DNA of 64,000 nt from positions 3,601,501 to 3,665,500 of the forward strand of contig NZ_CP053708.1 of assembly GCF_013201075.1 (NCBI RefSeq), written 5' to 3'. This DNA comes from Lichenicola cladoniae. Lineage in GTDB: Bacteria > Pseudomonadota > Alphaproteobacteria > Acetobacterales > Acetobacteraceae. A program made the position numbers and the translations under genes. The notes below the pieces were generated by a model. The model made no database searches. It saw only the letters and a list, made by a program, of their open reading frames with translations, and was not told the origin of the DNA. This document shows, in pieces, positions 1 to 64,000 of the stretch (position 1 is the stretch's first letter; every line of letters starts with the position of its first letter).

Positions 1-890
1 CGCCGGACCACGCAGGCGATGCGGAGCAGCTGCTGCGCAATGCCGACGCTGCCCTCTACCGCGCGAAATTATCGGGACGAGGCAGCTCGCGTGTATTCGA
101 AGCCGGAATGGACACGGTGATGCAGGCGCGCCAAGCCCTCAAGCTCCGGCTGCGCGATGCCCTGACCAAGAACCAGTTCAGGCTGTTCTACCAGCCGCTG
201 GTCGACGTCGCGACCGGACGCGTCGACAGCTTCGAGGCGCTGCTGCGATGGCAGCATCCGGAACGCGGCCTGCTGGCACCGAGCGAGTTCATCCCCGCGG
301 CCGAGGAAACCGGCTGGATCGTCGCAATCGGACGATGGGCGCTCCAGGAGGCGTGCCGCGAGGCCATGAAGTGGCCGAGTACGATCGGCGTCGCCGTCAA
401 CCTGTCCGCGATCCAGTTCCGGTTCGCGACCCTGACCGCCGATGTCATCGGCGCCCTGGAACAATCGGGGCTACCCCCGAACCGGCTGGAACTGGAAGTC
501 ACCGAGACCCTGCTGATCCAGGACAACGACACCAACACCTCGATCCTGGAGAGCCTGAGCGAACTCGGCGTGCGGATCGCGCTCGATGATTTCGGTACCG
601 GGTATTCGTCGCTCAGCTACCTCCGCAGCTTCCGTTTCGACAAGATCAAGATCGACCGGTCGCTGATCACCACCCTGACCGAGCCGCCGGACAGCGATGC
701 CGTGATGAACGCCATTGTCGGCCTTGGCCGGAACCTGGCGATCGCGACCACCGCCGAAGGTATCGAGACCGACGAGCAGTTCGCCCTGGTCCGTGCCTAT
801 GGCTGCACGCAGGCGCAGGGCTTCCTGTTCAGCGAACCGGTGCCGGCCTCGGGCGTCTCCGGCCTGCTCGAGCGGCTCGGCAGCCGCTAA
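1..890 (+). CDS. GGDEF-EAL cyclic-di-GMP protein, 3'-terminal part
   Basis: The reading frame (first complete codon at base 3) is open from the left edge, so the 5' part lies outside the window. The first ~35 residues end a GGDEF domain (ADAALYRAK, then SGRG). A complete EAL phosphodiesterase domain follows: YQPLVD, EALLRWQHP, NLSAIQF, EVTETLL, DDFGTGYSS, KIDRSLI, AEGIET and a QGFLFSEP end. The usual EAL metal- and substrate-binding residues all look present, so c-di-GMP hydrolysis is likely. The diguanylate-cyclase half and any sensor domain cannot be judged here. It converges with the downstream oxidoreductase gene, with a 36-base gap. Confidence 0.93.
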   Translation, partial: PDHAGDAEQLLRNADAALYRAKLSGRGSSRVFEAGMDTVMQARQALKLRLRDALTKNQFRLFYQPLVDVATGRVDSFEALLRWQHPERGLLAPSEFIPAAEETGWIVAIGRWALQEACREAMKWPSTIGVAVNLSAIQFRFATLTADVIGALEQSGLPPNRLELEVTETLLIQDNDTNTSILESLSELGVRIALDDFGTGYSSLSYLRSFRFDKIKIDRSLITTLTEPPDSDAVMNAIVGLGRNLAIATTAEGIETDEQFALVRAYGCTQAQGFLFSEPVPASGVSGLLERLGSR

Positions 891-926
891 CGTCGCGCGC
901 GGCCGGAATCACACGAGGCCGAGGCG

Positions 927-2243
927 CTATCCGACGGTCGGAACGAACGCGCCGAGTTCCTTCGGCCATGGACCGCGGGTGGTGTCCAGCCCGTCGACCG
1001 GAGGCAGCTTCACCACGCCGCCACCAGCCGCGGCCTGATAGATCGCTGCCATGATCTTCATGTCCTGCAAGCCTTCGGCACCCGGCGTGCGTGGTTCCTG
1101 GTTCGCGTGCAGGGACGCGGCGAACGCATCCATTTCGTGGGCGAACTGGCTTTTCGGCGAGAAGCGTCTTGAGTCGGTCGAGCTCGCCATTCCCGCCTTG
1201 CGATTGATGCCCAGCGTCAGGTTGTCGTAGCCGAACGCCGGGTCGAGCCCGAACCATCCGGTCTCGGCGTGCACCCGCAGGAACCGGCTTTCGTGGAAGC
1301 TGTAGCCGGCGGTGCCGTTGGCGACGACGCCGCTCGGAAACCGCAGGGTGAACATGGAGATGTCCTCGATCTCGCGGAAGCGCGGATCGTTGGCGGGTCG
1401 GGTCAGCTGGCCGGTCACCTCGATCGGCTCCTCGCCGGTGATGTAGCGGAACGCGTTCAGGCAATAGAGTCCGACATCGGGCAGCGAGCCGCCACCGGCA
1501 AGCGCCTTGATCTGGCGCCACTGGCCATTGGGCGCGTCGTTCTGCCCGTTCACCGCCTCGATCATGCGGATCGCGCCAAAGGTTTTCGACCGGGCGAGAT
1601 CGATGACGGTGCGGTGCTCCGGCGTGTATTGCAGGCGGTAGGCGATCATCAGCTTGCGATTGGCCTGGGCACAGGCATCGACCATCGACTGCGCCTCGGC
1701 AACGGTCGCCGCCATCGGCTTCTCGCACAGGACATGCTTGCCTGCCTTGGCGGCGCGAATGGTAAACTCGGCATGCAGTGCGTTGGGCAGCACGATATAG
1801 ACGATGTCGATATCGGGATTGTTGCTGATCTGGTCGAAGGTATCGTAGCTGTAGAGGTTCTTTTCCGGCACGCCGTACTGCGCGGCGATCGCGCGCGCCT
1901 TGGCCGGGTCGCCACTGACCAGGCCGGTCAGGCGAACATGCTTGGTCTCGCCGAAGCCCGGGATGATATTCTCGAGTGCCAGAGCGCCAAGTCCGACCAC
2001 GGCGATGCCGAGGCGTTTGCCCGGCGGCATCGGATTGGGTGCATCGGCGTTCTGTTCGCTCGACTGGTGCAGGGGTGGCAAGCTCACCTTGCCGTCCGTC
2101 ACGGTGCCGCGCAGCGATTGCGGCTCCTGTTCGGGTGCGCCGGCAGCCGGCAGCGAAGCGCCCAATGCCGGGCCGACCAGCCCGATGCCGGCGGCGATCC
2201 CGGCAGCGCTTCCAAACAAGGTACGGCGGGTAAGATCGGTCAT
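927..2243 (-). CDS. Tat-exported glucose-fructose-oxidoreductase-like protein (Gfo/Idh/MocA family)
   Basis: 438 aa. The N-terminus has a twin-arginine signal (TRRTLFG followed by an Ala/Gly-rich hydrophobic stretch), so the folded enzyme with its nucleotide probably goes to the periplasm. The Rossmann start (VVGLGALALENIIPGF), catalytic CEKPM motif, LMIAYR, and AGGGSLPDVGLYCLNA resemble Zymomonas-type glucose-fructose oxidoreductase throughout, from the Pro-rich linker to the C-terminal GAEGLQDM segment. Members reduce or oxidise sugars with tightly bound NADP. The substrate here is inferred from resemblance only; a related sugar or lactone dehydrogenase is possible. It is monocistronic, with 231 bases to the LysR gene stop. 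Confidence 0.88.
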   Translation of the reverse strand: MTDLTRRTLFGSAAGIAAGIGLVGPALGASLPAAGAPEQEPQSLRGTVTDGKVSLPPLHQSSEQNADAPNPMPPGKRLGIAVVGLGALALENIIPGFGETKHVRLTGLVSGDPAKARAIAAQYGVPEKNLYSYDTFDQISNNPDIDIVYIVLPNALHAEFTIRAAKAGKHVLCEKPMAATVAEAQSMVDACAQANRKLMIAYRLQYTPEHRTVIDLARSKTFGAIRMIEAVNGQNDAPNGQWRQIKALAGGGSLPDVGLYCLNAFRYITGEEPIEVTGQLTRPANDPRFREIEDISMFTLRFPSGVVANGTAGYSFHESRFLRVHAETGWFGLDPAFGYDNLTLGINRKAGMASSTDSRRFSPKSQFAHEMDAFAASLHANQEPRTPGAEGLQDMKIMAAIYQAAAGGGVVKLPPVDGLDTTRGPWPKELGAFVPTVG

Positions 2244-2474
2244 TGCAACGCTCCGGCATCGACGCGCCGTGTGAACCCGACTGGACCAGCCTGGTTCCGT
2301 GACGGCGCGCCACGGCAGACCCGGACGATTTTCACGAATCGCAAGCGCTGGCTAACGAGATTGCCGACTGGTTGGTTGGAGCAACAAGAGAGGGTGTCGC
2401 GCTCGATCGCCGGGTTGCGTCCCCCTCTCAGACGCCTGGAATCGGCCGGGAGAACCTTGGCGGCTGAACGATTG

Positions 2475-3320
2475 TCATGTGCTCCGGAGCGTGTCCCTGA
2501 CACTTGCCGAAAGCGAACGGGCGGCAGCCAACACGAGCGGGGAGTGCGCGCGGACAAGCATGACGACCTGCGACGCGGGGAGCGCCGGTAGATCCGACAG
2601 CATCTCGTATTTGCCAAGCCCGCCCGCAACGAGCCTTCCCAGGGGCGCCACGCCGAGACCCGCCCGAACGGCTGCAGCCAGGGCGAGGCAGCTTCCACCG
2701 ACGAAGGCCTCGCGCCAGGGAATGGATGCCTGGTCGAGCACCTTCAGGGCGGCCCCACGCACGCCGCAGGGGGGAGGCAGCGACACCAGCGGCAATGGCC
2801 CCTCCGGTCGCCTCCATCCGGAAGGGGCGCACCATGCGATCGGATCCTCGCCCAGCACCTCACCTTCGGCTCCGCGACCCTCCCGCCGGATGATGGCAAG
2901 ATCGACCTCGCCCCGGTCGAACAGGTCCTTCACCTCCAGCGACTGCCCCAACCGAAGAGCGAAGGTGACGCGCTGCGGAACCGCACTCCGAAGTCTGCGC
3001 AGAATGGTATCGAACGACGTACCAAGCGTGTGATCGCTCACCGCCAGGGCGATGTGAAGTGGTCCGCCATCCTCAGGGGCTATCGCAGCGTCATGGGCTG
3101 CAAGCAGATGGCGTGCACGCTCGAGAAAGATGGTGCCCGCCTCGGTGAGCCGCACATAGCGGGGCGTCCGATTTAGAAGCTTTCTCCCCAGCACGGTCTC
3201 GAGCGTCCTGATCCGCTGGCTGACGACCGGCTGCACCGTGCCCGCGGCTTCCGCGGCCCGTGTCATGTTGCCGTGCTCGGCGACCAGCACGAAAATCCGG
3301 ACGGACTGGAGATCGAGCAT
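2475..3320 (-). CDS. LysR-family transcriptional regulator
   Basis: 281 aa. A typical N-terminal LysR winged helix covers residues ~1-60 (LQSVRIFVLVAEHGNMTRAA, then a QPVVSQRIRTLE recognition segment), followed by a periplasmic-binding-like effector domain (LHIALAVSDHT, VDLAIIRREG, AAVRAGLGVAPLGRL). It diverges from the tautomerase gene with a perfect inverted repeat between the two starts. This is the usual arrangement for a LysR protein controlling its divergent neighbour and itself. The effector is unknown. Confidence 0.92.
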   Translation of the reverse strand: MLDLQSVRIFVLVAEHGNMTRAAEAAGTVQPVVSQRIRTLETVLGRKLLNRTPRYVRLTEAGTIFLERARHLLAAHDAAIAPEDGGPLHIALAVSDHTLGTSFDTILRRLRSAVPQRVTFALRLGQSLEVKDLFDRGEVDLAIIRREGRGAEGEVLGEDPIAWCAPSGWRRPEGPLPLVSLPPPCGVRGAALKVLDQASIPWREAFVGGSCLALAAAVRAGLGVAPLGRLVAGGLGKYEMLSDLPALPASQVVMLVRAHSPLVLAAARSLSASVRDTLRST

Positions 3321-3332
3321 GATCGCGTTTTC

Positions 3333-3357
3333 CTATCATAGAAATTGCCTATGATAG
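3333..3357. promoter_or_regulatory. Inverted repeat between LysR and tautomerase genes (probable LysR operator)
   Basis: CTATCATAG (3333-3341) and CTATGATAG (3349-3357) are perfect 9-base reverse complements separated by 7 bases. This fits a dyad with the LysR T-N11-A core. It begins 13 bases upstream of the LysR start and ends 58 bases before the tautomerase start, so it is well placed to control both. Binding is inferred. Confidence 0.7.
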
Positions 3358-3415
3358 TGTTCACCGATGGCTGGTGCGAGTGCACAAGATCGATGGACAA
3401 GATGGGATGTCGATC

Positions 3416-3847
3416 ATGCCGATGATTACCGTGCGTTACACCGTGCCGCACCCCGGAGCCGACCTCCGCCCGCCCGTCTCCGCCCTCGCAGCCCGGCTCG
3501 CATTCGAGCAGCTTGGGAAGGACTACGCCTTGACCACCGTCCTGGCAGAGCCGGCCGAATCCTCGGCCTGGTTCACAGGCGGGACACCCCTGGTCGAGGC
3601 CGGACTGTCAGCTTTCTGGCTGGAGATCACCGTCACGGCAGGCACCAACACCAAGGCCGAAACGACGTCGTTCGTAAAGGAAGCCTTCAGCGGGATGAAC
3701 GACCTGCTTGGGCCACTGGCCGAGCATAGCTACGTTCGTGTGCATGCAGCCGACGGCGACAGCTACGGCTATGGGGGACGGACACAGAGTGGCCGGTGGG
3801 CTGAGGCCAATCCCGACGGTGCACAGGATTGCCGAGGACCAACCTGA
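3416..3847 (+). CDS. Tautomerase-family protein (4-oxalocrotonate tautomerase-like)
   Basis: 143 aa from the ATG at 3416. This start was chosen because it places Pro directly after Met (MPMITVRY), giving the N-terminal catalytic proline that this superfamily uses after Met removal. A GTG at 3374 and an ATG at 3407 are alternatives that would bury it. The body (ARLAFEQLGK, TGGTPLVEAGLSAFWLEITVTAGTN) has the beta-alpha-beta layout with a second related half, as in longer tautomerases. Substrate unknown. It diverges from the LysR gene and is probably its target. Confidence 0.72.
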   Translation: MPMITVRYTVPHPGADLRPPVSALAARLAFEQLGKDYALTTVLAEPAESSAWFTGGTPLVEAGLSAFWLEITVTAGTNTKAETTSFVKEAFSGMNDLLGPLAEHSYVRVHAADGDSYGYGGRTQSGRWAEANPDGAQDCRGPT

Positions 3848-3905
3848 CGGCTGCCCGATCGCTCCGTCAGCTATTGCGAATCAGCCAGCCGAAAAGGCAA
3901 CGAAG

Positions 3906-4385
3906 ATGAAGCAGTCACTGATCGGATCGATCGCCCTCGTTGCCGTTCTGGCGTCGCCGGCAAGCTATGCGGCGCCGAACCCGTCTCGTTTTGAAAGCGA
4001 CGGTGCAGACCGAAAAGCGATCATGACCCTCCTCCACAATTATACGATCGCGGTATCCGCCAAGGATCAGGTGCTCTTCGAGACGCTGCTCCTCAACAAG
4101 ACGATACCGTTCTCGTCGGTCGCGTCGGCAGTCAGATCGGCGGGAGCCGAAGGCGGAACACAGAACTACGACTCGTTCCGGAAAGGAGTGTTCCTGGGAC
4201 CACCCTTCACGCAACGCTTCGAGGACGTGCAGATCCGGCAGGATGGAGCACTTGCCGACGTGTCGCTCGTATTCGTCAATACCAGCCGAGAAACATCGAG
4301 CTGGGGCTGGAAGACCCTGCAACTGATCAAGGTCGGCAAGAGCTGGAAGATCGCCAGCGAGCTCTACACGAATCACTCTTCCTAG
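3906..4385 (+). CDS. Exported NTF2/SnoaL-like small protein (putative lumazine-binding type)
   Basis: 159 aa. A clear Sec signal peptide covers residues 1 to ~24 (MKQSLIGSIALVAVLASPAS, then YA-AP), after which a single NTF2-like domain follows (DRKAIMTLLHNYTIAVSAKD, then VSLVFVNT and GWKTLQLIKVGKSWKIASE). This resembles the secreted 'putative lumazine-binding' branch of the cone-shaped NTF2 fold. No catalytic dyad can be assigned. It lies 58 bases behind the tautomerase gene on the same strand and may be cotranscribed. The start at 3906 follows a GAAG purine stretch and begins the signal peptide. Confidence 0.72.
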   Translation: MKQSLIGSIALVAVLASPASYAAPNPSRFESDGADRKAIMTLLHNYTIAVSAKDQVLFETLLLNKTIPFSSVASAVRSAGAEGGTQNYDSFRKGVFLGPPFTQRFEDVQIRQDGALADVSLVFVNTSRETSSWGWKTLQLIKVGKSWKIASELYTNHSS

Positions 4386-4452
4386 AGCCGCCGCCTACAA
4401 TGTTTGTCTGACCAGAGGATGAGGATGCGCAGGCTTCGGGCGGAGGGCCGGG

Positions 4453-4932
4453 TCAGTCCCGCGTTCCGATGATCAGCGTCGCGGGCAAAGGTTCGACGCC
4501 TGCGATCCGATCGAGGTTCGTAACCAGGCGCGTGAGCAGGACGCGAAGCAGTCCGGCCTCCTCTTCCGTGAAGTCGTGCAGCACGTCACGATTACCCAGG
4601 AGCAAAGCGGCAATCGCATCCGGCAGGCGAGCTTCGGCGACCGCCGTCAGGGTGATGCGACGGCTGCGCCCGTCAGCCGGATCGGGCGCACGACTTATCA
4701 GCCCATCCCGTTCCATGCGGTCGAGCATCTGTGCCATCGGCGGCTGCTCGATCCTTGCAAAGCGGGCGAGGTCACGTTGTGTGCTCGCCTGGCCATCCCG
4801 GAGTGCAACCAGCACCGGCAGGTGTCCAAGGCCGAAGCCGAGCGGCTTGAGCCGCGCTTCGCTGAGGCGGGCGAACCCGCGCGCCGCAAGGCCGACCAGA
4901 TGCCCAGGCGTCGAAAGCACATCCAGTTTCAT
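4453..4932 (-). CDS. MarR-family transcriptional regulator
   Basis: 159 aa, typical length. The winged-helix core is clear: QASTQRDLARFARIEQPPMAQMLDRMERDGLISRAPDP followed by DGRSRRITLT, the DxRxxxxxLT wing that defines MarR proteins. Flanking helices would form the dimer interface. It diverges from a SnoaL-like gene, and a palindrome in the shared intergenic region is the likely operator. The signal molecule is unknown. Confidence 0.92.
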   Translation of the reverse strand: MKLDVLSTPGHLVGLAARGFARLSEARLKPLGFGLGHLPVLVALRDGQASTQRDLARFARIEQPPMAQMLDRMERDGLISRAPDPADGRSRRITLTAVAEARLPDAIAALLLGNRDVLHDFTEEEAGLLRVLLTRLVTNLDRIAGVEPLPATLIIGTRD

Positions 4933-4965
4933 CTCGCCTCACCTCTTGCATCCACCACCAAGCGA

Positions 4966-4979
4966 ATGCATACGTGCAT
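4966..4979. promoter_or_regulatory. Inverted repeat between marR-type gene and SnoaL-like gene
   Basis: ATGCA-TACG-TGCAT forms a 5-base inverted repeat, 33 bases upstream of the MarR start and ~55 bases before the SnoaL-like start. Its position fits a MarR operator that represses both directions. The arms are short, so this is a moderate call. Confidence 0.5.
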
Positions 4980-5033
4980 ATGTAACGACGCCGGCCTTTG
5001 ATGCAAGTCGTCACGTTTGCAAGGAGCGACCCG

Positions 5034-5408
5034 ATGGACGAAGACGTCGCGATTTTGGTGCGCATCTACGATTGCTTCAATGCACGGAATATAGGCGGCG
5101 TGCTGGCGGTTCTCACCGACGACGTCACCTGGGCCAATGGAATGGATGGTAGCCACGTCCATGGACACGTGGCTCTACACGACTACTGGACGCGCCAGTG
5201 GACCACGGTCAGTCCGCACGTCGAGCCCTTAGCGTTTCACCGGACCGCGGATGGGGCGATCGTCGCGGAAGTCCGGCAATCCGTCCGCGATCTTTCAGGC
5301 AATCCGCTCCAGGAGCAGGCACACGGGTTGAAGGACAAGACGGTTCAACATTCTTTTCGTTTTCGAGCGGGCAAGGTAGCCCGCTTCGACATCCAGGATG
5401 CTGCTTGA
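5034..5408 (+). CDS. SnoaL-like / nuclear transport factor 2 family protein
   Basis: 124 aa from the ATG at 5034, which has a good AAGGAG ribosome-binding site 8 bases upstream; an ATG at 4998 has none. One NTF2-like domain: ILVRIYDCFNARNIGGVLAVLTDDVTWANGMDG, then HGHVALHDYWTRQW and a C-terminal strand ending FDIQDAA. Cytoplasmic, no signal peptide. The family includes ketosteroid-isomerase-like enzymes, but the substrate cannot be read from the sequence. Divergent from the MarR gene, so probably its regulated target. Confidence 0.8.
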   Translation: MDEDVAILVRIYDCFNARNIGGVLAVLTDDVTWANGMDGSHVHGHVALHDYWTRQWTTVSPHVEPLAFHRTADGAIVAEVRQSVRDLSGNPLQEQAHGLKDKTVQHSFRFRAGKVARFDIQDAA

Positions 5409-5505
5409 ATTCAGGACCTGGGTGCATCGGGAAAAGACCGCTGCCGGAGCAGCATCGGAGCACGCACAATGACCGATCCGATTGCAATGCCTAATTCGGC
5501 ATCCG

Positions 5506-6558
5506 CTAGTGATAGCGCTTCCGCATCGCCTCGAGCGGCACCTGCGGGGGTGCCCTGAGCGGATCGAGCGTCGGCATCTGGCCGGTGCGGGCGGCTTCGA
5601 CGGCGCGGAACTGGGCGACGTTGCGCAGATGCTCCGGCAGCGTCGCCGCGAAGGCATGCCCGCCGGTCCCTGTCGCCACGAAATACAGCAGGTCGCCCTG
5701 TGCCGGGTGCGCCACCGCCTGCAGCGAGGCGAGCCCCGGCGAACTGATCGGGCCGGGCGGCAGTCCCGGGATGACGTAGGTGTTGTATGGGCTCGGCTGC
5801 ATCAGGTCGGATCGGGTCAACGGGCGAGGCAGGCTGCCCAGGCCACCGCCGGCGCCGTAGGCCACGGTCGGGTCGGACTGCAGTTTCATGCCCTGGCGGA
5901 TGCGGTTGACGAACACCTCGGCCACCTGGGGTCGCTCGGTGCCCAGCCCGGTCTCGCGCTCGACGATGCTGGCAAGCGTGAGCAGCTGCGCCGGGTCGGT
6001 CAACGGCAAGGACCGGTCGCGGGATGCCCAGGTGGCGGCCAGCGCCTTCTGCATTGCCGCCTGCATCCGCTCCAGCAGCACCGGACGCGACGTGTCCAGT
6101 TCGTAGGCATAGGTCTCCGGCAGGACCGAGCCCTCGGCCGGCACATCGAGCGAGCCGATGAGCGCCGGCGCGCGATCGATCAGGCCGGCGATCTGTGCCG
6201 AGGTCAGGCCCTCGGGAATGGTGAGTTCGTGCTGCACCGGCCGGGCGTGACGCAGCACCTGCAGCACATCGGCGATCGACGCGTGCGCCGGGATGCGGAA
6301 TTCGCCGGCATGCAATGGACCATTACGGTCGGTGAGCCTGGCCAGGCCCATGAACAGCAGGCGCCCGGCATCCCCGGCGGGCAGGACCCGGTCCGCCTGC
6401 AGCGCCGTGGCCACGGTGCGCAGATGACCGTGCGGGATGAGCAGGTCGGTCGCCTGCGGCAATGGTCCGGGTCGCTGCCACAGCACGCGCAGACCGACTG
6501 CGCCAACCCCGGCGAGGATCAGCAGCACGATCAGTAGAGTCACGACGCGGCGCATCAC
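5506..6558 (-). CDS. mltG: Endolytic murein transglycosylase MltG
   Basis: 350 aa. One N-terminal transmembrane helix (residues ~5-27), a LysM-like region, then the YceG/MltG catalytic domain. Hallmarks seen are LTIPEG, LPETY, the catalytic Glu200 in ASIVERETG, VFVNRIRQGMKLQSDPTVAYG, SPYNTY and the final YFVATGTGGHAF. It cleaves nascent glycan strands at the inner membrane and so sets strand length. It follows fabF by 33 bases on the same strand, the common fabF-mltG arrangement in proteobacteria. Confidence 0.95.
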   Translation of the reverse strand: MMRRVVTLLIVLLILAGVGAVGLRVLWQRPGPLPQATDLLIPHGHLRTVATALQADRVLPAGDAGRLLFMGLARLTDRNGPLHAGEFRIPAHASIADVLQVLRHARPVQHELTIPEGLTSAQIAGLIDRAPALIGSLDVPAEGSVLPETYAYELDTSRPVLLERMQAAMQKALAATWASRDRSLPLTDPAQLLTLASIVERETGLGTERPQVAEVFVNRIRQGMKLQSDPTVAYGAGGGLGSLPRPLTRSDLMQPSPYNTYVIPGLPPGPISSPGLASLQAVAHPAQGDLLYFVATGTGGHAFAATLPEHLRNVAQFRAVEAARTGQMPTLDPLRAPPQVPLEAMRKRYH

Positions 6559-6591
6559 TCGGTCACGGGCGAAGGTAGGGACGGCGAACGG

Positions 6592-7914
6592 TCAGACGCC
6601 GCGCACCAGCAGGCTCGCGTTGGTACCGCCGAAGCCGAAGCTGTTCGACAGCGCGACCTTGATCGGGCGCGGCTGCGCCTGGTGCGCAACACGGTCGATC
6701 ACGCTGTCCCGCGTCGGATTGTCGAGGTTGAGTGTCGGCGGCGCCACGTTGTCGCGGATCGCCAGCAGCGAGAAGATCGCCTCGATCGCGCCAGCCGCGC
6801 CGAGCAGATGGCCGGTCGCCGACTTGGTGGACGACATCGCCAGCCCGCGTGCGTGATCGCCGAACAGCCGCTCGACCGCATCAAGTTCGAGGTCATCGGC
6901 CATGGTCGAGGTGCCATGCGCGTTGACGTACTGGATGTCGGCCGTGGTGACGCCGGCGCTTTTCAATGTCTTGACCATGGCGCGATAGGCGCCCGCATGG
7001 CCATCCGCCGGAGCGGTGATGTGATGCGCATCGCCGGACAGGCCGTAGCCGATGATCTCGCCATAGATCTTGGCGCCACGCGCCTTGGCATGCTCGTACT
7101 CCTCGAGCACGACGATGCCGGCACCCTCGCCCATGACGAAGCCGTCGCGATCTCGATCCCAGGGACGCGAGGCACGGGCGGGCGTCTCGTTGAAGCCGGT
7201 CGACAGGGCGCGCGATGCACAGAACCCGGCGATGCCGAGCGCGCAGACGGCCGCCTCGGCGCCGCCGGCGATCATCACGTCGGCGTCCTCGAGCATGATG
7301 AGGCGGGCCGCATCGCCGATCGCATGCACGCCGGTGGCGCAGGCGGTGACCGCCGAATGGTTCGGCCCCTTGAAGCCGTAGCGGATCGAGACGTGGCCGG
7401 AAATCAGATTGATCAGCGCCGACGGGATGAAGAACGGCGAAATCCGCCGCGCCTTGCCTTCATGCACCTGGATCGATGCCTCGTAGATGGTCTGCAGGCC
7501 GCCGATACCGGACCCGATCATGACGCCGGTGGCTTCCTGATCGGCCTCGGTCTGCGGCACCCAGCCGCTATCGGCGACCGCTTCGGCCGCCGCGACCATT
7601 CCGAGATGGATGAACCGGTCCATCTTTTTCTGGTCCTTGTGGGGAATCCACTCGTCGAGAGTGAGTCCACCGGTCTCCCTGGTGCCCGCGGGAACCTGAC
7701 CGCCGACCTGGGCAGGCAGATCCGACGGATCGAACGCATCGATCCGGATGATCCCGGACTCGGCCTCGAGCAGCCGTTTCCAGACTGTCTCGATGCCGAC
7801 GCCGAGCGGGCTGGCGATGCCCATCCCGGTGACGACGACGCGTCGCCGGCCGGAATGGGACGAAGAAAGAGCGGGACCGGCTGTGCCGACCGTATCGTGG
7901 CTATCAGTCGCCAT
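6592..7914 (-). CDS. fabF: Beta-ketoacyl-ACP synthase II (KAS II)
   Basis: 440 aa. The thiolase-fold condensing enzyme of fatty acid elongation. Catalytic Cys192 lies in AVTACATG, and the two His lie in NAHGTSTMADD and SATGHLLGAAG. The C-terminal NSFGFGGTNAS loop is intact. The N-terminus has ~22 extra residues before RRRVVVTGMG, so an internal start is possible. It condenses malonyl-ACP with acyl-ACP in the cytoplasm and sits directly downstream of acpP. Confidence 0.96.
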   Translation of the reverse strand: MATDSHDTVGTAGPALSSSHSGRRRVVVTGMGIASPLGVGIETVWKRLLEAESGIIRIDAFDPSDLPAQVGGQVPAGTRETGGLTLDEWIPHKDQKKMDRFIHLGMVAAAEAVADSGWVPQTEADQEATGVMIGSGIGGLQTIYEASIQVHEGKARRISPFFIPSALINLISGHVSIRYGFKGPNHSAVTACATGVHAIGDAARLIMLEDADVMIAGGAEAAVCALGIAGFCASRALSTGFNETPARASRPWDRDRDGFVMGEGAGIVVLEEYEHAKARGAKIYGEIIGYGLSGDAHHITAPADGHAGAYRAMVKTLKSAGVTTADIQYVNAHGTSTMADDLELDAVERLFGDHARGLAMSSTKSATGHLLGAAGAIEAIFSLLAIRDNVAPPTLNLDNPTRDSVIDRVAHQAQPRPIKVALSNSFGFGGTNASLLVRGV

Positions 7915-7956
7915 GCATCCAGTTCCCAGTCACGCCGAAGTCCAGACCTGAAGAGT

Positions 7957-8196
7957 TCAGGCGGCCTTCTGCTTCTCGATGTAGTCGATCGCGTCCTTGA
8001 CGGTGCTGATCTTCTCGGCGGCATCCTCGGGGATCTCGACGCCGAAAGCCTCCTCGAAGGCCATGACCAGTTCGACCGTATCAAGGCTGTCCGCGCCCAG
8101 ATCGTCGATGAACGAAGCCTCGGGGGTTACCTTGCTCTCCTCGACTCCGAGGTGCTCGACCACGATCTTCTTAACCTTGTCGGCGATTTCGCTCAT
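7957..8196 (-). CDS. acpP: Acyl carrier protein
   Basis: 79 aa from the start giving [10 protein letters not shown], the normal ACP beginning; an upstream in-frame start would add 31 unrelated residues. Ser37 in [10 protein letters not shown] is the 4'-phosphopantetheine attachment site. The protein is strongly acidic with the expected four-helix pattern. It carries growing chains for FabD, FabG and FabF, all encoded alongside. Confidence 0.97.
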
Positions 8197-8386
8197 CTGC
8201 TTCTGCTTCCTGTCTGCCCTTGGTGAACGGGCGGTTCGAAACTCGTTCGTCCTGTCCTGCATTCCGGTCCCGTAGCCATATAGGGCCACAGTGGCAGATG
8301 CGACTACCCGCTCCGGACGAAGCAGCGGGCGATTAGCATGGTTACCTCATAGCCGCCAAGACGGCCCGCGATACCACGCCATGACC

Positions 8387-9139
8387 TCAAATCATTGCCA
8401 TGCCACCGTTGACATGGATGGTGGCTCCGGTGACCCACGCGGCCTCCGCCGAAGCAAGATAAACCACTGCGGCCGCGATGTCCTCGGGCGTACCCATCCG
8501 ACCCAGCGGAATGGCCGCATTGAGCATCGCCTTCTGCTCGTCGGGCAGGCCGTCGGTCATGGCGGTGGCGACGAACCCGGGTGCCACCACGTTCACCGTG
8601 ATGCCACGCGAACCGACCTCCTGCGCCAGGGACTTGCTCATGCCGATCAGCCCGGCCTTGGCAGCGGCGTAGTTGGCCTGGCCGCCGTTGCCGGTCACGC
8701 CGACGATGCTGGCGATCGACACGATACGGCCCGCGCGACGGCGGACCATGCCCTTCAGCGCCGCCCTGGCCAGCCGGAACGGGGCCGCGAGGTCGACCTC
8801 GAGCACGGTGTTCCAGTCCGCGTCCTTCATGCGCAGCGCCAGCATGTCCCGGGTGAGCCCTGCGTTGTTCACCAGGATGGTCAGCGGGGCCCCCGCAAGG
8901 GCCTCGACGCTGGCGACCAGCGCGTCGGGCGCCGCCGGATCGGACAGGTCGGCCGGGCTGGCGAACGCGTGCCCCGGGGTGATCGCATCCAGTTCGGCGG
9001 CCAGCGCGTCCAACGCCTTGCGCCGGGTGCCGGACAGTACCACCCTGGCACCCTGGGCATGCAGCGAGCGGGCAATGGCGGCACCGATGCCGCCGGAGGC
9101 GCCGGTGACCAGAGCGGTCTGACCGTCGAGCCTGAACAT
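8387..9139 (-). CDS. fabG: 3-oxoacyl-ACP reductase
   Basis: 250 aa short-chain dehydrogenase. The NADP(H)-binding TGASGGIG motif is at residues 12-19, NNAG follows, and the catalytic triad is Ser144-Tyr157-Lys161 (GNGGQANYAAAKAGL). The C-terminus ATIHVNGGMAMI is typical of FabG. It reduces 3-oxoacyl-ACP in the elongation cycle. It lies 32 bases downstream of fabD and ~190 bases upstream of acpP on the same strand. Confidence 0.95.
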   Translation of the reverse strand: MFRLDGQTALVTGASGGIGAAIARSLHAQGARVVLSGTRRKALDALAAELDAITPGHAFASPADLSDPAAPDALVASVEALAGAPLTILVNNAGLTRDMLALRMKDADWNTVLEVDLAAPFRLARAALKGMVRRRAGRIVSIASIVGVTGNGGQANYAAAKAGLIGMSKSLAQEVGSRGITVNVVAPGFVATAMTDGLPDEQKAMLNAAIPLGRMGTPEDIAAAVVYLASAEAAWVTGATIHVNGGMAMI

Positions 9140-9171
9140 GGGAAATTTATCCTGCAGCGATTGTGAACAAG

Positions 9172-10146
9172 TCAGAACGTCTTCAGCAAGGCTTCGATAT
9201 CTTCCGGCGTGCCGGCCGATCGTGTCGCGGCATCCGGCGCGATCCTCTTGATCAGTCCGGACAAGACCTTGCCGGCACCCAACTCGACGAAGCTGTCGAT
9301 GCCGATCGCGGTCATGGCGAGCACGCTCTCGCGCCAGCGCACGGTGCCGGTCACCTGCGCCACCAGCAACTCGCGAATTCGATCCGGCGCGGTCACCTTG
9401 GCAGCGGTGACATTGGCGATGATCGGCACCGACGGAGGCCGCACCGCCGCCTCGGCCAGCGCCTCGCGCATCGTCTCGGCGGCCGGCGCCATCAGCGAGC
9501 AGTGGAACGGCGCCGAGACCGGCAGCGGCATGGCGCGCTTCACGCCGCGCGCCTTGGCGATGTCGATCGCGCGGGCCACCGCTCCGGCAGCACCGGAAAT
9601 CACCACCTGGCCGCCACCATTATCATTGGCGATCTCGATCACCTCGCGACGCGGCTTCTCGCCCGCCTCGACCGGCACCACCGCAGCCGCCTCACAAATT
9701 TCACGAGCCTGGTCCAGTTCGACACCGAGCAGCGCCGCCATGCCGCCCTCGCCCGCCGGCACGGCCTTCTGCATGGCGTTGCCACGCACCCGCAGCAGCC
9801 GGGCGGTGTCGGCGATGCCGAGGCTCGCCGCTGCCGCCAGAGCGGAATATTCACCGAGCGAGTGGCCGGCGACCAGCGTCGCACGGTCGGCCAGCCTGAG
9901 GCCGCCCTCGCTTTCCAGCACGCGCAGCACCGCCAGCGACACGGCCATCAGGGCCGGCTGGGTGTTCTGGGTCAGGGTCAGTTCCTCGATCGGGCCGCTG
10001 AACATCAGCTTGGACAGCTTCTCGCCGAGCGCCTCGTCCACTTCCTGGAACACCTCGCGAGCCGGCGCAAAGGCGGCGGCCAGATCCCGACCCATGCCGG
10101 CGAACTGGCTTCCCTGGCCGGGGAAGATGAAGGCGTGCACGGGCAT
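9172..10146 (-). CDS. fabD: Malonyl-CoA:ACP transacylase
   Basis: 324 aa. FPGQGSQFAGMG starts the fold, and the nucleophile is Ser96 in GHSLGEYSALAAA. The later His lies in PVSAPFHCSLM and the Gln in TLTQNTQPA. It loads malonyl units onto ACP. It is first gene of the fabD-fabG-acpP-fabF-mltG cluster. Confidence 0.95.
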   Translation of the reverse strand: MPVHAFIFPGQGSQFAGMGRDLAAAFAPAREVFQEVDEALGEKLSKLMFSGPIEELTLTQNTQPALMAVSLAVLRVLESEGGLRLADRATLVAGHSLGEYSALAAAASLGIADTARLLRVRGNAMQKAVPAGEGGMAALLGVELDQAREICEAAAVVPVEAGEKPRREVIEIANDNGGGQVVISGAAGAVARAIDIAKARGVKRAMPLPVSAPFHCSLMAPAAETMREALAEAAVRPPSVPIIANVTAAKVTAPDRIRELLVAQVTGTVRWRESVLAMTAIGIDSFVELGAGKVLSGLIKRIAPDAATRSAGTPEDIEALLKTF

Positions 10147-10325
10147 CGATGCGTGTTCCGGCTGTTGACGGGCCCCGTCGCGGCGAACCGCTCCGACACC
10201 GGCCCCCGACGCGACAGGCGCTCGGGGTATTGGGCGTGAGATGAGGGACGAGGTTACCGGATGTCAATCTCACGGCCTGCGACGCCCGACGCTCCCGGCC
10301 CGGAACACCAGCCGCCACACGCGCT

Positions 10326-11633
10326 TCACATGCCCATGGTGGCGAACATTCCGATCGCCGCCGCGGCCATGGTGGCGGTGGCGATCCAGCCGATGGTGCG
10401 CAATACCGGCGGCAGAACGAAACGTCCCATGATGTCGTGGCGCGACGACAGATGCATCATCAGCACCATGATCGGCACGGCCGCCACGCCGTTGATGACG
10501 GCGCTCCAGAACAGCGCCTTGACCGGGTCGATATGGATAACGTTCATCACGCAGCCGAGCAGGATCGAAACGCACAACACGGCGTAGAACGACCTGGCGC
10601 GACCGACCGGATGCGCGAGCCCGACGGTCCAGCCGAGCGTCTCGCCGACCGCGTATGCAGTCGATCCGGCCAGCACCGGGATCGCCAGCAGGCCGGTGCC
10701 GATGATGCCGATCGCGAACAGCTCGAACGCGAACCGGCCGGCGATCGGCTTCAGCGCAAGGGCTGCCTGCGACGAGGTCTGGATGTCGGTGATACCGTGT
10801 GCGTTCAGGACCGCGGCGGCAGTGGTCATGATGAACAGGGCCACGAGGTTCGACAGACCCATGCCGATCCAGGTATCGATGCGGATGCGCTGGAACTCCC
10901 GGTCGGCACTTGTGGGATCGGTGCGCAGAGGAAGCGTGCCGGGATGCTCGCCGATCTCCTCGACTTCCTCCTCGGCCTGCCAGAAAAACAGGTATGGGCT
11001 GATGGTGGTGCCGAGAAGTGCCACGACGACGGTCAGGTAGCCGGCGTTCAGCACGATATGCGGCGCGACCATGCGGTAGAGCACCGTGCCCCAAGGCACA
11101 TGCACCACAAGCGCCACCGCCACGTAGCTGAACAGCGACAATGCAAGCCATTTTAGGATCGAAACGTAACGCGAATAGCGGACGAACACCTCGAGCACGA
11201 TCGACAGAAGGCCGAAGCCCAGCACGTACAGGAACAGCGGACCGCCGATCACCAGGTTCAGCGCCGCCCCCATGGCGCCGAGATCCGCGCCGAGATTGAT
11301 GACGTTGGCGACCACCAGTGCTGCGAGCACCAGCGTCACCAGCCAGGCCGGATAATGGTGCAGCAGGTTGCCGGCAATCCCGCGGCCGGTCACCCGGCCG
11401 ATGCGGGCGCTGACCTCCTGGATCGCGCACATCAGCGGCCAGGTGAATAGCAGGGTCCAGCCGAGATTGTAGCCGAACTGCGCACCGGCCTGGGAATAGG
11501 TGGCGATACCGCTCGGGTCGTCGTCCGACGCGCCGGTGATGAGGCCGGGTCCCATGACCTGCAGCAGCCTGGGCCGCTCCGGCTGCTTCACGAGGTCATC
11601 GCCCGGCGCCGGTCCGACAGGCATGTTGGTCAT
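10326..11633 (-). CDS. NRAMP-family transporter with non-canonical metal-site motifs
   Basis: 435 aa, about 11 hydrophobic helices, NRAMP/SLC11-like overall (VMGPGLITGASDDDPSGI in helix 1). The canonical helix-1 DPGN reads DDPSG here, and the helix-6 MPH motif reads TTISPYLFFWQ, so the Met metal ligand that selects transition metals is absent. The canonical paralogue at 23126-24460 in this window keeps both motifs. A different substrate (for example Mg2+ or another hard cation) is plausible but inferred. It stands alone, between fabD and the S53 peptidase gene. Confidence 0.8.
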   Translation of the reverse strand: MTNMPVGPAPGDDLVKQPERPRLLQVMGPGLITGASDDDPSGIATYSQAGAQFGYNLGWTLLFTWPLMCAIQEVSARIGRVTGRGIAGNLLHHYPAWLVTLVLAALVVANVINLGADLGAMGAALNLVIGGPLFLYVLGFGLLSIVLEVFVRYSRYVSILKWLALSLFSYVAVALVVHVPWGTVLYRMVAPHIVLNAGYLTVVVALLGTTISPYLFFWQAEEEVEEIGEHPGTLPLRTDPTSADREFQRIRIDTWIGMGLSNLVALFIMTTAAAVLNAHGITDIQTSSQAALALKPIAGRFAFELFAIGIIGTGLLAIPVLAGSTAYAVGETLGWTVGLAHPVGRARSFYAVLCVSILLGCVMNVIHIDPVKALFWSAVINGVAAVPIMVLMMHLSSRHDIMGRFVLPPVLRTIGWIATATMAAAAIGMFATMGM

Positions 11634-11715
11634 TGTCGGATGGTTCCGCTCGCGGTTGGTCAGGTGGGTCTATACGCGACAATCCGCGTCGGAGACCGAA
11701 AAGATCGACCGCCGG

Positions 11716-11745
11716 CGAACACCGGGCGAACACCGGGTGTTTGGC
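11716..11745 (-). terminator. Tandem 11-base duplication with hairpin downstream of the S53 peptidase gene
   Basis: CGAACACCGGG occurs twice in direct succession (11716-11726 and 11727-11737). The second copy runs into GTGTTTGG, so AACACC can pair with GGTGTT. It lies between the peptidase stop and the NRAMP gene start. No strong T-run follows, so termination is only possible. Confidence 0.25.
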
Positions 11746-11808
11746 GGGCGGACAGGTCGCTATCCGATGACCGGCGACCCGCACCTGATGTTGCGCGCTT
11801 CCTGCCCG

Positions 11809-13851
11809 CTACCGCGCGGCTTTCGCTGCTGCGCGGATGAAGGCAAGGCCGTTGGGCACGCCGTAGCCGGTGGCGTCGTCCCAGCCCGGCTGTGCGATGA
11901 GCGAGCTGTCGGCGCCGAAGCTGAAATCGAACGTAGCACCGATGCCGGCGGTCGGCGAGGTGACCTGCGCACCGACGCCGACGAAGCCGTTCGGCTGGAT
12001 CGCCGCGATGTCGAGCAAGGCGGCCGGCAAATAGAACTTGGTGTCGGACACCGTGCCGATCGAGCCGGACAGGTTGGACAGGCTTGCCTGCACGGGAACG
12101 ATGTCGGTGAGCGCCGCCGGTGCCATTCGGGAAATGATCGGCGCCGCCTGGCCCAGCTTCGTGCCCGCGGCCTGATCGGCCAGCGCCCAGATGGCGGAAA
12201 ACACCGGGCTCGACAGGCTCGTGCCGCCGATCACCTCCACCACCGTCTGCGTGCCGTCATCGCTCGGCGTCACGATGATCGCGCCCGTGAACGGATCGGC
12301 GAACGCGGAGACGTCCGGCAGCATCCGGCCGGTGCCGACCAAGTTCTTCTGCCACTTGGGCTTCTCGAGATAGGCGCTCTGCCCGCCGCCACCGCCCTGC
12401 CTGAAGCCCTCGAAGCCCGGCGGGACATCGATGCCGTTGATGTCGCCGAGGTCGGTGAAGACGCTGCCCCACGATGTCTCGACCGGACCGTCGTCGCTCG
12501 GGATCCCGAGGCTGGTTCCGCCGACGCCGGTGGCGTATGGCGAGTCCGCGGGGATGGACGCGGCACCGTACGGCCTGCCCAGACCGAAATCGCCGCTGTC
12601 GCCGGTGGATACGTTGACCGCGATGCCCTGTGCCGCCGCCTGCCGGATCACCGAATTGAATGCACGAGCCGTGGCAGGGCCATAGGCGGCTTCGGCATAT
12701 CCGTAACTGTTGGAGATGACCTCCCCCAGCTTGTGCGACACCGCGTACTGCATTGCGTAGGTCAGTTCGTCCGCATCGTCGCTGGGCGCCACGACCAGCA
12801 CCAGCTTCGCCTTCGGCGCGATCGCATGCGCCCACTCGACATCCAGCGAAACCTCGACCGGCCAGCCGGTCGGGTAGGGATTGGCGATCGGCGGACCGTC
12901 CGGATAAACCACCTTGAAGTTGGCGGCGGTGAGCGCCGGCAGGCCCATCATTTTCGAGAAGGTATTGGCGTCCGCCTGGATCGTCGGCGAACCGTAGGCA
13001 TCCACCAGAACGATGGTCTGGCCTTCGCCCTGGTATCCTTGTCTGTAGACGGCATCCAGGCCGTAATGCGCGCTGGCCTGCTTCGCGGTGTAGCCGCACG
13101 TTGCGGTGGCCGGATTGACGCCGGTGGCGAGATACCCCGGACCGGTGACGCTGAAATGCTCGGTGCCGCCATTCGGGATGAAGTGCGCCAGGGCCAGCGT
13201 CCGCTTGGCGACGAAACAGTCATCGGTAAAGACGGTGCTTGGATCGGCAGCGTCCGCAAGCGAGAACTGCACCGGCTTGCCGGTGGCGAAATTGACCTGC
13301 CGGATTGCATAAGGCGTCATCCGCGCCGTCGCGAGCCCGGTAATTCCCGCCACCAGCGTGTTCATGCTGCCCGACAATCGCGGTTCGGCGACAGGCGCAC
13401 GGTACTGCGTGTTGCCGACCTTGAACTGATGCAGCGTGGTATTGAAAACATGCGACAAGGCGCTCGCCGTCCCGGTAACCCGTAATGCGCCTGTGCCGTC
13501 GCCTCGCATCGAGACCTGCAGGCCCGACGCTTTCAACGATGTCACCAAGGCGGAGGCCTCGTCCGCGGTCACGCCATAGGCCGCAACTTCAGCCTGCGTC
13601 ATCCAGTGGTGGTAATCCGGCGAGCCGGGCTCCATCCGCCTGGCGATGGCGGTCTCGAGCGCCTGCTCGCTGTGCGGCTTGAGCCAGATGGTCGCGCTGA
13701 CCTGACTGGCGGCTGCAACCTCTCCCAGATCCTGCACGGCATCCGCCGAGGCGGCGGCGCTGGCGATTGGAATGATTGTGGTGGTGGACACGACGGCCAC
13801 GGACACGAACAGGAGCGCCCGGGTTAAGCTGGTTGATGATTGGAAAGCCAT
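11809..13851 (-). CDS. Secreted S53 (sedolisin/kumamolisin) family peptidase with pro-domain
   Basis: 680 aa from the ATG at 13851. A signal peptide (to about residue 36) and an activation pro-domain (~50-185: IWLKPHSEQALETAIARR, SPDYHHWMTQAEVAAYG) precede the catalytic domain. The sedolisin residues are visible: Glu333 and Asp337 in VEVSLDVEWAHA, oxyanion Asp418 in STGDSGDFG, and nucleophile Ser545 in IGGTSLSSP. A Ca-site-like GWDDATGYGVPNG closes the protein. Members are acid-active serine-carboxyl peptidases, which suggests an acidic niche. An in-frame upstream start would add 11 residues before the signal peptide. Confidence 0.93.
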   Translation of the reverse strand: MAFQSSTSLTRALLFVSVAVVSTTTIIPIASAAASADAVQDLGEVAAASQVSATIWLKPHSEQALETAIARRMEPGSPDYHHWMTQAEVAAYGVTADEASALVTSLKASGLQVSMRGDGTGALRVTGTASALSHVFNTTLHQFKVGNTQYRAPVAEPRLSGSMNTLVAGITGLATARMTPYAIRQVNFATGKPVQFSLADAADPSTVFTDDCFVAKRTLALAHFIPNGGTEHFSVTGPGYLATGVNPATATCGYTAKQASAHYGLDAVYRQGYQGEGQTIVLVDAYGSPTIQADANTFSKMMGLPALTAANFKVVYPDGPPIANPYPTGWPVEVSLDVEWAHAIAPKAKLVLVVAPSDDADELTYAMQYAVSHKLGEVISNSYGYAEAAYGPATARAFNSVIRQAAAQGIAVNVSTGDSGDFGLGRPYGAASIPADSPYATGVGGTSLGIPSDDGPVETSWGSVFTDLGDINGIDVPPGFEGFRQGGGGGQSAYLEKPKWQKNLVGTGRMLPDVSAFADPFTGAIIVTPSDDGTQTVVEVIGGTSLSSPVFSAIWALADQAAGTKLGQAAPIISRMAPAALTDIVPVQASLSNLSGSIGTVSDTKFYLPAALLDIAAIQPNGFVGVGAQVTSPTAGIGATFDFSFGADSSLIAQPGWDDATGYGVPNGLAFIRAAAKAAR

Positions 13852-13972
13852 TCTAGCTCCTGAAACATCGTGCCCTGGAGGCAACCGTAACAGAACCGTA
13901 ATGGGATCGTTTTGAATGTCAAATATCGTTATTTATTTGGGAATGATGTTCACAGGCCGCATATCGACGCGC

Positions 13973-14752
13973 TCATGGCTTCATGGCCCGTGTCGCGAAC
14001 AGGACCGGCATGAAGCGCGATCGTCCCGTATCGGGCATGCCGAAATCCTTGTCCTCGAACAGGCCGGTCAGCACGAAACCTGCCTTGAGCTGGCCGCCGA
14101 TCTGGGTTTCAAGCGAGTGGCTGAACTCGACCACGTGATCCTGCTCGACCAGGCGCTGGAGCTCATCCGCAGGCAGGCTGGTGATGTCGGCGTATGGCAA
14201 TGGAAACCGCACGACAAGCTCGTCCCGTTCCTGGGCATCGAGGTCGAAGATATAGACGTCCGGGTTCATGAAGCCGGCGAGCAGCGCGCCGCCCGGCCGG
14301 AGCACCCTGAAGCATTCCCGCCAGACCGGCTCGATATCCGGTGCGAAGCAGTTCGAGGCCGGATGGAAGATCAGGTCGAAGCTGGCATCGGGGATATCGG
14401 ACAGGTCGTGCATCAAGCCAAGCCGGGTCGCCAGGACGAGGCCATCGCGCGCGGCGACCATCTCGTCCTGCGCGAGCTGCCGGGGCGACGCATCGAACAC
14501 CGTGACCCTGGCGCCGGCGGCTGCCAGGATCGGCCCCTGCTGGCCCCCACCGGAGGCGAGGCACAGGATGTCCCGCCCCGCCACGTCCCCGAACCAGTCC
14601 CGCGGTACCGGCCGGTCGGGCGTGAGGAAGATTGCCCAGTCGCCGTGCCTGGCGCGATCGACGCTGACCGACGGGACCGGCCGGGTCCAGACATTCCGCT
14701 CCTCGACCAGACGATCCCATCCGAGCCGGTTGAGCCTGGCCACGTCATCCAT
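13973..14752 (-). CDS. Class I SAM-dependent methyltransferase (third in cluster)
   Basis: 259 aa from the ATG at 14752; a GTG at 14785 would add 11 residues. The SAM-binding motif I reads ILCLASGGGQQGPILAAAGARVTVFDASPRQL, with a later LSDIPDASFDLIFHPASNCF and FRVLRPGGALLAGF. These are features of UbiE-like small-molecule methyltransferases. Substrate unknown. It is last in a five-gene minus-strand run beginning at 18297 with short gaps. Confidence 0.8.
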   Translation of the reverse strand: MDDVARLNRLGWDRLVEERNVWTRPVPSVSVDRARHGDWAIFLTPDRPVPRDWFGDVAGRDILCLASGGGQQGPILAAAGARVTVFDASPRQLAQDEMVAARDGLVLATRLGLMHDLSDIPDASFDLIFHPASNCFAPDIEPVWRECFRVLRPGGALLAGFMNPDVYIFDLDAQERDELVVRFPLPYADITSLPADELQRLVEQDHVVEFSHSLETQIGGQLKAGFVLTGLFEDKDFGMPDTGRSRFMPVLFATRAMKP

Positions 14753-14800
14753 GATGTCGTCCACTCCGTCGACCGGTCGCAGCACCGGGGAGCCGGCCCC

Positions 14801-15676
14801 CTAGGGTTTCTGCAGCACCAGCAGGACTTGCGGCAGGCGCACCGGATTGTCGAGGAAGTCGATCATCCGGAACAGGTGGCCCCACTTTTTCACCACGTAG
14901 CCGCGCGGGATCACCGCCTCGCCGTAATGCGACTGCGGATGCGGCGGCAACGCGGATGCGGCATGCAGGAACTGGCCGGCCTCGTAGCGCGCTGTCTCCA
15001 ACTCCTCGTCGACGAAGCTGTTGGCGCAGGCCTCGTACCAGGGATGCTCGAGGCTGATGCCGGACGCGCGACGCAGCCGCATCTCGGCGCAGAACGCGAT
15101 GAAGCGCCGGCTCTGCGTGGTGATCAGCAACAGTCCCCCCGGCTTCAGGATACGCGCGAACTCCTCGATCCAGCGCAGCGACAGGAACTCGTCGAGATGG
15201 CTGAACACCGACCAGGAAATCACGTAATCCAGGCTCTCGGACGCCAGGATCGACGGCGGCGCAAGCTGGCACGACAGGAAATTGACGCTCGGGTTGCAGC
15301 GCCTGGCCTCCATCAGGAAACGAGAGGTGCTGTCCGCGCCGAACAGGTTTTCGGGCTCGATATCCTTCATGAACAGCCGGAGCATCCGCCCCCAGCCGCA
15401 GCCGAAATCCAGCAGGGTCCGGTGCGGCGCGATCGGCCGCCCGGCATAGGCGCAATACGACTTCACCTCGCGAAAGAACACGTGCGCCTCGTGCAGCGAG
15501 ACCTCGCCGGCGTGGCCGTGGATCTCGCGCTGCAGGTCGTCGGACGGGAAGCCGGGCATCGGCACGCCATCGATGCCTGGAACACGCAACGAACTCAGCA
15601 GGATGTCGAGCCAGGCCTCGTCGCTACGGTTACGGAACGTCCTGAACAGGGCTTCGGCGCCGGCTGGATGATACAT
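14801..15676 (-). CDS. Class I SAM-dependent methyltransferase (second in cluster)
   Basis: 291 aa from the ATG at 15676. Motif I is LLDFGCGWGRMLRLF, followed by LFGADSTSRFL, SLDYVISWSVFSHLDE and FARILKPGGLLLITT. The ~85-residue N-terminal extension holds no recognisable domain. The C-terminal EAVIPRGYVVKKWG segment resembles methyltransferases found in polysaccharide or natural-product clusters. Substrate unknown. It follows the YdcF gene by 32 bases. Confidence 0.82.
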   Translation of the reverse strand: MYHPAGAEALFRTFRNRSDEAWLDILLSSLRVPGIDGVPMPGFPSDDLQREIHGHAGEVSLHEAHVFFREVKSYCAYAGRPIAPHRTLLDFGCGWGRMLRLFMKDIEPENLFGADSTSRFLMEARRCNPSVNFLSCQLAPPSILASESLDYVISWSVFSHLDEFLSLRWIEEFARILKPGGLLLITTQSRRFIAFCAEMRLRRASGISLEHPWYEACANSFVDEELETARYEAGQFLHAASALPPHPQSHYGEAVIPRGYVVKKWGHLFRMIDFLDNPVRLPQVLLVLQKP

Positions 15677-15708
15677 GCGCACTCGCCGATCGGTTCGATC
15701 ACGCAATG

Positions 15709-16242
15709 CTAACGTTTTGTCAGCAGCCTGTCGATCGTCCGCCGGCGGAGCAGCAGCAGCACGTCCCAGGGCAGCGCCGGCACCTCGCGCAGCCGCCAGC
15801 GCCAGCGACGCATGAACTGCTGCGAGGCCGGCGGACGGGGTGGCGGCACGGCGCGGGCAGGCACGCCGGCCAGCCGCAGCAGCACCAGGCACCGCGGCAG
15901 GTGATAGGCGCTGGTGGCGGCGAACACCGGGCCGGCATGGGGCCTCGCCCGCAGCAGCGCCGCGCAGGCATCCACCGAGTCCAGCGTGTCGGTGGCGGTT
16001 TCCTCCGTCAGGATACGCGATAGGGGGATGCCCTGCGCCCGCAGGAGCGCTGCCATGGCGGAGGCCTCGGATGGTCCATAGCGGCCGATCCCGCCGGTCG
16101 GTACATAGAGCGGCGGCATGTCCAGCCGCTCGCCGAACCGCCAGGCCGCCTCGGTCCGGCGGCTGAGCGTCGGGGTGGGTGTGCCATCGGGACGTAGTGC
16201 CGCCCCGAAGATGATGATGGCCGCCTGCTCCGGGCTCGGCAT
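15709..16242 (-). CDS. YdcF/DUF218-family protein
   Basis: 177 aa. The DUF218 pattern is visible: AIIIFGAALRPDGTPTPTLSRR, LYVPTGGIG, SEASAMAALLRAQGIP, ILTEETATDTLDS and FAATSAYHLPRCLVLLR. E. coli YdcF binds SAM, and other members act in envelope metabolism (SanA/ElyC). No signal peptide is seen. It sits 5 bases behind one methyltransferase gene and 32 bases before another, which would fit a SAM-linked role, but that is inference. Confidence 0.85.
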   Translation of the reverse strand: MPSPEQAAIIIFGAALRPDGTPTPTLSRRTEAAWRFGERLDMPPLYVPTGGIGRYGPSEASAMAALLRAQGIPLSRILTEETATDTLDSVDACAALLRARPHAGPVFAATSAYHLPRCLVLLRLAGVPARAVPPPRPPASQQFMRRWRWRLREVPALPWDVLLLLRRRTIDRLLTKR

Positions 16243-16247
16243 CGAAA

Positions 16248-17525
16248 TCAGGCCGGTGGACGCAGCAGGATCCGGTTGACCCGCGACAGGGCGCGATAGG
16301 TGTCCGCCCAGGCGACCTCGAACTTCGCCTGCGCGATGCCACGGTCGGCCAGCGCCGCGGCGATCGCGGCGATCGAGCGCTCGCCGTCCACCAGTCCGAG
16401 GATGGCTTTCGCCAGCGGCGGCAGCGGCACCGGCACCATGAGCCGCCCGAACGCCATCGGCAGGCTGCCGTCCGGGCCGATCTGGCGGATGATCTCGGCC
16501 GCCGGCATCTCGCGCACCACCGGCACCGCATCCGGCGCCATCGGATCGGGCGCCGCCGGGACCTCACCGCGCCGCACGGCATAGGCGACATGGGTATTCA
16601 TGTTGCCGGCGAGCGATTCCGCCAGCGACGCCCGTTCGATCGGCGACATCGAAGCCGTGCGGGCGCGCAGGCGAGGATCGGGCAGCAGCAGGTCGGGATC
16701 GTAGCGCGCCGGCTCCATCAGGCAGGCCGCCTCCAGCCCGGCCCGATCGAGCAGGCCCATGAAGCCGCGAACGTCGTAGGCCACGTCGCGCGGATTGAGC
16801 AGCAGGTCATACAGGCCCGCGTCGCCGCCCTCGAGATGATCGCCGAAGTTCATGTTGGCGCGCAGCCAGGCGGTCGCCGGCAGGTGCCGCATCACCCGCT
16901 TCGCGGTCTCGAGCCTGGTGTGCGGCGCCTCATCGATCGGTGCCAGCAGCGCCAGCGCGTCCTGCAGCATGTAAACGCCGGTCCGGCCATGCGGCGCATA
17001 CACCATCAGGCCGATGCCGCCGCCCGGGGCCAGCGAGCGCTCCAACCCGATCAGCGCACCGGCCGGGTCCGGCAGGTGATGCAGCACGCCGCAGCAATCG
17101 ATGTAGTCGAACTGCCCGAGGTCCGCCGCCGGCAGGTCGAGCAGCGACCGTCGCAGGAACGCGATATTGGTGAGCCCCCTGACCGTGGCCCGCTCGCGGG
17201 CGACGCCGAGCGCCCGCTCCGAACGGTCGATACAGGTGACGCGCCCGGGGCGCCCGGCCTGCTGCAGCTGGGCCGCGATCATGATGGCACCGTCACCGGT
17301 GCCGCAGCCGGCAACCAGTACGTCCAGCGGCCGGCTGGCCGGCCGGGCGGCGCCGAACACCCAGTGGTCGATCTCGCGCAGGTGGCTCGGGCTGCCGATG
17401 AACAGCCGCTTCGCCTCGTCGCGCGGGTCGCGCTCGGGATAGGGGTAGGCCTCGTACTGGGCGGCGAGGTTCAGATCCTCGCGGTCCCCGGTCGCCGATA
17501 CCGGGCCGGCCGGCGCCTCACGCAC
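16248..17525 (-). CDS. SAM methyltransferase with C-terminal PqqD-like domain
   Basis: 425 aa, GTG start. A conserved AAQYEAYPYPERDP opening is followed by motif I LDVLVAGCGTGDGAIMIA, IDRSERALGVARERA and YIDCCGVLHHLPDP. Residues ~340-425 form a second domain (LPPLAKAILGLVDGERSIAAIAAALADRGIA) whose LxxxDGxRSIxxIAxxL pattern resembles PqqD/RRE winged helices. The start overlaps the upstream OpuAC-like gene by 8 bases, implying translational coupling. Substrate unknown; the PqqD-like call is by pattern only. Confidence 0.8.
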   Translation of the reverse strand: MREAPAGPVSATGDREDLNLAAQYEAYPYPERDPRDEAKRLFIGSPSHLREIDHWVFGAARPASRPLDVLVAGCGTGDGAIMIAAQLQQAGRPGRVTCIDRSERALGVARERATVRGLTNIAFLRRSLLDLPAADLGQFDYIDCCGVLHHLPDPAGALIGLERSLAPGGGIGLMVYAPHGRTGVYMLQDALALLAPIDEAPHTRLETAKRVMRHLPATAWLRANMNFGDHLEGGDAGLYDLLLNPRDVAYDVRGFMGLLDRAGLEAACLMEPARYDPDLLLPDPRLRARTASMSPIERASLAESLAGNMNTHVAYAVRRGEVPAAPDPMAPDAVPVVREMPAAEIIRQIGPDGSLPMAFGRLMVPVPLPPLAKAILGLVDGERSIAAIAAALADRGIAQAKFEVAWADTYRALSRVNRILLRPPA

Positions 17526-18297
17526 GGGGGGTCAACCGTCCGCGCTGCCAGGCCTCCGCCGCCTCGTCCGCCGTCATGCCGTCGGTGCGCATGGCATATT
17601 CGAGCGCGCTGACCACCGGGTTGCCGAGGGTGAGTTCCCCCAATTCGTCCAGCAGATGCGGATCGAGCGAGGCGCGCAGCCCCGTCCGGAGCAGCAGCTT
17701 GGCCTCCTGCCGGGCCGGGAGCGCCGCCCTGGGGTCATCCAGCGGGCGCAGCCGGCCGCCATGCGCCAGTGCATGCGGTTGCCACAGCGGCAGCACCCTG
17801 GCGGCCGTCGCGTCGAGTGCCGTGGATGCATGGGCATAGGCCGCCTCGTCATCCAGCACATCGAGCCGGTAGCCGGCCTGCTCCAGGTCGTAGGCGGCCA
17901 GGACGCGGATGGCATACGTTTCGAGCCGGCGTGGCAGGACGATCGCGTGGTCGATCACCGAAGCGATATCCGGCTTCGACAGGTCGGCGATCGAGCGCAG
18001 GCCGGCGATGTCGAGCGACGCGGGCACCGCCCACAGCAGATAGGGCCGATAAAGGACGCTGCCGAGGATCTCCGCGGTCGCGGGATCGGCCAGCATCGGG
18101 TCGATGTCGGGGAGCCAGGCGGTCGCCAGCAGGTCGATGTTGCCATCGCGCAGGGAGCTGAACAGCGTATCGCGATCGCCGGCCACCATCTCGACCTCGA
18201 TGTCGTGCGCCTCGAGCACCCGCAGCACCGCAGCGGCAGCGGCCTCGTGCTGCCGGTTGTCGAGATGGCCCAAAGTCAGGCTGGAGATGAAGCTCAT
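17518..18297 (-). CDS. OpuAC-like (glycine-betaine-type) substrate-binding protein without signal peptide
   Basis: 259 aa from the ATG at 18297. The whole length fits the OpuAC binding fold: SSLTLGHLDNRQHEAAAAAVLRVLEA, ATAWLPDIDPML, YLLWAVP and RVLPLWQPHALAH, the segment that supplies cage aromatics in betaine/choline-binding proteins. No signal peptide or lipobox is present, and the open frame upstream is not hydrophobic either, so it should stay in the cytoplasm. No permease or ATPase gene is adjacent. It leads a methyltransferase operon, which suggests presenting or sensing a methylated amine. The role is inferred. Confidence 0.78.
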   Translation of the reverse strand: MSFISSLTLGHLDNRQHEAAAAAVLRVLEAHDIEVEMVAGDRDTLFSSLRDGNIDLLATAWLPDIDPMLADPATAEILGSVLYRPYLLWAVPASLDIAGLRSIADLSKPDIASVIDHAIVLPRRLETYAIRVLAAYDLEQAGYRLDVLDDEAAYAHASTALDATAARVLPLWQPHALAHGGRLRPLDDPRAALPARQEAKLLLRTGLRASLDPHLLDELGELTLGNPVVSALEYAMRTDGMTADEAAEAWQRGRLTPRA

Positions 18298-18727
18298 GGC
18301 GCGCAGTTCCTGAGGACGGCCAGCGGTTGCAGCAGGTGCGGGCCGGTTCTGCAAGTGCGGAGCCGGGCGGACGCCGCCGTGGACGCTGGCCCGATGGGGA
18401 TGCCTCGACTGGCGCCTGGTCGCGGATAGGCCAAGTCCGGTGTGGGGCCAAGGGATCGACCCAGGTGTCGTCGACCGTGTCATTCTCTCGACTAGTCGCG
18501 CGAAACGAGACGCAAGGAGTAATAATCGGCCTGAAATGCAACTGAAACGAATGACGAGAGCAATGTTGCAACAATATCGGTCTAATCAATAGACTTTAAT
18601 ACTGGAAGCTTTTAGATAATGCGTCTAAGCTTCCAATCGTTAACAGACTACAGGACTTCTGACAGTCGAGACGGATCAGTGATTCAGCATCGGCGGGCAT
18701 GACTGACCGGAGATTACAGCCATCAAC
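18298..18727. other. Intergenic region with divergent promoters, AT-rich
   Basis: 430 bases between the OpuAC-like gene (leftward) and the LOV gene (rightward). About 18480-18690 is much more AT-rich than its surroundings and probably carries both promoters. It contains the hairpin listed at 18604-18634. No convincing gene is seen. Confidence 0.6.
18604..18634. promoter_or_regulatory. Imperfect inverted repeat upstream of the LOV-KaiC-KaiB operon
   Basis: GGAAGCTTTTAGA and TCTAAGCTTCC pair across a 7-base loop, with a 2-base bulge in the left arm. It lies ~94 bases before the LOV-gene start in the AT-rich stretch. It could be an operator or a leader hairpin; nothing decides between these. 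Confidence 0.4.
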
Positions 18728-20947
18728 GTGCTCCACGGCCTGTTTCGAACGCGATCCTTCTTGCGCAGTTCGCCCTGGCTGGTTTCGACCTTATCGTTGC
18801 CAAGACGGAACACGGGCCAGGAGCCTGCCGATCCCGGCCTCGACGGCTATGCGGCGCTGGCCGCGACATCGCATGCCGTTATCGTCACCGATGCGACCCG
18901 GCCCGACGGGCCTATCGTATTCGCGAACGACGCCTTCAGGCTCCTGACTGGGTATTCGCAGGCTGAAATCCTCGGGCGCAACTGTCGGTTCCTGCAAGGC
19001 GTCGACACCGACCCGCTCGCGGTCGCCGAAATACGCCTGGCAGTTGCGTCGGGCCAGTCGCTGAACCGCAGGATATTGAACTACCACAAGGACGGCACGT
19101 CTTTCTGGAACGACCTCACGATCGACCCGATCCACGATGCGGCCGGGCAGGTAACGGGTTTCATCGGGCTGCAGATGAACTCGGATGCCATCCATCCGGC
19201 GGACGAGGCAAGGACGGTAGCGGAGTCCGAGCTCCGGGGCATCGCAAGCGACATACCGGGCTATATCTTCAGGCGCGTGATGCGAACGGATGCCACGATC
19301 GAGATGGTCTATTGCAGCCCGTCCCTGAGCAGGATGCTCGGGATCACGCAGGCGGACGCCACGAAATCCTTCTATGACTACGTCCATCCGGACGATCATG
19401 GCGCGCTGAACACGGCGATCCGCTCCTCGGCCGCCGACATGTCGGTTTTCCGGGAGGAGTTCAGGCTCGTTTCCAAGACCGGCACCGTACACTGGCTGCG
19501 CAGCGAGGCTCCGCCCCGACGGACGGACGATGGCGAGATCGTATGGGATGGTATCGCGATCGAGATCAGCGCAGAGAAACGCTGGAAAACCGAGATCGCG
19601 CAGCTGGCCCTGAGCGATCCGCTGACCGGTCTTCTCACGCGCGAAGCATGGTGGCAGGCCATGACCATGCGGATGAACACAGCAAGCGACGATGCGAACC
19701 GCTTCGCACTCTTCTACATCGATATCCAGGCGTTCCGCGATCTCAATGATACGCTCGGCCAGCGCCGGTGCGATGACATCCTGCGCGAGATTGCACAGAG
19801 GCTCGCGGCGCATGCGCTTTCAGGCGAAGGGATAGCGGGCCGGCTCGGCGGCGACGAGTTTGCAGTGCTTGTTCCGGTCTCCGCCCACGACGACGCCCTT
19901 CCCCTGCTCGCCGACGCGCTGATCGCCGCTCTTGCACTGCCGATGCAGATCGGCAAGCGTTCGCTGGCGATCAGGACCTGTATTGGCGCGACCCTCTACG
20001 AGAGCCGGAACAGTACGGGTGCGGCCGATAAGGACTTTGCGATCGAGTTGATGATCCAGGCGGAACTGGCACTCCGCTGGGCCAAGCAGCCGGGCTGCAG
20101 CGGCTATGTTCTCTATTCGCGGTCGCAGGATGATCGCTTCCATAATCAGGCCATTCTTGCCAGGTCGCTGGAGCGCGCCATCGATGACGACGAACTGGAA
20201 CTTCATTATCAGCCGGTCGTCGATCTCGCATCCGGCCGGATCGTGTCCGCCGAGGCGTTGGTTCGATGGAACCACCCGACGCTCGGACTGCAAAGACCCG
20301 ATCTCTTCGTTCCCATAGCCGAAAAATCCGGCCTGATCGTCCAGCTTGGCCGCTGGGTGCTCAACCAGGCAATGCGCCAGCGGACGGCGTGGCTGAATGC
20401 CGGTCTGATGCCACCGCCGATCGCAATCAATGTATCGGGGAATCAGTTGCTCGATACAGCCTTCGTCGAGTTCGCCAAGCAAGCGCTGGCTACCCAGAAC
20501 GCGGATGCGAGGGACTTCGAGATCGAGCTGACGGAAGGTCAGTTGATCGAGGCATCGCCGCAGATCATGAGTTCGCTGCACGCACTGCGGACCATGGGTT
20601 TCACCATCGCCATCGACGATTTCGGCAGTGGTCATGCAACGTTTCGTTATCTGCGCGACTTTCCGGTGGACAAGGTAAAGATCGACCAGATGTTCGTGCG
20701 CAAGCTCGTGGTCGGCTCGAGCGATGCGTTGATTATTCGCGCGATCATCTCGCTGGCCCGCGGCATGGAAATAGAGTTCGTCGCCGAAGGGATCGAGACC
20801 GAAATGCAGCGGGAGTTTCTGCAGCGCGAGGGATGCAGGATCGGCCAGGGCTACCTCTTCAGCGTGCCGCTGGTCGCCGAGGATTTTGCCTGGTTGCTGG
20901 CAAACGATTGTCGGCTGCCGCTGTCCGCACCCACCGAGGACTCCTGA
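18728..20947 (+). CDS. LOV-PAS-GGDEF-EAL blue-light-sensing cyclic-di-GMP protein
   Basis: 739 aa, GTG start with only a distant GGAG, so the exact start is uncertain. Residues ~40-150 are a LOV domain with the photoactive GRNCRFLQG motif (Cys86 would form the flavin adduct), NYHKDGTSFWND and FIGLQ, whose Gln149 relays the signal. A second PAS covers ~170-285. The GGDEF domain has intact GGDEF (374-378), but upstream motifs are altered (DIQAFRDLND, LGQRRCDD) and no RxxD inhibitory site is seen. The EAL domain looks complete (AEALVRW, INVSGNQL, ELTEG, DDFGSG, KVKID, AEGIET). It is probably a light-regulated phosphodiesterase. The kaiC start follows its stop by one base. Confidence 0.92.
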   Translation: MLHGLFRTRSFLRSSPWLVSTLSLPRRNTGQEPADPGLDGYAALAATSHAVIVTDATRPDGPIVFANDAFRLLTGYSQAEILGRNCRFLQGVDTDPLAVAEIRLAVASGQSLNRRILNYHKDGTSFWNDLTIDPIHDAAGQVTGFIGLQMNSDAIHPADEARTVAESELRGIASDIPGYIFRRVMRTDATIEMVYCSPSLSRMLGITQADATKSFYDYVHPDDHGALNTAIRSSAADMSVFREEFRLVSKTGTVHWLRSEAPPRRTDDGEIVWDGIAIEISAEKRWKTEIAQLALSDPLTGLLTREAWWQAMTMRMNTASDDANRFALFYIDIQAFRDLNDTLGQRRCDDILREIAQRLAAHALSGEGIAGRLGGDEFAVLVPVSAHDDALPLLADALIAALALPMQIGKRSLAIRTCIGATLYESRNSTGAADKDFAIELMIQAELALRWAKQPGCSGYVLYSRSQDDRFHNQAILARSLERAIDDDELELHYQPVVDLASGRIVSAEALVRWNHPTLGLQRPDLFVPIAEKSGLIVQLGRWVLNQAMRQRTAWLNAGLMPPPIAINVSGNQLLDTAFVEFAKQALATQNADARDFEIELTEGQLIEASPQIMSSLHALRTMGFTIAIDDFGSGHATFRYLRDFPVDKVKIDQMFVRKLVVGSSDALIIRAIISLARGMEIEFVAEGIETEMQREFLQREGCRIGQGYLFSVPLVAEDFAWLLANDCRLPLSAPTEDS

Positions 20948-20948
20948 C

Positions 20949-22778
20949 ATGGTCCGGGTATCGGGAACAGAAGATGGAGACAAGCCCGCAATGAATGCAA
21001 AGGAACCAGCTGCCAAGGCACCGAGCGTACCGCATGGCCGGACAATCGAGAAGGTCATCACCGGCATACCGGGATTCGACGAGATCAGCTTCGGTGGACT
21101 GCCGCGAGGTCGGCTGACGGCTGTCGTCGGTTCCCCCGGCGCGGGCAAGACGGTATTCGCGCTTCAGACCATTATCAATCGCCTGATTACGCTCGACGAG
21201 GCTTGCATCTTTGTCACGTTCGAGGAACCGCTGTCCCGGATCCGGAGCAACATCGCCTCCTTCGACTGGAAGGCCGACATTCTCGAAAACCCGATGTTCC
21301 GGTTTGTCGATGCACGGCTACCGGAACAAGCCGTGATGACCGGCGCGTTCGACATCGATGGCTTGCTTGCCGGACTGACCGCACTGGTCGAGGAGATCGG
21401 TGCACGCAACATCGTGTTCGACGGGATCGACATGTTGCTCAGCAGTCTTCAGGACGAACGGCTCGAGCGGCAGGAGTTGCTGCGCCTCGGTCATTGGATA
21501 AGCAATTCGGATATATCGGCTATCGTGACGGTCAAGACATTCGTAGCCGGAGACCGGGACCAGATCCGGGCCGATTTCCTCCTCTATATGACCGACTGCC
21601 TCATCGTCCTGACAGAAACCGTCACGGCGACCGGATCGTCACGGACCATCCGCATCGCCAAGTATCGAGGATCCGGATTTGCAGGCAACCCGGTGCCCGT
21701 CGTCATTGGATCATCCGGCATCGATGTTGTCGCTTTCAAGGGACAACGGGTTGATTATCCCACCTTCCTGGACCGGCTATCCTCGGGCGTGCCAAGGCTC
21801 GATGCGCTGCTCAATGGGGGGTATCTCCGCGGCAGCAGCACCTTGATCTCGGGTTCACCCGGTACATCCAAGACCAGCCTGGCCGTCAGTTTCATTGCCG
21901 CGGCCTGTGCTCGCGGTGATCGTGCTTTGCTGGTCAGCTTCGATGAGAGCGGCGCCCAGATCGTTGCGAACATGAGCTCGATCGGGATCGACCTTGCTCC
22001 TCATATCGAGAGCGGCCTGCTCTCCATCTGCTCGTTCCTCTCGGGAGGGCGAAGCCCGGAACAATTCTTTGTTGAAATCCGGAACCAGTTCGAGGCTGAC
22101 CGGACCGATTGCCTGGTCATCGACCCGATTTCCGCGTTGTTGAAAACGGATTATCCATTCTCGGCGATGATCTGCGAGAACCTCCTGGACATGGCGAAGT
22201 CGAGGGGAGCCACCGTGGTGTGCACCTCATTGCTGGACCAGGCGAGCCACAGCACCGAGTTGTCGGCAAGCCAGGTGTCAACGATCGCCGATACATGGCT
22301 GCATGTTTCGTATGTCGCTCGCGACGGAGAACGTAATCGCGCGCTGACCATCATCAAATCGAGGGGCACCGGACATTCGAACCAGGTGCGTCAGCTGGTG
22401 CTCGAGGCGTCCGGGATCGATCTCGTCGACGTCTATGTTGCCGAGGGTGAAGTACTGATGGGGAGTGGGCGGGCGCAGAAGGAAGCCGAGACCGAGCGGC
22501 TCCATGTCCTCGAGCAGATCGTCGCGGAACGACAACGCCTCAATCTTGACCGTCAACTGGCGGAAGCGCGTGCACAGGTCCAGGCGGCTGCACTGGAACT
22601 TGGATGGAAGCAGCGGGAGGCCGACCTGCTCACCCTGGCCGAAAAGAATCGTCAGGAAGTCTACCGCGAAGCCGCCATCGAGCGGCTGGGGCTGAGACGT
22701 GCTACCGACGATCTCCCTCCGGCAGAAATTTCGACAACCCAGGATATCCTACAGGATCAAAACAATGCATCCGGTTGA
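20949..22778 (+). CDS. kaiC: KaiC-family double-domain ATPase/autokinase
   Basis: 609 aa from the ATG at 20949; an ATG at 20991 is an alternative. Two RecA-like domains: CI with Walker A GSPGAGKT (61-68) and VTFEEP, CII with GSPGTSKT (302-309) and SFDESGAQ (Glu333 at the general-base position). The CII segment SASQVSTIAD aligns with the cyanobacterial KaiC phosphorylation loop, putting Ser444-Thr445 at the S431/T432 sites. Residues ~510-575 form a charged heptad-rich coiled-coil tail. It overlaps kaiB by 14 bases. No KaiA is seen nearby. Confidence 0.92.
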   Translation: MVRVSGTEDGDKPAMNAKEPAAKAPSVPHGRTIEKVITGIPGFDEISFGGLPRGRLTAVVGSPGAGKTVFALQTIINRLITLDEACIFVTFEEPLSRIRSNIASFDWKADILENPMFRFVDARLPEQAVMTGAFDIDGLLAGLTALVEEIGARNIVFDGIDMLLSSLQDERLERQELLRLGHWISNSDISAIVTVKTFVAGDRDQIRADFLLYMTDCLIVLTETVTATGSSRTIRIAKYRGSGFAGNPVPVVIGSSGIDVVAFKGQRVDYPTFLDRLSSGVPRLDALLNGGYLRGSSTLISGSPGTSKTSLAVSFIAAACARGDRALLVSFDESGAQIVANMSSIGIDLAPHIESGLLSICSFLSGGRSPEQFFVEIRNQFEADRTDCLVIDPISALLKTDYPFSAMICENLLDMAKSRGATVVCTSLLDQASHSTELSASQVSTIADTWLHVSYVARDGERNRALTIIKSRGTGHSNQVRQLVLEASGIDLVDVYVAEGEVLMGSGRAQKEAETERLHVLEQIVAERQRLNLDRQLAEARAQVQAAALELGWKQREADLLTLAEKNRQEVYREAAIERLGLRRATDDLPPAEISTTQDILQDQNNASG

Positions 22779-23109
22779 CCCGCCCCCGGACGGCATCGAC
22801 GCCTCCGGCGAGGGCGCCGGTGAAGAGCCGGCCGTCTACCTGCGACTTTATGTGGCCCGGTCCACGCCCAACTCGGTGCGCGCGGAACGCAATCTGACTA
22901 CCGTGCTCGCGTCCCTGAAGCACGAGCGCGTGCTCCGTTTCCTGGAAGTGATCGATGTGTTCCTGCAGCCCAGGCGCGCCGTTACCGAGGGTGTCATCGT
23001 CACTCCGACGCTCATCGGGCTTTGCGGCGACAAACGGATCGTGCTGATGGGAGATCTGGCCGACCGGAGCCAGCTGGAAGGCGTTCTCGCAGGACTGTCG
23101 AAGGACTGA
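22765..23109 (+). CDS. kaiB: KaiB-family protein
   Basis: 114 aa. After a ~23-residue Pro/Gly/acidic leader, it shows the KaiB pattern: LRLYVARSTPNSVRAERNL, LEVIDVFLQPRRA, VTPTLI (the cis-Pro strand) and RIVLMGDLADRSQLEGVL. In cyanobacteria KaiB switches fold to bind the KaiC CI ring. The start at 22765 lies inside the end of kaiC, so the two are translationally coupled. It ends 16 bases from the convergent mntH stop. Confidence 0.92.
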   Translation: MHPVDPPPDGIDASGEGAGEEPAVYLRLYVARSTPNSVRAERNLTTVLASLKHERVLRFLEVIDVFLQPRRAVTEGVIVTPTLIGLCGDKRIVLMGDLADRSQLEGVLAGLSKD

Positions 23110-23125
23110 CACACCGGCTGCGGGG

Positions 23126-24460
23126 TCACGCAGGCAGCAGTCCGGCAGTCTGAAGCAGAAGCGTCACGTTCAGGATCGACACGAAGGCCACCATGATCGA
23201 GGCCATGACCAGGGTCCGGCCGTTCATGCGGAACCGGCCCATCACCCGCCTGTCTCGGCTGATCATCAACAGGGTGATCATCGGCAGCGGCAGCACGAAG
23301 CTCAGCACCACCTGACTCCACAGCAAGGCGCTGGTCACGTTGGCGCCGAGCGCGATCACGATGAACGACGGCAGCATCGTCACCAGCCGGCGGATCCAGA
23401 TCGGGATTCGGAAGCCGACGAACCCCTGCATCACCACCTGACCGGCCATCGTGGCCACCAGCGAACTCGACAGGCCCGACGCCAAAAGCGAGATCAGGAA
23501 GATCAGCGCGGCCGCGCGGCCGAGCAACGGCGTCAGCGTGTGGTAAGCGCCTTCCAGGCTGTCGATCTCGGCGTGGTTGCCATGGAAGCAGGCGGCCATG
23601 ACCACCATTGCCATGTTCACCAGCCCGGCGATGGTCAGCGCGAACACCACCTCGCGGTTCGAGAACCGGACCATGCGGGCCCGCTCGGTGTCGTTGTGCA
23701 GGACGACCCGGTTCTGGGTCAGGCTCGAATGCAGGTAGATCGCGTGCGGCATGACCGTGGCGCCGACCAGGCCGATGCACAGGGTGATCGCGGCCGGATC
23801 GGGAATGCTCGGCACAACGCTGTGATACAGCACCGCTCCCCAGTCGGCCGGCGCGATCAGCAGCTCGCCGAGGTAGCTGATGCTGATCGCCGCGACCAGG
23901 CCGGCGATCACGATCTCCAGCGGTCGGAAGCCGCGCTTCTGCATGTTGAGCAGCAGCAGTGTCAGCACGCCCATGGTCGACATGCCGACCAGCAGGCCCA
24001 CATGCAGCAGCAGCGACAACCCGACCGCACCGCCGATGAATTCGGCGAGGTCGGTTGCCATCGCTGCCGCCTCGGTGAGCAGCCACATCGCCATCGTCAC
24101 CGGGGTCGAGAAGCGGTCGCGCGACAGTTCGGCCAGGTTGCGGCCGGTGACGATGCCGAGCCGGGCCGCCTGTGCCTGGAAGAACATCGCGATCAGGTTG
24201 GCCACCACCACGACCCAGAGCAGCGCGTAGCCGTAGCGGGCACCGGCCTGGATGTTGGCGACATAGTTGCCCGGATCGACATAGGCGACCGACGCCACGA
24301 CAGCCGGCCCCATCAGCGGCAGCAGGCTACGGATGCCATGGCGCCGACCGCTGAGGGTTTCGCCGAGGGCATGCTGGGTCCGGTCGGTCAGGGTCGGAGA
24401 GGTGGCGATGAGGAGAGACTTTCCGGAAAAGGGAACCAGCCGCGATGAGATCGTGTACAC
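23126..24460 (-). CDS. mntH: Manganese/divalent-cation NRAMP transporter MntH
   Basis: About 444 aa. Canonical NRAMP motifs: helix 1 YVDPGNYVANIQAG and helix 6 ATVMPHAIYLHSS, with eleven hydrophobic helices; proton-coupled Mn2+/Fe2+ uptake at the inner membrane. No ATG fits the N-terminus. GTG at 24460 or TTG at 24463 are the best starts, abutting the palindrome 24465-24480, so the message may be nearly leaderless. It diverges from mntR. Confidence 0.93.
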   Translation of the reverse strand: MYTISSRLVPFSGKSLLIATSPTLTDRTQHALGETLSGRRHGIRSLLPLMGPAVVASVAYVDPGNYVANIQAGARYGYALLWVVVVANLIAMFFQAQAARLGIVTGRNLAELSRDRFSTPVTMAMWLLTEAAAMATDLAEFIGGAVGLSLLLHVGLLVGMSTMGVLTLLLLNMQKRGFRPLEIVIAGLVAAISISYLGELLIAPADWGAVLYHSVVPSIPDPAAITLCIGLVGATVMPHAIYLHSSLTQNRVVLHNDTERARMVRFSNREVVFALTIAGLVNMAMVVMAACFHGNHAEIDSLEGAYHTLTPLLGRAAALIFLISLLASGLSSSLVATMAGQVVMQGFVGFRIPIWIRRLVTMLPSFIVIALGANVTSALLWSQVVLSFVLPLPMITLLMISRDRRVMGRFRMNGRTLVMASIMVAFVSILNVTLLLQTAGLLPA

Positions 24461-24464
24461 CAAG

Positions 24465-24480
24465 TGTAGCCTCGGCTACA
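24465..24480. promoter_or_regulatory. Palindrome between mntH and mntR (probable MntR box)
   Basis: TGTAGCC-TC-GGCTACA is a perfect 7-base inverted repeat. It resembles the E. coli MntR box core (ATAGC...GGCTAT). It sits 4 bases upstream of the mntH GTG and 41 bases before the mntR ATG. Mn-loaded MntR binding here would repress mntH and perhaps mntR. Inferred from position and resemblance. Confidence 0.75.
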
Positions 24481-24521
24481 ATTCGGTCAACCGCCCCGAA
24501 TGGCGTTATCGTGCCGCCGAC

Positions 24522-25007
24522 ATGACAAGCCCGCGACACCCGGCACTGCAGCACGACAAGGACGGCGAGCGGCCCGTGCTGGCGGAACATCATGACCGCG
24601 CGCGGACTGCACAGACGCGCGTGCTGCTGGAGGACTATGTCGAACTGATTTCCGATCTCGCCGGCGAAGGCCAGGCGGTCGGCCCCAGCTCGCTGGCGCG
24701 CCATCTCGGGGTCAGCCACGCCAGCGTCATCAAGAGCATCGGCCGGCTTGGACGCGAAGGGTTGGCAACTACCCTGCCCTATCGCGGCGTATCCCTCACC
24801 GAGACCGGCCAGGCCATGGCGGCCCGTGTCCGGCGTCGGCATCGGGTCGTCGTGGCGTTGCTGCGTGCGGTCGGGGTGCCGGAAGCCGAGGCAGAGGCCG
24901 ATGCCGAGGGGATCGAACACCATGTCTCGAACGCGACGCTCGAAGCGTTCGAACGCTTCCTGACGGCGTCGCAAAAGCCTTGCACACGCGCAATTGATCC
25001 CGATTGA
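24522..25007 (+). CDS. mntR: Manganese-dependent regulator MntR (DtxR family)
   Basis: 161 aa from the ATG at 24522. DYVELISDL, LARHLGVSHASVIKSIGRLGREGL (helix-turn-helix), LPYRGVSLTETG and DAEGIEHHVSNATLEAF follow E. coli MntR closely. All six ligands of the MntR metal pair can be placed: Asp38, Glu41, His107, Glu129, Glu132 and His133. There is no SH3-like extra domain, as in MntR rather than DtxR. Divergent from mntH. Confidence 0.93.
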   Translation: MTSPRHPALQHDKDGERPVLAEHHDRARTAQTRVLLEDYVELISDLAGEGQAVGPSSLARHLGVSHASVIKSIGRLGREGLATTLPYRGVSLTETGQAMAARVRRRHRVVVALLRAVGVPEAEAEADAEGIEHHVSNATLEAFERFLTASQKPCTRAIDPD

Positions 25008-25026
25008 GCGAGCATCGCAGTTAATA

Positions 25027-25047
25027 CATCACGAGATAACCGTGATG
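25027..25047. promoter_or_regulatory. Inverted repeat between mntR and the response-regulator gene
   Basis: CATCACG (25027-25033) and CGTGATG (25041-25047) are perfect 7-base reverse complements with a 7-base spacer. It lies 20 bases after the mntR stop and 154 before the response regulator start, in an AT-rich stretch. It could be an operator for the regulator gene or a weak mntR terminator. Confidence 0.4.
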
Positions 25048-25200
25048 GTTGAAATTATAGTGAGTGGCGCACGCACGCAGCGTGGTTCGATGTGAACCGT
25101 TTCAACGCGCCCGCATGAAGACCGGATCTTCACTCAGCCTGATCGTGGTAGCGCACTGTTCTTTACGCCGACAATCTGACCATATTTCGGGACAGGCACC

Positions 25201-25587
25201 TTGTTCCTGAACCGTGTGCTGATCGTCGAGGACGAGGCGATGATCTCGATGATGATCGAGGATTGCCTGGATCATCTCGGCTACGATGTCGTCGCGGTCG
25301 CATCGCATCTCGATGACGGGCTGGAAAAGGCACGCACGCTGGACATCGACGTCGCGGTGCTCGACGTGAATCTGCATGGAAAGCTCAGCTATCCGATCGC
25401 GGAGATGCTGGTGGACCGACATATCCCGTTCATCTTCGCCACCGGATACGGAAGGGCCGGGCTGCCGGAAAACCTTCGCAACGTGCTGGTCGTGACCAAG
25501 CCGTTCCGCGAGCAGCAACTGGCCGACGCGCTGCGGGCCGCGACCGCCGGGGCATCGACCAGCGGGATGGATCCGCTCGCCAGGTAG
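25201..25587 (+). CDS. Single-domain response regulator (CheY-like receiver)
   Basis: 128 aa with TTG start behind a GGGACAGG stretch; GTG at 25216 would begin at VLIVEDE. Receiver motifs: VLIVEDEAMIS (acidic pocket), phospho-acceptor Asp55 in VAVLDVNL, Thr81 in FIFATGYG and Lys100 in VTKPF. There is no output domain. Such stand-alone receivers often partner HWE/HisKA_2 kinases, and the bacteriophytochrome kinase gene ends 0.7 kb away on the other strand, so it is a candidate partner by proximity. Confidence 0.88.
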   Translation: MFLNRVLIVEDEAMISMMIEDCLDHLGYDVVAVASHLDDGLEKARTLDIDVAVLDVNLHGKLSYPIAEMLVDRHIPFIFATGYGRAGLPENLRNVLVVTKPFREQQLADALRAATAGASTSGMDPLAR

Positions 25588-25601
25588 ATCGGCCGGCCTG
25601 T

Positions 25602-26249
25602 TCAGGCAGGCGTCTCGGGGCTGCTGATCATGATGTCGGCCGGGCGGCTGTTGGCAAGCACCAGCCGCACGTTCGGGAGGTCGTTCCCTTCCATCTTGGT
25701 GACGATCGCCGCCTCGTCATAATCGAACCCTGCCCAGCGCTCGAGCAGTCGTTCTACCAGTATGTCCTCGGTGACATCGAGCATGACGGTCAGATCGAAC
25801 AGCGGGCCGAGATCCCGCCAGCCCGGCTGGTCCAGGAGCAGGTAGTTTCCTTCCGCCAGGATGATGCGGGCCGATGCCGGGACGATACGGCCGCCGGCAC
25901 GCGCGATCTCGATCGACCGGTCGAACACCGGCACCGCGATATCACGTCCGTCATCGGCGCGCAGACGTTGCAGCATGGCGCGGAACCCATCCAGATCGAA
26001 TGTGTGCGGCGATCCCTTGCGGGCGCGGTCGCCACGTGCGTTCAGCACCATGTCGTCGAAATGATAGCCATCCATCGGCAGGATATCGGCATGACCGGGG
26101 CGCACGGCATTGATCCGCTCCTTGAGCGTCTCGGCGGTCGTCGACTTGCCGGAACCGGGAGCACCGGCGATCGCGATGATCCGGCGCGACGCCGACTGTT
26201 CGGCCAGGACCCGCTCGACCAGGGACGAAACGGTCAGGTGCTCGGACAT
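25602..26249 (-). CDS. P-loop nucleoside/fructose kinase-like protein (phosphoribulokinase/uridine kinase superfamily)
   Basis: 215 aa from the ATG at 26249, which has GGAG 8 bases upstream; the ATG at 26264 lacks one. Walker A is IAGAPGSGKST. DGYHFDDMVL, RKGSPHTFDLDGF and FDRSIEIA follow the pattern of the YggC/FrcK-type kinase group, with a C-terminal NDLPNVRLVLANS. The phosphate acceptor is not certain (sugar, nucleoside or pantothenate-like). It lies 54 bases behind the bacteriophytochrome gene on the same strand, perhaps cotranscribed. Confidence 0.8.
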   Translation of the reverse strand: MSEHLTVSSLVERVLAEQSASRRIIAIAGAPGSGKSTTAETLKERINAVRPGHADILPMDGYHFDDMVLNARGDRARKGSPHTFDLDGFRAMLQRLRADDGRDIAVPVFDRSIEIARAGGRIVPASARIILAEGNYLLLDQPGWRDLGPLFDLTVMLDVTEDILVERLLERWAGFDYDEAAIVTKMEGNDLPNVRLVLANSRPADIMISSPETPA

Positions 26250-26303
26250 TGTTTCGTGCTCCATGCCCGATGCGGCTCGAATCGGGTGGCAGACTTCATA
26301 CGA

Positions 26304-28463
26304 TCACATCGGGATCGCCGCCACCGGCTGGATCGGGATGCTGATCTCGACCCGCAGACCCGGCTGGTTGTCGGTTTCGGTCAACGTTCCGCCAAGCTGC
26401 TTGACCAGCCCATCCATGATCCGGGAGCCGAAACCCATCTGGTGCGAGCTTCGGCCGATGCCCCGGTCCGCTACGACCATGCTGACATGCGTCGGCGTCC
26501 GATCCAGCCCGACCCGGATCGGGCCCGACGCACCCGCATAGGCATATTTGTTGGCGTTGATCAGCAACTCGGTGAGGACCAGTCCGAGCGTGACCGCCCA
26601 GTCGGCGGGGATCATGACCGCATCGACGTCCAGGGTGAAGTGTCCCATCCAGTCCTGGCCCATGAACGCGAAGGTGTCCGCGCAGAGCTCCCGGACATAA
26701 TGGCCGGCATCGATCCGGTCGATCGTGTCGCCGCGATACAGGCGCCGATGTACCAGTGCCACCGCGGTCAAGCGCCGCCGCGCCTCTTCCAGCGCGGCGT
26801 GCAGGCCGGGATCGGTCGATGCGCGCGACTGCATGGCAAGAAAACTCGAGACCAGGCCGAGGCTGTTCTGGACGCGATGATTCACCTCGCCGATCGCCAG
26901 CTCCTTCTGCAGCAGCAGCAGGTCCTTTTCCAGCAGGATTCGGGTCAGCCGCTGGTTGAGCTCCCGGGTCCGGCGGTTGTGCTGCACCTCCAGCAGCACC
27001 GCCCGCAGCCTGGTGGCGGCCTCGACCTCCGCGACCGACCAGGGCCGTGCACGGCCGCTGACGGTTTCCGACCAGTCGGCGAACGACGCCCGGGGCGTCA
27101 ACGGCGCGGCATGATCGGTTTCGGCTGGCTTGTGTGGATTGCCGGCCCAGTTGACCGTTTCTAGCCGCTCGGCCCTGAACCAGCACAGCAGCCAGGGCTC
27201 GTCGGCGGACAAGGTGATCGCCAGCAGGCCACTGCCGAATTTCTGGAACCGTTCCGCCTCAGGATAGGTTTTTGCAAGACTGGCACTGGCGAAAACTGGC
27301 ACCAGGCTGCGCGCGATCAGCCAGACCGCCAGCTCGCGCAGCTCGTGCTCGGCGGGGCAATGGCCGGTGCTGACCAGCTCGTGCCCGCGCAGCACGGCGA
27401 CGCCATCGCCGTTCATCATGCGGCCGACCTCGTCGAGATGGCTCGAGAGCACGGTCTCGAGCGGGCCCTCCTCGGACAGCACCGCGACGATCTCGTCCTC
27501 GCAGGCGCGCAGCCGGATCCGCTGGAGATAGCCTTCCGCCTCCTCCTTCGCCTTGATCTGCAGGGCGAGATTGCCGACCAGCGCCCGGCAGGTGATGCGG
27601 ACATCGTGCGGGATCCTGCGCGGGATCATGTTGTGACACGCGACCAGTCCCCACAGAATGCCGCCGATCACGATCGAGAACGATGCGGACGCCCGCACCC
27701 CCATGTTCTGCAGGTAGCGCACATGGATCAGCGAGACGCTGCGCAGGCTGGCATCGCTCATGTCGAGCGGCTGCGGATCGGTCCAGGCCGGTCTCAGCTC
27801 GGCCGGCTGGTAGAACGAGTCCGGGATCACCCGGAACAGGTTGCGCACATAGAGCTCGCGCGCCTGTTGCGGAATGTCCGAACCCGGGAAATGATGGTTG
27901 AGAAACCCGTGCACGTCGTCATGCCGGTCCTCGGCCAGCACGGTTCCGGCGCCATCGTCGAGAAACTGGTAAACCATTACGCGGTCGAAACCGGTAAGGA
28001 TGCGGACCTCCGCCGCCGCCCGCCTGCAAACATCGATCGGCGACGCCGACTGCTCAAACCCCGCCGCGATGATCGCCACCCGCTCCATCGCCTGCCCGGC
28101 CCGCACGCCGACGTCGTTGGCCGGCTCCAGCTCGATGATGAGGTGCGGGACGCTGCGATGGACATTCACATCCAGCAGGGCGCCGGCGGTCGTCCGGAGC
28201 TGGCCCATGAAACCATCCACGGCATCCGGACCGCGGAGGGACGCGATGTTCGCCGCGAGCGTCTCGCCCAGCATGATGTCAAGACCCTGGCCGTGCCAGT
28301 CCTCGATGCCGAGCACGCGCTCGACGTCGCCCGCGACATGCGTGACGAGCAGGCTGTCGATCGACGCCACCAGCATGATGCCGTGCGGCTGGATCGACCC
28401 CGGCGTACGAATGGGCTCCCGGTCGCAGGAGGAGCCTTCGGTCGGTGTGAACAGGATCTCCAT
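26304..28463 (-). CDS. Bacteriophytochrome sensor histidine kinase (PAS-GAF-PHY-HisKA_2)
   Basis: 719 aa from the ATG at 28463, preceded by GAGGAG. Cys13 (SSCDREPIRTPGSIQPHG) is the biliverdin-linking position. The GAF domain has GSDIPQQAR (Asp196) and IHVRYLQNMGVRAS (His247). The PHY tongue shows WFRAE, VNWAGNP and PRASFADW. The transmitter has a HisKA_2 H-box (EVNHRVQNSLGLVSSF, His529) and an ATPase domain with LTELLINANKYAY and GFGSRI. It senses red/far-red light. No heme oxygenase gene for biliverdin is seen in the window. A response regulator lies 0.7 kb away. Confidence 0.94.
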   Translation of the reverse strand: MEILFTPTEGSSCDREPIRTPGSIQPHGIMLVASIDSLLVTHVAGDVERVLGIEDWHGQGLDIMLGETLAANIASLRGPDAVDGFMGQLRTTAGALLDVNVHRSVPHLIIELEPANDVGVRAGQAMERVAIIAAGFEQSASPIDVCRRAAAEVRILTGFDRVMVYQFLDDGAGTVLAEDRHDDVHGFLNHHFPGSDIPQQARELYVRNLFRVIPDSFYQPAELRPAWTDPQPLDMSDASLRSVSLIHVRYLQNMGVRASASFSIVIGGILWGLVACHNMIPRRIPHDVRITCRALVGNLALQIKAKEEAEGYLQRIRLRACEDEIVAVLSEEGPLETVLSSHLDEVGRMMNGDGVAVLRGHELVSTGHCPAEHELRELAVWLIARSLVPVFASASLAKTYPEAERFQKFGSGLLAITLSADEPWLLCWFRAERLETVNWAGNPHKPAETDHAAPLTPRASFADWSETVSGRARPWSVAEVEAATRLRAVLLEVQHNRRTRELNQRLTRILLEKDLLLLQKELAIGEVNHRVQNSLGLVSSFLAMQSRASTDPGLHAALEEARRRLTAVALVHRRLYRGDTIDRIDAGHYVRELCADTFAFMGQDWMGHFTLDVDAVMIPADWAVTLGLVLTELLINANKYAYAGASGPIRVGLDRTPTHVSMVVADRGIGRSSHQMGFGSRIMDGLVKQLGGTLTETDNQPGLRVEISIPIQPVAAIPM

Positions 28464-28608
28464 CGACAGTGCTCCTCGCGCCAAGGCGGGAGCACTGCAC
28501 GGCTCTCAGCCGCCTGCGCCCGGGATCTCAGGCAGGCGATGACCGATCATACGCGATGGCCGCGATAGTTAGACAGCCTTGAATAAGGCCGTCCTCACGC
28601 GAGCCGGC

Positions 28609-30759
28609 TTACCAGATCTGGGCGCGATCCTTCGGGGCCAGATAGAGCTTGTCACCGGGCTTCACGTTCCAGGCCTTGTACCAGCCATCGATGTTGTGCA
28701 TCGGCATGTTCACCCGTGCCGATGGCGGCGAATGCGGATCGGTCACCAGCAGCATCCGCGCCCGATCAGGGCGCACCTTCTGGCGCCAGACCTGCGCCCA
28801 GCCCAGGAACACGCGCTGGTCGCCGGTCAGCCCGTCGATCACAGGTGCCGGCTTGCCGTTCAGGAAGGCGTGATACGCATCCAGCCCCAGCGTCAGCCCG
28901 CCCAGGTCGGCGATGTTCTCGCCCATCGTCAGCTTGCCGTTCACATGCGCGCCGGGGAACGGCTCGAGCGCGCTGTATTGCGCGCCGAGCCGGTCGGCAC
29001 GCACCTGGAAGCGCTTGGCATCCTCCTTGGTCCACCAGTCGTGCAGGCGGCCCTTCTCGTCGAACTTGCGGCCCTCGTCGTCGAAGCTGTGCGTCATCTC
29101 GTGGCCGATGACGCCGCCGATCGCACCATAGTTGATGGCCGGGTCTGCATCCTTGTTGAAGAACGGCGGCTGCAGGATGGCAGCCGGGAACACCACCTCG
29201 TCGAAGGGCGGGTTGTTGTAGGCATTCACCGTCTGCGGCGTCATGTCCCACTCGTCGCGATCGACGACGTGACCCTGGTGGCCGACCCAGTAGGCCCACT
29301 CGAAGGCGACCGATCGTTTCGCATTGCCGTACAGATCGTCGGCATGCACCTCGAGGCCGGAATAGTCGCGCCACTTGTTCGGGTAGCCGATCTGGATCAG
29401 GTGGTTGTCGAGCTTCCGGATCGCGGCCTTCTTGGTCGCGTCGCTCATCCAGGCATTGTGCTGCAGCCGGATCCGGAATGCCGCCTTCAACTCGCCGGTC
29501 AGCGTCTCCATCGCCGCCTTTTCCTCGGGCGGGAAATACCGTGCCGCGTAGACCTTGCCGATCGCCATGCCCATGGCGCCGCTGGTCGCCGCAACCGCAC
29601 GCTTCCAGCGCACCTCGATCTCCGGCTGGCCGGACAGCATCTTGCCGTGGAACTCGAACGATGCGTTCACGAACGGCGAACTCAGATTGTCGGCGGCATC
29701 GTCGACCAGATGGAACGCCAGCCAGGCCCGCAGCGTGACGAGGTCGGTCGCACCGGCGATCTTCGCCTCGGCGGCGATCGCGGATTTCTCGGCCAGCACG
29801 ATCGTGTCGGCGTGCGGCAGGTCGGCCTTCGCGAAATAGGTCCGCCAGTCGAAGCCGGGCGCCTGCTTCACGAGGTCCGCCAGTTTGGTCGGGTTGTAGG
29901 TCTTGTCCGGATCGCGCTCGTCGGCACGCGCCCAGTGCGCCTGTGCGAGCTTCGTCTCGAACGCGACCACCGCCGGCGCCGCCTGGTCCGCGTCCGGCCA
30001 GTTCACCAGCTTGAGCATCTGCGCCACATAGGCCTGGTAGGCGGTTTTCTTGGCGGCGAATTCCGGCTTCGAGTAGTAGTCGCGATCCGGCAGGCCGGTG
30101 CCACCCTGGGCCAGACCGACCGAATATCTGGTCGGGTCCTTGGCATCCGGCTGGATCGACAGGCCGAACAGCGAGGTCTGGTAGTTGTGCTGCGCGTCGC
30201 CGAGCAGGGCGGCGAACGCGGTCCGGTCGGTGACCGCCTTGACCGCGTCGAGATCGGGGGCGAGCGGCTGCATGCCGCGCGCTTCGATCGTCTTCTCGTC
30301 CATGAACGACGCATAATAGGCACCGAGCTTCTGCTCGATCGTGACCGGGTTCTGCACCGGATTGGCCGATACCTGCTTCAGGATGTCCTGCACGCGGGTG
30401 CGGGACAGTTCGGCCAGCTTGTTGAACGCGCCCCAGGAGGTGTGGTCGCTCGGGATCACCATCTCCTTGATGGCCGTGCCGTTGGCGTAGTCGAAGAAGC
30501 TGTCGCCCGGCTTGGCCGAGGTGTCGCGCCCAGCCAGGTTGAAGCCCCAGGGCGTGAAGGTGTCGCTCGGATCGACCGCGGCAGGCGCCGGAGCGGGCGT
30601 TGCGGCAGCCGGCGCCGTCGTGACGGCGGCAGTCGGGGACGCCGTCTGCGCACCGGCAACACCGGCCAGAAGGCAGAGGCTCGTTGCCGTCAGCAGGGCC
30701 AGCCGGAGCGTCCGGTTGGTGCGCGGACCGCTGCCGTCATGTCGTTCGCCAAATCCCAC
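28609..30759 (-). CDS. M13-family (neprilysin/PepO-like) zinc metallopeptidase
   Basis: 716 aa from a GTG at 30759 with AGGGG upstream; the frame stays open to a TTG at 30822. A signal peptide (LRLALLTATSLCLLAGVAGA) and an Ala/Pro-rich linker precede the M13 body. Zinc site HEMTH at about residues 553-557 and GENIADLGG supply the two His and the Glu. NAYNNPPFDEVVFPA and the terminal MHNIDGWYKAWNVKPGDKLYL are family hallmarks. Periplasmic or surface peptide hydrolase. Confidence 0.93.
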   Translation of the reverse strand: MGFGERHDGSGPRTNRTLRLALLTATSLCLLAGVAGAQTASPTAAVTTAPAAATPAPAPAAVDPSDTFTPWGFNLAGRDTSAKPGDSFFDYANGTAIKEMVIPSDHTSWGAFNKLAELSRTRVQDILKQVSANPVQNPVTIEQKLGAYYASFMDEKTIEARGMQPLAPDLDAVKAVTDRTAFAALLGDAQHNYQTSLFGLSIQPDAKDPTRYSVGLAQGGTGLPDRDYYSKPEFAAKKTAYQAYVAQMLKLVNWPDADQAAPAVVAFETKLAQAHWARADERDPDKTYNPTKLADLVKQAPGFDWRTYFAKADLPHADTIVLAEKSAIAAEAKIAGATDLVTLRAWLAFHLVDDAADNLSSPFVNASFEFHGKMLSGQPEIEVRWKRAVAATSGAMGMAIGKVYAARYFPPEEKAAMETLTGELKAAFRIRLQHNAWMSDATKKAAIRKLDNHLIQIGYPNKWRDYSGLEVHADDLYGNAKRSVAFEWAYWVGHQGHVVDRDEWDMTPQTVNAYNNPPFDEVVFPAAILQPPFFNKDADPAINYGAIGGVIGHEMTHSFDDEGRKFDEKGRLHDWWTKEDAKRFQVRADRLGAQYSALEPFPGAHVNGKLTMGENIADLGGLTLGLDAYHAFLNGKPAPVIDGLTGDQRVFLGWAQVWRQKVRPDRARMLLVTDPHSPPSARVNMPMHNIDGWYKAWNVKPGDKLYLAPKDRAQIW

Positions 30760-30841
30760 GTCGAAGTGCCCCTGCTCATGTTGTAACGGCGAGCAGAGCA
30801 AGGATCGGGCCCAGCCTGTCAAGCCGCCGGATGACGGTCGA

Positions 30842-31711
30842 TCAGCCGGTGGCGAGCGCCTCGGTTTGCGGCCGCCGCACGGTTGCCGGGCGCCTGGCCA
30901 TGATGCGGGCGAATTTCCGGCGGCGTGCCTGCATCGCGGCGAACGCCATGCGCGCGGCGAACTTGGAGACGCGCCCGTGCGGCGTGAAGCCGATCGTCTT
31001 GAACATCATGCCCATCGCCCGCTCGATATGGCTGCGGCGATAGAAGCCCATCGCCCGCGACATGTAGGCGGCGATACAGCGCTTGTGGTCGTACGCCACC
31101 CCGTCGCCCTCGTTGGTGCAGTGATAGGCGTAGGCGAGCTCGTCATCCTCGCTCTCGGTGATGCGACCCAGCGCGATGCGGGTGCGGCTCATCACGCCCA
31201 GCTTCTCGCGCTTCAGGTAGCGATGCATGTGATCGTAGAACAACTTGAAGTGACGATACTCGTCCGCCGCGATCTGCTTGCAGATCAGCTTGAGCACCGG
31301 CTCCTCGGTCGCCTCGGCCATGGCGGTGTAGAAGCTCGACGTGCCGGTCTCGACCATGCAGCGGGCGATCAATTCGCCGGTACGGCTGCCGCGCACCGAG
31401 GCGTCGACCTCCAGCGGGATATGGTACGACGAGCGGTAGCGCTCGAAACTGGACGGGTAGTCCCAGCCCGGATCGGCCAGCATCGCCCAATGGCCGAGCG
31501 CGTCGCCGTGCTGCACTTCCTCGATCGCCCAGTTATCGACCGCGCCCTTGAAGTCCGGATCGTCGGTGAAGACGTTGTTCAGATAGACCGCATAGTCGAG
31601 CCCGTTGCGCTCGACCACAGAGGCCGCCTTGACCATCCGAAGCACATCGAGATCCACGAGGGCCGGGTCGAACCGGTCCCAGGACACATCCTCGATCCGC
31701 CAGTGCTTCAT
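30842..31711 (-). CDS. Acyl-ACP-desaturase-like ferritin-fold di-iron protein
   Basis: 289 aa from the ATG at 31711 with AGGACGGA upstream. Two di-iron half-sites match plant-type acyl-ACP desaturases: WAIEEVQHGDALGHW (compare EENRHGDLL) and IAADEYRHFKLFY (compare ADEKRHE), with another Glu in MVETGTSSFYTAMAE. C-terminal Arg/Lys-rich segment. Known relatives oxidise acyl chains on ACP; whether this one desaturates, hydroxylates or only resembles them is not settled. Divergent from sucC. Confidence 0.75.
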   Translation of the reverse strand: MKHWRIEDVSWDRFDPALVDLDVLRMVKAASVVERNGLDYAVYLNNVFTDDPDFKGAVDNWAIEEVQHGDALGHWAMLADPGWDYPSSFERYRSSYHIPLEVDASVRGSRTGELIARCMVETGTSSFYTAMAEATEEPVLKLICKQIAADEYRHFKLFYDHMHRYLKREKLGVMSRTRIALGRITESEDDELAYAYHCTNEGDGVAYDHKRCIAAYMSRAMGFYRRSHIERAMGMMFKTIGFTPHGRVSKFAARMAFAAMQARRRKFARIMARRPATVRRPQTEALATG

Positions 31712-32065
31712 TCCGTCCTGCTCCTGCTTCCGTCGGCGCGCCATGCCGCCGGCCCCTTGTGGCCGGGACCGGCCCGCCCGTGACAGCCTCAAGTCTGTCA
31801 CAATGCCATCGGTTCGGCGAACCCGGAGCAACAGTCCCCCACTCCGTGGCCGTTCTGCCACAGCCGTGACCACGGCGATCGTCGCACGCCGTGGCGTGAC
31901 TTTATGCCCGGGCCGATGCAAACATCCCCGCAGTTCGGGGGCCTCGTCGTCCAGGGCCATCGACAAGACGCCAGCCAACCGTTCGCACTGCCACCCCCGG
32001 CCGGGCCGGGCCAGGCATCGACCGGATCGGAGGGCCGGACCACACCGGAAGGAGCCCTCGCGGCC
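31712..32065. other. Intergenic region upstream of sucCD
   Basis: 354 bases between the divergent di-iron protein and sucC genes, presumably holding both promoters. I see no gene, no clear palindrome and no riboswitch. The GGAAGGAG at 32046-32053 is the sucC ribosome-binding site. Confidence 0.5.
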
Positions 32066-33264
32066 ATGAACATCCACGAATACCAGGCCAAGACCCTGCT
32101 CAAGGGATATGGCCTGCCCGTGCTCGCGGGGCGTGTCGCACGCTCCCCGGAAGAGGCGCTGACCGCGGCCCGCACATTGCCCGGCCCGGTCTATGTCGTG
32201 AAGTCGCAGATCCATGCCGGCGGCCGCGGTGCCGGCCGCTTCGCCAACGACCCGAACGGCAAGGGCGGTGTCCGCCTGGTCAAGACCCCGGCCGAGGCCG
32301 AGGAAGCCGCGACCGCGATGCTGGGCCATATCCTGGTCACCAAGCAGACCGGCCCGGCCGGCAAGCAGGTCAACCGCCTCTATATCGAGGCCGGCTGCGA
32401 CATCAAGCACGAGCTGTATTTCTCGATGCTGACCGATCGCGAGAGCGGCCGGATCGCCATGATCGCCTCGCGCGAGGGCGGCATGGAGATCGAGGAGATC
32501 GCCCATAACAGCCCGGAGAAGATCCTCAACGCCACCATCGACCCGGCGCTGGGCTACTCGGACTACATCGCCCGCGACCTCGCCGCCGGCCTCCAGCTGA
32601 CCGGCAAGTCGATCGGCCACTTCGCCAAGGTGGTGCGCGCCATCTACACCGCCTTCGTGGCGCTCGACGCCGCCTCGATCGAGATCAACCCGCTCGTGGT
32701 GACCGGCGACGGCAGCCTGGTGGCGCTCGATGCGAAAATGACCTTCGACGACAACGCGCTGTTCCGTCATCCCGAGCTCGAAGACCTCCGCGACGAGAGC
32801 GAAGAGGACCCGAAGGAGCTGGAAGCAGCCCGCCACGGCCTCTCCTACATCGCCCTCGACGGCAATATCGGCTGCATGGTCAACGGTGCCGGCCTGGCGA
32901 TGGCGACCATGGACATCATCAAGCTGGAAGGCGCCGAGCCTGCCAACTTCCTCGATGTCGGCGGCGGCGCCACCAAGGAGCGCGTGGTCGCGGCCTTCAA
33001 GATCCTGCTGTCGGATCCGAACGTCGAAGGCCTGCTGGTCAACATCTTCGGCGGCATCATGCGCTGCGACATCATCGCCACCGCGGTGATCGAAGCCTCG
33101 CGCGAGGTGAAGCTCACCGTGCCGCTGGTGGTTCGCCTCGAAGGCACCAACGTCGAGCTCGGCCAGCAGCTGATCAACGATAGCGGCCTGCCGATCATCA
33201 ATGCCAGCGATCTGTCGGACGCCGCCCGCAAGATCGTCGCGGCCGTCAAGGGGGCGAAAGCCTG

Positions 33265-33265
<1 letters not shown>
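32066..33265 (+). CDS. sucC: Succinate-CoA ligase (ADP-forming), beta subunit
   Basis: 399 aa. Starts MNIHEYQAK at the ATG behind GGAAGGAG. ATP-grasp N-terminal part ([12 protein letters not shown], then [17 protein letters not shown]), Mg-binding EINPLVV, and the C-terminal CoA-ligase domain ([41 protein letters not shown]). TCA-cycle enzyme making ATP from succinyl-CoA. Its stop overlaps the sucD start as TGATG. Confidence 0.97.
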
Positions 33266-34140
<875 letters not shown>

Positions 34141-34999
34141 AGCAAGTCAGGGCTCTGCCCTGGACCCGGGAGGGGACGGTCGTCCCCTCCACCCCTATTT
34201 AAAGCTGGGTGGCTCAATCGGCCCGTTAGCGAAATAGCGATATACAATCCGATAGCAGATTGTTGTAGAATCAGTTGAGACAGCCGTTTCTAGCCAAAAG
34301 CTCCCTGTCTGCTGTGCCCAGTGTGCAAAAGCAGACGCTATACGGACACACTTCTTCGGCGGTTTTCGACCATCAAGATGAACGTTGAGCGCTGATTAAA
34401 ACTTTCCCCCGTGCAGCCGTCCGTTCATCCTCTACTTCTCGGAGAGGCAAGCATGAAGCCACCTGATGCCCGTGATGGTGACGAAGCCGGATAAGCAACC
34501 GAAATCCATTAGACGAATCTTTAAGTCACATGCTCCGCTGCTATTAGCTAGATTTAAAGAACTCTACCTCAGCCACGGTCAGGAAGAGACACATGCTGCC
34601 TCGCGGGCAACCAGTTCGAGGTAAGTCATAAACGGCTCTTTAGGGTCAGAACCCGCCAGCCGAAATGCAGTTTCGGTTCCGCTACTACCGAACCCACTAA
34701 TTACCGCGCGCGTTTGCCTTCATCGGGTCCGTCCTCTCATCAGAGTGAACCAAGCTCAACCACCTGTCCGAAATGCGGAGACCACCTGAGTAATCGTGGC
34801 AGCGCGCTTGCCGCCGGATCCGGCAAGCAGCCCGTTTTTCCGGCCGAGCGCCACCGCCGCATGGCAGTGCCCCAGCTCGCTACAGCGAGTGCGGGCAAGA
34901 GCTGTAAAAGTGAAACGACAAGGTTTATAGTAATGCTTGTTAAACACGCTGGAGCGCGTCACCAGCGTCATTCTGCTTATTAGAAGGGGCGCAGTCGGA
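34141..34999. other. Gene-poor left end of the defence island
   Basis: 859 bases. After the hairpins, base composition drops clearly below the flanks from about 34200. There is a small perfect stem CCGAAA-TGCAG-TTTCGG at 34660-34676. No tRNA, integrase or transposase is recognised, and a short plus-strand frame (34714-34983) has a CPKCG pair but no other sign of coding. The promoter of the SIR2 gene should lie near its right end. Confidence 0.5.
34148..34190 (+). terminator. Tandem hairpins downstream of sucD
   Basis: CAGGGC-TCT-GCCCTG (34148-34162) is followed by GGAGGGGAC-GGTC-GTCCCCTCC (34169-34190), a perfect 9-base stem. They start 8 bases after the sucD stop; only CTATTT, not a real T-run, follows. 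They may be a terminator or REP-like element, and mark the last native sequence before the low-GC island. Confidence 0.6.
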
Positions 35000-36262
35000 A
35001 TGACGATGGACTTCGATGCTGCGGTTGAGGATGTGACGGCTCATCTTACTTCTGAACGGCAAGCATGGCTGTTTGGAGCAGGCATCAGCTGCCGCTCCGG
35101 CCTTCCACTGATGTATCCGCTCACGGAGCTTGTCGCCGCCAACTATGCGGATGCAGCCACAAGCCACCATGCATTGTTTATTGCGCTTAGGTCGAGCCTC
35201 CCTGCCAACGCCCATATCGAACACGTCTTGAGCCAGCTCGGCGACTTTATTACTCTGGCGGAGCGGTCAAAGAATCAGACCGCAGCCATCGCCGGAGTAG
35301 ACCAGGACTTAAGAACCCTTCGAGCGCTCCACGGCAATATCCGTGACGCGATTCGTGACGTCATTCGTCATGGCTATCATCCTGCGGCGGGTGAAGACGC
35401 GCCCAAGGTCGCCGCTGACGGCGAGCACGTGGTAACAGTTGATCATCACCGGTCATTTATGCGCACTCTCTTCGCCGCTCGGGACAAAGCCGGGCGGCCA
35501 ATGCGGCCATTGCACTTTTTTACCCTGAACTATGACACTCTCATCGAAGACGCTCTCGCGCTTGAGCGGATCAGCTTTGCTGATGGATTTAGTGGCGGCG
35601 CGATGGCTTATTGGTCTCCTGAAACGGCCTATGCTGAAACGAGCGCCGGCGGTCGGGTAACTGCTCACCTCGTCAAGCTACATGGCTCGATCGATTGGCA
35701 CGCTGAACCGAACGGCTCGGTGATCCGCTGTCGCGAGGGGTGCGGTTATCCCGATCGTGCCGGCAATGTCCTAATCTATCCGCAGGCTACAAAATACGTT
35801 GCGACCCAGCGAGACCCGTTCGCATCCCTATTCGAGCGGCTCCGCAGTGTGTTGCGGTCGTCCGGTCCAATGGTGTTCGCGATTTGCGGTTACAGTTTTG
35901 GGGACGAGCATGTCGACCTCCAAATCGAAGAAGCCATGGTCAGATCCGATTGCAAGACGGTGCTGATCGCCTTCGTCCAAGAGGTCAACGCAGACGGCAA
36001 TCACACTTTGCCGAAACGTCTAGATGAGTGGCTCAGGACGAAGACCTGGGCTAACCGTATCTTTGTCCTCACAAACCGGGGCCTCTACCACGGCAGCACT
36101 GTCAACCTTAGCCAGAAGGCCGAGGATCACGAGTGGTGGACGTTTGAAGGGGTCACGCGCTTCCTGGGCGATGGTCCACAGCAAGGCGTCGAGTCGATTG
36201 TGCCCATCGTAGCCACCGCTCTTAATAGTGAAGAAGCCCATGCTCCGGGAGCTGCCAAATGA
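35000..36262 (+). CDS. SIR2-domain protein of a SIR2-HerA anti-phage pair
   Basis: 420 aa from the ATG at 35000, behind AAGGGGC. SIR2-like NAD-binding motifs: LFGAGIS (26-30), FTLNYDTL (Asn177), VKLHGSIDW (His228, catalytic position) and ICGYSFGDEHV. The C-terminal ~120 residues have no clear assignment. In known pairs, SIR2 is an NADase effector assembled with a HerA hexamer that depletes NAD on phage infection. The stop overlaps the herA start by 4 bases (ATGA), supporting a two-gene system. Confidence 0.85.
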   Translation: MTMDFDAAVEDVTAHLTSERQAWLFGAGISCRSGLPLMYPLTELVAANYADAATSHHALFIALRSSLPANAHIEHVLSQLGDFITLAERSKNQTAAIAGVDQDLRTLRALHGNIRDAIRDVIRHGYHPAAGEDAPKVAADGEHVVTVDHHRSFMRTLFAARDKAGRPMRPLHFFTLNYDTLIEDALALERISFADGFSGGAMAYWSPETAYAETSAGGRVTAHLVKLHGSIDWHAEPNGSVIRCREGCGYPDRAGNVLIYPQATKYVATQRDPFASLFERLRSVLRSSGPMVFAICGYSFGDEHVDLQIEEAMVRSDCKTVLIAFVQEVNADGNHTLPKRLDEWLRTKTWANRIFVLTNRGLYHGSTVNLSQKAEDHEWWTFEGVTRFLGDGPQQGVESIVPIVATALNSEEAHAPGAAK

Positions 36263-38100
36263 GAACTTTCGACGTCGTGCCGGACCTCAGGATTGGCTCG
36301 ATTGTCGAGGTTTCAGGAACTACAGCCCGGGTCGAACTCGACGGTGACATTACGGAACTCAGTCGAACCTACGAAGGGCGCGTTTACGCGGTCGGCCAAA
36401 TCGCGAGCGTCGTAAAGATCCACTTTGGTCGGCGCGTCCTCTTCGCTTACGTTCGCCTTCTGCGCATGCGATCCGAGATGCAGCTAGCGATTGGTGGCCC
36501 GCCGCTGCCGCCCGAGCGCGATCAACGGGTCATGGAAATCGATTTATTTGGAGAAGGCATTTGGCACGCCAACAAGAGCAGTTTGGCGTTCGGTCGCGGC
36601 GTGACGACTTACCCACTTCCGCTTCAGGGCGTCTACCTCATGTCCCATCAGGAGGTACAGGCTCTTTTCACCGCCGCTGAACAACAGCGCGGCGACGGTG
36701 AAGATCCGATGGTGGAAATTGGCCGCTACGTAGGCGCAGAGGCGGCGGTCGCCCGCGCCAACATTAACAAGATGTTCGGCCAGCACTGCGCCATTCTGGG
36801 ATCGACGGGTTCCGGCAAGTCGGCGACCGTAGCGGCTCTCCTTCATGGCTTGCTGCGTCAGCCCGTCGGAGGTGCGACTTGGCGTCCGCGTGTCGTCGTC
36901 ATCGACCCGCACGGCGAGTACGCTAAAGCGTTCGGAGACCGCGCCATCGTCTATAGGGCCTATGATTCGAGCGCTGGCGGGGAAGAGGCCGCGAGACCCA
37001 TCCTTCGGCTTCCCTACTGGCTCATGACGGGCGACGAGTTTCGCTCGCTGGTCATCGGCAAGACCGAGGAAGAAGCCACTACACAAAACAACATTGTCTA
37101 TAAGGCGCTGGCTCACGCCCGCATGGTCCAACTGAGTCTGATTGAGCCGTCTAGGAATTGGGTCGACAAGCAGACCGTCATTTCCCCGGACGATCCTCGG
37201 CCGCTAAAGCCGGAATACTCCGACAAGGTCACGGGGTTTGATAGAGATTTGCCGTTCCCATTCTCGCTCGATGAGTTCGTCGCTCACATTTTTGAAGAGC
37301 AAGGCGTAACTGTTGATGCCAAGGGCGCGGCCAAACGAAAGTCTGCCACGGACTCGAAGTCCCACCGCTCGATACTTGACAAACTCAATGTCTTACGCGC
37401 CGACCCGCGCTTGTCTTTCCTACTCAAGAACTTTGCTGTGGACGATCCGGACCTCGCCGCGATCATTGAGCAGTTTGTCGGCGGAGGAGCTGCGGAGGAG
37501 CGCAAAGATATTCGGATCATCGATATTTCTGGCCTCCCGAACGAAGTTGCCGGTCCCCTGACGGCAGTCATCGCTAGGCTGCTGTTTCAATACAAGGTCT
37601 GGCAGACGCGCGAAGAGCGCGAACGCGATCCTGTGTTACTCGTTTGCGAAGAAGCTCATCGGTACGTCCCCAACCATGGTCAGGCTGAGTACGAGACGGC
37701 ACAGACTGCGGTGCGACGCCTAGCCCGGGAAGGCAGGAAGTACGGCCTCGGCTTAATGCTGGTCTCGCAGCGCCCTGCGGATGTCGAGAGTACCGTACTC
37801 TCTCAGTGCAACAGTTGGATTATCCTGCGCCTCACAAACTCGGTTGACCAAGAGCACGTCGGACGGTTTCTGCCCGACAGCCTTGCAGGACTAACAAAGC
37901 TGTTACCATCATTGGTAAGGCGCGAAGCAATTTTTGTCGGTGAAGCTGCGGCCATTCCTGCAAGAATCAAAATTCGCGAACTGGCCGAAGATCAACTTCC
38001 AGACTCAAACGACATCAAGTTCGCGGACGGCTGGGCGAAGCCTCCCATCAGTCGTGAAGCGATCGAAACGGTAGTGAAGCGCTGGCGGCGTGAACCCTAA
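36259..38100 (+). CDS. HerA-type hexameric ATPase of the SIR2-HerA pair
   Basis: 613 aa. An N-terminal HAS-barrel-like region (GSIVEVSGTTARVEL) precedes the FtsK-HerA ATPase: Walker A GSTGSGKS (181-188), VVIDPHGEY, Walker B LLVCEEAH (460-467), and LAREGRKYGLGLMLVSQRP with an arginine-finger region. An insertion of ~100 residues (~290-390) splits the ATPase. No NurA gene is nearby, so this is not the archaeal-type resection pair; the SIR2 partner overlaps upstream. Confidence 0.88.
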   Translation: MRTFDVVPDLRIGSIVEVSGTTARVELDGDITELSRTYEGRVYAVGQIASVVKIHFGRRVLFAYVRLLRMRSEMQLAIGGPPLPPERDQRVMEIDLFGEGIWHANKSSLAFGRGVTTYPLPLQGVYLMSHQEVQALFTAAEQQRGDGEDPMVEIGRYVGAEAAVARANINKMFGQHCAILGSTGSGKSATVAALLHGLLRQPVGGATWRPRVVVIDPHGEYAKAFGDRAIVYRAYDSSAGGEEAARPILRLPYWLMTGDEFRSLVIGKTEEEATTQNNIVYKALAHARMVQLSLIEPSRNWVDKQTVISPDDPRPLKPEYSDKVTGFDRDLPFPFSLDEFVAHIFEEQGVTVDAKGAAKRKSATDSKSHRSILDKLNVLRADPRLSFLLKNFAVDDPDLAAIIEQFVGGGAAEERKDIRIIDISGLPNEVAGPLTAVIARLLFQYKVWQTREERERDPVLLVCEEAHRYVPNHGQAEYETAQTAVRRLAREGRKYGLGLMLVSQRPADVESTVLSQCNSWIILRLTNSVDQEHVGRFLPDSLAGLTKLLPSLVRREAIFVGEAAAIPARIKIRELAEDQLPDSNDIKFADGWAKPPISREAIETVVKRWRREP

Positions 38101-38194
38101 GAGGACTGACCTGAAGCACTAATCCGTCCGAGTATCTGATCACGGTGTAGGGCAAGAGTTCGCTCCTGGCGCATAGAGTCGCATCCTATCGCTA

Positions 38195-39487
38195 TTACGG
38201 CGGTGTTTTCCAAAGGTAGTCGCTAGCCGAGCATTCGACGCCCTCAAGGTTGAGCCGCTCAAGCAGCAAGCGCCCGTCGATGGGATCGATCGTGGGCGCA
38301 ACATAGATTCCTTTAATTTTCCGGTTTCGCCCGTTCATGAGGCTCAGACTGTTCGCGTCGCGCATCGAGTGACCGATGACTATTGGCCGGGACGTCTTCA
38401 GCACGTCCTCAACCGCAACCCAAAAAAGCCTGTCCATCCGCGCACGATCCGCATCGGCGGTGCTTAGAACGAGCGTCGTCGGGCGGTCCATCGACCCATC
38501 GATCTTAAAGATCGTGACCGCCGGCTTTGCATCGCCTTTCACATAATCACCTGGCGTTCGCACGGCATATGGGATCGCGAGCATTTCGCAAGCGTGCTCG
38601 AACAGCCGGTCGTAGTTGGTGGTCAGGATGATGGGAAACCGCTGCACCGCCGCCACGTGAGCCAGCGTAGGCTCGACGGGCAGAGGCGGATTGAGGAGTT
38701 CGCCGACGATACTGAGGCTTCGGGCGCGTCCGAGCGTCGTTTCGGCCACCTCGAATAACTGAGCTAGGCTGTGGCGTGACGTCTGGTCTGAATCAAGGCC
38801 GAGAGCCTGGCCGACAACTCCCGCCAAGGCGTTTGCGCTCGGATAGCCGGCACTGAGCGACAATCCTGCGCCAGCGAACAGAACCTCGGGCGGCGCGGCA
38901 GCGTCTCTCGGAGGCGTCGGCGGTGCTCGGCTCGCGGAGGTAAGCTCGACTGGCGATTGCGCTGCTATCTTCGAGACTTGAGTTTCTACCGCGGTGCGCA
39001 GGTATGAGCTGGTGAACACGTCAAGCAACGCCTGGAATACTTTTCCTCTCAGGTCAGATGCAAGATTGAACTCGGTGCGAAATAAACCGCTCTTCCAGTC
39101 GGCGATTTCCTTACGGAACTTGTCCCTCAGAATCGCATCGTCGCTGGTCGAATCTGCCCCGTACTTTAGCTTCTTGAAGAAAGGCAGGATCGGTATCCCC
39201 TGATCTTGGGCGACGTCGATCTCGAGATGGGTAACGGACTTGCCTTTGTCGGCGCCATAACCGCCCATCGGTATCCAGCCATACCGTTCACCTTGGATCA
39301 GAATGCAAATTAGGGAAGTTCGAATTTCTGGCTCCAGGACGTCCCAGCTTGTGCCGCCGTTCGGGAGGATGCCTTCGGTGTTCACCGGCTCGAAATTAAG
39401 GCTCTTGATAACCTCGACGACTGCCTCACGCTCGTTAGCGAGGTCGTCCATGGTGCTGCTCACGAACACTCGGATCTTCGCCGGCAT
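38195..39487 (-). CDS. DUF4062-SIR2 fusion protein, candidate defence effector
   Basis: 430 aa. Residues 1 to ~105 are DUF4062 (RVFVSSTMDDLANEREAVVE, then THLEIDVAQDQGIPILPF), a domain often found at the head of NTPase and immunity proteins. A Pro-rich linker (~180-200) leads to a SIR2-like domain: LFAGAGLS (203-210), TTNYDRLFEHA (Asn291). The segment that normally reads KLHGSxD reads KIDGSMDRP, so Asp330 replaces the catalytic His. It is convergent with herA, 94 bases apart. Function unknown; inactive NADase, altered chemistry or NAD(-like) sensor are all possible. Confidence 0.78.
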   Translation of the reverse strand: MPAKIRVFVSSTMDDLANEREAVVEVIKSLNFEPVNTEGILPNGGTSWDVLEPEIRTSLICILIQGERYGWIPMGGYGADKGKSVTHLEIDVAQDQGIPILPFFKKLKYGADSTSDDAILRDKFRKEIADWKSGLFRTEFNLASDLRGKVFQALLDVFTSSYLRTAVETQVSKIAAQSPVELTSASRAPPTPPRDAAAPPEVLFAGAGLSLSAGYPSANALAGVVGQALGLDSDQTSRHSLAQLFEVAETTLGRARSLSIVGELLNPPLPVEPTLAHVAAVQRFPIILTTNYDRLFEHACEMLAIPYAVRTPGDYVKGDAKPAVTIFKIDGSMDRPTTLVLSTADADRARMDRLFWVAVEDVLKTSRPIVIGHSMRDANSLSLMNGRNRKIKGIYVAPTIDPIDGRLLLERLNLEGVECSASDYLWKTPP

Positions 39488-40047
39488 GCAATCCCTCCAC
39501 CCGCAGTTCCAATAGCATAGTTTAACATCTGCTTGCGATTCCGCGATTGGAGTTGCTTATGGCTCAACCGCGAACTCTGGAGCGCCTTTCGTGCAGTTTT
39601 GAGTTAGGCTTAACCGTCGCATAGAACTTGGTCCTTAGGTACGGCTTCGGAATGTGAGAACGATGCCGCTATCAGGGCCTAGTTTCCAGCGAGAAATGGA
39701 CTTCTGCTTCTGGCGCCACCCCGACGTATCGGACTGCACTTCGCAATGGCCGCGCTCAGAAAGTGGCGAAGGCCGCCTCAACGGCCGACATGAGCGCAAA
39801 CCGGTCATTCAGGTTGCTCATCCTCCATCTCCGCTACTCACTCAGGATCACGATTGACTCTGGGCATCGCCTACGGCTTTTCTTGAACAAGAATGGCGGA
39901 CACGCTCAAAGGTCAAGGATGGGATCTCTACTCTGTGGGCGCAACAAGCAGTCGTCACTTGAGACGGCGAGCACGCAGTCTTCATCTTCGAGTCATCCAA
40001 CTCCATCAACAGCAGGGCTCGCGCTCGAATACGGACGACGGTCGGTC
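39488..40047. other. Gene-poor right end of the defence island
   Basis: 560 bases of lower-GC sequence between the DUF4062-SIR2 start and the rlmH stop. The only open frames are short and look random. The DUF4062-SIR2 promoter should be near 39500. No repeat matching the left end was seen by eye. Confidence 0.45.
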
Positions 40048-40503
40048 TCATGGTCGGCCGGCCCGATGATACGGGTGGCCGGTGCTGATCGCCCTCGCCC
40101 GGTAAAGCTGTTCCGCCAGCAACCCCCGCACCAGCATGTGCGGCCAGGTCATCGGGCCTAGCGACAGGCTGGTGTCCGAGCGGGCCATAACCGTCGCGTC
40201 CAGGCCTTCGGCGCCGCCGATCAGGAAACACAGCGGACGGGCACTGCCGAGCCAAGTTTCCAGCCGCTGCGAGAACATCACGCTGTCCGGACGTTCGCCG
40301 CCTTCGTCGAGTGCCACCACCAGCGCGTTTGTCGGCAGGCAGGCCAGCAGCGCCTGCGCCTCGCGACGCTTGATCTCGACCGGAGCCCCACGGCCTTCGG
40401 CGACCTCGATCATCTCCAGCTTCGGGTTCAGGCGCTGCTGGTAGCGTTCCAGCAACGCCCGCTCCGGGCCGTCCTTCAGCCGTCCGACCGCGATCAGGCG
40501 CAT
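40048..40503 (-). CDS. rlmH: 23S rRNA pseudouridine-1915 N3-methyltransferase
   Basis: 151 aa SPOUT methyltransferase. LIAVGRLKDGPERALLERY opening, ALDEGGERPDS, FLIGGAEGLD and LGPMTWPHMLVRGLLAEQLYRA with HPYHR near the end form the SAM knot. It methylates position 1915 of mature ribosomes. The few residues after HPYHR (AGRP) exceed the usual end and lie at the island junction. Downstream of rsfS by 18 bases. Confidence 0.95.
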   Translation of the reverse strand: MRLIAVGRLKDGPERALLERYQQRLNPKLEMIEVAEGRGAPVEIKRREAQALLACLPTNALVVALDEGGERPDSVMFSQRLETWLGSARPLCFLIGGAEGLDATVMARSDTSLSLGPMTWPHMLVRGLLAEQLYRARAISTGHPYHRAGRP

Positions 40504-40521
40504 GGCGGTCGGAGGCCGTTC

Positions 40522-41097
40522 CTACGAATTGACGGGCTGTTCGGCTTCAGCTTCGGCCTCGGCCGGCTCGTCGAGGTCGGCGCCCCACATGCGCTCCAGC
40601 CCGTACAAGGCCCGCGCTTCCGGCTTGAACAGATGCACGACGATGTCGCCGGCATCGAGCAGCACCCAGTCCGAGCTGCCGGCGCCCTCGATCAGCACGC
40701 GCTGCTTGAGGCCGACTTCCTTGAGCTTGGTCTCCAGATGCGTCGCCATCGCGCTGATCTGGCGGTCGGCGATGCCGGTCGCGATCACCATCCGGTCGGC
40801 GAACGAGGCGCGGCCGGTCAGGTCGAGCGTGACGATGTCCTCGCCCTTGTCGTCGGCCAGGCTCTCGGTGATGACGCCGAGATACTTGTCCAGTGCCGCG
40901 ACATCGAGCGGCTCGCGCACGATTTTGCGGCCCCGCGCGCCCTGCGGTCCGGCAACGACGGCCTTCTTGCGGGCGGTGCCAGGAGCCTTGGCGACTTCGG
41001 CGAGGGATGCGGACGGCATGGACGCGCCGGCTGCACGGGTGGGCTTGCCGGTTTCGGCAATGGGCTTCCTGGCGATGATAAGTCTCCTGCCGGACAT
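40522..41097 (-). CDS. rsfS: Ribosomal silencing factor RsfS
   Basis: 191 aa, longer than the ~110 of typical RsfS because of a ~60-residue N-terminal Lys/Ala-rich stretch and an acidic C-terminal tail. The core is clear: LGVITESLADDKGEDIVTLDLTGRASFADRMVIATG, ISAMATHLETKLKE, DWVLLDAGDIVVHLF and YGLERMWG. It binds L14 and blocks subunit joining in starvation. The true start could be internal (the next ATG lies 26 codons in). Confidence 0.93.
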   Translation of the reverse strand: MSGRRLIIARKPIAETGKPTRAAGASMPSASLAEVAKAPGTARKKAVVAGPQGARGRKIVREPLDVAALDKYLGVITESLADDKGEDIVTLDLTGRASFADRMVIATGIADRQISAMATHLETKLKEVGLKQRVLIEGAGSSDWVLLDAGDIVVHLFKPEARALYGLERMWGADLDEPAEAEAEAEQPVNS

Positions 41098-41203
41098 GAT
41101 TCTCGATCACGGCCTGCATCATGAAAGGTCTGGGCGATGGTGGTCTGGTGCGCCTTATCGGCTTCTCCGGCGCCAGGGCCAAGCATTGCGTTGCACAGAC
41201 CCC

Positions 41204-41818
41204 CTAGGCAGTCCCGGAAGAGCCGTTCGCCAGGCGCAGCTTGGTCGCGGAAATGTCGGTCTGGGGAGCGGTCAGGAACACCCAGGCGGGTGCGGGACGG
41301 TCGGCTAGGACCGGCGCCTCGCGGGCCGGCCGCCGGTCATGCCGTAGCATCAGCGCCGCCCGACCGGCCAGTGCGCGGTGGTTGTAGGACGGGCGCGGCA
41401 GCACGGCGATCGGCACCGCGCGCACCACTTCCCGCCAGCGCCGCCAACGCGGCAGCTCGGCCAACCCGTCGGCGCCCATCAGCCAGACGAACTGGATCCG
41501 CGGGAAGCGCCGCTTCAGGCCGCGTATGGTGTCGACCGTGTAGCGGGTGCGCATGATGCGCTCGATGTCGGTGGCGATGATGCGCCGCCCGTCCACCAGC
41601 GCCTTGGCGCCGGCCAGGCGGGTGGCCAGCGGCGCCATGCCGTGGCGCGGCTTCAGCGGATTGCCCGGCGAGACCAGCAGCCACACCTGGTCGAGCTGCA
41701 GATGCGCCAGCGCCTGCCGGGCGACCAGCAGATGGCCGTGATGCGCGGGATTGAACGACCCGCCCAGCAGGCCGACCCGGAGGCGGCGGGTGTCTCCGGC
41801 GGGGGGGATGCGGCTCAC
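41204..41818 (-). CDS. nadD: Nicotinate-nucleotide adenylyltransferase
   Basis: 204 aa with GTG start that overlaps the proA stop (GTGA). Nucleotidyltransferase motifs: LLGGSFNPAHHGHLLVARQAL, WLLVSPGNPLK, WLMGADGLAELPRWRRW and DISATKLR, in place of the usual ISSTxIR. NAD biosynthesis from nicotinate mononucleotide. Part of the common proA-nadD-rsfS-rlmH order; a 106-base gap separates it from rsfS. Confidence 0.95.
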   Translation of the reverse strand: MSRIPPAGDTRRLRVGLLGGSFNPAHHGHLLVARQALAHLQLDQVWLLVSPGNPLKPRHGMAPLATRLAGAKALVDGRRIIATDIERIMRTRYTVDTIRGLKRRFPRIQFVWLMGADGLAELPRWRRWREVVRAVPIAVLPRPSYNHRALAGRAALMLRHDRRPAREAPVLADRPAPAWVFLTAPQTDISATKLRLANGSSGTA

Positions 41819-43065
41819 GGTCGGATCTGGCCGGACCCGATCACCTCGTAGCGGAAGATCGTCAGTTGCTCGAGGCCGACCGGTCCGCGCGCATGCACAC
41901 GCCCCGTGGCGATGCCGATCTCGGCGCCGAAGCCGAACTCGCCGCCGTCGCAGAACTGCGTCGAGGCGTTCCACAACACCACCGCGCTGTCGGTGCCGGC
42001 CAGGAACCGGCACGCCACCGCCTCGTCCGCGGTCACGATCGCCTCGGTATGCGCGCTGCTGTGCCGCGCGATGTGCGCCAATGCCGCATCGACATCCTGC
42101 ACTACCGCGATCGACAGCACCGGGCCCAGCCACTCGGTATCGAAATCGGCCGGGGAGGCAGCGACGAGCCCGGGGACGATGGCGCAGGCGGCCGGGTCGG
42201 CGCGGAAATCGCAGCCGAGTGCGGCCAAATCGTCGACGATCATCGGCAGCAGCGAACCGGCGATCGCCTCGTCGATCAGCAGCGTCTCGGTCGCGCCGCA
42301 CACGCCGGTGCGGCGCATCTTGGCATTGGCGATCAGCGCGCGCGCCATCTCGGGGTCGGCCGCGCGATGGATGTAGGTGTGGCAGAGCCCCTCGGCATGG
42401 GCGAGCACCGGCACCCTGGCCTCCCGCTGCACCCGCTCGACCAGCGATCGGCCGCCACGCGGGATGATCAGGTCGATCAGCCCGGCGGCGCCGAGCATGG
42501 CGGCGACATGGGCACGGTCGGCGTCGGGCGGGATCTGCACGCACGCCTCGGGCAACCCGGCCTGCACCAGGCCCTCGACGATGGCGGCGTGGATCTCGCG
42601 CGCGCTGCGCAGGCTCTCGGAGCCGCCGCGCAGGATCACCGCGTTGCCGGATTTCAGGCACAGCCCGCCGGCGTCGGCGCCGACATTGGGACGGCTCTCG
42701 TAGATCATGCCGATGATGCCGACCGGCGTCGCCACCCGGCGGAACCGCAAGCCGTTCGGCCGGGTCCATTCCGCCAGCACGCGGCCAAGCGGATCGGGCA
42801 GTGCCGCGATCTCGTCGAGGCCCCGCGCCATCGCCTCGATCCGTGCCGGGTTAAGGGTCAGCCGGTCGCGGAAGGCGTCGGAGGCGGTCGAGGCCGCGAC
42901 GTCCAGCGCATTGGCGGCCAGGATGGAGGCGCTACGGGCACGGATCGCCGCCGCCGCCGCGGTCAGCGCATGGTTGCGGGTCTCGCCGCTCGATTGCGCC
43001 AGCACGCGGCTCGCGGCACGCGCCCTGGCGGCTGCTCCGGCGATCCAGCTCTCGTCCAAATGCAT
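41815..43065 (-). CDS. proA: Gamma-glutamyl phosphate reductase
   Basis: 416 aa from the ATG at 43065. Aldehyde-dehydrogenase-fold enzyme of proline synthesis: VGIIGMIYESRPNV, NAVILRGGSES, IIPRGGRSLV, catalytic Cys in RRTGVCGATETLL, and the GFGAEIGIATGRVHARGPVGLEQLT ending of ProA. It uses NADPH. proB is not adjacent; proC lies at 59261 in this window. Downstream of the ACP gene by 31 bases. Confidence 0.95.
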   Translation of the reverse strand: MHLDESWIAGAAARARAASRVLAQSSGETRNHALTAAAAAIRARSASILAANALDVAASTASDAFRDRLTLNPARIEAMARGLDEIAALPDPLGRVLAEWTRPNGLRFRRVATPVGIIGMIYESRPNVGADAGGLCLKSGNAVILRGGSESLRSAREIHAAIVEGLVQAGLPEACVQIPPDADRAHVAAMLGAAGLIDLIIPRGGRSLVERVQREARVPVLAHAEGLCHTYIHRAADPEMARALIANAKMRRTGVCGATETLLIDEAIAGSLLPMIVDDLAALGCDFRADPAACAIVPGLVAASPADFDTEWLGPVLSIAVVQDVDAALAHIARHSSAHTEAIVTADEAVACRFLAGTDSAVVLWNASTQFCDGGEFGFGAEIGIATGRVHARGPVGLEQLTIFRYEVIGSGQIRP

Positions 43066-43096
43066 CACGCCCCTGTCCTCGGCACCCGGTCCGGCT

Positions 43097-43342
43097 TCAG
43101 GCGGCCTTGGCTTGGACCAGCGTGGCCAGGTCGCCGACATTCTTGAGCTGGTCGACCTCGCGCGAGCGGAGCTTGATGCCGAACTGCTGCTCGACGCTGA
43201 TGATGATGGTCACCATCTTGATCGAATCCCAGCCGGCCACCTGCTCGGCCGACGTGGTCGGGGTCAGCCTGATGGTGTCGTCGCCGAACACCTCGTGGAA
43301 CACTTCGGTCAGGCCTGCATAAACTTCTGCTTCCGTCGCCAC
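43097..43342 (-). CDS. Orphan acyl carrier protein
   Basis: 81 aa, about the length of AcpP but different in sequence. Phosphopantetheine site Ser40 in GWDSIKMV. The segment EQQFGIKLRSREVDQLKNVGDLATLV fits the specialised ACPs that partner FkbH-like HAD proteins. It is 36 bases downstream of such a gene, so it probably carries a glyceryl or similar unit rather than a fatty chain. Inference from context. Confidence 0.88.
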   Translation of the reverse strand: MATEAEVYAGLTEVFHEVFGDDTIRLTPTTSAEQVAGWDSIKMVTIIISVEQQFGIKLRSREVDQLKNVGDLATLVQAKAA

Positions 43343-43378
43343 GTCTGAAACTCTCCTGGATGGTGGTAGGCGACGCGG

Positions 43379-45277
43379 TCAGGCGCCCTCGGTCACTGCC
43401 ATGTAGCTGTCTGCCGGCACGAAGTCATGCAGCCGCAGGCGGGCCAGGTGTCCGCCATGCGCCTGGGCCGCATGGTCCGAGAAGCCCAGCCTGGCGTAAT
43501 GGCCCGCCACCATGCCGTTCTTCGCAGTCGGGATGTATTCGCCCACCAGCGTCTCCGCCCCGGTCGCCGCGGCGGTCCGGGCGATCAGCGCCAGGGTGGC
43601 GTCCTCCACGCCGCGGCCGAGCACCCGGCACGACATCAGCCAGGTATCGATGTGGCACACCCTGGCCGCGTCGACCTGGCCGATCACGATGGCGATGATG
43701 CCGTTATCGCCGAAGCGGTCGAGCAGCCGGAGCTGCAGACCGAACGCGTTCGGATCCTCCATCAGCGTCGCCACCTGCTGCTCGGTCCGGCGTCGCGTGG
43801 TCAGGTTGAACTGGTTGGTCTTGTTGATGAGCTGGACGATCCGGCCGAGCCCGATCCGGTCGAAGCGGCGCCACACCAGCTGCATGTCGAGGCTGCGCAG
43901 GTAGGCCGGCATGTCGGTCGCCGAGCTTTCCAGCGCCGCCCGCTCGCGGTTCGCCTGGTACTGCACGGTGCGGGCGCGATCCTCGCCGGTGATCGACAGG
44001 CCCTCGAAATAGCCGGCATCGGCCAGCACCTGCGCCATCAGGGCGGGGTCGTCGCCGGGTATTTCCGGCACGCCGACTTCAGGCAGTTCGGCGCGCACCA
44101 GGTTGCGCTCGAACGGGTTGTCATCGAGGAACACCAGGCTGTCGAGGCCGATACTCAGGTCCGCGGCGATGCGGCGGAGGTTGGTCGCCTTGTCGTCCCA
44201 GTTGGCGACGAACGCCGATATGTCCGAGCGCTTCAGCAGCATCTCCGGATGCCTCTCGAACGCCGACAGCGCATTGGCCTCGTCGTTCTTGGAGCACACC
44301 GCGAGGATCACGCCGCGCTTGGCGAGCGACTTCGCATAGGCCTGCACCGACAGGAACGCCTCGCCGAGCGCCGAGCCCTGGCCGATCGCGATCCCCTCCA
44401 GCCCGTCATCGCCGATCACCCCGCCCCACAGCGTGTTGTCGAGATCGAGCACGAGGCACTTGGACGAGCGACCCTGGAGTGCTGCCACCAGCCGCCCGAC
44501 CATGTCGCCATAGACCGGCGCCGCGACCGGGGTGATGTCCTGCTTGGCGCGGTGCCACAGCACGGGGTCGTGCCAGTCGGCGATACCGTCCCGCGCCGAC
44601 GCATCGTCCAGCGCCAGCAGATGCACGCCCGCCTCGTCCGCCGCCGGGCGCAGCGCCGCGTTCAGCCGGGCGATCAGTCGAAGCGGCGAGCCGGACAGAC
44701 GCTGTTCGTTGTTGCCCATCAGCGTCGGCAGGGTCGGCATCACCGTCTGCTGGATGACCGCCGCGCCTATCGACCTGGCCAGCGACCAGCATCGACGCAT
44801 GCGCGACAATTCGTCTTCGAGTGCCGCGTCGGCGCCGGCCTGATCGGCGGCGACATCGAGGCCGGCGGTCACATGACGGCTATCGAACGACAGCAGCACG
44901 ATATCCGGCCGGAAACGGTGCAGTTCCGCATCGACGTCGGCGAGTTCCTGTTGATACTGGCCATACTCGCCCTCGTGCAGGGTCAGCCAGATGTTGCGCC
45001 TGAGTGCCGCGACCCGGATCGGAGCCAGCAGATGCACCGTGGTGGAGGAGCCGAGGACCGCCAGCCTGACCGGCCTGGTCGCCAGCCCGGGCGGCGGCGC
45101 GTCGGCGAAATGACGTTGCAGCAGCCGGTCCAGGCGTTCGGTTTTCAGGAAGTCGAGGCGGTGGTTGGCGAGTGCCACCAGATCCGCCCAGGCCACCGCT
45201 CCGGCGGCCTCGAGCGCCTTGATCCGGGGCACGAAATCGGTGGGTTCCGGCAACCAGGCGAGGCTAGGCTTGGGCAT
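43379..45277 (-). CDS. FkbH-like HAD-IIIC protein (SGNH-like N-terminus, HAD, GNAT-like C-terminus)
   Basis: 632 aa from the ATG at 45277, with GAGG upstream; in-frame starts at 45304 and 45331 exist. Residues ~70-265 resemble an SGNH-like domain (LAVLGSSTT, IVLLSFDSRHV). The HAD core is LVLDLDNTLWGGVIGDDG (Asp278/Asp280), with VCSKNDEANAL and FLDDNPFER. The C-terminal part (INKTNQFNLTTRR, DTWLMSCRVLGRGVEDA) is acyltransferase-like. FkbH proteins dephosphorylate 1,3-bisphosphoglycerate and load glyceryl onto an ACP; here the ACP follows directly. No polyketide genes adjoin. Confidence 0.87.
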   Translation of the reverse strand: MPKPSLAWLPEPTDFVPRIKALEAAGAVAWADLVALANHRLDFLKTERLDRLLQRHFADAPPPGLATRPVRLAVLGSSTTVHLLAPIRVAALRRNIWLTLHEGEYGQYQQELADVDAELHRFRPDIVLLSFDSRHVTAGLDVAADQAGADAALEDELSRMRRCWSLARSIGAAVIQQTVMPTLPTLMGNNEQRLSGSPLRLIARLNAALRPAADEAGVHLLALDDASARDGIADWHDPVLWHRAKQDITPVAAPVYGDMVGRLVAALQGRSSKCLVLDLDNTLWGGVIGDDGLEGIAIGQGSALGEAFLSVQAYAKSLAKRGVILAVCSKNDEANALSAFERHPEMLLKRSDISAFVANWDDKATNLRRIAADLSIGLDSLVFLDDNPFERNLVRAELPEVGVPEIPGDDPALMAQVLADAGYFEGLSITGEDRARTVQYQANRERAALESSATDMPAYLRSLDMQLVWRRFDRIGLGRIVQLINKTNQFNLTTRRRTEQQVATLMEDPNAFGLQLRLLDRFGDNGIIAIVIGQVDAARVCHIDTWLMSCRVLGRGVEDATLALIARTAAATGAETLVGEYIPTAKNGMVAGHYARLGFSDHAAQAHGGHLARLRLHDFVPADSYMAVTEGA

Positions 45278-45357
45278 CGAGACCTCGAACGGGCTGGCCC
45301 GCATCGTTCCTGCCACGTGGCCGGGTGTCAATTCGCCGGACCTGGCGTGGGCGGCGC

Positions 45358-46425
45358 ATGAACTCGGCGCTCGGCAAGCCGGTGCGGAATCTGATCGGCG
45401 GCGTCGTGTTCGTGCTGGCGGTCATGGCGCTGGCGATCACCGGTTATGTTTCGGTCGGCTGGAGCTTCGGCGACGCGCTCTACATGACGGTGCTCACCGT
45501 GTTCACCGTCGGCTACGAGGAGGTGCACGCCGTCCAGGGGCCGGAGCTCCGGGCGATCACCATCGGCCTGATCGTGCTCGGCTGTTCCGGCACGATCTTC
45601 CTGACCGGCGCGCTGGTCCAGTTCATCACCTTCAGCCAGCTCAACGAGATCCTGGGAACCCGACGCATGAAGAGCCAGATCGAGAACCTGTCAGGCCACA
45701 TCATCATCTGCGGCTATGGCCGCATCGGCCAGATGCTGGCGCACGAACTGGTTGCCGGCCAGGTGCCGTTCCTCATCCTGGAACGCAACCCCGAGCGGAT
45801 GGCGGGCGCGCAGGCACAGGGGTTCCTTTGCCTCAACGCGGACGCGACCGACGAGGAAACGTTGCAGCGCGCCGGCATCCTGACGGCGCGCGCCCTGGCC
45901 ACGGTGCTGCCCGACGATGCCGCCAACGTGTTCATCACGCTGAGCGCCCGCAGCCTGAACGCGAAGCTCACCATCATCGCCCGCGGCGAGGCACCGTCCA
46001 CCGAACGCAAGCTGCTGCAGGCCGGTGCCGACAGGGTGGTGCTGCCGACCCATATCGGCGCGGAACGCATTGCCGAGATCATTCTCTACCCGGAACTCTC
46101 CGAGGCGCTCCGCCGGCCATCGGAGAACCAGGATGCCGCGACCGGCCTGCGCCGGCTCGGGCTCGAGCTGCATGTGGTCGCGGTCGAGGAAGGCAGCCCG
46201 TTCGACGGCCGCCGGATCGCCGAGATCGAGCGGCGTGCCGAGAACGGTTTCCTGATCCTGTCGGTTCAGGCCGGCCAGAACGAGGAGCCGAAACGCGCCG
46301 AGCCGAACATGCGGGTCGGCAAGGGTTCCGGCCTCACCCTGGTCGCCCGCACCGGCCGGGCGGTGGCACTGGACGGGTTTCGCGCGCCAGTGCGAACTGG
46401 CCGCGGCGGGCCGATCAGACGGTGA
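45358..46425 (+). CDS. Potassium channel with RCK (TrkA-N) domain
   Basis: 355 aa from the ATG at 45358. Two transmembrane helices flank a pore with selectivity filter TVFTVGYEE. A cytoplasmic RCK/TrkA-N domain (GHIIICGYGRIGQMLAHEL, LNADATDEETLQRAGI) and a TrkA-C-like part (LGLELHVVAVEEGSPFDGR) follow. A ligand-gated K+ channel of the Kch/MthK type. It diverges from the fkbH-like gene, 80 bases apart. Confidence 0.92.
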   Translation: MNSALGKPVRNLIGGVVFVLAVMALAITGYVSVGWSFGDALYMTVLTVFTVGYEEVHAVQGPELRAITIGLIVLGCSGTIFLTGALVQFITFSQLNEILGTRRMKSQIENLSGHIIICGYGRIGQMLAHELVAGQVPFLILERNPERMAGAQAQGFLCLNADATDEETLQRAGILTARALATVLPDDAANVFITLSARSLNAKLTIIARGEAPSTERKLLQAGADRVVLPTHIGAERIAEIILYPELSEALRRPSENQDAATGLRRLGLELHVVAVEEGSPFDGRRIAEIERRAENGFLILSVQAGQNEEPKRAEPNMRVGKGSGLTLVARTGRAVALDGFRAPVRTGRGGPIRR

Positions 46426-46607
46426 GCTCCGGCCGGAATGCCCATGGGCCGCGAACCAACGCGGCTACGGCACCTGGTCCCGGCACGTCATGATCCATCA
46501 AAAATGGTGAACACAGGCCGAGCCCGGTGCGGTGCGCTAAAAAGAGACTTGGATTCGTTTCGCGTTCTACGTTACGTTTTAGCCGCTATTCCCAAAAAGG
46601 ATACGAT

Positions 46608-47789
46608 GTGGCAGGGGCGGGGAGGGGCATTCCGAGTTTGACCGGGGTCCGGGGTATTGCCGCGGTCTGGGTATTTCTCAGCCACTTCTATGGCCTCGCC
46701 GCTTGGGTCTTGGCTGCCCCTTCACTTCTCCACTCGGTGTTCCTGTTCAACGGCTTCCGTGGCGTCGACCTGTTCTTCGTATTGTCCGGCTTCATCCTGA
46801 TGCACGTGCATGCCGACCAGTTCAGCAGCATTCGGCGTGATGATCTGCGCCAGTTCTTCCTGGCTCGTTTTTTTCGCGTCTATCCGCTCAACACCGCAAT
46901 GCTTCTGGCAATGCTGGTCGTGGTCGTTCTGTTACCCGGCTATGTCGCGACCGAGCGCAGCTGGACCGATCCGCACGCTGCCTACCGGGCGCAGAACCTT
47001 TCGTTTCCCGGCTTCGTGCAGACGCTACTGCTCGTGCAGAGCTGGACAGTGCTCAAGCTTGGGGAATGGAATATCGTCTCCTGGACATTGAGCGCCGAGG
47101 TGCTCGGCTACCTACTGTTCCCAGCCATGGCTTGGGGGCTGATGCGTGAGCGGTCGGCATCTCGTTGCGTGTTGTACGCAGTGCTCAGTCTCGTCGTGCT
47201 GACGGCAATCCTGTTCGTGGCTCACCATGCAAACAATAACCCCACGGGTACTTTCGGCTCGATACGAATGATCTTCTGCTTCCTGGCCGGGATCGCGTTG
47301 AATCGCGCCTACCAGATTGCCGGGGATCGCTGGGTGCCGGCTGCCGTGCCGATGACCGTCGCCGCGTGCCTGTTTCTCTTGATGACCTGGTTCGTGCCGG
47401 TCCTGCCGGTGCTCGATGTATTCGGGTTTGCCGCTCTCATACTCGGGCTCGCCTACCAGCGCGGCCCGATCGATGCGATGCTATCGTCGAAGCTGGCGAT
47501 ATCCCTCGGGCGCATCTCGTTCTCCTTCTACCTGGTGCATTTCATGATCATCAAGCTCGTGAGCTGGTCCGCCGGCGAATGGCTGGCAATGCAGTCGCTG
47601 AGCGTTCGTATCGCCGGGCTCTGCGGCGTGGTGTTGATGTGCCTCGTGGCCGGTATCGTCTGCTATCGGCTGGTCGAGCAGCCGTCGCAGCGGCTGGGAC
47701 GGAAAGTCACTGCCGGTTACCGGGTGACGATCGAACGCCGAGGCGACCGAAAGCGGCTGGCGCTGCCTTTAGGGGCAGCCGGCGACTGA
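46608..47789 (+). CDS. Acyltransferase-3 family membrane protein (OafA-like)
   Basis: 393 aa from a GTG at 46608 with AAAAAGG seven bases upstream; a GTG at 46527 is less likely. About ten membrane helices. Family marks: IPSLTGVRGIAAVWVFLSHFYG (His near the membrane surface), FRGVDLFFVLSGFIL, LARFFRVYPL, SWTLSAEVLGYLLFP and ISFSFYLVHFMII. It transfers acyl groups to envelope sugars or lipids; the target is unknown. Base composition is a little lower than its neighbours. Confidence 0.9.
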   Translation: MAGAGRGIPSLTGVRGIAAVWVFLSHFYGLAAWVLAAPSLLHSVFLFNGFRGVDLFFVLSGFILMHVHADQFSSIRRDDLRQFFLARFFRVYPLNTAMLLAMLVVVVLLPGYVATERSWTDPHAAYRAQNLSFPGFVQTLLLVQSWTVLKLGEWNIVSWTLSAEVLGYLLFPAMAWGLMRERSASRCVLYAVLSLVVLTAILFVAHHANNNPTGTFGSIRMIFCFLAGIALNRAYQIAGDRWVPAAVPMTVAACLFLLMTWFVPVLPVLDVFGFAALILGLAYQRGPIDAMLSSKLAISLGRISFSFYLVHFMIIKLVSWSAGEWLAMQSLSVRIAGLCGVVLMCLVAGIVCYRLVEQPSQRLGRKVTAGYRVTIERRGDRKRLALPLGAAGD

Positions 47790-47892
47790 TCTCGTCGGTC
47801 TCCCACTCGAATGTCGTCTATACGGGAGGCGGGGGCGCTTGCCGAAGCCGACGCAGGGCGCCGATCCTTGACATGCCTCGGCGGCCCGCCGC

Positions 47893-48987
47893 CTAGACGT
47901 TGAAGCGGAACAGCAGGACGTCGCCGTCCTTCACCAGGTATTCGCGGCCCTCGATACGCATCTTGCCGACTTCCTTGGCGCCGACTTCGCCCTTGAAGGC
48001 GATGTAGTCGTCGAACGCAATCGTTTCGCAGGCGATGAACCCACGCTCGAAATCGTTATGGATCACCGCGGCAGCCTGGGGAGCCTTCGTACCGACCGTA
48101 ATGGTCCAGGCACGGGTCTCCTTCGGGCCGACGGTAAAATAGGTGGTCAGGCCTAGCAGGCGGTAGCCGGCGGCGATGACCCGGTCCAGGCCGCTGTCGG
48201 ACAGGCCGAGCCCTTCCAGGAACTCGGTCCGGTCGGCTTCCGGCAACTGGCTCACTTCCGCCTCGATCGCGGCGGACACCACCACCATTGCGGCACCCTC
48301 GGCACGGGCCTTCGCGGCGACACGCTCGGACTGCGCGTTGCCGGTGGCGGCCGCAGCTTCCTCGACGTTGCACACATACAGCACCGGCTTGCTGGTCATC
48401 AGCTGGAGCCGGCGCACCGCCTCCTCCTCGCCCTTGGGGATCGCGGTGCGGGCCGGCTGGCCGGCGCGCAGGACCTCCAGCAGCGGCTCCATGATCGCGA
48501 CCTGCGCCTGGGCGTCGCGGTCGTTGTTCTTGGCTTTCTTCTGCAGCGGCAGCAGACGCTTTTCCAGGCTGTCCATGTCGGCCAGCATCAGCTCGGTCTC
48601 GACCGTGTCGGCATCGCGGATCGGATCGACCGAGCCCTCGACATGGGTAACGTCATCGTCCTCGAAGCAGCGCAGCACGTGGATGATGGCATCCACCTCG
48701 CGGATGTTGGCGAGGAACTGGTTGCCGAGACCCTCGCCGCGCGAGGCGCCGCGCACCAGGCCGGCAATGTCCACGAACTCGAGGCTGGTCGGCACGATCT
48801 TCTGCGACTTGCCGATGGTGGCCAGCGCCTGCAGCCGCGGATCGGGCACCGCGACGCGGCCGACATTAGGCTCGATTGTGCAGAACGGATAGTTCGCCGC
48901 CTGTGCCGCCGCCGTTGCGGTGAGCGCGTTGAACAGGGTGGATTTGCCGACGTTCGGCAGTCCGACAATGCCGCAATTGAAGCCCAT
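47893..48987 (-). CDS. ychF: Redox-regulated ATPase YchF
   Basis: 364 aa Obg-related P-loop protein. [23 protein letters not shown] is the G1 region; FVDIAGLVRGASRGEGLGNQFLANIREVDAIIHVLRCF spans the G3 area. A C-terminal TGS domain (LTTYFTVGPKETRAWTI, DFERGFIACETIAFDDY) completes it. It favours ATP and binds ribosomes. The start overlaps the pth stop (TGATG). Confidence 0.97.
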   Translation of the reverse strand: MGFNCGIVGLPNVGKSTLFNALTATAAAQAANYPFCTIEPNVGRVAVPDPRLQALATIGKSQKIVPTSLEFVDIAGLVRGASRGEGLGNQFLANIREVDAIIHVLRCFEDDDVTHVEGSVDPIRDADTVETELMLADMDSLEKRLLPLQKKAKNNDRDAQAQVAIMEPLLEVLRAGQPARTAIPKGEEEAVRRLQLMTSKPVLYVCNVEEAAAATGNAQSERVAAKARAEGAAMVVVSAAIEAEVSQLPEADRTEFLEGLGLSDSGLDRVIAAGYRLLGLTTYFTVGPKETRAWTITVGTKAPQAAAVIHNDFERGFIACETIAFDDYIAFKGEVGAKEVGKMRIEGREYLVKDGDVLLFRFNV

Positions 48988-49592
48988 CAGTTTTGATCCT
49001 TCGAGCCCTGATCGCCAACGAGAAGGGCGACGCGCGTCATGAACAATTCAGGTTTTCCGTCCGGCAATCCCGCCGCCAGCAACGGCGCCGCATCCGCGAC
49101 TGCGTCGAGCATGGTTCTCAGCCAGGGCAGGTCCACCTTGGCGAAGTCTCCGAGCACGTGGCCGGTGACCCGCTCCTTGGAGCCCGGATGGCCGATACCG
49201 AGGCGCACCCGCCAATAGTCGGGCATACCCAGCATGCGATCCATGCTCCGCAACCCGTTATGCCCGGCAGCACCGCCGCCCCGCTTCACCCTGATCCGGC
49301 CGGGCGCCAGGTCGAGCTCGTCGTGAAAGGCGGTGATGGAATCGGGCAGCATCTTGTAGAACGCGGCCGCCGCCTGGACGCTCTCGCCGGACGCATTCAT
49401 GTAGGTGAGCGGCTTCAGCGCCAGCACCTTGATGCCGCTGACCTGGCCTTCGCAGAACTCGCCCTTGAATCGCTTCCGCCACGGCGAGAAGCCGTGGCGG
49501 CGTGCGATCGCATCGATCGCCATGAACCCTATATTGTGCCGCTGCCGCGCCATCCCGGGCTCGGGATTGCCGAGTCCGGTCCAGAGCAGCAT
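48987..49592 (-). CDS. pth: Peptidyl-tRNA hydrolase
   Basis: 201 aa. [29 protein letters not shown] holds the catalytic His; [49 protein letters not shown] and [12 protein letters not shown] are the other family blocks. It recycles peptidyl-tRNA released from stalled ribosomes. Between L25 and ychF, the standard L25-pth-ychF operon. Confidence 0.96.
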
Positions 49593-49613
49593 CGGCGTCA
49601 GGGTCCGTGCGGC

Positions 49614-50324
49614 CTACTTCTTGCCGGCGGGCTTGGCGGCCGGCTTTGCTGCGGCCGGCTTGCCCGCTGCGGGCTTGGACGGCGCCTTGCTGCCACCCTT
49701 TGCCGGAGCGGCCGGTGCAGCCGCTGCTGCGGCAACCGGCTCGAGCTCGGCAACCACGGTCGGCGCCGCGACAGTCGCGATGACGAAGTCGCGGTCCGCG
49801 ATCACCGGATGCACGTTCTCGACATCCTTGACGTCCGACCAGCGCACGTTGTCGTTGATGTCCAGGCCAGCGAGGTCGACGGTGAAGTTCGCCGGGATAT
49901 GGTCCGGGTCGACCGACACTTCGATCGTGTGGCGAACGACGTTCAACACACCGCCGCGCTTGATGCCGACCGAGGTCTCTTCGTTGATGAACACCACCTG
50001 GACGGCGACCTTGATCTGCTCGCCCGGTGCCAGTCGCTGGAAATCGACATGGATGGGACGGTCGGTCACCGGATGCAGCTGCACTTCGCGCATCAGCGCA
50101 CGCACGGAAGCGCCGCCGCCGGCATTGACCTCGTACAGGCGCGAGCGCCAGCCGGACTTGGTCAGCTCGCGCATCACCACGCGCGGGTCGAGCGAAATCA
50201 GCGTTGCCGGCTGTCTCGCGCCGTAGATCACGGCCGGGACCAGCCCTTCACGCCTCGTTGCGCGCGCCGCCCCCTTACCAGCCTCCTCACGCGTCGAAGC
50301 CTCGATCGTCGTAAAATTGGTCAC
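49614..50324 (-). CDS. rplY: 50S ribosomal protein L25 (Ctc form)
   Basis: 236 aa from a GTG at 50324, with GGAG 7-8 bases upstream. N-terminal L25 domain ([13 protein letters not shown]-type start, [37 protein letters not shown]) plus the C-terminal TL5/Ctc domain ([26 protein letters not shown]). Ends in a ~50-residue Ala/Pro/Lys tail. Binds 5S rRNA. First gene of the L25-pth-ychF run. Confidence 0.95.
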
Positions 50325-50457
50325 TGTCTGCTCCTGAATGGAAACGCGCCGGCCTCCAGGGGTGCCAGCGCGTGGACGCACGCTTCCAGGCGAAACGCCA
50401 AGCGCGAAGGCGCGCATCTAGCGAAAAACCGTTTGCGAGGCAAGCTTTTGGCCTGTC

Positions 50458-51585
50458 TCAGCTCACCACGAAACGGTAGCTGGTCGAGCGGCTGCCGCCC
50501 TCGTTGCGGATCAGCAGGCCGCGCGCGACCAGCCCGGCGATATCACGCTGGGCCGTATCGGCCGAGCAATGGCCCAGCGAGGCCCATTTGCGGGCGGTGA
50601 CATGCCCCTCGAACCCGTCGAGCAGACGCCCGAGCATGGCCTGCTGGCGCTCGTTGAAAGGCGCTGTCCCGGCCTGGGCCTGCCAGAAGGCCGCACGTGC
50701 CAGCACCCTGGCGGTCGAGCCTTCGGCGGCCTCGATCGCACCGGCGTAGCAGTCGATGAACCAGACCAGCCAGGCGGTGATGTCGAGGGAGCCGCCCTGG
50801 GCGGCTTCCAGCGTGTCGTAATAGCCCTTCCGCTCGCGCTCGATCTGCGCCGACAAGGCATAGAAGCGGCTGCCGGTGCGCTCCATCTGCGCGATCGCCA
50901 GGTCCACCACGGCCCGGCCGATGCGGCCGTTGCCATCGTCCAGCGGATGGATGGTCAGGAACCACAGATGCGCCAGTGCGGCGCGCAGCAGCGGGTCGAG
51001 GCTCACGCTCGTGTGGTTGAACCAGTGCAGGTATCGCTGCATCTCCACCGGGACACGCGATGCGGGCGGCGCTTCGTAATGGAGCCTGGGTTTGGCGCCA
51101 TACAGGCCGGACACGATCTGCATGGCGCCGAGCCAGTCGCTCCGCCAGCACCCGACATCGATCGGGTGTTTTCTGGTTTGCACCACCGGGAACAGGTCGG
51201 CGTGCCATCCGAACAGCCGCCCGTCGGTCAACGGGGCGTCGTAGTGCCTGGTGGCGTCGAACAGGATGTCGGCCAGCCCTTCGGCCCGCCGGTCGCGAGG
51301 CCCGGTATCGTCCAGGCCGAGATCCACCCCAAGTCTGCGCGCGATCGAGGAGCGAACGCTGTCGGTGTCCAGGGTCTCGCCTTCGATGGCGGAAGTCTTG
51401 AGCGCGTCCTGCGACAGCGTCTCGAGTTCGGTCTCGAGGCGCGCATGCAGCCCGACGCTGCGCATCAGGCCCAGGAACAAGCCCTGCCGGTGCCGGACCT
51501 CGGCAAGGCGCGGCAGCAGAACCACGCCGTCCCAGCGAAACGCCGGCCAGTCCGGCAACTGCCAGATGTAAGTTGGTCCCGCCAT
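50458..51585 (-). CDS. Fic-family AMPylase with inhibitory motif and C-terminal winged helix
   Basis: 375 aa from the ATG at 51585. A DUF4172-like N-terminal part carries the inhibitory motif TSAIEG (Thr64 to Gly69). The catalytic Fic loop HPLDDGNGRIGR is intact at 213-224. A C-terminal winged-helix-like segment (residues ~325-375: GHVTARKWASLGHCSADTAQRDIAGLVARGLL) suggests DNA binding. Fic enzymes transfer AMP or other nucleotides to Ser/Thr/Tyr. The 5' flank carries a repeat array that this winged helix could bind. Confidence 0.93.
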   Translation of the reverse strand: MAGPTYIWQLPDWPAFRWDGVVLLPRLAEVRHRQGLFLGLMRSVGLHARLETELETLSQDALKTSAIEGETLDTDSVRSSIARRLGVDLGLDDTGPRDRRAEGLADILFDATRHYDAPLTDGRLFGWHADLFPVVQTRKHPIDVGCWRSDWLGAMQIVSGLYGAKPRLHYEAPPASRVPVEMQRYLHWFNHTSVSLDPLLRAALAHLWFLTIHPLDDGNGRIGRAVVDLAIAQMERTGSRFYALSAQIERERKGYYDTLEAAQGGSLDITAWLVWFIDCYAGAIEAAEGSTARVLARAAFWQAQAGTAPFNERQQAMLGRLLDGFEGHVTARKWASLGHCSADTAQRDIAGLVARGLLIRNEGGSRSTSYRFVVS

Positions 51586-51588
51586 GAC

Positions 51589-51666
51589 TATTCGCCGCAC
51601 ATCATGCGGTAAATATAGCAGCTATTCGCCGCATAGTGTGCGGCGAATAAGCGATTATTCACCGCA
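51589..51666. promoter_or_regulatory. Array of TATTCGCCGCA repeats filling the fic promoter
   Basis: TATTCGCCGCA at 51623-51633 and TGCGGCGAATA at 51639-51649 form a perfect 11-base palindrome with a 5-base spacer. A second palindrome (51589-51615, same spacer) has 9 of 11 pairs, and a half-site TATTCACCGCA is at 51656-51666. Left arms recur every 34 and 33 bases, close to three helical turns. It is a likely multi-site operator, possibly for the Fic protein itself. Confidence 0.75.
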
Positions 51667-51674
51667 ACCGTGGT

Positions 51675-52283
51675 CTACCCGTGCTGGGTAACGTCCGTCA
51701 GCACCCACGGCAGCGGCTCTGGCGAGCCTGGCGTCAGCCACAACGGCACTGCGTTCTGCAGCCGGACGTTGGCCGGCAGCCCCATCGCCATGCGCAGCGC
51801 CCGGAACATCGCGCCGTGGCAGACGATCAGCGCCGCACCCTCGCCGGAGGTCGCCCGATCGACGGCTCCGACGGCACGCGACACCAGGTCCTGGAAAACC
51901 TCGGCACCCTTCGGCGTGTAATCGCCCGCAATCCAGGAATCGTACCAGCTCCCCATCGGCTGGCCTTCCTGCTCGCCGAAACAAACCTCCTGGAGGTCGG
52001 TCTCCGTGGTGATCGGCAGCAGCACCCGATCCTGAGTGGCCAGCGCCTGCGCCACGATCTCGGCGGTGCGAAAGGCACGCTTAAGAGGCGAGGATACGAT
52101 GCGGGTGATCGGCGCGAAATCGTCCCAGTGCTTGGCCATCACCTGGGCGGCGCGCTCGGCCTGTTCGATCCCGTTCTGGTTCAGCTCGATGTCGGAACGG
52201 CCCTGGCTCAGGCCACGGGCATTCCAGTCCGTTTCGCCATGGCGCAGATACCAGAACGGTCGTGTGGATAATCGTGCAGTCAT
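51675..52283 (-). CDS. Histidine-phosphatase family protein (phosphoglycerate-mutase-like)
   Basis: 202 aa from the ATG at 52283. FWYLRHGETDWNARGLSQGRSD contains the phospho-accepting RHG; SSPLKRAFRTAEI, the Glu region CFGEQEG and ALIVCHGAMFRALRM complete the active site. It could be a broad phosphatase or a 2,3-independent-type mutase relative; the substrate is not determined. It starts 7 bases after the prs stop, so the two are cotranscribed. Confidence 0.9.
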   Translation of the reverse strand: MTARLSTRPFWYLRHGETDWNARGLSQGRSDIELNQNGIEQAERAAQVMAKHWDDFAPITRIVSSPLKRAFRTAEIVAQALATQDRVLLPITTETDLQEVCFGEQEGQPMGSWYDSWIAGDYTPKGAEVFQDLVSRAVGAVDRATSGEGAALIVCHGAMFRALRMAMGLPANVRLQNAVPLWLTPGSPEPLPWVLTDVTQHG

Positions 52284-52290
52284 GAGGCTC

Positions 52291-53223
52291 TCAATCGAAC
52301 AGCGAGCTGACGGAGCTTTCATCCGACACTGCCCGCATGGCGTTGGCAAGCAGCTGGGCAATGGTGATCTGGCGCATGTTGGCGGCCGAGCGCACCGCGT
52401 CGGTGGCCAGGATGCTGTCGGTGATCGTCATCATCTCGATCGGCGATGCGGCGACGCGCGAGACCGCGCCGCCGGTCAGCACGCCGTGCGTGACATAGGC
52501 GCCAACCGAACTGGCGCCGCGACCGATCAGCGCATCGGCCGCGTTGCAGAAGGTGCCGCCGCTATCGATGATGTCGTCGACCAGCAGGCAGTGCCGGCCG
52601 GACACGTCGCCGATCACGTTCATCACCTCGGACATGCCGGCACGCTCGCGTCGCTTGTCGATGATCGCGAGATCGACGTTCAGCCGCTTGGCCAGCTGAC
52701 GGGCCCGCACCACGCCGCCAACGTCGGGCGAGACAATCATCAGGTCGCGATTGCCATAGCGCTCCTTGATGTCGCGCGTGAACAGGGGTGCGGCGAACAG
52801 GTTATCGACCGGGATATCGAAGAAGCCCTGGATCTGGCCGGCATGCAGATCCATCGTCAGCACCCGGTTGGCGCCGGCCTCGACGATCAGGTTGGCGACC
52901 AGCTTGGCGCTGATCGGGGTGCGCGGGCCCGATTTCCGGTCCTGCCGCGCATAGCCGAAATACGGCATGACAGCGGTGATGCGCCGTGCCGAACCCCGGC
53001 GCAGCGTGTCGATCATGATGAGCAGTTCCATCAGGTTGTCGTTGGTCGGGTAGCAGGTGCTCTGCACCACGAACACGTCCTCGCCGCGGACGTTCTCCTG
53101 GATCTCGACGAAGATTTCCATGTCGGCAAAGCGTCGCACCACCGCCTTGCAGAGCGGCAGGTTCAGCGCGGAAGCAACTGCTTCGGCCAGGGGCCGGTTG
53201 CTGTTGCAGGCGACGATCTTCAT
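52291..53223 (-). CDS. prs: Ribose-phosphate pyrophosphokinase
   Basis: 310 aa. [20 protein letters not shown] opening, [52 protein letters not shown] and the PRPP loop [13 protein letters not shown]. It makes PRPP from ribose 5-phosphate and ATP for nucleotide, His, Trp and NAD synthesis. Confidence 0.97.
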
Positions 53224-53375
53224 GGCGTGAGGCTCCGGAAGCGGCCAGTCCGGCCATGGTCACGGCAAAGCCGGGACCAGCGCCGCCGCGTTCTATCAAC
53301 GGCACCCGGCGCTGTCACGCGATGGCGGACGGTCACCGCGTGATTGCCCGCGCAGCGTGGCTTTCGGGAAGACCC

Positions 53376-54290
53376 TCAGGAACCGGGCAGCGGCGGATGG
53401 GGCCGGCCTTCGTTGTTGGCGATCACCTCGCGTATGCCGCCCGCCGCCTCCTGGGCCGCATCGGTGGCGACATTGCCCCAGAACCCGTCGAGCGAATGCG
53501 CCGGCACGTCGTGCAGCTGGGTCGCCTTGCCAGCCTCGTGGCCCTTGGCGTTCTGCACCGTCCAGACGATCTCGATGTGCTGGACGCCGTCCTTGGGCCG
53601 GTCCGGCTTGGAGATCGAGACATGCCCGCCGACCGTGTAGTCGGCGTCCTTCGGGGTGGTCTGCAGCAGGTTGCGGCCATCCGGCAACTGCATCGCCAGC
53701 TGGCGCGCGAGCTCGATATCGCCGTTGCCGGGGGCCCCGGTGACGCCCGTGAAATAGACGCGGGTCGGGCGGTTGAGCAGGCTGTTCGGGTCGGTCTGCG
53801 CCTGCTCGGCCTGGATGCCGGTCAGCATGGTGTTCACCTGGACGGCGGCAAGCTGCGCGTTGCCGGCGAGCAATGCGGGATCGGCGCTGACCCAGGCGCC
53901 GGCCGGGACCGGAGTGCCATCCTGGCTGGCGCGCACGTGGCCGCCGGGGCTCACGATCTGGTAGGTCGGGATCACCTGGTCGCCATGCAGCCTGGCCTTG
54001 ACCGCCAGGTGCCAGTCACCCCTGCGAGCTGGCTGTGCGACCGCAGGCACTTCCTTCTGCAGCAGCGCTGTGACCAGCGCGTTGGTCCAGACATGCGCCT
54101 GCGGGTCAGCCAGCAGCGCGCCCGTCGGTGTCGGGATGTCGAGCCTTGCCGGCGGTGGCACGGCCAGCCGCAAGGCGGTGGCGCCGGGATTGCCGGCAAA
54201 GGGCTGCGGCAGATCGCCGCAAGCCGACAGCATTGCCAGCAGGCAGACACTGGCAATTGCCGCGAGCCGAGGGCGGTTGATCAGCCGCAT
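53376..54290 (-). CDS. Lipoprotein of unknown function
   Basis: 304 aa. Signal peptide with lipobox LSAC (residues ~21-24), so anchored to a membrane as a lipoprotein. The mature part is Pro/Ala-rich, with a repeated beta-rich pattern (WHLAVKARLHGDQVIPTYQI, DADYTVGGHVSISKPD, HIEIVWTVQNAKG). No enzyme motif is seen. The start overlaps the end of pgeF by 10 bases, so it belongs to the lgt-midA-pgeF run. Confidence 0.82.
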   Translation of the reverse strand: MRLINRPRLAAIASVCLLAMLSACGDLPQPFAGNPGATALRLAVPPPARLDIPTPTGALLADPQAHVWTNALVTALLQKEVPAVAQPARRGDWHLAVKARLHGDQVIPTYQIVSPGGHVRASQDGTPVPAGAWVSADPALLAGNAQLAAVQVNTMLTGIQAEQAQTDPNSLLNRPTRVYFTGVTGAPGNGDIELARQLAMQLPDGRNLLQTTPKDADYTVGGHVSISKPDRPKDGVQHIEIVWTVQNAKGHEAGKATQLHDVPAHSLDGFWGNVATDAAQEAAGGIREVIANNEGRPHPPLPGS

Positions 54291-55072
54291 GCGATCACCG
54301 ACATCTGGTGGCCGATCGGCCCGCCGCCGCCGAGCGTGCGCCGCCGGTGGCTGAAGAATCTCGTGTCGTCCGATTTTGTATCGCAGCCGAGTACGTCGAT
54401 CGTGCCGACACCGCAGGCCAGCAGCCGGGCTGCACAATAGCCTGCAAGATCGAAATGTAGCCGGTCGCCGGCACCTGCGTGGAAGAACCGGTCCGGCGCC
54501 TCGATGGTGCCGGCATCGACGATCTGGTCGCGCACGTCCGGGCCGACCTCGTAGCTCGCCTGGCCGATGCAGGGTCCGACCGCCGCCACGATGTCGCCGC
54601 GCCGGGCGCCGAGCGCTTGCATGGCGACCACGGCGCTTTCGAGTATTCCGGCCGCTGCGCCGCGCCAGCCGGCATGCGCCGCACCGACCACGCCGCGGGC
54701 CGGGTCGGCCAACAGCACCGGTCCGCAATCGGCGGTGATGATGCCGAGCGCGATGCCGGGCCGATCTGTGACCATGGCGTCGGCGCGCGGACCTTCGCCG
54801 GTGCGCCAGGGCACCGATACGCTCGCGACGTCGGTCCCGTGGGTCTGGGTCACCCCCATCAGGAACTCCGGGGCCACACCCATTGCCGACGCGATCAGGC
54901 GACGGTTCTCGCGCAATGCGTCCGGGGTGTCGCCGCTGTTGACGCTCGCATTGAGGCTCGCATACGGCCCCTCCGACACGCCGCCGATCCGGGTAAAGAA
55001 GCCGTGCCGGCATGGCGACAGCAGCTTGCTTTCCAGGAACACCGGGGATTGGACCGTCATGCCTGCGTTCAT
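54281..55072 (-). CDS. pgeF: Peptidoglycan editing factor PgeF / YfiH-type laccase-domain protein
   Basis: 263 aa. GFFTRIGGVSEGPYASLN opening, VTQTHGTDV, ADCGPVLLADPARGVVGAAHAGWRG (His and Cys of the metal site) and GPCIGQASYEVG. E. coli YfiH removes mis-incorporated amino acids from muropeptides; relatives oxidise phenols. The start overlaps the midA stop (ATGA). Confidence 0.92.
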   Translation of the reverse strand: MNAGMTVQSPVFLESKLLSPCRHGFFTRIGGVSEGPYASLNASVNSGDTPDALRENRRLIASAMGVAPEFLMGVTQTHGTDVASVSVPWRTGEGPRADAMVTDRPGIALGIITADCGPVLLADPARGVVGAAHAGWRGAAAGILESAVVAMQALGARRGDIVAAVGPCIGQASYEVGPDVRDQIVDAGTIEAPDRFFHAGAGDRLHFDLAGYCAARLLACGVGTIDVLGCDTKSDDTRFFSHRRRTLGGGGPIGHQMSVIACG

Positions 55073-56130
55073 CCTGTCCTCTCCACTGGTTCGAAACCCG
55101 GCAGCATGCCGATCGACGGGTGGCAGACCGCCATCGCCTTGAACAGGCGCCCCATCCGCTCGGGCGCCGCCAGCCGGTGCGCACCATCGATCAGCGCCCG
55201 AGCCTCACCGGGTGGACGCCCGCGCGCAAGCCGCTCGGTGCGTGCGAACAGGCCGAGCGCCGTCAGGAAGGCGCCCTGGCCGACTGGGCCATGCACGGTG
55301 GCACCGATGCCGAGCGCCACGTCGCGCAGGGCCGGAAAATCGACATGCGCGGTCAGGTCGGCTTCGCCGGGATCGAGCAGTGGATCGGCCGGCTGGCCCT
55401 GCCGCAGCGCCTGCAGGGTTTCGCCGGCCACCGGCCGGTCCAGGCCGTAATCAAGGAACAGGGCGACGCCGACGGTACCGGCCAGGCGCCGTGCCAGGAG
55501 GCCGGCGATCGCCAGGGCGGGCTCGCAGATCTCGATCACCCCGCCGGGTTCCACCGTGCGCCGGTCGAGCGGCGGCGGGGGCGGGTCCGAATCGTGCAGG
55601 ACGAAATTGCCATCCCGGACATGGCGCTCCATCCAGCCGTCCTGCGTCCGGACCAGCTGGCGGATCGGCAGGGCATCGAGAAACTCGTTGGCCAGCAGGA
55701 TGAACGGCCCGTCCGGCACATCCTCGAGCCGGTCGTGCCAGGCGATCGGCGCGGCGGTGGCCGGCGCCAGCGCGTCGTGCTGGATCGCCCGTAGCCTCGG
55801 CGACGTCTCCACCAGCTGCAGGCGCAGCGCCTGGGCGAAATCCGGCGCCAGGCGCCCGACCAGCCGGAGCGCATCCGCCATCAGCGTGCCCCGGCCCGGG
55901 CCGGCCTCGATCAGCAGCACCGGGTCGGGCGAGCCCATCGACTGCCACGTCACGACCGCCCATGCACCGAGGATTTCACCGAACGCCTGGCTGATTTCCG
56001 GCGCGGTGATGAAGTCGGCGAACGGATCGCGGGTCGCGTAGTAGGCGGCGTTGGCCCGCTCCATGAAGCGGTCGAGCCGCTCCTCCGGAAGGGCCGGCCC
56101 GGCCGGGTCCAGGGGAATGCCTTCGCTCAA
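55069..56130 (-). CDS. MidA/NDUFAF7-like SAM-dependent protein arginine methyltransferase
   Basis: 353 aa with a TTG start overlapping the lgt stop (TTGA). YYATRDPFADFITAPEISQAFGEILGAW is a family signature; motif I is LLIEAGPGRGTLMADAL, followed by LVETSPRLRAIQ, LLANEFLDALPIRQLV and LFLDYGLDRP. Mitochondrial NDUFAF7 methylates a complex I subunit; the bacterial target is not known. The lgt - midA - pgeF order is common in alphaproteobacteria. Confidence 0.9.
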   Translation of the reverse strand: MSEGIPLDPAGPALPEERLDRFMERANAAYYATRDPFADFITAPEISQAFGEILGAWAVVTWQSMGSPDPVLLIEAGPGRGTLMADALRLVGRLAPDFAQALRLQLVETSPRLRAIQHDALAPATAAPIAWHDRLEDVPDGPFILLANEFLDALPIRQLVRTQDGWMERHVRDGNFVLHDSDPPPPPLDRRTVEPGGVIEICEPALAIAGLLARRLAGTVGVALFLDYGLDRPVAGETLQALRQGQPADPLLDPGEADLTAHVDFPALRDVALGIGATVHGPVGQGAFLTALGLFARTERLARGRPPGEARALIDGAHRLAAPERMGRLFKAMAVCHPSIGMLPGFEPVERTG

Positions 56131-56960
56131 GCCGCGTCCTGCAGCAGGATCGGCGTCAGCTTCGGCTGGCGCCTGGAATAGACGATGAGGGCGATCCCGG
56201 CGACCGCCATCGGGATGCAGAGCAACTGCCCCATGGTGGTGCCGAAGGCCAGGTAGTTCAGGAACGAGTCCGGCTGCCGGAAATGCTCGCCGATGGCGCG
56301 CAGGATCGCATATCCCAGCAGGAAGATGCCGGTCAGCAGCCCGGCTCGCTCGCGGATGGTGATCCTGCGGGCCAGCAGCAGCATGACGCACAGCAGCAGC
56401 ACGCCCTCCATCAGCGCCTCGTAGATCTCGCTCGGATGACGCGGGATGGCATCGACGCGCGGAAAGATCATCGCCCAGGGCAAGGACGGATCGGCGGGCC
56501 GGCCCCACAGCTCGCCGTTGATGAAGTTGGCGAGCCGGCCGAGTCCGAGCCCGACCGGCACCACCACGGCGAGCCGGTCCGCAAAGCCGAGCAGGTTGAT
56601 GCCGCGCCTGCGGGTGAACACGATCAGCGCGACGACCACGCCGAGCATGCCGCCATGGAAGCTCATGCCACCGTGCCAGAGCTCCAGCATCGCCAGCGGG
56701 TGCGAGAAATACAGGCCGGGCTGATAGAACAGGATGTAGCCGAAGCGGCCGCCGAGCACGACGCCGAGCGTGGCCCAGGTCAGGAAGTCATCGACCTGCA
56801 GCGGGGTCGCCACGGCCGGTGCCCGCACCGCGAGCCGGCGCATCAGCCGCCAGCCGATCACCAGGGCGGTGATGTAGGCCAGGGCATACCAGCGGATCGC
56901 CAGCGGACCGAACTGCACCAGTACGGGATCGAATTCGGGGAACACCAGAACGGGAAACAT
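56127..56960 (-). CDS. lgt: Prolipoprotein diacylglyceryl transferase
   Basis: 277 aa, seven membrane helices. IRWYALAYITALVIGW, HGGMSFHGGMLGVV (catalytic region) and GLGRLANFINGELWGRP, with RHPSEIYEALMEG near the end, are the Lgt signature. It attaches diacylglycerol to lipobox cysteines; the lipoprotein at 53376 would be a substrate. Confidence 0.96.
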   Translation of the reverse strand: MFPVLVFPEFDPVLVQFGPLAIRWYALAYITALVIGWRLMRRLAVRAPAVATPLQVDDFLTWATLGVVLGGRFGYILFYQPGLYFSHPLAMLELWHGGMSFHGGMLGVVVALIVFTRRRGINLLGFADRLAVVVPVGLGLGRLANFINGELWGRPADPSLPWAMIFPRVDAIPRHPSEIYEALMEGVLLLCVMLLLARRITIRERAGLLTGIFLLGYAILRAIGEHFRQPDSFLNYLAFGTTMGQLLCIPMAVAGIALIVYSRRQPKLTPILLQDAA

Positions 56961-56978
56961 GGGCAGGCGGGTCCTGGA

Positions 56979-57968
56979 TCAGAGATACGGGTCGTTGGAC
57001 GCCAGGCGCTGCACGTAGCGGCGCACGCCGTCCTCGAGCGAGGTGAACTGGCCCGGGTAGCCGGCAGTGCGCAGCCGGGTCATGTCGGCGCAGGTATAGG
57101 ACTGGTACTGGCCGCGCAACGCTTCGGGCATGTCGACGAACGCCACCTGACGGCCGACGCCGGCGGCATCGGACACCGCATGCGCCAGGTCGAGGTAGGT
57201 CCGGGCGATCCCGGTACCGAGGTTGAACAGGCCGCTGACCGATGGCGTATCGAGCAGCCATAGCAGCACGTCCACCACGTCGCCGACCCAGATGAAATCG
57301 CGTGCCTGCGCGCCGTCCGCGAGGCCGGGCCGGTCCGAGCGGAACAGCCGCGCCGGCAGCCCGGCCACGACCTCCCGGTGCTTGACCTTCACCACCGAGA
57401 TCATGCCGGCCTTATGATACTCGTTCGGGCCATACACGTTGAAGAACTTGAGGCCGGCCCATTGCGGCGGCGCCTCGGCGCCGCTTTCCAGCTGGCGCCG
57501 GACCCAAAGGTCGAAGGCGTGCTTGGACCAGCCATACAGGTTGAGCGGCCGCAGATCGTCCAGGCGCCCCGGATCGTCGGAGAACGCGCCCTCCCCTTCC
57601 GCGGCGCCGTAGGTTGCGGCGGAGGACGCATACAGGAACGGAACCCGTTGCCGCGCGCACCAGGACCAGAGGCGTTGCGACAGCGCAACGTTGGTCTGCC
57701 AGACAAGGTCGCCGTCACGCGCCGTGGTCTCGCTGATGGCGCCCAAATGCACCACGGCGTCGAGCCCGGGCCCGCCCTGCGTGGTCGTGCCCAGGAACTC
57801 ATCCAGCTGCTCGGGCAGCAGCAGGCGCTGCGGCGGGTGCCGGGCGATGTTGCGCCATTTCAGGTCGCTGCCGAGCCGGTCCACGAGGGCCGTGTCCAGC
57901 CCACGCTGCTGCAGGGTGGCGTTCAGGCACGAGCCGATGAAGCCGGCGCCGCCGGTAACGAGGATCAT
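56979..57968 (-). CDS. hldD: ADP-L-glycero-D-manno-heptose-6-epimerase
   Basis: 329 aa from the ATG at 57968. SDR-type Rossmann fold MILVTGGAGFIGSCLN, HLGAISETTARDGDL, SSAATYG, catalytic YGWSKHAFD, FFNVYGPNEYHKAGMISVV and ARDFIWVGDVVDVLLWLLD match HldD. It makes the heptose precursor of the LPS inner core. Nineteen bases separate it from lgt. Confidence 0.94.
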   Translation of the reverse strand: MILVTGGAGFIGSCLNATLQQRGLDTALVDRLGSDLKWRNIARHPPQRLLLPEQLDEFLGTTTQGGPGLDAVVHLGAISETTARDGDLVWQTNVALSQRLWSWCARQRVPFLYASSAATYGAAEGEGAFSDDPGRLDDLRPLNLYGWSKHAFDLWVRRQLESGAEAPPQWAGLKFFNVYGPNEYHKAGMISVVKVKHREVVAGLPARLFRSDRPGLADGAQARDFIWVGDVVDVLLWLLDTPSVSGLFNLGTGIARTYLDLAHAVSDAAGVGRQVAFVDMPEALRGQYQSYTCADMTRLRTAGYPGQFTSLEDGVRRYVQRLASNDPYL

Positions 57969-58147
57969 GCCTCGCTTATACGAGGCTGGGCCGGACTTGG
58001 AACAGCCAGGGCCCGGACCGGCAGGCCGGGAACGGGCGGGCGATGAAACCGGGCAGGTCGGCGCCCATATCCGTAAGTGGAGCGGTCCCGTAGAGTACGG
58101 GGACCAACCAGGCGCCGCTGGTGCGCCGTATCGAAGAGGACAGGACA

Positions 58148-58540
58148 ATGGCCGAGAGATCCCGGATCTTCGACGACTTCGCCGGTGTTGCCGGTGGGGC
58201 GTTTTCCGCCATCGCAGGCATAGGCGAGGAACTCGGCGCCCTGGTGCGTTCGCGTGTCGACGAGGCGCTTTCGGCGCTGCAACTGGTCCGGCGCGAGGAA
58301 TTCGAGGCGGTGAGCGAACTGGCCGCCGCGGCCCGGGACGGCCAGGAAGCGGCGACTGCGCGGCTGGCAACCCTCGAGGCGCGGCTTGCCGTGCTGGAGG
58401 GACATGCCGGCCTGGCCACCGGGACGCCGGGCGGTTCGGGCGAACATGACCCGCATGCCGCGCAGGGTGCGCCGGGCGGACCGCCGCCGCGATCCGGTAT
58501 CGACGATGGGTCCTCGGACGTGCCGTCCGCCGGCTTCTGA
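58148..58540 (+). CDS. ubiK: UbiK/BMFP-family accessory factor
   Basis: 130 aa with AGGACA before the ATG. MAERSRIFDDFAGVAGGAFSAIAGIGEELGALVRSRVDEAL is an amphipathic N-terminus, then QLVRREEFEAVSELAAAARD and a coiled coil (ARLATLEARLAVLEG). Low-complexity Gly/Pro/Asp tail. UbiK assists aerobic ubiquinone synthesis as a homotrimer; the COQ9-like gene at 60202 is another ubiquinone-linked neighbour. Confidence 0.85.
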   Translation: MAERSRIFDDFAGVAGGAFSAIAGIGEELGALVRSRVDEALSALQLVRREEFEAVSELAAAARDGQEAATARLATLEARLAVLEGHAGLATGTPGGSGEHDPHAAQGAPGGPPPRSGIDDGSSDVPSAGF

Positions 58541-58755
58541 ACGACCTGAGGCAAGCACGCCACACTCGCGTGTGAATTGGCAGGGGTGCTTGCGGCGTCG
58601 CCGCCACATCCATAGGCTTCGCTTCGGGCTAGCCCCACAACGTCCGGCATGCTGTCCGAACGACAGTCGCCGACGCATTGGTGCAATACCCGTTCGCAGA
58701 CGTAGGCACTCGGGCCAATGCCCGAGCCGCCCTCCACAGATTTGGGGAGCCCCGC

Positions 58756-59259
58756 ATGCCTGCTCTCAATACCGTCTCCAACAAGCCCGCTTCCAACCCG
58801 CTCGACCTGATGGAACAGATCGTCGGCGGCTACGAATGGGCGTTCGACCGACGCACCGACAACGAGATGGCCGCCGAGGCGCCAGGCAAATGGTGCGACT
58901 ACGGCCTCTATTTCTCTTGGTCGCGCGAGATCAGCGCGATGCACTTCACCTGCGCATTCGACCTCAAGGTGCCCGCCCAGCAGCGCCGGAACCTGTTCGA
59001 GCTGCTGGCGCTTGCCAACGAACGGCTCTGGATCGGCCATTTCGGCATGGACCCGGATGACGGCATGCCGCTGTTCCGTCATTCGGTGCTGCTGCGCGGC
59101 ACCGCGAGCGCCTCGGTCGAGAGCCTCGAGGACATGGTGGATATCGCGCTGACCGAGTGCGAGCGGTTCTATCCGGCATTCCAGTTCGTGCTGTGGGGCG
59201 GCAAGTCGCCGGCCGACGCGCTCGAATGTGCGATGCTGGAATGTGCCGGCGAAGCCTAG
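58756..59259 (+). CDS. YbjN-domain protein
   Basis: 167 aa from the ATG at 58756 with GGGGAGCC upstream. A single YbjN-type domain (MEQIVGGYEWAFDRRTDNEMAAEAPGKW, YFSWSREISAMHFTCAFDLKVP, ERFYPAFQFVLWGGKSPADAL). The domain resembles type III secretion chaperones in fold; the cellular role of YbjN proteins is poorly known. The proC TTG follows its stop by one base. Confidence 0.85.
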   Translation: MPALNTVSNKPASNPLDLMEQIVGGYEWAFDRRTDNEMAAEAPGKWCDYGLYFSWSREISAMHFTCAFDLKVPAQQRRNLFELLALANERLWIGHFGMDPDDGMPLFRHSVLLRGTASASVESLEDMVDIALTECERFYPAFQFVLWGGKSPADALECAMLECAGEA

Positions 59260-59260
59260 A

Positions 59261-60073
59261 TTGGCCGACCAGGATGCCCTGATTCCACCGCTGCTGCTGG
59301 TAGGCTGCGGCCGGATGGGCAGCGCGCTGCTGTCCGGCTGGAACGCGGAAGGCCTGTCGCCGTCGGTGATCATCGATCCGGCTGCCGATAGGTCAGCGCC
59401 GGATAGTCATGTCCGAGTGACCACGGCGGCATCTATCCAGGCCGGAGCCCGATTCGCGGCAGTGATCCTGGCAATCAAGCCGCAGCTCGCCGACCAGGCA
59501 ATGGCGGCGGTCGCGCCGCTGATCGGCGACGCCGTGGTGCTGTCGATCATGGCCGGACGCACGCTCGCCGGCCTGCGCACGGCGCTTCCCGCTGCCGCCG
59601 GCCTGGTCCGGGCGATGCCGAACACTCCGGCCGCGATCGGCAAGGGCATCTCGGTGGCGGTCGCCGAGCCCGGTGTCGGGACGCTGCAGCGCGATCTGTG
59701 CGACCGGCTGCTGCGAGCCGCCGGCTCGGTCGCATGGATCGAGGACGAGGCGCTGCTCGACCCCGTGACCGCAGTATCCGGCAGCGGGCCGGCCTACGTG
59801 TTCCTGCTGGCCGAACTGCTCGAAGCCGCCGGTCGCGAGCAGGGGCTTCCCGCCTCGCTTGCCCGGCGGCTGGCGCGAGAGACCATCACTGGCGCCGGCG
59901 CCCTGCTCGCCGCCGCCGACGAGGATGCCGCGGACCTCAGGCGTGCGGTCACCAGCCCCGGGGGCACGACCCAGGCCGCCTTGTCGGTGCTGATGGCAGA
60001 GGACGCCTGGCCACGGGCAGTGCATCAGGCGATCCGCGAGGCGACTACCCGGTCGCGTACGCTGGCAAGCTGA
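59261..60073 (+). CDS. proC: Pyrroline-5-carboxylate reductase
   Basis: 270 aa from a TTG at 59261, one base after the ybjN stop. LLLVGCGRMGSALLSGW, LAIKPQLADQAM, SIMAGRTLAGLRTAL, RAMPNTPAAIGKGI and the C-terminal VSGSGPAYVFLLAELLEAA and TSPGGTTQAAL are ProC hallmarks. NADPH-dependent last step of proline synthesis. Confidence 0.93.
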   Translation: MADQDALIPPLLLVGCGRMGSALLSGWNAEGLSPSVIIDPAADRSAPDSHVRVTTAASIQAGARFAAVILAIKPQLADQAMAAVAPLIGDAVVLSIMAGRTLAGLRTALPAAAGLVRAMPNTPAAIGKGISVAVAEPGVGTLQRDLCDRLLRAAGSVAWIEDEALLDPVTAVSGSGPAYVFLLAELLEAAGREQGLPASLARRLARETITGAGALLAAADEDAADLRRAVTSPGGTTQAALSVLMAEDAWPRAVHQAIREATTRSRTLAS

Positions 60074-60201
60074 GCCCGCGACCTGGGCGCCAGGTCACGT
60101 CCCCACGATATCGCCGCTTGCAACTGCCCTGATCCGGTCACACGAATGCGTCATGGATTGCCGCGTTGGCATGTGAAGCTATTTGGGCGAGACACCTCTT
60201 C

Positions 60202-60906
60202 ATGGACGAACAATTCGACTCTGCCCTGATCCAGGCTGCCATGGCCCGCGCCGAGCTGGTGGGCTGGCGCCGCGTCAACGTCGCGGAGGCGGCTCGCGAC
60301 GCCAACCTGCCGCTGGACGAGGCGCGGGTCCGGTTCCCGTTCCGGTCCACGATCCTGCTCCGGCTCTGTCTGCTGGCGGATCGCGCAGCGCTGATCGACG
60401 ATGGTTCGACCGGCACCGTCAGGGAGCGGCTGTTCGACCTGCTGATGCGCCGGATCGACGTGCTCCAGCAGTATCGCGGCGGCGTGCAGTCGGTGTTGCG
60501 GGCAATCCCGTTCGATCCCGCGCTGGCCCTGCTGCTCGGGGCGGCGACGGCGGACAGCATGAGCTGGATGGCACAGGCAGCCGGGCTGGACATCAGCCGG
60601 CTTAGCGGCGGCCTTCGCAACCGGGGCCTGATCGGCGTGTGGCTACAGACCGTCCGGGCCTGGGACAAGGACGATAGCGCCGACCTGTCCGGCACGATGG
60701 TGGCGCTGGACAAGGCGCTCGACCGGGCCGAGTGGCTCGGACGCATGCTGGACCGGCCGCTGTTCGGCCAGGGCGGCGCGGAGGTGGATCCAACGCCTCT
60801 GGACCAGAGCGTCATGCTGGCCGGAGGACAGGTCGGCCGGCAGGCGAACGGTGGCCTGGACGATGACGAGTTGCTCGATACCGGACCGGTCGGCCCGCTG
60901 GCCTGA
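60202..60906 (+). CDS. COQ9-like protein
   Basis: 234 aa from the ATG at 60202. An N-terminal TetR-like helical segment (ALIQAAMARAELVGWRRVNVAEAARDANLP) leads to a C-terminal COQ9-type domain (RERLFDLLMRRIDVLQQYRGGVQSVLRAIPFDP, VWLQTVRAWDKDDSADLSGTMVALDKALDRAE). COQ9 binds lipids and supports COQ7 in ubiquinone synthesis. It lies 128 bases after proC, same strand, just before tRNA-Gln. Confidence 0.85.
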   Translation: MDEQFDSALIQAAMARAELVGWRRVNVAEAARDANLPLDEARVRFPFRSTILLRLCLLADRAALIDDGSTGTVRERLFDLLMRRIDVLQQYRGGVQSVLRAIPFDPALALLLGAATADSMSWMAQAAGLDISRLSGGLRNRGLIGVWLQTVRAWDKDDSADLSGTMVALDKALDRAEWLGRMLDRPLFGQGGAEVDPTPLDQSVMLAGGQVGRQANGGLDDDELLDTGPVGPLA

Positions 60907-60999
60907 CGATACCCTGACCGGTCGGCTGCAACGGTGGCCCTTTACGGCGCCGCAGCCTGATCCTATCTAGGGCCGCCGTCCGGATGGACGGGATGGCGA

Positions 61000-61074
61000 T
61001 GGGGCGTAGCCAAGCGGCAAGGCAGCGGATTTTGATTCCGCCATGCGGAGGTTCGAATCCTCCCGCCCCAACCA
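61000..61074 (+). tRNA. tRNA-Gln (UUG)
   Basis: The cloverleaf can be drawn: acceptor stem TGGGGCG with CGCCCCA, anticodon stem GCGGA/TCCGC around the loop TTTTGAT (anticodon TTG), T-arm GGTTCGAATCC, discriminator A and encoded CCA. Lies 93 bases after the COQ9-like gene. No duplicated 3' end or integrase is seen beside it. Confidence 0.96.
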
Positions 61075-61282
61075 GAACAGGCCGTTAGTCCTCCGACAGG
61101 AGATCGAACGACGGTCGAGCCAACATCGAATTGTGGCAAACTGTTACGAAATGATTATGGAAAGTTACGGCGATTGCAAAAGCAGTGGCCGGCTGATCCC
61201 CTGTCCATGTCATGACAGTCCGGAAGTGCGCTGGCCTGGAGTAAAAACACCGTGCCAGCGCAGTCGACGCAATTCCCGGAGG

Positions 61283-61298
61283 AAAGAGCCTGTGGCTC
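61283..61298 (-). terminator. Short hairpin at the end of the HU gene
   Basis: GAGCC-TGT-GGCTC; on the minus strand it is followed by TTTCC. It overlaps the HU stop codon. A short, weak candidate for an intrinsic terminator. Confidence 0.4.
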
Positions 61299-61566
61299 AG
61301 ACCGCCTTCTTCAGGTTCGGGCTGGCCTTGAACCGGACGGTCTTGCCAGCCTTGACCTTGACCGGCTCGCCGGTGCGGGGGTTCAGCGCCTTGCGGGCCT
61401 TGGTCTTGCGCACGGTGAAAGTGCCGAACGAGGGAAGCGTGAAACCACCTTCCTTCTTCAGTTCACGCACGATCGCCAGGATCAGATCGGCAGCAGCCAG
61501 ATTGGCAGCGACACCGGTGCAGTCGATGGAGTCCTGGATGACACCGGCAATGAAAGCCTTGCTCAT
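61297..61566 (-). CDS. HU-family DNA-binding protein
   Basis: 89 aa from the ATG at 61566 with AAGGAG upstream; MSKAFIAGVIQDSI. The HU/IHF signature GFTLPSFGTFTVRKTKARKALNPRTGEPVKVKAGKTVRFKA is complete. Small basic nucleoid protein. The surrounding 61075-61296 and 61567-61795 segments show no other gene. Confidence 0.94.
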   Translation of the reverse strand: MSKAFIAGVIQDSIDCTGVAANLAAADLILAIVRELKKEGGFTLPSFGTFTVRKTKARKALNPRTGEPVKVKAGKTVRFKASPNLKKAV

Positions 61567-61795
61567 AGAAACGGGTTGCTCCTTGTTGAAACCAAAAAAC
61601 ACCATTGATAAGTCAACTGCTCATCATTGGCCTGTCGTCATCTCTGGCTCTTACTCCCGGTTCACGCCATGCGCAAACAGCTAAAGCGTGAAGAACTGGC
61701 AATATCCTGTTGCCAGGACTGCAAAGGGACGAGGTTGTCGCTAGACGTCGTATCCGATCTGCGAACTCCGGAAACAAAAAGAAGACATCGCGTAT

Positions 61796-62674
61796 ATGGC
61801 CACCAAGATCTGCCTTTTTTCACATTACGATGCGCGTGGCGTGATTGCCCCACATGTCATCCATTACTTGAAACAAATCGGCACATGCGGTTTCACGGTC
61901 CATATCGCCCTGTCCGGGATGACGGGCCTGTCCGACACGGACAGAACAGCGCTCGATTGCATCGGTGCGGTCGCCCATCTGCGACCGAACCGAGGTCTTG
62001 ATTTCGGTGCGTGGCAGGATCTTGTCGCAACCGGATGCACGGCCGGCGCAACCACTATTCTTTTGGCCAATGACAGTGTCTTTGGACCAATGCAGCCGCT
62101 GGAGCCGATTTTTACCAGGATGCAGGCCCGTGACACTGACGTCTGGGGGATGGTCGAATCACGCGAGGGTGCCTGGCATCTTCAATCCTGGTTCCTGTGC
62201 TTCACGGCGGCGGCTTTTGAAGCGCCGGCGGTCGAACGGGTCATGCGACTTCCGTTCCATGAAATGAGTAAAACCGAGATCGTCCTGCACGGCGAACTCG
62301 GACTCGGCGTGGCGATCACGGCTGCAGGGCTCAACTGGGATGCATCCTGGTCTCCATCCAGACGCCGGCTACGACGACTGGTGCCGGGAAACCCAATGCA
62401 TCTCGACTTCCTGTCCGTGATGCGATCGGGACAAGTACCGTTCATCAAGGTCGAGCTGCTGCGCGATAATCCAACCGCGGTGCGCTGGGTCGAACAGTGG
62501 CGGAACCACGTGGGGGAACGGGCGATTTTTTCGGCAGACTGGATCGATCTGCACCTCGCCGACGGGGGCCGTCATACGGCGCCGCGGCAGCCACGAAGCA
62601 TCAGGACCCGGCTGCTCTACGCAGCGATCAGTCGCGATCAGCCGGAGGCACTGCGCTCGCTGGTCGGCCTGTAA
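61796..62674 (+). CDS. Rhamnan-synthesis-protein-F-like (RgpF) family protein
   Basis: 292 aa. KICLFSHYDARGVIAPHVIHYLKQI, RPNRGLDFGAWQDL, ILLANDSVFGP, WGMVESREGAWHLQSWFLCF and NPMHLDFLSVM follow the RgpF pattern found in polysaccharide and rhamnan loci. Base composition is somewhat lower than the flank. Convergent with the GT4 gene, and probably part of a surface-polysaccharide cluster reaching beyond the window. Confidence 0.85.
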   Translation: MATKICLFSHYDARGVIAPHVIHYLKQIGTCGFTVHIALSGMTGLSDTDRTALDCIGAVAHLRPNRGLDFGAWQDLVATGCTAGATTILLANDSVFGPMQPLEPIFTRMQARDTDVWGMVESREGAWHLQSWFLCFTAAAFEAPAVERVMRLPFHEMSKTEIVLHGELGLGVAITAAGLNWDASWSPSRRRLRRLVPGNPMHLDFLSVMRSGQVPFIKVELLRDNPTAVRWVEQWRNHVGERAIFSADWIDLHLADGGRHTAPRQPRSIRTRLLYAAISRDQPEALRSLVGL

Positions 62675-62692
62675 GTCGGCCGGCCAGCGTCC

Positions 62693-64000
62693 TCAAGGAC
62701 TCGGCTGAGCCAGCCGATCGGTCACGCTGCGCAATACGCCGAGTAGTTCATCGGCTTGACGATGATAGGTGGCGAGCGCCGACGTGTGCGGATTGTTATA
62801 TCGGTCAAGACGTTCCGGCACGAGAAGGAGTTCGCTGACTGCTTCAAGCAGGCCGTGTTCGCGGCCGTCGAGCGGGATCAAACGCCCGTTGACGCCATCG
62901 TCGATATCCTCCGCCTGACCGCCGCCGGCCGTGGCGATCACCCAGACATCGCGGGCCAGGGCCTCGCGGACGCTGAGCCCGAAGCTCTCCTTCCATTGCG
63001 ACGGGAACAGCAGGACATCGATGCGGTCAAAGAAATCATCGAGCTCCGACTGCTTGTAGGCCGGCACGACGGTGATCTTTCCCTGCACCGTCCAGGCGGA
63101 TACGTCGATCGACCGGAAGCCGAGATTGAGCGTGTTGTCGACCAGCACGAGTTCCCAGTTGGACTGTGTCAGTGCCTCGAATGTCGCGCGGACCAGGTGG
63201 AAGCCTTTGATCGGCTCGTTGCCACCGACGAACCCGAACCGTAGCGGACTGCCCGGCTGCCTCGGCGTTCGCGCCTTCGACGGCATGCGGATGCCATTGC
63301 GATGAACCCGCACCGTCGACGGGTCCAGCCCGTTCGCCAGGTAGAGCTGGCGATGCGATTCGCTGGGCGAGAGCAGCAGGCTGGCCCGATGCAGGATACT
63401 GGTCATGATCCGCATCCGCTCGTTCAGGTGACGGGCGGCAGGCAGGCAATTCTGGCACACACGCAGGTCGATCCGGGTCTGGAAACAGTAGCGGTTGTCG
63501 CCACGGACCATGAACTGGCGATCGCAGAGCCACCACGCATCGTGCAGCGTGACCACGTAGGGAATGCCGCGCTCATGGCACAGGCGCAGGATCGAAGCGC
63601 CGAATCCCTGGATGGAATGCGCATGCACCACGTCCGGCCGCACCGCGTCCAGCATCTGGCCGAAGACCGCGACCATCGACGGGTTGTCCAGCTGGGCGAC
63701 CTGGTCGCTCGATGACGACAGGTTCGTGGCAAACACCGTGATGCCGTCCGTCGTGTAGCGGAGGATCGAGTTCGGGCGCCCGGGCAGGGCTGGCCGGGAG
63801 GCAAAGACACACAGCTCGACCCCGTCCGCCCGGTTCAGCCGTGCGGCAAGTTCCTGTGCCACGATGGTCGCGCCGCCGAAGCTTTGTGGCGTAAAGAAGA
63901 TGTTCGCGGATACCACGCGCAGCGCCTTGCGTACCGGTTCCGGCAATGGACCAGCTAGCTGCGCGACCTGCTCGCGTGCGATCCGCTCCGGTGCATAGCG
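62693..64000 (-). CDS. GT4-family glycosyltransferase, 5' end outside the window
   Basis: At least 435 residues. A TTG at 63946 could start it, but the frame stays open to the right edge (RYAPERIAREQVAQLAGP precedes), so a longer, perhaps fused, protein is likely. GT4 marks: RVVSANIFFTPQSFGGATIV, VVHAHSIQGFGA, FGFVGGNEPIKGFHLV, FPSQWKESFGLSVREALARDVWVIAT and the nucleotide-sugar EALA/GGGQ region. Product unknown. Confidence 0.88.
   Translation of the reverse strand, partial: RYAPERIAREQVAQLAGPLPEPVRKALRVVSANIFFTPQSFGGATIVAQELAARLNRADGVELCVFASRPALPGRPNSILRYTTDGITVFATNLSSSSDQVAQLDNPSMVAVFGQMLDAVRPDVVHAHSIQGFGASILRLCHERGIPYVVTLHDAWWLCDRQFMVRGDNRYCFQTRIDLRVCQNCLPAARHLNERMRIMTSILHRASLLLSPSESHRQLYLANGLDPSTVRVHRNGIRMPSKARTPRQPGSPLRFGFVGGNEPIKGFHLVRATFEALTQSNWELVLVDNTLNLGFRSIDVSAWTVQGKITVVPAYKQSELDDFFDRIDVLLFPSQWKESFGLSVREALARDVWVIATAGGGQAEDIDDGVNGRLIPLDGREHGLLEAVSELLLVPERLDRYNNPHTSALATYHRQADELLGVLRSVTDRLAQPSP

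Follow-up and report, generated by a model that had tools for sequence, protein, structure and literature searches.

Beyond cyanobacteria, little is understood of what KaiBC systems control and of how light reaches them. In the available text of PMC10076222, the KaiBC system of R. sphaeroides acted as an hourglass that was reset by ATP/ADP, with photosynthesis as the cue, and the known cyanobacterial input factors were missing elsewhere according to the available part of PMC5520375. The gene order in R. sphaeroides was kaiC-kaiB-HWE histidine kinase. The window analysed here, a stretch of 64,000 nucleotides from Lichenicola cladoniae, resembled this system in a two-domain KaiC with a C-terminal coiled-coil extension, an adjoining kaiB and two adjacent phospho-acceptor positions, and kaiA was beside kaiC in neither. 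The partner in the window was a LOV-PAS-GGDEF-EAL enzyme, whereas that in R. sphaeroides was a histidine kinase. Furthermore, unlike the photosynthetic R. sphaeroides system, the window genome gave no reaction-centre match (PF00124), for which S. elongatus was positive among the 14 control genomes.

In 2011, the paper on the genome of Ramlibacter tataouinensis (PMC3164672, available text) described kaiC-kaiB with a gene for a GGDEF/EAL protein next after it. The clusters in that text, which include PAS_2PAC_GGDEF_EAL, likewise have GGDEF/EAL immediately beside kaiC-kaiB in non-cyanobacteria. The GGDEF/EAL gene was downstream there, whereas in the window it was upstream and carried an intact blue-light LOV domain; the word LOV was absent from the text available. 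The initial annotation knew of no described system with this gene set, which agrees with the literature searched for the LOV version but not for the general pairing. The pairing of kaiBC with GGDEF/EAL is already known, and the blue-light version is apparently the new part. No report of a LOV-GGDEF-EAL/kaiC/kaiB operon was found in the open-licence literature searched, a result that stops short of proving absence, and no such LOV operon appeared in the available portions of PMC13001216, PMC3164672, PMC3899966 and PMC6627678.

SL2 of Synechococcus elongatus is a blue-light phosphodiesterase (PMC8846402, PMC13001216, both in part). It is a LOV-GGDEF-EAL protein with the photoactive Cys, as is the window enzyme, which has an extra PAS domain; the available sections of both papers stated no kai gene linkage for SL2. 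In the excerpt of PMC9098866, a Mesorhizobium loti LOV-GGDEF-EAL protein carried Met for the LOV Gln, as did four of the six Belnapia-type LOV domains described below, whereas the window LOV domain kept Gln; no kai link was stated there for this protein.

Gene order and surroundings of the operon

The unit and the region before it were arranged as follows.

18484..18727, no strand, intergenic region upstream of the enzyme gene, 45.5% GC
18728..20947, plus strand, LOV-PAS-GGDEF-EAL gene, 739 aa, GTG start
20949..22778, plus strand, kaiC, ATG start, 609 aa, two ATPase domains
22765..23109, plus strand, kaiB, ATG start, 114 aa, starting inside the end of kaiC

The enzyme gene and kaiC were separated by a gap of one base (20948), and kaiC and kaiB shared 14 bases (22765-22778); the three reading frames and both junctions lay where the initial annotation had placed them. 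A second in-frame kaiC ATG, with GGAG before it as well, was seen by eye at 20991, and the gap to the enzyme gene would be 43 bases if this were the true start. The flanking genes, for a substrate-binding protein upstream (17518-18483, Pfam) and mntH downstream (23126-24463), were both on the strand opposite to the unit. Hence, the unit consisted of three genes, which were presumably co-transcribed. The promoter of the unit was likely in the region 18484..18727, in which the promoter scan gave no sigma-70-type match. The promoter and terminator scans gave a single promoter-like site, on the minus strand, and a single terminator-like site, within the enzyme gene, numbers no higher than in shuffles. 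No kaiA was found in the operon.

The operon was inside a 4.8 Mb contig, and an assembly artefact was an unlikely source of the arrangement. Chance adjacency was a poor explanation because the 6.06 Mb genome contained 21 enzyme-like matches (E<=1e-40, window enzyme included), KaiB was matched nowhere in the genome but in the window, and the LOV-GGDEF-EAL/kaiC/kaiB order recurred in six other genomes.

Sensory, catalytic and Kai domains

Pfam matches to PAS_9 (the family that includes LOV), PAS_3, GGDEF and EAL were obtained in the enzyme, and the following features were located on the plus strand.

18848..19201, plus strand, LOV domain, about residues 41-158, PAS_9 match
18983-18985, plus strand, codon of the photoactive Cys86, in GRNCRFLQG
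19172-19174, plus strand, codon of Gln149, in FIGLQ
19307..19552, plus strand, second PAS domain (PAS_3), residues 194-275
19610..20089, plus strand, GGDEF domain, residues 295-454, GGDEF motif intact
20162..20869, plus strand, EAL phosphodiesterase domain, residues 479-714, Pfam

A LOV domain is recognized by a Cys in GxNCRFLQ, conserved Asn residues and a Gln, all of which were present in the window protein. The photoactive-type LOV domain named in the initial annotation was borne out by Cys86 and Gln149. Phototropin LOV structures matched the domain with an E of 6e-31, and models of the YtvA family and of LOV histidine kinases matched it below their cut-offs. From its sequence, the domain is a predicted blue-light sensor. 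The IDIQAF...ND region of the GGDEF domain was intact like the GGDEF motif, and no RxxD inhibitory site was seen in this domain by eye. The window enzyme could make c-di-GMP because its GGDEF motif was intact. The catalytic motifs of EAL phosphodiesterases are EAL, NVS, ExTE, DDFG, KID, AEGxE and QG, and all of these were intact in the window enzyme, which would be expected to carry out net hydrolysis rather than synthesis.

Two KaiC ATPase stretches were found by Pfam in the window KaiC, and each of its two RecA-like ATPase domains had a Walker A motif. The features of KaiC were as follows.

21129..21152, plus strand, CI Walker A, GSPGAGKT
21852..21875, plus strand, CII Walker A, GSPGTSKT
22278..22283, plus strand, Ser444-Thr445, at the alignment positions of Ser413-Ser414 in R. 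sphaeroides KaiC
22464..22706, plus strand, long helix near the C-terminus, residues 506-586, corresponding to the coiled coil of R. sphaeroides KaiC

Ser413-Ser414 are the phospho-acceptor sites of R. sphaeroides KaiC (PMC10076222, available part). By alignment, the CII domain of the window KaiC contained two neighbouring putative phospho-acceptor residues, and the protein would presumably be active as a kinase. Its best PDB relative was R. sphaeroides KaiC, with 33% identity; residues 33-575 were aligned to 5-545, coiled coil included. In the Foldseek search with the KaiC model, R. sphaeroides KaiC chains took ranks 1-7. This model was moderate (mean pLDDT 69, pTM 0.51, 7 sequences), and global TM-scores were low and the rmsd was large, so that only local helix and domain calls were made. 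The modelled long helix had block pLDDT values of 82-86 over residues 521-570 and lower values at both ends. The comparison with KaiBC timers lacking KaiA, made in the initial annotation, was well founded, since the best solved relative was R. sphaeroides KaiC.

The CII active site read FDE in the window KaiC and in all six Belnapia-type KaiCs, versus FEE in R. sphaeroides KaiC, and the Glu-Glu pair was intact in CI of the window protein. The FDE motif at CII might alter the kinase chemistry. Because the CII Glu-Glu pair was without a match, the window KaiC was like the R. sphaeroides type rather than an exact member of it. The score of the window KaiC was 431.6 bits for PRK09302, above the cut-off of 408, and 222.8 bits for circ_KaiC, below the cut-off of 546.25. 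The window KaiB scored 37.6 bits for Pfam KaiB (cut-off 27) and fell below the NCBIfam cut-offs for circ_KaiB (46.1 vs 145.3) and PRK09301 (44.1 vs 110). Its model was nearest to the fold-switched KaiB 5jyt, and Legionella KaiB and the SasA N-terminal domain were among the best ten structural matches. The window KaiB was thus modelled as a divergent KaiB with a putative KaiC-binding (fold-switched) fold.

Kai-linked enzymes in other genomes

KaiC was found at E<=1e-70 in 29 of 299 family genomes, 11 of 398 phylum genomes and 9 of 385 class genomes, with the own genome in each. Loci were fetched with flanks for all 34 family (window apart), all 10 phylum and all 8 class cases, some of which were cut by contig ends. 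The scan of named genomes gave 28 more loci, of which 5 repeated Belnapia-group (g37) loci and 2 repeated others; it took only KaiCs with either of two short motifs, so that its counts were not a random sample. The scan of the named-genome contigs with the window KaiC alone gave no match, and alignment A1 was used afterwards. An EAL-domain gene was in the adjacent slot in 5/34 family, 2/10 phylum, 0/8 class and 13/28 named loci. A locus with a split KaiC (L101) was added to the EAL tally by hand, and a locus with a short EAL fragment and a histidine kinase (L054) was left out. The 74 distinct loci, window included, comprised 16 with EAL, 1 with an EAL fragment and a kinase, at least 44 with a histidine kinase and 13 classed as other or unclear; the slot domains were called by single-sequence matches, with the kinases partly checked by Pfam, and weak cases can be missed. 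Among these 13, Pfam identified a kinase in L075 and Crp-like regulators in L079, L085 and L097. PAS proteins in which Pfam found no output domain were seen at L058, L122 (cut by a contig end) and L125, and no KaiB was within reach of kaiC at L067 and L136.

The EAL gene was either upstream or downstream of kaiC-kaiB. The EAL catalytic motifs were kept in 15/15 full-length linked EAL domains, and the GGDEF motif was lost in 10 of the 14 linked enzymes with that domain; c-di-GMP hydrolysis was therefore probably the shared output. Judged from these motifs, GGDEF activity looks dispensable in the linked enzymes. An intact EAL domain and, where the gene was whole, a sensory N-terminus were their common traits. 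A LOV-like domain was present in eight of the linked EAL enzymes, and seven of these had the photoactive Cys, which was absent from L121. EAL partners without a photoactive LOV domain occurred in Pseudoxanthomonas gei, a Sulfuritalea MAG, Aromatoleum diolicum, two Wenzhouxiangella, Haliea, Rhodovibrio sodomensis (a contig-end fragment) and two further genomes. The Aromatoleum protein (L083) combined kinase, receiver and EAL domains, and the EAL gene of L087 was a fragment at a contig end. The plasmid search returned 14 kaiC records, all with identities under 60% and belonging to Cereibacter, Rhizobium, Sinorhizobium, Pararhizobium and Falsirhodobacter; gene order was examined in one region. 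An EAL enzyme beside kaiBC probably usually takes the place of a histidine kinase, and the loci suggest a general rule in which this slot is filled by a histidine kinase or a phosphodiesterase.

A LOV-GGDEF-EAL gene with the photoactive Cys was directly before kaiC-kaiB in six genomes besides the window, namely Belnapia rosea, B. arida, B. moabensis, Belnapia sp. F-4-1, a Belnapia MAG and an uncultured Craurococcus MAG; the five Belnapia-group (g37) genomes are these six minus the Belnapia MAG. In the initial annotation, confinement of the adjacency to one genome was to count against it. The six further genomes, together with EAL genes in 16/74 loci, showed otherwise, and a single-genome curiosity was rejected because the gene order was shared. 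The conserved adjacency and the hourglass comparison of the earlier interpretation thus stood, and its claim of novelty was only half right. In the six copies, the LOV Gln was replaced by Met (4/6) or Thr (2/6), the GGDEF motif was lost and the EAL domain was intact. Both junctions were 4-base ATGA overlaps in five of the six, and the second PAS domain of the window enzyme was missing from the five aligned Belnapia-group counterparts. Reaction-centre genes were present in 5/5 Belnapia-group genomes and in a Falsiroseomonas genome (G195), and no reaction-centre match was found in two genomes with other EAL-type partners (G435, G365).

The KaiC tree contained 71 loci and two outgroup rows, with L070, L100 and L101 dropped for short KaiCs. 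The EAL label required 4 changes on this tree, at least 3 of the changes being forced by starred branches, versus 13.9 in shuffles. A single clade of all 15 EAL-linked KaiCs was rejected (AU p 7.9e-74); hence, the EAL-kaiBC pairing was gained or lost repeatedly. A clade of the window and Belnapia-type KaiCs was not rejected (AU p 0.255), whereas the free tree put the window KaiC in a different place, with a long branch. An EAL-domain tree was built from 15 linked and 21 unlinked domains, and the linked ones clustered (2 changes vs 11.8 in shuffles). Its branches were weak and the unlinked set was biased, with 20 domains from the genus of the window, including the window genome itself, and 1 from a different genus in the family. 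The kai-linked enzyme was the best match to the window enzyme in only one of the five Belnapia-group genomes. Its ranks at E<=1e-60 were 1/3 (G172), 2/4 (G274), 4/5 (G121), 9/11 (G297) and 2/3 (G213), and the kai-linked matches covered about residues 281-734. On these sequence ranks, the window and Belnapia-group enzymes may be non-orthologous. The two LOV operons may have arisen once or twice, and enzyme similarity adds little support for a common origin.

No copy of the operon was found in four other genomes of the genus. Two of them had a different kaiC type with a histidine kinase, and no KaiC was found at E<=1e-70 in two of the four. The GC content was 59.2% for kaiC and 61.7% for the LOV gene, versus 65.3% for the window. 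Horizontal acquisition of the operon was hinted at by the absence of a copy in the genus genomes and by the lower GC of these two genes.

Possible coupling of blue light, KaiBC and c-di-GMP

Most simply, KaiBC would act together with a partner enzyme, which here would control c-di-GMP and sense blue light. The sequences themselves show the gene order, the domains, the photoactive and catalytic residues, their conservation and the alternation of EAL and histidine kinase in the slot beside kaiBC. With a confidence slightly short of even, the operon was interpreted as a timer module of the KaiBC hourglass type, in which a c-di-GMP phosphodiesterase gated by blue light replaces the usual histidine kinase as the partner. 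Blue light would form a flavin-Cys adduct in the LOV domain and thereby change EAL activity. By analogy with SL2, the effect would most likely be more c-di-GMP hydrolysis. In R. sphaeroides KaiC, the A loop is held exposed by the extended C-terminal tail, and the window KaiC would likewise autophosphorylate with no need for KaiA; KaiB would bind in its thioredoxin-like form. The KaiC/KaiB state would then act on the enzyme, in the slot filled by a histidine kinase in sister operons, presumably through contact or other physical or regulatory coupling. Light and metabolic time would converge on the c-di-GMP level, and through the LOV enzyme the KaiBC hourglass would gain a direct connection to light. 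Several observations counted against this timer-phosphodiesterase interpretation, namely the intact GGDEF motif of the window, FDE at CII, the lack of a clear in vitro effect of c-di-GMP on Kai proteins of cyanobacteria (PMC13001216), the missing copies in the four genus genomes, the possible non-orthology of the enzymes and the kinase linkage of most kaiBC loci. In a more specific and unlikely form, the enzyme would be a SasA-equivalent docked on KaiC/KaiB, its hydrolysis gated jointly by blue light and KaiC phosphorylation, and the system would be a light-entrained timer without photosynthesis. If so, time of day would be written directly into a second messenger, not into a phosphorelay.

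Shared transcription may be the whole relationship, with the enzyme and KaiBC made together for day/night or stress, acting on separate targets and without contact. Tight packing would suffice for co-expression, adjacency is silent on binding, and the EAL gene can be upstream or downstream. However, at least 60 of the 74 distinct loci had a signalling enzyme, kinase or EAL, in the adjacent slot, with alternation between the two, which fits a functional partner better than a passenger. Mere co-expression is somewhat unlikely. The intact GGDEF motif and IDIQAF...ND region would also suit an enzyme that is mainly a light-controlled diguanylate cyclase, or is bifunctional, so that light changes c-di-GMP synthesis; the LOV-GGDEF part of one LOV-GGDEF-EAL protein, excised from it, was a blue-light-repressed cyclase (PMC9098866, available part). 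Loss of GGDEF with retention of EAL in 10/14 kai-linked counterparts speaks for hydrolysis as the selected output of the association, and a cyclase role is rather unlikely.

The enzyme could instead be an input, by which light acts through c-di-GMP or local GTP on KaiC phosphorylation and entrains the timer without photosynthesis. A direct light cue would be useful in the window genome, in which the ATP/ADP cue of the R. sphaeroides type is probably missing because no reaction-centre match was found. Moreover, in S. elongatus both period and phase moved when c-di-GMP was altered (PMC13001216, available text). However, in the same text, cyanobacterial Kai proteins showed no clear or consistent direct response to c-di-GMP in vitro, so that direct action was disfavoured, and the five Belnapia-group genomes had the same gene order together with reaction-centre genes; the input role is decidedly improbable. 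Flavin-type PAS domains can sense redox or oxygen, and the LOV domain might do so in place of sensing blue light. The Met or Thr at the Gln position of the Belnapia-type copies and the discussion of RmcA in the available part of PMC8846402 would agree with this. It is very improbable for the window LOV domain, in which Cys and Gln were both present, and Gln-less LOV proteins remained blue-light responsive in the excerpt of PMC9098866.

Given the two kinds of enzyme in the slot beside kaiBC, the timer may be a module with interchangeable outputs, kinase or phosphodiesterase. The counterparts in related bacteria suggest a real pairing, in which light and elapsed time could act on the same signal. 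The compact conserved operon offers a three-protein system for reconstitution, in which c-di-GMP could be examined as a possible read-out of a KaiBC timer, and it bears on how light enters a KaiBC timer when photosynthesis is absent.

Related proteins were also present outside the operon. The window genome encoded further KaiC-like proteins, another LOV domain with the photoactive Cys on a different contig and a LOV-like-GGDEF-EAL protein without this Cys. An unlinked LOV-like-GGDEF-EAL protein without the Cys was likewise encoded in one other genome of the genus (G132).

Partners and kaiB copies at other kaiC loci

In three betaproteobacterial loci (L079, L085 and L097), kaiC and kaiB were followed by a gene whose product carried a Crp-like DNA-binding domain according to Pfam. 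This protein would be a third kind of partner, in the place of a kinase or an EAL protein. In the Falsiroseomonas loci L037/L077 and L096, kaiC–kaiB was followed by a kinase bearing a LOV-like domain, in which the motif read GRSPRLLQG and the Cys was absent. A Cys-less LOV-like GGDEF protein was also encoded upstream of the kai genes in L037.

Many of the kinase-type loci had kaiC followed by two tandem kaiB genes (family loci L043–L070). Two KaiB-bearing ORFs were present in 16 of the 34 Acetobacteraceae loci other than the window, some of which may represent overlapping ORF calls.

Genes close to the operon and another KaiC-like locus

The predicted blue-light LOV/kaiC/kaiB operon was adjoined by a transporter gene and a regulator gene, and a red-light sensor gene was located in its vicinity, 3.2 kb from kaiB:

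23126–25007, opposite strands: mntH-type Nramp transporter and MntR-type regulator
25201–25587: single-domain response regulator, between kaiB and the bacteriophytochrome gene
26304–28484 (−): bacteriophytochrome, PAS_2-GAF-PHY with HWE/HisKA_2 kinase (domain matches)

A phytochrome-like histidine kinase (11202–13544) was observed in another genome of the family, at L048, a few kb away from a kaiC–kaiB–kaiB–kinase cluster.

The window genome encoded another KaiC-like protein (L072):

G000:C4:158450–159814: KaiC-like protein

A GGDEF protein was encoded upstream of this gene on the same strand, approximately 0.7 kb away.
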